DNA from: Butyriboletus loyo
Lineage: Eukaryota > Basidiomycota > Agaricomycetes > Boletales > Boletaceae
Assembly (NCBI GenBank): GCA_038093515.1
Contig: JBBPSI010000287.1
Coordinates: 1 to 28,253, forward strand
DNA: 28,253 bases
Reading direction: 5' to 3'
The position numbers and the translations under genes were made by a program. Of this stretch, positions 1-28,253 are shown piece after piece. The stretch's first letter is position 1; each line of letters begins with the position of its first letter. A model generated the notes under the pieces. It ran no database searches and was not told the DNA's origin. It saw only the letters and a program-made list of their open reading frames with translations.

Positions 1-26
1 ACTTCGCCGATGAGTATGTGACCAAG

Positions 27-2054
27 CGTTGAAAGAGCTCAACAATACGCCATCACCTTTGATGCACTGCTCATTGGACACGAAGCAGGCGTGACGTCGC
101 TGGCATGGGCACTTTCTGCCCCAGAAAGCGCTCCATCACTACAAACTCTTTTGTCAAGCTCAACAGACTCCTCTCTGATTCTGTGGTCTCCAAGCCAAAT
201 CTTACCTTCAGCCTCATCGCACGATGTCACTGCTGGTTCAATATGGATCAACCGACAACGGTTTGGTGATGTTGGTGGACAACGCCTTGGGGGGTTTGTT
301 GGTGGACTTTGGGCGAGAACTACGCAAGGCGATGAGGTTATAGGATGGGGATGGAACGGAGGGTGGAGACGCTGGCGAGCTGTGCAAGCAAAGGAAGGCG
401 GCTCAGATACCGCGCAATGGAGAGAAATTGGTGCTATCAGTGGACACAGTGGGCCAGTGAAGGACCTTGACTGGAGTCCTGCTGGAGAATACATCATCTC
501 GATCGGGTAAGTTGTGTTCAATAAATTCATCTGCATGCCTGGCTGAGTGAGTCAGGTTGGACCAGACGACCCGTGTCCATGGCGCCGTTCCCTCGTCTTC
601 TTCCACCTCACATTCTTTGCAAGTTTGGCATGAATTGGCGCGGCCTCAGGTACATGGATACGACATTGTAGGCGTAGCTTGGCTTGGTCCATGGACGTTT
701 GCAAGCGTCGCAGACGAGAAAGTTGCCCGTATTTTTGAGGCTTCTCGAGGGTTTGTCGAGACCATTAAGAAACTGGGTGTTCGTGGCGTGGCGGAGAGTA
801 CCGTAAGGATTTCAGAAAAATCGTAGGTAGGAAGCATGTTGATGACGTTCTGTTAGGAAAAACGACCGATTGCAGCCCACGTACCTCCACTGGGGTTGTC
901 GAACAAGGCGGTCAGCGAGGGTCTGACTCTTTACTTCAAGTTATTTTCTGCCATCCTTACATTCTGCTTTTGGCAGCGCCGGCTCAACTAGACTCGTCAT
1001 GGCCGGACAGGCGGCCGTTTGAAGGCGAACTCGCGGCCATAACTCTCTGGCCGGAAACTGAGAAGGTCTTTGGGCACGGTTACGAGGTGACGACGCACAT
1101 ATTTCTTCAAAGCCGGGGTATTGAATACCCATTCCGATCAGTCGATAACCATCGCGTCATCCAATTCTCATGATTTACTGGCTACAGCATGCAGGGCTAC
1201 CTCTGCCCAACACGCTGTGGTTCGTGTGTGCTCGACGTCCACATACCAACCATTTGGTTCACCGTTGGAAGGACACTCACTCACGGTCACGCGTATCGCC
1301 TTCAGCCCGGACGATCGTTACATCGTTACCGTCAGTCGTGATCGCACGTGGCGATCATTTGAAAAGCGAGATGACGGTATGTGAACCACACTCGTGCAGC
1401 CTTGGGTTACTGTGCCACGATCCATCTGTTTCCCGCAGGATATTTTCCGGTCGTTGCAGACAAGTCGCATGCGCGGATTATTTGGGATTGTGCGTGGAGT
1501 CGTGAAGGGGACATATTCGCCACTGCTTCACGGGACAAGACGGTACATTGTTGTTTCGCTCCTTGGTCTGACTTGGTACTCATCGAGGCCCTGTATCAAG
1601 GTCAAGATCTGGTCTCCGAGAGCTGGGTCGGATCCTTGGCCTACGGTCGCCACGCTGAAATTCGCAGAAGCAGCGACAGCAGTTGCCTTTTGTTCTCTGG
1701 ACACCACGAGGTAATGTGACATTGCTTCGTTTGGTGAGATGGTGGATCTATAAATGACAACCAGGCGGTTACTCGCAATCGGTTTGGAAACGGGGGAGAT
1801 TTTCGTTTACTGTAACCTGATCGCTGCACCGGAAAAATGGGAGCTTTCAAGTTCGATTCCTGTTGGGTATGTTCTATTCCTCTCCCCCAACTCGTCTTAA
1901 TGTGAGACTCAACTTTGACTTCAGCGTTGCTCATGTCGATCAGATTCATAGACTAGCATGGCAGTCTACTGATGAACCTACTGAGCAACATCATCTTGCT
2001 TCATGCAGCGAAGACGGTACACTCAAGATATTGTTGGTCCATGTTGGTGTATAA
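27..2054 (+). CDS. ELP2: Elongator complex protein 2 (WD40 repeat protein), 5' truncated by the window edge
   Basis: This is the C-terminal 526 residues of Elp2, the double WD40-propeller scaffold of Elongator, which modifies wobble uridines of tRNA. Exons: 27-506, 556-802, 857-920, 977-1086, 1142-1376, 1439-1542, 1601-1710, 1765-1866, 1925-2054. All eight introns are GT-AG, 49-62 nt, and keep frame. Diagnostic Elp2 blocks are visible: GHEAGVTSLAW near the left edge, the GLDQTTRVHG blade, VPPLGLSNKAVSE, DDRYIVTVSRDRTW, SHARIIWDCAWS, and a final LASCSEDGTLKI blade followed by TAA. About 250-270 N-terminal residues are missing to the left; the first base pairs look like the end of an intron (acceptor AG at 25-26). 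The protein is expected to be intact. No frameshift or internal stop was seen once introns are removed. Its right neighbour is transposon debris. Confidence 0.95.
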
Positions 2055-2201
2055 AGTATATATCTGCGAGAAGACGAGAGAGGAAAATCATGTAACACAG
2101 TATACGCAAGGAAAACGCAATCGCAGTGAAAAAGAGAAACTTCTGCTATACAGTGGTAAGGGTCGAGAAGGGTGTTGGGCGATAAGAGCATCCGCTCAAC
2201 A

Positions 2202-2707
2202 GTTTGTGTTATAATTGTATCTCTTATAACAGACTTTGCATTCAGACTTCATCATATTTCTCTTTCAAAGGTCACATGACTCAGTGCACGTGATCGTGGG
2301 ATAATACATGTGACCATAGGCTGACTAAGCATATGACATCATGGTCCAGACTGGCCCAGACTCTATGATGTCATGCCTCATGTATTTAATCTCCATTTAC
2401 TTCTCTTCTTTTTGATCGCCGTCGACTTCTATTTTAATCTCCATCGACCCTGGCTTCTTCTCGTATGTACATGTATAGTAATTAGTCTCATGCACTGCTT
2501 GGTCTGTGTGCATTCTCCTGTAATATATAAAGGCTTGTGGTTTGGGCTAGGATTCCCTAGCTTTAACCACTTGTCTTATTCGCTGGCAACAGTTGAGAGA
2601 TTAAGGCTTGAGCTATTCCTCATTACACCTTGCCAGTACTTGTGTAGCACTGCTACAGTCGCGGAACCCCGTGTGACTTGATAACTCTGTTGTCTCATAA
2701 CAGTTTG
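2202..2707 (+). mobile_element. Solo LTR (copy A) of a Gypsy-type family, with 5-bp target-site duplication
   Basis: A 496-bp LTR at 2207-2702 begins TGTTATAATT and ends CTCATAACA. It is flanked by the identical 5-mer GTTTG at 2202-2206 and 2703-2707, so it is a complete solo LTR. A TATA box (TATATAAAGG) lies near 2524. It is closely related, in inverted orientation, to the LTRs at 23575 and 27048. The latter is attached to a chromovirus pol, which identifies the family. No internal coding region remains, as expected after LTR-LTR recombination. Confidence 0.9.
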
Positions 2708-3219
2708 GAATTGGTAAAGTCCAAGCAGGCGCACCGAGGGCAATGAAGGATGCAAGGGTGAACATATCAGTGGAAAGACTCACTGATAATACAAGAGTGA
2801 GAGTATCACAAACAGGTGTACTTGAAGAATATAAGGAGCAAGGCTCAACTTAGAGATATCACAGTAGTGATGATAGAACTGAAAGATCTAAAGAAAAGTG
2901 ACAAGCCATAAGGGCTGTCTTATATACAGTACAAGAGTGTTTGTACTTGTGTTCTGTATAGTACCTATATAAGGTAAAGTAAGAAGTACATGACGATATG
3001 CTAGAGATAAGAGATAAGGCTAAGCATATTGTCCAATAGCATAACTAGAGCTATTTGTAATGAGACAAGCATGACAGAGTCTAGACAATGATGTCATATA
3101 GACCAGTCTGGAAATGTAGTGGCTGTAAGTGAAATACAGAAATAGAACACTACTGTTTCAACACGCTGGTCGCATTGCAGGCTCCTAATGATCAGGATCC
3201 ACAGCTCAGCTTATCATCC
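2708..3219. repeat. CpG-poor transposon relic, family not identified
   Basis: This stretch has no credible gene. It is AT-rich and nearly free of CpG between about 2738 and 2990, unlike the flanking genes. On the minus strand it begins TGTTGAAACA at 3168, close to the TGTTGAAG start of the Copia LTR at 3495, and it holds TATA-like strings (TTATATAGG, near 2970). A decayed Copia-type LTR in opposite orientation is the best guess, but no second end or target duplication was found. Confidence 0.35.
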
Positions 3220-3319
3220 TTAGATCATATCAGCCTTGGGCTGAAAAACCCTGTGGGTTTTCACCCAATCCCACCAAGTCCTCTCCTCTCCCTCTAGTTC
3301 CCTAGCCCACTTATGCCTC

Positions 3320-3487
3320 TCCTTTTGTATGTAGTCACACATCATATCCCCTCTGATTTGATCACTCGAGCAGGTGTATTCACATAGATGTCCAACTGCC
3401 CAAATGATGGCAGACATTTTTACCAAAGCATTACCCAAACTGAAACACTGCCAACACACTGCCAAACTCGGCCTGAGCTTGGCTTGA
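3320..3487 (+). pseudogene. 3' end of a Ty1/Copia pol gene (RNase H tail), decayed
   Basis: In the frame ending at the TGA of 3485-3487 one reads CPTAQMMADIFTKALPKLKH and then KLGLSLA. This is the conserved ADIFTKAL end of Copia-type RNase H. Upstream in the same frame the match fades and stop codons appear (TAG near 3335, TGA near 3359), so it is not functional. A polypurine tract (GGGGAAG, 3488-3494) follows the stop and abuts the LTR start. Upstream pol is absent or unrecognisable. Confidence 0.75.
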
Positions 3488-3494
3488 GGGGAAG

Positions 3495-3714
3495 TGTTGA
3501 AGCCTATATGGTCACATGGTAACAAGCTGACAAGCCAATGACCTGACTGACCAATCATATCAAATATGTAGATCTAGTATATACGTAAACTAGAAAGCAG
3601 ACTCTCAATATGATAATGCATATTGTGCCCTACTTTCATCCAAGTACATTCCACATTCATCTCACACCATCCAGCCTTGAGATACTTTCACTATATTGAC
3701 CTGGTTACATAACA
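3495..3714 (+). mobile_element. Probable 3' LTR of the Copia relic
   Basis: The LTR starts TGTTGAAG directly after the polypurine tract, which is the usual Copia arrangement. A plausible end is TTACATAACA at 3714, giving a 220-bp LTR with TGTT/AACA ends. No second copy was found in the window to confirm the 3' boundary, so that end is approximate. Confidence 0.55.
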
Positions 3715-3865
3715 CATATCATGTGGGCCACATTCGCATACGCACGCATAACTACTCGTAATCTTTCCTATAAGAATACCTTGAAGATGTACACATCCAT
3801 ACCACAGATAACAACAATGGGTATGCACAAACCCAAGATCCACCCTGGCACGCTGAGCGTGAAAC

Positions 3866-6800
3866 TCACAGACCACGAGCCTCAAGACGGCTCCTGAATA
3901 TCTTTTGGAACCCAGCAACGTGGTCGAAGTCCATGAGGGTGTCGTGTTGTCCTGGGACATCCATGTACGTTGGCTCTCCACGGCTAAACTCGGCCCATGG
4001 CTTCAGCTGCTCGTTCAACCAATCTTCCTTGGATCCACGAAGCGGATTGGCGTGGAACACGTCAACAACGGCTAAGCGGGAACAAGCAATGAGCAACGCC
4101 TTCGACGATATGACTGTGGTAAAACTTACAAACTGAACTGCCTGGGTTGTATTCCTTGCCACACTCGATAAGCGATCCAGCAATGTCGACCCAATGGTCA
4201 AGTTTCTCAGGCGTGAGCTGTAGCTCAACAAGACGTTCGGGAGGAGACAACTCCCAGACGGCATCCAATTGCTCCTTGCGAGACAGAGGACGTAATGATG
4301 GTGTGAGGTCGTTCGCATCTTGCTTCGACACGAGACCCAGGAAGTAGGACAGGTTGAGCATCCCACCGGTCCAATCAATCTCATGCATACGGTCAGCGAT
4401 ATGCGGGGGAATGTTGATGAGACCGGTAAATTTGACTTCGTCTCCCATCGCTTCCAGGCGCTTGGCAACCTCGAAAGCAACAACACCACCATACGAGTAA
4501 CCGGCGATGGCATAAGGACCGTGAGGCTGAGTCCGTTTGACGGCCGCAGCGTAGGAGGAAACCATTTCGTCCATAGATGTAAAGAATGGATGTCCGGGTT
4601 CGAAACCGCGAGCGCGGAACGCATAGAAGGGCCGCTCGTTGTGGAAGTACTTGGCGAGGTTCACGAAGATGAGGACCTCTCCAACACAGGGATGAACCAT
4701 GAAAATGGGAGTCTTATTACCGGTAAGGTTAAGAGGCACGATGGGATCGTACTCTTCTGCGACGACACTCTTAGATTTCAAGGCGTCGATGTAGTTGGCG
4801 AGACTCGAGATGACAGGGTGCTTGAGGATCTGGGTGGTCGGAATGTCGGCGATGTCAAACGTAAATTCGCCCTCTCTCTTGAGGCGAATGACATCAATCG
4901 AGGTACCACCGAGTTCAAAGAAGTTGTTCGCAGCAGAAACATCCGCGACGTCCAGGTTAAAGGTGTCAGCGTAGATACGTGCGAGGGTCTTCTCGGTCTC
5001 GCTCGCAGGAGTGACAAAGGTGGCTCCACGAGACTCGCGGAGCAACTTCTCGGCACGAGCGATGTGCTTGGCGAACTCACCCTGGTTGAACCGGGCGAGC
5101 AAACGAGAACGCGATAGCTTTCCGAGCGTAGTCTTCTCCATCTGGTCGAGGGGGATAGGAACGATGTGCCGAGGAGGGAGCCCGATCACCTTGACGAAAA
5201 TATCGCGTAACGCATGGTGAACGGCAGACAACTTAGTGGATGCATCCTCGCCGTGGAGGTCAAAAGTAGGGGAGAAGAAGATGACGAAACATTCGGTTTG
5301 TTGTCCAGGAGCACGGTAAGGTGCAGCGGCAAGGAAAGAATGGGTGACACCCTCCACCGTCTGGAGGTAAGTCTCGAGCTCAGGAATACTGTAGGGTACA
5401 CCGTGAACAATGACGGTTTCCTTGATGCGTCCACTAAGTCTCAGGGAACCATCTTGGATGATACCAATGTCACCCGTGCGGTACCAACCACCCTCGGCGA
5501 ACGATGACTCGGTGGCCTGGACGTTGTTATAGTACCGAACGAATACCATGGGCCCACGAATTTGAAGTTCTCCACTCTCACCGTCGGGACGAACTGTGAC
5601 GCCATCCTCAGGACTGACGATGCGCATCTCGCATCCTGGGTTTGGAACGCCGAGTTCTAGGAACTCAAACTTGGGTTCAGAAACGGAGACGTCGGAGGGA
5701 TTGTAGATGCATCCAGCACTGCAGAGAACTTGTTGGCGTGATACCCCTTCTTAGAATACCTCAGTACTTACCACGTCTCGGTCATACCGAAACCAGGAGA
5801 GATGACAAAGGATAACTTTGAAGAGTCTCGGGTGAGGTTCTTGAGCGTAGCGACGAAGGCCTTGGCAGTCTTCGAGACGACCGCCTCACCACCGCTGTTT
5901 ATGCGCCCGATAGAAGACAAGTCAAAGCTTCCGAATAGGTCTGTTCTCTTTTCCAGATCCCGGGTAAGCTTGGCGAGAAGGAAGTTGGGAGCAAAGGTGA
6001 GATTGATAGACTTGGTTTCAATCAAACGAAGGAAGCGCAGGGGATCGGACAAAATGACGGATGCGTGTACGTGGATCTGAGATGCGCCGTACAACAATGG
6101 AGTAACGTGCATCTCGAGTGAGCCAGCGACGTGGTCGAAACCAACCCCTGTTGATTAACGTCAAATTGGAAGAGCAACTAGAACTTATGAAGAACTCACA
6201 GTTTAGGATGTTGGACTCGGAAGTCAGTCCATAGGCGACGCCCTTGGAAGAGCAAGCAGCCAAGATAGTTCGGTGAGTGTGGACGACCACTTTCGAGAAC
6301 CCAGATGATCCCGAAGTCAAGAAGAAAATAGCTTCATCGTCAGGCTGAACAGTTCGAGCGACCCAGTCAGCCGACACGTTATAACCCTCTGCCGCAATCC
6401 TGAGCTCGGAGAGGATGTGGATCTCCAGCCCTGGAATAGATTTTACTTGATCTGCACCAGCCTCGCTAGTGAGCCAGGTAGCCGAGCGAGTCACATTCGT
6501 GACATGGGCGATATGAGCTTCCTTGTGAGCCTGTTGTGCGCTGAGAGCAGGCTGCAGGCACGGAACGTAACCGGAAAGGAGACAAGCCCAGACAGCAGCC
6601 ATGTTGTCCTCATGCTCTGTCAAGTAAACAAGAATGATAGACCCAACAGGCTTGTTCAAATCCAGGAGTGCACGGGCGAGGTTGCGCACGCTCTGGTTGA
6701 AAGTACTAAAAGTCTGGATGTGCATGGAAGGATCATGGGGGGAGGAAGTCACGAAACCGAACTCGTGCGATGGGTAGCACTCAGTGGCATATGACAAGAC

Positions 6801-6908
6801 ATCGATGAGAGTAGACGGTACGTGAGAAGGCTGGTCCAGGAGAAGGGAGGCCTTGAGATTCGAGATCACGTCAAGAGTGCCTTCAGCAGGGGTCGCAACT
6901 GGAGCCAT
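3866..6908 (-). CDS. Atromentin synthetase-like quinone synthetase (A-T-TE, NRPS-like)
   Basis: A single-module enzyme of 959 residues. In characterised relatives (AtrA, GreA, InvA, NPS3) this class activates an aromatic alpha-keto acid such as 4-hydroxyphenylpyruvate and joins two units into a terphenylquinone. Exons: 6908-6200, 6147-5772, 5718-4130, 4071-3866; three GT-AG introns, phases consistent. Adenylation domain: TSGSSGFSK (198-206), GFDHVAG (239-245), GFGMTETC (355-362), YRTGD (D445), GRIKE, and the A10 lysine K562. Carrier domain: FFELGGTSID with phosphopantetheine serine S635. Thioesterase: GYSYGG with nucleophile S770, and GQHDT with H934. There is no condensation domain and no signal peptide; the length matches atromentin synthetases. 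Substrate (4-hydroxyphenyl-, phenyl- or indolepyruvate) cannot be read reliably. No clustered aminotransferase is present. The start ATG at 6908 is the first in frame and gives a family-like N-terminus (MAPVATP). Confidence 0.9.
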
Positions 6909-8461
6909 GGGTCGGGGGGTCTACTCGAGTAACAATGAAAAAGGTATGCACATGAGCATAAAGAAAGGGATTACCAGACGGACTAAGTTTAAAGCTTGAA
7001 CGTTGAACGTCCAAAAACGCAATTACGAAGTTGCAGTGTCTATGCACATGCATGTGCGTATGTAGGAGAGGGGAAATGACATTATCGAGGAAAAGCAAGC
7101 AGCCAAGATGCATCGAGGGTGAAACGGCCAAAAAACCATATTCTCAGAAAGCATCCGGAATGGTTGTAAAGGTCGGAGCGGTAGAGTTGAGAGAATGAAA
7201 CAAGACGAATTGAATCGCTCTAAAAAGCCTACAAAACCGTGATCACAGAGAGTCCGGACCAAGAATAGGATGATCCAACGTCTACACATCTGTACCGTAC
7301 CTCGAGGAGCAGTGGGGCAGCACGAAGTCGAGAAACGCAGGGGCAACTTGAAAGCACGAAGTGTTCAAGTCCATCGTCATTCAAACGCAACGTGTTCGAC
7401 AGTGAGAAAACAACAACTCGAAATGAAACAGTGAAGTGCAGCAGCTCTAGTAAGGAACACCAACCCTACATTCAAGAACGAACCACGGCACCTAAAACAG
7501 CAAGCACCATGGGGCGAGCTCCATCTGAGCCTCCACATCGCTCTGGGACTTGCAGTACACCCCCGCAGAGTAAAACCAGGCAAACAATAGCGTGAGTCCA
7601 GAATGAGTTGGAGGGCAAATAAAGAAAAGTGGATAATCGCTGTCGTCCGGTGCTGGTTTAGGGCAGGTCGCAGGTGTCGAGATCTGTTCCGTCAAAGTAC
7701 GGAGCCGAAGTTGGCAGGGGTATTCCACTCGCTCACCGACTCCGAAAAGCAAAGTTTCAGATCTAGCAGCGTAAACAGGCTCTTTCTATCTACCATCGCC
7801 AGTCGCTCGACATCCGAAAATTACGACATTCCTGCAGCGATATGAAGGGCCTCATCAGAGAGGTTCTCGTCACCCTTCGCAGTCTCACATGCAGACAGAA
7901 ACGCAAGCCCATCGCGGGGACGTCACAACGAAATGATGTCGGATAATTTCAAGCGGTGTTTATTGGCGAGACAGAGTCCACTGTCAGTCGGATTTGCGTC
8001 ATCCTGAGTTCCGTGGCATGCAAAATGAACTCAGTCCGATTCCTTCAACTGGGATAATACATCATTAACCGTTCGGGCCAAAGAGGACTCCAGGTTGTGC
8101 GTCATGTCTTTGTCAGTTGTCAGACACTGGCGTCAGCCAAAAATGTGGTTGAATCCGTTATATCTGTCGATCAGTGAAGTGCTGTAACCAATCCAGAAAA
8201 AAGGGAAATGGTTGAATGTATATATTAAATCCGAGAAGTAGCCATCTTTGTTCGACCGTCAGAACGTGTTTTGATTATATGGTAAATGGACGCATCGAGA
8301 GAAAATAGAATCAGGAATTTTGGACGGTTACCAACGTAAATACTGAAAAGAATGCACGATATAGTATATGACGATGGCATGTCGAGACGGTCAGAGACGT
8401 GGAACAAGAGAACAAGAAAAAAATAGGAGGGGGGAGGGAACATGTACGCAATTCATCGCCT
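6909..8461. other. Intergenic region between the synthetase start and the transcription factor stop
   Basis: 1.55 kb with only short, unrelated ORFs. It must contain the synthetase promoter and 5' leader (right of 6908) and the 3' UTR of the transcription factor gene (left of 8462). I saw no tRNA-like structure, transposon end or conserved protein. In particular there is no aminotransferase or alcohol dehydrogenase of the kind that often sits beside atromentin synthetase genes. Confidence 0.6.
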
Positions 8462-11400
8462 CTACATCGCGAGCTGGATTTCTGGCGTCTGGAACGCCCC
8501 ATACCCAGGAAAAATGCCTGGAATCCCAGCGCCGTTCGCTCGTCCGTCGCTCAAGCTACTCATCAGCGGCACATCAGGCCAAGAGAACCTACATGGTATA
8601 GGTCGAGTTTAACTTGAGACAGGAAAGGAATGAAAAAAAAACGTACCCAGGCATCATCATATTACCCCACCACACTTCATTCAGCGCATGCATCGTTGCT
8701 AGGGTCCCGGAATCCGCCAACACGTCCGCCATGGTCACGTCGTTGCTCTCAAACAAGTTCACAATCCCAGATCCGCCACTATCGGGCACCGTAGCATGAT
8801 GGCCGTACGATAAGGCTATATCGGGCTGGGGCGCCGTGCTCGTCAGACCAGACGACACGGGTGTTTCGACCGCGTTCGGCAGCAGGCCAAGCTTCATCTG
8901 TAGCGCATCGCTGTCCTGGCACTGCTCAGACCCCGATTGCGCTTGCATTCCCGCATGCGACACATGCCCGCCCGAAGAAGAACTACGTGACCCCCCATAG
9001 CTCTGCGTTTGCGATGGGAGCGCGGGCTGACTGGCTGCAGGACGTGGCTGTGGACGCCCAGAGACAATACTCCCGCCCCTGCGATGTTTCGTGAGCAGAC
9101 CTGCAAGGAACCGCGCGTACAGACGTGGAGTGTGGCGTTCGTCGATCGCCACCTCTTGCAACGTCGTGATCAGTCGCCCGATCGAGTCGAATATCTCGTC
9201 TTCCATTTCTCGCGTGAGAATACGGACAAACTCGGGTCGAAGAAGCTGGTTTTCAAGAATTCAGATCCAGGGCTGACCGTACGAGCAAGTAGAGGGGAAC
9301 ATTACCTTGAGCAAAAAAGCAGAAGCAAACGAAGCAAAGATAAAGTGACCTGGAATATGGGATTTAGTAACGGACGATCATATATTAGAGTCAAAGAAGA
9401 ACTGAGCCTTACCGTCTGGGGACGAGCGCATGAGACCACTTGGTGCAAGCACATTGATCATATGCTTGATAACAGTCGTTGCAGCTTCAAAGCACTGTAG
9501 CAAAATATACTCGAACCCAGATTATGCCTCCGAGTGAACGAGGTAGAGTACCTTGGTAAGGAACACGTCGTCACTCGCTTCAATGCCCCGCTGGAAAGCG
9601 TGTTGGAATCCAAAAGAATACATGACGAGCCGCGAGTAGCTGACGAGGCTATGTTGCACTCAACAAAAACACAAAGTCGAGACACGAACATTGAGAACTA
9701 CTCACAATGGCAGTAATGTACAACGGAATCGACATCCGGAATCTGCAACAAAAACCTTCAGCGGTGGAACGCGAAGCATCAGAAAACGTGACAGACCGTT
9801 GGGGTCTGACTCCGATTTGAAGCGTAACTTCCACTCCTCGAAATAAGCTGTCAGTTGCGCATCATGCCGGAGCGTCACAGAGAGGAAATTTAGTGACTTT
9901 CCATGATATGGTGATGTAAGCACGCGAACCCGAACCCAAAATGAAAACTCCACCTTGTTGAGTCCCGTCGGAGAATTCGGATCAGAAAATATCTCCTCAT
10001 GAAAACCACCAACGATGCGCAGTAGTTGAGTGTAGGCGCAGAGATGAATGTCATACTAACGTCCCGATCAAATGGCTTAGCACCCTCGGAACGAAACAAC
10101 GAAACAGCCTACCTTGTCCCTGTACTGCGATTGTCTGTACCAGTTTGCCGAGTTCCTCGTGATATAGTCTACCTTGATCGTGCTCGGTTTTCCAAACTGC
10201 GTCGCGGTCGAGTGATCCAGGTTGAAACAGATCATCCAGACCCGTGTCCGATTGAGCATCTCACGCTCCTGTCGCTCCGTTTGTGGCTGTATCATCGACA
10301 CTTGATGGAGATTCAAATCCGTGGCAATCCTGCAACAAAAATGAAAATACAAGAATAGTCAGCAACGGAGGAATGGATTACGGAGAACCCAATGCCTCAC
10401 CTGACTGCAAGCCCCGTATATAACCAACTCCGGTCCTCCTCCCATCGTCGAGCGGGAACGGCATAGATACTCATCAGGATGTACGCCTGGCACAATTCGA
10501 CAGACTTCCATCCGTCAATAAGCGCATTGGCTGCAGAGTGCTTCGCAAAATGCATCGCCACCGGGTAGATCTCGGATTTCTCGCCATAATATCTGGATGA
10601 GATCGCGCAGACTGTTTTCGAGTCTCAGGCATGGTTGTGATCAAGGAAGAAGACGACCGGTACGCACTGACGGTGAAAAGGAACGGACAGCGCTGGAATA
10701 TCGACGTCGCGTTATGAAGCTTCGGGTCTAGCAAGCCAATGAAGGGCTGGATAGGAGGGAGACGTCAAGCCTTTGGTCGCCTTTCATGAACATATTACGT
10801 ACATTGATCTGGTTCCAAAAACTGCCCCGTGATATCAGCCTCGCGCTCCCAAGGAAACAGAAGTAAAGGAAGAGAGACACACATGTCGAATAGCTTTTCT
10901 ACGTCTTCCGACGTCACCAATCCATGCAACAAGATATCCGGGGGACTGTTTCTCTCGATCAAGTGCTTTCGTATGTTGAGATCGTTCGCTGGACCTAATT
11001 CAAGATTCCATCAATACTATCGTCCCGACCACGACGACGACAGATAACATACCTGGCCTGAAATACTCCTTGTTCGCGACACCCTTGAAAGAGAGGCACG
11101 CATCAACAAGAACGACAAAAAACTAACGACAAAAGTCGATACATACCACGTTATCATCATCTTCCTCGGGTTTGACAGCAGCGCCACTCGAACCTGTAGC
11201 ACTCCCCGGGCGGACGCTACTCCTTCCCTTCCCCTTCCCTCTCTCATCCTCTTTATCCAAAGAGAGATTCGCGAGTAAGCCAATCGGGACAGTCACATCG
11301 GGTAGCACACTGCGTGCTTTTTCGGCATCCTCTTCTTCCGTAGTCCCCTCCTCTGCATCCTCCACCAGGTCGTCAGATTCATCCATGGGGTAGCCGGTAG

Positions 11401-14400
11401 AGGAATGGATAACGCCACTTGCGCCACGGCTAGCACCCGGGACGGAGGACGATATTTCGCCAGAACGACGCATCTCTCGAATGATCTCCACCCTCGCCGC
11501 GGTCGCCTGGCCAGGCTGTTGCGTACTGCTCTGGAGACGGTCCATCCAATCAACCACTCGGATATTATCCCTGTCAGAGGGTGAGGTTGCCATCTTGAAT
11601 TGGTCGATGGAGAGCGGCGTCGCCATGTACGGATTATGGAGCTGAAGTGAAAACGGTTGGTCAAGGTGTGGTGCGGCAATGTCGACGACGAACGTCAACT
11701 CACCTGTTTCAAAAGGGATCCGATTATTTGATCCTTGTGGCGGATCTGCGCAAGCAGGTATTCTCGTTTACTAACACAAGGGGGTGGTGATGAGTATGTG
11801 GATGACAATGTTTCGGAAGAGGCAGTAGAGGAATCAGAATCATGCGAGCGGTGTGAATCGCATGATGAAGAACGATTCATCGCTGCCGACATGGAACGGC
11901 AAAAAAAGAAGTAGAAGGTGCAAGTAGACGGACAACAAAAAAAGTTTAGAAGAGCAACGAGAAAAAATATGAGAAGAAGAACGCGCACAACAAGCTGGCT
12001 TAAGTAGCTCCATTGCAATGCGAGCGCCAATGAATATAGCTTTTGGTCGTGCAGTGCTTTTTCCGGTAAGAAAGGATGCGAGAGAGAAAACGGACGACCT
12101 ATTCATCCGTGGGGCCGAATGATCCTGCAGGCTGCCATCATGCCAATCGCAAATTCGACAAACGAGCAAAGCAACCGGCTACCAGTCCTGGAGCATGTCA
12201 TGCGCCGATGTCCAAAAATGGAAAGATGACGGCAATGCAGTGCTTGGGGACGGCGCCAAAAAGTCGGAAGAAAATGGTTAAAGCATCGCAATGGACTTAC
12301 TTTGGGGTAGTTCTAGGTTTCTTTGCCTCGACGATGCAGGGATGACCTGAAGTGGTACAACGCTTACATGAGCTTGCACCCTCCGGAAAGTCGCATTTCA
12401 TCTATTATCATGAACCGGAGATGGACCAAAAGCCAAACCACAGTTGATGACAGCGAAAATGAAGTGACGCGCGTGCCAATCGTGCCCGACCCGGATGATT
12501 TGAGGCCAAGAACATCATATTCCAGTGACAAATTTGACACGTAGTCCAATTCAAGTTGTTCGGTTCAAGGAATAGTAGGGTTTCAGCCAGGGTATGACGG
12601 GGTCCAAGGGAATGATGAGTAAATTGAGCACGTGGATGGCCAGGAGGACGCAGAAATCCATTCGGAGGAAACGCCCACCGGTACCGTGGGTTCCGGACGA
12701 GAAACATGGAGCGCGGAGTTGGTAGATGGTGGGAATACCAGGACAATTTCAATGGGCGTAACATGTGAAGAAGTGATTTGATCGACAAAAGTAGAATAAA
12801 TGTTTTGGACACGAGGTCCCGGAGGTTCAAGAATCGAAATTGCAGTTGCGTCCGTTTCAAAGTCAGACCATGACGCAAAGATCCACATTGGTTGGCGGGG
12901 ACCACGAACATGAGACATGTCAGAGGCGCAAACACGCGGATCCGGAGACATCGTACGCCGTAGAAACACAAGTGTCCGCAATGGTGAGTTGGCCGTAAAG
13001 CGATGAAGAGAGAGTTTGGTAAGCGAGTTAGTAGACAGGCAGGAGGCAAGGGACGGACCTTGAGCCGTTTGCAGTAACTGCATGCTCCAATCCTGAATGA
13101 TCGTGACGTTGGAGCACAGCGATGGAGACGAAGGGGGGTGCAGCAGTACAACGGGTGGGTAGCATCACCGAGCCGAAGACAGGATAGGGTGTCCCCGAGA
13201 CCATACGCGATGCCGAAACCATCGTGGGTGGCCGGCAAGTTCGCGATTCAAGGTGTGGTCGTTCGGGAAAGCGCATCCGTAATGTTAGCAGCACGGAACA
13301 ATCATCGCCGGAGTCGGGTTGTGGTACGAGATGGATGTCGATAGACGAGATAGAGCCGGTAGAGACGGAAGCACACCGCCAATCAATGCGTTCATGCACA
13401 GCGACATCGCATTGGTCGACGTGGGGTGGGCAGTCCGAGTTGTGACGTAGTGGTCGGGCGCAAATAGCCGGCGGGGCAGTGCCACAAAAATGCCGAAGGC
13501 CAGGTTACCGGGTACGCAGCATAACCGGATAACCAACGAGAGAAAAGTCGAAGTTCACGAACGACACAAAAAATGGATGCAGGTGAATACACGAAGAAAT
13601 GAATGCATGCCTCACCGGAAAATAACAGTGCATGGCAGTCGCAAGCACATATGTTTTACGACGATGCATAATGAAAGATATGTTGTCGTCCGGTTCGGTT
13701 GTAGCGGCGGTAGCGCAGTCGGGATGATCGTACGGACATTTGAGAGAAGAATGAAGATGAAAAACCCAAAGGAGGCACTCTCGTCAGCATCACATTATAC
13801 CGCAGGGGAAGAGAAAGCGACAATGAAATAAGAGGAAGACGCACTTCCGTCCACCAGGTGCCGGAGTAACATGAACCGCCCCTCCTCCAGTTCCTCCGAG
13901 CTCACCCGCCCCTGCACTCATGCTCGTACTCGCACCAGCACCCCCAGCCCAATCAGGTACCCACTCAATGACTTCATCATCGTCACTGTCATCATCGCTC
14001 TCGACCAGATTCCCTCGAGAGGCCCCAATCCCGATCCCTGTGTACGTAGCTGGCCGCGGACGTTTCGGTGCACGAGGTCGCTTAGTCGAGGTTCGTACAG
14101 GTGGTACACGGTTCGTAGGCACAGTGGTTCGCACTTGTCCTTGAAGTTCGACGGCTGGTTGTGGCCGTGCCTGAAATTCCGAGCGACCTTGAAATCCTGG
14201 TCCAGGTGTCGCATGTAAAGCAGAGACAGCCTTGTATTGGTATTGTTCCTGTGAGGGGGCGCGTATGTGTGCGTGTACCTGCGCTGGCGGCTGTGCGTGT
14301 TGTTGTGCAGACTCATAGCGAGGATGTGACGGCTGAACCGTGTAACCCGTTTGCACCTGATAGCCTGAACGTGGTCCGAAACCCGAATCTTGGAACACGC

Positions 14401-17386
14401 CATCCATGGGGACACCAGACGATCCCCCTCGTGGCTGCGGCGGCGGCCCAGTTACTGTCGACAAGGAGGTCGAATGTGCGTGGCTAGCGCCTCGCCGTTG
14501 CCCACGTTCATATTCACCTGTCCCTTCACCCTGCCGTGGTACCCATTCTTGTCTCCTTTCTTGCACAAGTAATTCGCCCCTCGACTCTTCTTCGACCGCG
14601 TGTTGAGTTCCATAGACGCGCGACGTTGACGTCCTTACCAGCTCCGATGTTCCTGATAACATTTCCGACACCCGCGAAGACTCCGACCCCATCATTCCTG
14701 AAGATACCCCACTCGCCTGCCCACTTCCATTGTCCTCGTCAAGCGATGACGTTGTATTTGCCCTCCGATGGCTTCCATATGATCCTGCCGGGCCTGTATG
14801 CACCAAAAGACACGTGTCAGCGCTTGTTGAAGCAGAAGTGTGAAAGGCGTGATAATATGATGGATATGAGCCATATTCTGAGGTAGAAGACGGAAACGCA
14901 GAGAGACGGAGAGCGCGAAGGCGAGTCACGTGCAAGCGGAGAGCCAGACGACGACGGAGCACGTCCGGCGATCGTACATCAAGATCGCGTATAAATCAAT
15001 GAAAAAAGAAAAAAGGATATGTCAAAACAAAGAAGGGGGAAAGAAAGAAAACAGAAAACACGGAATGAGGTGCCTTTAAACCGCTCCGGAGGGGAGAGCA
15101 CAAATATGGTCGATGCGACCACCGACCACCACATTCAAAGCTAGAAGGTCAGAAGTGATGACAGTAAATGACGCATGACCGAAAAGCCAAGGTCCCACCA
15201 TGTCGGCAGGTTCATGTCCAGGCCAGTCACAGTCATGGAAACTTCCGCATGCCACACTATGACTGGTGCTCTATGAACACCCCGGATCGCCCGTACCAGG
15301 GTTATCTCGGAGTGTGGAACTACAGGCAGAGAAATCACATGGATTGCACTTTGCACTTTGCACAGCGCCAAGACGCCGAATGCCCTGACTAGCGCATAGA
15401 CCTTTCAGGGAGAGAGACAAGTCCTCAGGATGGCAGACACGAAAACTAAGCCAAAACCGGACCGGAGCACGATTGCAGTGACAAAATGGGAAAACACGAG
15501 GCTCAATCGCCGAAACCCATGGCAAGACCACCCAGGAATGTTCAGCGACCAAAAGTCAACAGTGCCAGGGTAAAATACCCAAGCCCGTTAAGAAATGGCA
15601 TCATTTGCAAAGTGGAAGATGCAAGATAGAAAGGGAAATTTAGAGGGTGTGAGAAACTGTGACTCACCAGTATCGCTCGCGGGAGTATTTGAGTGTGTTG
15701 GAGGTGTGATCCTTGAAAATGAGGATTGTGGAGATGAGTGAGAGAGTGTGTGTGTGTGCGGAATGGCGGCAGAGGGCGGAGGATAGATATCATGCTGTTC
15801 AAGGAGGAACAATATTAGTCTCCGAGCATGAAAAATGCAGCGATGCGAAGAGCGACAGAGGAAAATATCAAAGCAAGTCCCCATGAATATGAGCACCCCA
15901 GAACCAACTAGTTTCACAATCGGTTGTCGACAGGTCCCAATGTAAACGAGGAAGACGGAATAGGAAGCAGAGGTAGATATTACAGAAAGGTTGGACGCAC
16001 AAGCGATGATAGGCTGTGACTGGGTTGAGCATTGAAATACATTCTCGGAGGCTCATTGACATGCTCCACGGTTATGGCTACGTCCGCATCCGATCCTGCT
16101 GAAGCAGAGTAATACTGTTCCGCGGTGTGAAGGTAGGGGTCATTTTGAGCGACAACAAAGTGCGATGGCGAAGCAAAAGGAGGATTGACCTGTGTTTGAA
16201 TATGGTATTCTACAGGCGCGCTGCGTGTGTCGGAGGTGTTCGGCTGGTCTTGTGATGTAGGAAACTTGGTGGCATGTTCTCGAGACTGACTCTGCGTGCG
16301 GTGAGATTGCAATTGTGATGGTTGTGGTGGAGGATTAGAATAAGGCGAAGGTAAGGAAAGTAGTTCTTGCAAACGCTGGCTCGCAAGCCCTAGTGGAGGT
16401 GAATGGTGCTCTTCAGTCTAAAATATGCGTGAGACGAAGTGAAGATAGGTTATATGCGTTGGAGAGAGATTTCTGACCAGATTTTCTGCTCTCCTTTGTT
16501 CGTATTGCTCTGTCCGGCCTTGTCCTTGCCCAGGGGGATCAGTTTGTACCTGGCCTTGTGGTATCGTAGGGTCATTATGGCGCGGACCTCTTTGTCGACG
16601 CGAAATAGGTACAATCTGGCGATGTTGCACGGTTTGATGCTGCGACTAGGAAGGTGGCTGAGGATGTTATTGATCAGCCTCGCTGAGGGAACTCACCCGA
16701 TGTAAGCCAAAGCCAGATGCACTTTGGAGAAACTGAAGGGCATCGCCACCGGTTGAAGCGGAACCCGAATTGCCACCTGGGGCGGCATGAAATGCAGAAT
16801 CGGGTGCGGTGAGTGAATTGTCCACGGCAGAAAAAGACAGGTCGAAGGGTGCATCCCATCTGCTGGGATGGTGATAGTCGGGAATGGTGCTTGCGTGTGC
16901 CGGGTCGTAAAAGGACAATGCGGAGACGATCATTGATGAAGGCGGGGATGAAGCAGAGGAGGATGGGCCAGATAAAAATCGATTGGTGTTGGCAGGAGCG
17001 GAAGTAGATGAGGGGTAGAACGAAGTCGCGGGAGCTTGGTGAGAGTGGTCGCTTAAGGAAGGTTGTATGAAATGGGACTCGGAGTGTGGGAGGATGGGGT
17101 GGGAGGTAAGGCGGGAACGATGATGGGAAGAGAGGGAGGTGGAGGGAAGGGCAGCAGAAGTCTGATGTAGGTTGGACTGAGTCGTCCTGGGTGCTACAAG
17201 GGAAAGGGTAAGCGAGAGAAAGAAGAGAGGAGGGATGATCGCGCGGGATCTATCTGCATGTGACAGGAAATGCAACAAAGGACGGGAGAAGACTGATCGA
17301 GGGGGACATACGGAGAGCTTACCTCCGGTGCTGTTCAGACTGGATGAGAATTCCGCATCTTTGTTGGGTGTCCGGCGGCTTTCCAT
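8462..17386 (-). CDS. Large Zn2Cys6 fungal transcription factor with fungal-specific (MHR) domain, 24 exons
   Basis: Nuclear DNA-binding regulator, 1619 residues. Exons: 17386-17323, 17193-16697, 16645-16478, 16417-16001, 15794-15668, 14877-13845, 13092-13059, 12401-12301, 11770-11704, 11641-11147, 11083-11053, 10994-10883, 10821-10803, 10746-10668, 10611-10401, 10329-10113, 10055-9954, 9896-9797, 9742-9706, 9648-9552, 9494-9413, 9349-9306, 9245-8647, 8588-8462; every junction keeps phase. Residues 1-768 are Ser/Pro/Gln-rich with an acidic patch (ESDDDSDDDE). The zinc cluster has Cys 773, 776, 783, 792, 795 and 802 (C-x2-C-x6-C-x8-C-x2-C-x6-C). A coiled-coil linker follows (NKREYLLAQIRHKD, 814-827). 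The regulatory domain spans about 1002-1400, with ICAISSRYYGEK, SRLVMYSFGFQ and DGHFIFASFASAF. Exons 7, 11, 13 and 19 are only 34, 31, 19 and 37 nt. Introns 4-8 are 206-790 nt; later ones are mostly 50-70 nt. The target genes are unknown. The extended N-terminus (exons 1-5) is less certain than the rest, and an in-frame ATG at 17476 is an alternative start. Confidence 0.88.
12402..13058 (-). other. Intron 7 of the Zn2Cys6 gene: 657 nt with no internal AG
   Basis: Donor AAG|GTCCGT at 13058, acceptor ATAATAG ending at 12402. It separates CSYCKRLK from MKCDFPEG inside the zinc cluster. Reading the plus strand, there is not one CT (minus-strand AG) from 12404 to 13058, so the first AG after the donor is the acceptor. 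A TACTAAC box occupies 13033-13027 with its branch adenosine at 13028, about 30 nt from the donor and about 626 nt from the acceptor. Confidence 0.88.
13093..13844 (-). other. Intron 6 of the Zn2Cys6 gene: 752 nt, AG-free for its last 516 nt
   Basis: Donor GGAA|GTGCGT at 13844, acceptor TTCAG ending at 13093; it joins GGRK to IGACSYC in phase 2. Before the acceptor there are only three AGs: two in GAGAG (13782-13778), only a few nt after a CTGAC branch-like box (A at 13784), and one GAG at 13612-13611. The remaining 516 nt hold none. Confidence 0.82.
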
Positions 17387-20300
17387 TGCGGATAACGGTC
17401 GAGTGATGCAAAATATGCTGCGAGTACGAGACCAGGAGGAGCAGGCGGAGACGGTAGTGTCTGAGCGAGCGGTCAAGCTTCAAGAGCAATCGATTGAGAG
17501 ACGGGGTGTGGTCGCGCGGTGGGGGGGAATGGAACGAGGCGCGCCCAAGAGGGAAATGAGGAGTGGGCTGGGAGGGATTCTCGATGAGACTCGTTGCCGG
17601 GCTGCGAATCGCGGTCCGTGAATGGAAAGGAGAGGACTAACAGAATGTCATGTTGCTTTCGACGTCACGCGGAGGACTGGATATTAAGTACCTCGGTCAA
17701 GTCGCGCCACCCACGTTCTCCTCCTCTTCTCGGACACCGCCACTACTGCTCCCGCTCGGTTGACCGTCATAGCCGGCACAGTCTTTGAGTCCTCCCTGCC
17801 TCTTTGTCCCCCGCGTCGCATTGGCAGTGAACTTACCTGCCTTGTTTTTCACTGGATCGTCGGACACGCCCAAATTGACCGTACGTGCGACTCGCTTCGA
17901 CTCTCATGGGAATTCACCCCTATACGTGGGAATCATGCCCTTACTCGCGAGCAACTTACTCCAGCGGTCCTGTCCACATGGTCCGCAGTACCGCCCATGA
18001 TGCTTTCGATGTCGGTCTACTCCTAGGCAATACCGTGCATCGCGTACTCCTCTGATCTCTCACCGTCCATTTAATTCAATAATCGATCGCGTCAACCATC
18101 TCTTTCCCGTTGTCCTAATACAGAGTCAAAACGTAGTACTGTCTCATTTCGACCCTAGTAGGTTCGTCATGATCCCGGTGTGACATTACATAACAATGAG
18201 TTCCTTGTGATCGTCACATTACTCAGGTTCGTCGTCCCTGTGACAACCTCTCGAAAGGGGACAGTACGCTGCCAAATTTTCCTACCTTGACTCTGGATCA
18301 CCGTTCTTTGTCAAAGTGAGATCCTAAACCTGACTTGGCTCGCCACGCCGCCCTTGCGACTCACAGACACAATGCTTGTACCGCAGACGCGTACCCATAC
18401 TAGTCTGACCTCGGAACATGACACGCTATAATTAATTACCTGCCGTACCATTTCGTCCACTCAGCGCTCAATAAGCGGACGTGTATAGCTATTCATCCGT
18501 CGGGATCCCACTACTAGTACAGTAATGGCTTTGTTTCAGTCCTTTACACCGTCATTCATTATGGCCTTTTTCGGCACAAACCACCATGATCTTATCTAAC
18601 TCCTCGTCTCCCTCGGCGATTGACTTATACTTGGAACGGTGGTTCTGAGGATATTGGTATTCTTATTTGTCCAATCTTTCCCGTCCAAACATATATGTCA
18701 CCGATGACCAGTTCGTCCATCACTTACTGAGGCATGGCTCATACTGCAGTTTACAAGCTACTGCGTTGGAAAGAATAAATGGGTATTGAAATGATGTTGT
18801 GTTCGTAACGAGATGAAACCGCGTGCACAGGGATATGAGGCGTTTCATGGCAAGATCCGAGAGATCGGGTCGATGAACTTCAGCATCTGAGACCTGGAAG
18901 TCATACCGCACACTACCAAGGGGATATCTCACAATTACAGGACTGAACAACGCACGGTGCCGCGGAGTAATAAGGAAACCCTTGAATGGAAACAGTTGAG
19001 TGTGACTGTGACACGAACCGTGACAAGCTTGAAGCTCCTCTCACTAGCACTCCTGTCTTGCCGCATCATTGCCGTCCGTGCCGAATTGCCCGAGTTCAAA
19101 TATTGAATCACAGATCGGAGCAGTGTGACCCGAGCGAGCTTGACAAAATCTTTCATGACGCCCCTAAAACTTGGGACCCGTCTCTCATTTCACAGAAAAA
19201 TAAAAATAAAGGTCCAGATGAATGGCAGTTTACCGAACTAGAGAGTATTATGTACGCTTCCGAACCCAACAGTGTGGTTGTGAAGGGTTGACTGTTTTTT
19301 TTTTGCAAGGCAAGCATGATAGGGCGCTCATGTGGTGATTCAGAATTCGATTAATAGGGATGCTTTGCTTCGTGAGACATTTTTCAAATGGTGTTACCTT
19401 GGTCTGCTAGCCTGGGTAACGTACGTATCGTTGGGGTTGACGTTGAAACGTTGACTCATGTCTTATCCAGCTAGCGATCTTGTTTCAATCCATTTTCAGT
19501 CGTGGCTTGTCCCGCTCGTTTCGGCTGGTTCCACATCCTCGTTCGCCGCAGTCGCCATTGCTCTGGTACCCACAATCGCCATCGAAGCGTCTTCACATCC
19601 CCTGCACGTCCATATGGCTTTGTGGCCCGTCTTCTCCACTCAACACACTTTCACCTTTTATGTGTTCCCGTTCGCTGATGGGTGCTCTTGGTATGTCCAC
19701 TTCACCTCCCGGATCGTCTAGTTCACTGCGAGTATATGCACACTCAACTTGCATGCTCGACGGTTTCGTGTCGTCGTCCTTGCCCGTTTCGTCCGCGATG
19801 TCACCCGATGGGTTGGGGTCTTGTGGAGGGTGCCGCAGGTATATCGTCGTGTTTCGAGTTGTGCTGACATTCCAGGTCGACGTCAATCGTTGAGCGTTCG
19901 TGCTTCCTCCTACCTCGATCTACGCATCTTGGCGCATTTCTTCTCGCCCCCCCTCAGTCTCCGCGCCTCCGCGATCATGCGCGGCACATTCATTTGTTGG
20001 ACGTGAACTATGTGGACTAGTCTCGTGTCTGCGGTTCGCCTTTGGCTCGACCTAACCCGTCCCTGGCCTTGCGCACCCTGCGCACGTCATGTCTAGGTTC
20101 TTGACGCTAGCAGTCTCGTCGTCGACCAGGTGATTCGTTCTTTGGGTTCTGGGCCGCGACGTACGTGCAACGGACCTCGGCGCCCTCGCTGTCGTCGTCC
20201 TGGTTGTTCGCATTGGCTGTGAGGCTCACGTCCCGCCAGTCGCCTGCTTCGTGGCTCCTTCCTTCCCTCTTCTCGCTGCGACTTCCTGCCAACCGTCCAC

Positions 20301-21035
20301 TTGCGGGCTTGAGCGAACGAATTGCGGCTTGTGAGTCGTGACAGTGGGTTGTATGGGTTTGGCGTCTTGCAGGTACCACTCGAGTTCGGTCAAGTCAGTT
20401 CAGCATCATAGTATCCAGCGGTTCACCGTATGAAACCGTCTCGTTTCAGCCGTCCCCTCGGAGGTCCGGGACATCCAACTGTCTCCGTTTCGATCTGAAA
20501 TATTGTAAGCAAGTTGAACTTGGCGTCCGCGGATTCTGAGTTCGATTGAGGAAACCGGAGTTACGTGTGGCAAACTCCATGGAGACCGTCACGTGCCATA
20601 TGGTAGAGATGCATGGCAACAGGACCAATAGAAACAAACATATGCACCAAGTAGTACGAGAGTCGTGCGTCATGACTCTGAGCAAAGCACAATTGGCTGA
20701 CATGAAATCCAAAACGTTCTCGCTTAACCCCACACATTTCCGGTACGACGTTTAGCATTATGAACTAGTGTACTATACTCGGAACAAACCTATTCTACAA
20801 TTGACTATCATCCTGGCCAACAGGCACCCACCCCATGGCAAATAATATCACCAGGGTGAAGCCCAACCAATCAAGTCCAGACACAACCTAGTATAAACAA
20901 AAATGAGAGCGACAGCAAAACGAGCGACAGCAGTGAAGCGACGAGTACCCAAGTTGAAGGTCATTCAAGAAAAAAAGTTTCCTTCCTGTACCCAAAAAAA
21001 GAAATTTACAGTAAAACATGGTTTCAGATGTCATC
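17387..21035. other. Long region without a recognised gene
   Basis: It includes the promoter side of the transcription factor gene and the 3' side of the DUF6534 gene. All ORFs are short and match nothing I know. The most protein-like is a minus-strand ORF at 19593-19886 (97 codons, hydrophilic, acidic, ending in HMDVQGM), with a second, basic minus-strand ORF at 20107-20379; I could not join them with convincing splice sites. CpG is not depleted here, so this does not look like old methylated transposon sequence. No tRNA, rRNA or repeat was seen. Confidence 0.5.
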
Positions 21036-22643
21036 TCAGACCGGCAGCGAGCCAACTTTGTCTCGTGCGTTCTCACACTGCTTCGGGCGACCACACATCT
21101 GATCGATGGTGCTTTTTACATGAAGTTGATCACTGGTCGTCGACTGACACTGCGAAGATGAATCATTGCCTGCCCAGTTTAATGAAGGGAGCTGAGCGGG
21201 ATGGAAAATGAGCGACGATAACGTCAAGGCAGGCAAGCAGCTCACCATTTGGCCCGTGGCAAACGTAGCGCACAGCTCTGCCTTGAGCGACTCGCGGCAA
21301 AGAAGATGGTCCAAGAGAGTCTTCCAAAAGGAGAGAAGAAAGGAATCAAGTCAATGGACGGCACACCTTCGTTCCGTCGACGGTACTCACATTCGTGTAG
21401 ATACGACCGATGGGGAAGGCAAACATGCCATAGAACTCCGTGTTAGGGACAATGACAAAAGAGAGCAAATTACCCAAGGTGAAGATCACGGCGAAGAGAC
21501 CTGACTGGATGGCACCGCGGATAAGTCGGTTGAGAACTGTATCTGTTCTGCGGAAACCGGTTCGCGAACGGGTAAAGATGAGGACCAAAGTAACTTGTGA
21601 TTATAAATAAACGTGGTGATCTTATATTTGGAATAAACGAGCGTACTGGTGATGAACAGGTCCACGAGGACCTCCGTGACCAACCAGGCGATCACGATGG
21701 GCGTAATACGTGGTAGCTGAGACAAACTAGAGAATGATGATCAATTTGACACAATATCTCATTCGTGAAACATACACCAAGATGATCCAAACCTCAATGC
21801 TGCAAGCGAATCCCAGAATAAACGAAGAAATCGACAGCACGATGACCACGCTATATAGGATCTTGCTGTTGGTGAGACGCCAAATTCTACGACATATGAG
21901 ATTTAGTTTGAGGTCGGGTTGGTATGGTATGTCTGTACACTTGCCTGAACCCTAGGAATATCTGCGTCACCACGGCAGCAAGCGAGATACAGACTGGTGT
22001 AACTTCGTACGGCCATTGAGCAACTGCAAGGGCGGTCGTTAGGGCCAGACTGAATAGGCAACATGATTACTTACGTCCAAGAGCTGCCGGATTATTATAG
22101 TCCGTAACGCTGGAATGCACTCAACATGAGTAGACACGAAGGCTAAAAAGGCCACGAACGTATAAGTCCACACCAAATATATGGCTCTGCGGAAACAATT
22201 GAGCTATTTCCCAAATAGTGAAGTAACAGTACTCACGATGCGCTGTGGAACGTATCCAAAAGGAAAAGGAACAACACCATATACCTATAACCATTCGTCA
22301 AAACTGGACATTCGTGGAGTGGTGGGTGACTGACTTCGTCACTGGCCGATCATTGAATTCTGGCGCGAGGTTTGAGTAATAGTGGACTGATCTTTGCTAA
22401 TTCTACTCACTCGTCCGGTAGTACAGCGCGAACTGATACGTGACGAGGCCATACAAGAAAGTATTGACTTGATCCGTAACAGGTCAGTTGAGGTCGCCAA
22501 ACTGACGTCGACGATAGGGATCATCGATACTCACAGAATACGCCGAGTAGGAGTACACCTATCGTTCGATCCCGTCAATACGATCCGTTCCACAACACGG
22601 ACACCCCGTTGCACGCACCGATGGTTGTGTCATACACGCCCAT
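21036..22643 (-). CDS. DUF6534 family integral membrane protein
   Basis: A 310-residue protein with about seven predicted helices, typical of the DUF6534 family that is expanded in Agaricomycetes. Its function is unknown; a receptor-like or sensing role is only a guess from the seven-helix layout. Exons: 22643-22619, 22558-22535, 22467-22411, 22359-22335, 22284-22237, 22186-22160, 22109-22075, 22023-21945, 21886-21778, 21716-21647, 21593-21391, 21320-21246, 21191-21036; all phases agree. Family hallmarks: GVLLLGVFFNTFLYGLVTYQ in helix 1, FLLDTFHSAS, WTYTVTDYNNPAALG, IWRLTNSK, and the end block RTGFRRTDTVLNRLIRGAIQ followed by FYGMFAFPIGRIYTNTLLD. Exons of 24-27 nt alternate with introns of about 50-70 nt. 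Intron 8 uses a GC donor (CAG|GCAAGT). The last intron (21245-21192) is 54 nt, in frame and stop-free, so it may be retained. The C-terminal tail after TLLD is hydrophilic and poorly conserved. Confidence 0.87.
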
Positions 22644-22968
22644 TCTGAGTCCCGGTTGTTAAGTCAAGAAGAGCAGGACGATTGAAGAACACCTTCAGCG
22701 GTGGAGGATAGGGACGGGGGACTGACCCGACTCATTGGGCAGATGGCGTATTCACCGAGTCAAGTCTCGTACAAGTCCGCCAGATCGCAAAGAGATTTCT
22801 TATTTAAAAGTGCCATAACGGGTCATGCCGTAAGAGGTTGACTGCCAATCTGAGAAGCGCATAGTATTGAACGTGCCGCCGAAAAAAAAAAGTGCTGCTT
22901 GGCTAAGTAGCCAACATAGTACTCTATAGTAATTTTCGTACCTTGACCTGAGGCTACTACAGAGTACT

Positions 22969-23108
22969 ACATAGTTGACAGTTTCCCATATAATTTAGCC
23001 GCGAGTGTAGCCGAGTGTAGCCGAGTGCTACAGACTCTGTAGCACTCGGCTACACTTGGCTAGTTTTGTAGATTGACATAGTTGACAATTTCCCATATAA
23101 TTTAGCCG
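22969..23108. repeat. 26-bp-arm hairpin bracketed by 33-bp direct repeats
   Basis: Two 33-bp direct repeats (22969-23001 and 23076-23108) differ at one base. Between them lies an inverted repeat with 26-bp arms (23008-23033 and 23037-23062), 25 of 26 paired, and a 3-nt loop. The left arm itself holds a tandem TAGCCGAGTG. The region is in the intergenic space upstream of the DUF6534 gene. It may be a small non-autonomous element or a duplicated regulatory block. Confidence 0.75.
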
Positions 23109-23569
23109 AGCCCCACTCCAGCACACAGTCTTTGACGGCACATGAATTAGCCGATCGGCTCCAGCGCAACGTGCACACGAGACTTACTATGAAAATTTGG
23201 AGTTTGTAGTCTGTTGTTACCTTTCGCAGGATTTTCGGAAACAGCTGAAAAAGGTCCGAACATCAATATGGTCCGAGCGACATCGGGTCACACTGGACCT
23301 TGGACACCGCTCGGGTGTGGTTCAAACACCGTTCGGATAATATTTTGTAAGTCGTATATAAACCAGGACTTCATCTTGGTTATTTCCAACTCCCCCTTCC
23401 CTCCCTTTCCCTCTGAAGTGGTGAACTTAGCTCAAAGTCTTATTAGGATGATTGTAACTGTAGTGAAAAGTGGATTATAGGCATTGGAGAGAGTACACAT
23501 TTGATCCCAGTGATGTAGACTATCAGCAGAGCAAACTATAATGAATTAGTTGGAAGCATTCACAATTGA

Positions 23570-24619
23570 GGTGCTGTTACAAGACAATGGTTGTTATCAA
23601 GTCACATGGGGTTCTGCAACTGTTGCAGCTACACACAATAACTGGTGAGGTGTAAAGAGGATAGTTCAAGCCTTAATCTCTCAACTGTTGCCAGCAAATA
23701 AGACAAGTGGTTAAAGCTAGGGAATTCTAGCCCAAACCATGAGCCTTTATATATTATAAGGGAATGCACACAGAACAAGCAGTGCATGAGACTAATTACT
23801 ATACATGTATATACAAGAAGAAGTCAGGGTTGACGGAGATTAAATAGAAGTTGACGGCAATCAACAAGAAGAGAAGTAAACAGAGATTAAATACATGAGA
23901 CATGATGTCATAGAGTCTGGGCCAATCTGGACCATGACATCATATGCTTAGTCAGCCTATGGTTACATGTATAATCCCATGATCACATGCACTGAGTCAC
24001 GTGACCTTTGAAAGAGAAATATGATGAAGTCCAAACACAAAGTTGTTGTGCAAGCAATGCACAGTCGAATGCTAGTGTGAATACCATTGCCACAAGCGGT
24101 CCACTACAGTTGCAGGTATACACAAGTACCTGGCAAGTATGAACTAGGAGTCTCAACTTAATCCTCAACTGTTGCCAGCGAATAGACAAGTGGTTAAAAC
24201 TAGGGAATCCTAGTCTAACCACAAGCCTTTATATATTATACAGAGATGCGCACAGACCATGCTGTGCATGAGATGAACTACTATACATGGCTAGACTACA
24301 GGGTCAACGGGGATCAGAAAGAAGAGAAGCGCAACAGTGATTAACCACACGAGGCACGGCAATCAAAAGGAAGAGAAGTAAACGGAGATTAAATACATGT
24401 GTCGTGACATCATAGAGTCTAGGTCTGTTCTAGGCCATGACATCATATGCTTAGTCAGCAGGAGATCACATGTAAGTTCCCACGATCATGTGCACTATGT
24501 CATGTGACCTTTGAAAGTGAAGTTTGATCAAAACGACTAAGTCCAAAGTTTAAATTGTGCGAATGAATGTTATAATTATAACAAAAGTCTGTTATGAGAG
24601 ATACAATTATAACAGGTGC
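23570..24619 (-). mobile_element. Solo LTR (copy B), split by a nested LTR, with target-site duplication
   Basis: Copy B is 495 bp once the insert is removed: 23575-24043 plus 24589-24614. It is the inverse-orientation relative of copy A and ends ATACAATTATAACA. The 5-mer GGTGC occurs at 23570-23574 and again at 24615-24619, so both outer ends are intact. Copy C sits 26 bp from one end. Confidence 0.9.
24039..24588 (-). mobile_element. Solo LTR (copy C) nested inside copy B, with target-site duplication
   Basis: A 540-bp LTR at 24044-24583 (TGTTGTGCAA ... ATTATAACA on the plus strand). It is flanked by AAAGT at 24039-24043 and 24584-24588. Copy A carries a single AAAGT followed by CTGTTAT at the matching place, which proves that C inserted into B. 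C is closer in sequence to copy D than to A or B, so it belongs to a younger or separate subfamily. Confidence 0.9.
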
Positions 24620-25135
24620 TAGACAACAATAACATAGAATAAATGACATGAAGGGGTTAGATGTAGGCAATGAGTGGCACAGATTTCCAAAACTGAGTGC
24701 AGTGAAGGTATAGTGCATCTAGAGAAATTGTAATCAATTATTAAAGTTGCTACTTCCATCTACCCTATTCTCACCCAGCATTGAAGGTCCAGGTGGAGGA
24801 GAGCAAGGAGAGGGGACCAGTGAGTTGCTTTGACTTCCAAAACACATGTGAATGGTAGAATGGGGTCTAGGGAAGATGCAGTGGGTAGTATATACTTATT
24901 GTGAATGGTGACACTTTGTTCCCAAGCACAATGGTGCTCTGGCAGTGGCCCACACAATGTCCCCATGGCATGGGGCACTAACACAATAGCTCATGTGGAT
25001 AAGGAAACCAGTGCAGTCAGCATGGCAGGGCCAACTTGTTATAACAACTCATTGGGAACAGCAGTGGGTAGAGAAAGCAAAATTGATATAGGGCTGATAG
25101 TTCAGAAGTGCTTGACATCAGTGTTGGAGGCAAGA
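24562..25135. repeat. CpG-free, transposon-like stretch
   Basis: Not one CG occurs from 24562 to 25135 (574 bp), although the composition is otherwise mixed and rich in TG and CA. This is the expected end state of long-term cytosine methylation and deamination. It covers the end of the nested LTRs and about 500 bp of adjoining sequence in which I recognise no protein. An ORF from 24905 to 25216 exists but looks non-genic. Confidence 0.7.
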
Positions 25136-25210
25136 CGAGAATGGGAACCACAGGGGGGTAGAGAAAGTAAAATCAATAAAGGGCTGATAGTTCAGAAGCG
25201 CTTGACATCA
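25067..25210. repeat. Imperfect 54-bp direct repeat, two copies 90 bp apart
   Basis: Copies at 25067-25120 and 25157-25210 share GGTAGAGAAAG at their start and TTGACATCA at their end and differ by a few, mostly transition, changes. The 90-bp offset is a multiple of three. The surroundings are CpG-poor, so this is probably part of a decayed element. Confidence 0.75.
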
Positions 25211-25255
25211 ATGTAAGATGAGAGGGGGGCCGAGTCCGGGTGGGCAGTACTCACA

Positions 25256-25474
25256 TACAGTGGCTCAAAAAACTGTCTGCATGTTTGCATATTTTACATT
25301 AAATATCACTCAACGCAATAACCCCTGATCCTAACCCTAGGTGGTGGGTGTATGAAATATGGTACCTACCCCTGGCCTTCTATTGGCTCAGGAATCAGGT
25401 AATATGGATATGGTTTGATGGAATGTCAGCTATTCTAAAATAACATGTCATGCGGACAGTTTTTTGACTTTAAG
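25256..25474. mobile_element. Mariner-like MITE (short non-autonomous DNA transposon), one end degraded
   Basis: The left end is TA followed by CAGTGGCTCAAAAAACTG (25256-25275). The right end reads inverted as GTCAAAAAACTGTCCGCATG (25468-25449). The inner 18 of 19 TIR bases match; the outer nine of the right end have drifted. The TA target and the CAGTG tip fit Tc1/mariner TIRs. At about 217 bp there is no room for a transposase. Confidence 0.7.
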
Positions 25475-25613
25475 TTTTGATCACATATATTAGACCCTAG
25501 ATGCTGTAATATCATTACATACATCCATAAAGGGTCCTATTATGTCACCTTTATGTAACTGAGTGTCAGCCAACATATATAAACCCCATCCTCCTGTTAC
25601 ACTGATAGCGCAC

Positions 25614-26024
25614 AATAACTAGCAGCGAGCACTTGACTAGGGGCTCGAGCCTAATGAGGAAAGTGGCCGACTCGCGTAGACGACACTATCGGGCTTCTGC
25701 TGAGCAAGTGTCTTCGAGATGTCGAGTGGTGGCGACCAGTCAAGATTGAGTAGAAACTTATCGGCTCAATCGGCAGATGGGGTATACTGCTAGATTACTA
25801 TGCACTTGGTGTTATGCTGGAGTGCGAAACAACTAGCAGCGAGCGCTTGAATAGGGGCTCGAGCCTAATCGGGAAGATGGCCGACTCGCGTAGACGACGC
25901 TATCGGGCTTCTGCAGAGCAAGTGTCGGCGAGATGTCGTATGGTGGCGACCAGACGAGATCGAGCTGAAGCTTATCGGCTCTATCGGCAGATGGGGTATA
26001 AGCTAGATTGCTAGGCACTTGGTA
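25614..26024 (+). repeat. Tandem pair of roughly 205-bp repeats (214-bp period)
   Basis: Both units contain AACTAGCAGCGAGC-like starts, GGGGCTCGAGCCTAAT, GCCGACTCGCGTAGACGAC, CGGCAGATGGGGTATA and end in GCACTTGGT. The second unit has an open frame of 66 codons (25814-26014; RRRRYRASAEQVSARC and so on). The first has the same frame with one TGA and other stops. The units stay CpG-rich, in contrast to the sequence at their left. No known protein or element was recognised. Confidence 0.8.
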
Positions 26025-26437
26025 GATGCGTAGAATTAGCTAAAGAGTCTGTACTTCTCTAAGTACTCGTATATATACTACTGGGTATCGTGCACAGACC
26101 GAGCTGTGCGTGGCAGCAAAGGGCAAAGGGCTATGAGTCTGTCCGAGTCATAGCGGCGAATGGAGAAGCGGCAAAGTGCCGGTAACGAGGGAGCGAAGCT
26201 CCAGGTAAGGTGGCGACATCGTCAGCGAATGAGAAGTGCTGAACATGAAGTGACGATGTCCATGAGGCCGGCCCCACAGGGCGAAGGGTGCGCGAACGGC
26301 GGAGCCCTTGGATACGGGTCTCGACGCGAAGGTAAAGACACGTCGTAATCTAATCACGTGCTAGTCACGTGATGCAAGAAATGTCATTGGTCAAATAAAG
26401 AGGGACGCGACAGCTCAACTGAAGGTCCGGCCCGACG
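26016..26437. repeat. Direct repeat R1 (422 bp), first of two copies
   Basis: R1 is colinear with R2 (26626-27047) at a constant offset of 610 bp, with no net insertion or deletion. It starts CACTTGGTAGATGCGTAG and ends GGTCCGGCCCGACG. It holds a TATATATACT string and the dyad GCACAG-ACCGAG-CTGTGC at 26092-26109. Its minus strand has a 69-codon ORF (26148-26357) that is conserved in R2. The ends lack TG/CA, so I do not call it an LTR. The 188 bp between the copies are G-rich (including a run of eight G) and unique here. Confidence 0.82.
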
Positions 26438-26625
26438 GGGCGACGAGACAGGGGCTATCTCAGTGTAGCGTCACTGAGACTTGCAGGAACGACCGGGGAA
26501 GTGGATAACGTCCACTAGGCGACTGGGGAGCGGGCGATGGGCGGCATCGCAAGACGGGGGGGGCGGCGGGGACGCGTGAGCATGGGAAAACGAGTGGCGG
26601 GGTACGCTTAGGGGTAAAACTGTAA

Positions 26626-27047
26626 CACTTGGTAGATGCGTAGAATTAGCTAGGGAACTCGTACTATCCTAAGTGCGAGTATATATACTAATACATAAGG
26701 TGCACAGACCGAGCTGTGCGTGGCAGCGAGGGTAGGGGGTTATGAGTCGACGCGAGTCATAACGGCAAATGGGGAAGTGGCAAAGTGCCGGTAACGAGGG
26801 AGCAAAGCTCCAAGCAAGATGGCGACATCGTCAGCGAATGAGAAGAGCAGAAGATGAAGTGACGATGTCCACGAGGTGCGGCCCACAGGGCAAAGGGGAC
26901 ACGAACGGCGGAGCCCTTGGATACGGGTCTTGATGCGAAGGTACTGACACATCGTAATCTAATCATGTGCTAGTCACGTGATGAACCAAATGTCATTGGA
27001 TAAAGAAACAGAGGATGCGACAGTTCAGCTGAGGGTCCAGCCCAACG
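26626..27047. repeat. Direct repeat R2 (422 bp), cut by an LTR insertion at its right end
   Basis: R2 repeats R1 with many substitutions, a large share of them C/T or G/A at CpG sites. The dyad recurs at 26702-26719 and the minus-strand ORF at 26757-26966. At 27048 the copy stops abruptly where the LTR of the chromovirus begins. The last 5 bp of R2 (CAACG, 27043-27047) are the candidate target duplication. Confidence 0.82.
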
Positions 27048-27542
27048 TGTTACGATAGCAACGCACGGTCGAATGCCAGTACGAATACAATGTCACACAG
27101 GGTCCACCACAGTTGCTGCGCTACACAAAGCACAGGCAAGATATGATCAAGGAGTCTTAGCTTAATCCTCAACTGTTGCCAGCGAATAGACAAGTGGTTA
27201 AAACTAGGGAATCCTAGTCTAACCACGAGCCTTTATATATTGTACAGAAGTGCGCACAGACCATGCTGTGCGTGAGATGAACTACTATACATGGATAGAC
27301 TAAAGAAGAGAAGCGCAACGGTGATTAACCACACGAGGCGCGGGGATCATAAAGAAGAGAAGTAAACGGAGATTAAATACATGTGTCGTGACGTCATAGA
27401 GTCTAGGCCTGGTCTAGGCCATGACATCATATGCTTAGTCAGCAAGAGATCACATGTAAGTTCCCACGGTCACGTGACCTTTGAAAGTGAAAACGACTAA
27501 GTCCAAAGTGAAAGTGTACGAATAAATGTTATGATTATAACA
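27048..27542 (-). mobile_element. 3' LTR (copy D) of a Ty3/Gypsy chromovirus
   Basis: A 495-bp LTR. On the minus strand it begins TGTTATAATC at 27542, right after the polypurine tract, and ends TATCGTAACA at 27048. It is closely similar to copy C. The dyad GCACAG-ACCATG-CTGTGC is at 27254-27271, next to a TATATATT box. Because it is joined to pol, it fixes the family identity of solo copies A-C. Confidence 0.92.
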
Positions 27543-27553
27543 CTTCCCCCCCC
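27543..27553 (-). other. Polypurine tract (plus-strand primer of reverse transcription)
   Basis: On the minus strand the pol stop codon TAG (27556-27554) is followed at once by GGGGGGGGAAG, and the LTR starts at the next base. There is therefore no 3' non-coding spacer between pol and the LTR. Confidence 0.85.
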
Positions 27554-28252
27554 CTAGGACTCGTATTCCAGACGAGTTCCTGAATAAGAGGTTCCGTGTT
27601 CCGGACCAAATTCCTTAAATAAGGAAGAGAATTCCAATAGAGATAGGCCTCGAAGAGGACGAGGGGCGGATGGGTGGGCCTGGTGGTAATCACGAATGAC
27701 GTCTTGTGAATTACCCAGATTTGATACTGGCTCCCATGTTCGGTCCGTTTCGTCGTATCCCCTCCAATGCACTAGATACTCTAATTGCTTTCGTTTCATC
27801 CGGGAAGTGACAATGTAATCCACTTCAAATTCCACGTAACCTTCGTCCGTGACGTTGACTGGGTCAGGACGTAAAACCGGTTGCCCTGGCAGGGTTTCCC
27901 GATAAGGTTTAACACGTGAAATGTTAACCACCGGATGTATACGCATGCTGCTCGGCAGCTGCAATTCCACAGCATTGGGTTTGAGTGATTTGATCTTGTA
28001 TGGACCAATCCAACGCTGTGTGAGTTTTCGTGCAGTATACGGTAACTTCAAGTTTTCCATAGACAACCACACTCTATCTCCAATTTTGTAATCGGGCGCA
28101 TCCGATCGTCTATTATCGGCCTGCGATACCATGCGCTTTCTAGCTTCTTCTAACACTTCTTTGACTTCGGCATGTGATTTCCCAGCAGCACGTGTGAAAT
28201 CTCCGGCTAGCGTGTTGGAAGATTTTTCGAAACCGACTCGTGGATAATAGTT
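27554..28252 (-). CDS. Ty3/Gypsy chromovirus polyprotein, C-terminal part (integrase tail and chromodomain)
   Basis: The frame is open from the right window edge to TAG at 27554, giving about 232 residues of a pol polyprotein. Order: NYYPRVGFEKS and a helical stretch (KSHAEVKEVLEEARKRM); the integrase C-terminal module with YKIGDRVWLS, the GPY/F-type motif RWIGPYKIKSL and RIHPVVNISRVKPY; then a chromodomain from YVEFEVDYIV through LEYLVHWRGY to RTWEPVSNL. In this family the chromodomain steers integration to marked chromatin. No stop or frameshift was seen, so the visible part is intact and the element may be young. Protease, reverse transcriptase, RNase H, the integrase core and the other LTR must lie beyond 28253. 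The left end of the polyprotein is cut by the window. Confidence 0.93.
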   Translation of the reverse strand, partial: NYYPRVGFEKSSNTLAGDFTRAAGKSHAEVKEVLEEARKRMVSQADNRRSDAPDYKIGDRVWLSMENLKLPYTARKLTQRWIGPYKIKSLKPNAVELQLPSSMRIHPVVNISRVKPYRETLPGQPVLRPDPVNVTDEGYVEFEVDYIVTSRMKRKQLEYLVHWRGYDETDRTWEPVSNLGNSQDVIRDYHQAHPSAPRPLRGLSLLEFSSLFKEFGPEHGTSYSGTRLEYES

Positions 28253-28253
28253 A

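Follow-up and report, generated by a model that had tools for sequence, protein, structure and literature searches.

A 657-nt AG-free intron with a putative donor-proximal branch point in a zinc-cluster gene of the fungus Butyriboletus loyo

Distant branch points followed by AG exclusion zones have been described in animals. Gooding et al. 2006 (PMC1431707) list a human intron of 1132 nt, in PTP-sigma, of which 1126 nt form an AG exclusion zone, a 590-nt zone at exon 11 of Fugu PTB, where the branch point is predicted at -566, and a human exon with the motif TACTAAC at -214 within a 220-nt zone; AGs up to 12–15 nt away from a branch point may be skipped. In vertebrate OGDH intron 4a, as described in PMC7969005, mapped branch points lie 25–41 nt from the 5' splice site, and a GAG present in the zone of Mola mola is not used as acceptor. 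For yeast, a paper on Fyv6 (PMC11651659) mentions, without data, a typical depletion of AGs in the interval from branch point to 3' splice site, and uses reporters spanning 9–50 nt, in which second-step factors matter from 21 nt. Searches of the open-access PMC library found no report of a fungal AG exclusion zone of the length described below.

Here, two neighbouring introns of a fungal gene, i1 and i2, are described which, judged from their motifs and AG content, fit the animal class of distant branch points with AG exclusion zones. Like the animal exons in PMC1431707, i2 lacks AG all the way from a consensus branch-point motif to its acceptor. By contrast to them, the host is a fungus with introns of ca. 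60 nt and the introns stand in tandem around a 34-nt exon; moreover, the animal exons are often alternatively spliced, whereas alternative splicing of i1 and i2 is hypothetical. OGDH intron 4a resembles i1 and i2 in its donor-proximal branch point, putative in our case, and in its long zone without a favoured AG, and the unused GAG of Mola mola parallels a GAG of i1 that must likewise be skipped; however, its zone spans ca. 280 nt, and neither the large pyrimidine tracts nor the mutually exclusive exons described in PMC7969005 were found here. The yeast depletion (PMC11651659) is likewise fungal, but the distance in i2 is 626 nt. The arrangement as such is known from animals, and what looks new is the pairing of two such introns in tandem in a fungus whose introns measure ca. 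60 nt. An earlier sequence-only reading of this DNA had implied that a zone filling a whole intron exceeds known cases, which the human and Fugu zones listed in PMC1431707 contradict.

The gene and its introns

The window analyzed, 28,253 nt long, is one complete contig of a 30.3-Mb genome assembled in 420 contigs. Its minus strand carries a gene for a Zn2Cys6 transcription factor (Pfam Zn_clus, E 1.8e-6) with named relatives in the mushroom-forming fungi Lentinula, Vararia, Termitomyces, Pleurotus, Agrocybe and Pisolithus. Ten introns, i1 to i10, were placed by continuity of the zinc cluster and by the proteins of relatives, the model starting at i1 (Table 1). After intron removal, the exons join without a stop to read ...TPAPGGRKIGACSYCKRLKMKCDFPEGASSCKRCTTSGHPCIVEAKKPRTTPNKREYLLAQIRHKDQIIGSLLKQLHNPY.... 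At the i2 junction, 13059 joined to 12401 reads GACSYCKRLK followed by MKCDFPEGASSCKRC, and relatives' proteins are the same across it, as in P0012 (GACTHCKKLKMKCDFP); the ends of i2 are predictions based on this continuity and on these relatives. The joined frame and the Pfam match also bear out the location of i2 inside a zinc-cluster coding region, as the sequence-only reading had claimed. Across i1, the phase-2 join of 13845 to 13092 gives GGRKIGACSYC, so that an extra exon considered within i1 (13778–13615) is not needed.

Table 1. Features of the zinc-cluster gene in the window
Feature	Position	Strand	Description
Intron i1	13093..13844	-	752 nt, GTGCGT...TCATTCAG
Proposed i1 branch point, CTGAC	13783..13787	-	branch A 13784, intron position 61; motif only
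34-nt exon separating i1 and i2	13059..13092	-	codes for the first CxxC of the zinc cluster
Intron i2	12402..13058	-	657 nt, GTCCGT...GATAATAG, phase 0, AG-free from donor to acceptor; predicted ends
Proposed i2 branch point, TACTAAC	13027..13033	-	branch A 13028, intron position 31; motif only
Exon with second half of the Zn2Cys6 cluster	12301..12401	-	starts ATGAAATGC (MKC)
Intron i3	11771..12300	-	530 nt, 13 internal AGs, CTGAT 63 nt from acceptor
Introns i4–i10 and intervening exons	10330..11703	-	each intron 56–71 nt

From an ATG onward, the 3' end of i3 (11701–11900, minus strand) and the following exon form one open frame (MSAAMNRSSS...CVSKREYLLAQIRH). A similar M...SKREYLL start without zinc cluster is found in 16 of 60 protein records of relatives, five of them annotated NCBI proteins, and is possibly an alternative start or a product of gene calling across the i3 acceptor.

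Elsewhere in the window, WD40 repeats are encoded at the contig start (22–510, plus strand). Enzyme pieces with AMP-binding, phosphopantetheine and thioesterase domains lie at 4062–6920 (minus strand), a layout probably matching small NRPS-like synthetases, for example those that make atromentin. The contig end (27554–28252, minus strand) encodes a chromodomain and a Tf2-1-like SH3 domain, a combination presumably matching the integrase end of Gypsy-type retroelements. The window contained no Rfam family at gathering score and no tRNA.

Protein searches with the translations of two open frames of i2 retrieved two records from other contigs and nothing else. One, P0061 (7,120-base contig), overlaps i2 and equals the window translation over 166 amino acids; the other, P0060 (10,021-base contig), is a near-identical variant overlapping i2, with a one-frame shift in mid-intron and three amino-acid changes. 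Their occurrence on other contigs speaks against an assembly artefact. Reasoning from the window codons, each of the three replacements in P0060 is reachable by one AG-free substitution, an observation of little weight given so few changes. The sequence of i2 is single-copy in this genome, and no relatives of it were found among viral and prokaryote contigs. At the i2 position, a paralogous Zn2Cys6 gene located on a different contig (L024) carries an intron of 48 nt, AG-free between GTAG and CTAG; since this intron is ordinary, the giant size of i2 is a property of the gene copy in the window and not of the position. A more distant match, L023, crosses the i2 position without a stop.

Absence of AG from i2

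On the plus strand, a CT at 12402 is followed by the next one at 13059, a gap of 657 nt, which means that the minus strand is AG-free between the AG that ends the upstream exon (13060–13059) and the acceptor AG (12403–12402). The AG-free state of i2 proposed in the sequence-only reading was thereby confirmed, with 0 AGs in 655 nt versus 24.2 expected from the intron's own composition, slightly fewer than the 25–40 that reading had anticipated. In 20,000 mononucleotide shuffles of i2 the mean AG count was 24.3 and the minimum 10. In a genome sample of 22 stretches from elsewhere than the window, read on both strands and totalling 213,333 bp (0.7% of the 30.3 Mb), no AG-free run exceeded 204 nt, a length reached twice, and extrapolation of the exponential tail of this sample gives ca. 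1e-6 runs of at least 657 nt genome-wide.

The bias is directed at AG itself and not at purines or GA-rich motifs, since on the minus strand of i2 the dinucleotides GA (26 observed versus 24.2 expected) and CT (58 versus 61.9) match expectation. The latter count also upholds the strand specificity asserted earlier. AC (46 versus 37.8) likewise stays close to expectation, GG (32 versus 25) and AA (35 versus 23.4) show no deficit, and the exception is TA, which is low (19 versus 38.4), TA being also the rarest dinucleotide of the genome sample. Folding of i2 is not unusual (z +1.15; 17 of 20 shuffles fold equally well or better), and RNA structure therefore need not span the distance from branch point to acceptor.

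The other introns of the gene served as controls. Intron i3, similar to i2 in length and pyrimidine content (63%), has a CTGAT near its acceptor and tolerates its 13 AGs; if the AG frequency of i3, taken upstream of the AG-free end of that intron, is applied to 626 nt, 19.4 AGs are predicted (Poisson P 4e-9). Intron i3 also has, at its position 23, a TTAAC that coexists with its AGs, indicating that a donor-proximal motif alone does not impose exclusion. In the seven short introns (i4–i10), the nearest YTRAY lies 27–48 nt from the donor and 13–29 nt from the acceptor, and no AG separates it from the acceptor in six of them, the exception being i9 with one GAG. From the counts and these in-gene controls we infer that AGs have been purged from i2 by purifying selection. 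Of the RNA-level selection claimed in the sequence-only reading, the strand- and AG-specific exclusion stands as observed, and selection is the probable interpretation of the statistics and controls.

Intron i1 has three internal AGs versus 26.9 expected. Its last 516 nt before the acceptor are AG-free, the second longest AG-free run of the window, 518, falls in this intron, and its first 60 nt contain no AG where about two are expected. The two introns are not mutual copies, as they show no similarity to each other, and i2 has neither a tandem repeat nor internal similarity. Further AG-free runs of the minus strand were observed in the upstream part of the gene at 14879–15075 (196 nt), 15503–15658 (155 nt) and 16891–17036 (145 nt), the first of which ends in a plausible acceptor, CTACCTCAG.

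Candidate branch points and a proposed mechanism

Intron i2 contains one perfect TACTAAC, whose branch A leaves 626 nt to the intron end, with 0 AG over that span up to the acceptor. Upstream of this A there are only 30 nt, AG-free, a span short for judging AG frequency there. Two other YTRAY motifs, both CTGAC, occur at positions 139 and 196, and none is found in the final 461 nt of i2, where AG-free simulations average 4.7 (P about 0.01). The probability that the donor side is AG-free by chance is 0.32–0.38 for a branch at 31, 0.006–0.014 for a branch at 139 and 0.0007–0.002 for one at 196. Since the spacing between motif and donor matches that of the short introns, the donor half of i2 resembles an ordinary fungal intron whose acceptor lies ca. 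600 nt away. Pyrimidines amount to 77% after TACTAAC versus 61% across i2, with no strong tract specific to the branch point. Scanned across the genome sample, CTRAC (84 sites) and the control CARTC (113 sites) are followed by an AG at similar distances, so that motif and control are not separated and the branch-point consensus of this genome is not independently established.

In i1, the CTGAC at position 61 is followed by 691 nt to the intron end. AGs downstream of it occur at +3 and +5, touching the motif, as a GAG at +172 (13612), and as the acceptor CAG at +690. An alternative candidate is a CTAAC 192 nt from the acceptor, and the placement is less clear than in i2.

The reading we favour, with a probability of roughly 80%, is that i2 combines a donor-proximal, "distant" branch point with a linear search ending at the first usable AG, together with purifying selection against AGs; all three components are deduced from sequence features. 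The branch would form at the TACTAAC, ca. 31 nt from the donor, the usual spacing of the gene's short introns, and the 3' splice site would lie 626 nt beyond it, as compared to the usual 13–29 nt. After lariat formation, the spliceosome would scan downstream from the branch point and use the first usable AG. A new AG arising within these 626 nt would serve as acceptor and wreck the frame or the sequence of the zinc cluster; because any new AG would have this effect, selection would purge AGs, and the result would be an exclusion zone filling the whole intron. Intron i1, which precedes the 34-nt exon, would be built alike, with its CTGAC at 61, the long distance to its end and one tolerated GAG. 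A stwintron or another nested or recursive intron was also considered and is ruled out for i2, which has no internal acceptor AG.

Alternative readings and implications

A regulated variant of the favoured mechanism was considered, in which the long second step slows splicing of i1 and i2, some products retain i2 or skip the 34-nt exon, and the arrangement persists because it regulates the factor. The pair of introns would then act as a slow splicing gate deciding inclusion of the zinc cluster and hence DNA binding, a tentative proposal that we regard as rather unlikely. Products of either event would miss a complete zinc cluster, and 13845 joined to 12401, as in exon skipping, hits a stop immediately (AAA TGA, by hand); frequent alternative splicing of the animal exons with distant branch points (PMC1431707) points the same way. 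The motif MKC.F was found in nine of 60 protein records scanned, four of which (P0001, P0018, P0019 and P0020) start at its methionine, yet are continuous over i3 and i4. An ORF caller applied to RNA retaining i2 would yield such records, since TGA TAA TAG at the end of i2 precede the ATG and a transcript keeping i2 would be called from the MKC ATG. These starts may be a weak, indirect sign that i2 often stays unspliced. Against this, four others of the nine (P0012, P0014, P0017 and P0023) read straight through the i2 junction with the whole cluster; the remaining one, P0022 from Lentinula, has an odd stretch preceding the motif.

That i2 is instead a coding segment of a retained-intron product, its lack of AG stemming from codon or stop-codon constraints, is very improbable. 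The frame of the upstream exon does remain open through 216 codons of i2, ending in the three stops at the acceptor, and the chance of such an open frame in AG-free simulations is 0.006 for frame 0 and 0.018 for any frame. However, a coding frame does not forbid AG in all three frames, the open frame has no Pfam match, and protein searches with the i2 frames returned only P0060 and the window's own translation. The mid-intron frameshift and three changes of P0060, deduced from its protein record, argue against a conserved protein, the frameshift implying that the long frame is not kept. A 279-codon frame (12408–13247, minus strand) runs open through the 34-nt exon and i2 to the same stops. Least credible of all is that composition, chance or a repeat left a pyrimidine-rich or low-complexity stretch without AG, since, although the transcribed strands of both i1 and i2 are pyrimidine-rich (61–62%), some 24 AGs were expected, no shuffle fell below 10, only ca. 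1e-6 such runs are expected per genome, i1 next to it has a second gap of 518 nt, i3 at similar pyrimidine content holds 13 AGs, and no repeat, i1–i2 similarity or second copy was found.

If the favoured reading of a distant branch point under AG exclusion is correct, the spliceosome of a fungus with a short-intron genome would, by linear search, ligate exons some 626–690 nt past the branch point, a distance far greater than the 9–50 nt of the yeast reporters in PMC11651659; apparently it would need neither a strong pyrimidine tract nor an unusual structure for this. Intron i2 would lend itself to measuring how selection acts on the choice of 3' splice site, as a natural target that is easily scored because ca. 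13% of single substitutions (251 of 1965) create an AG, and the contrast of i1 and i2 with i3 provides a ready minigene system. Should the less probable gate also operate, it would bring to fungi a regulation by distant branch points hitherto described in animals.
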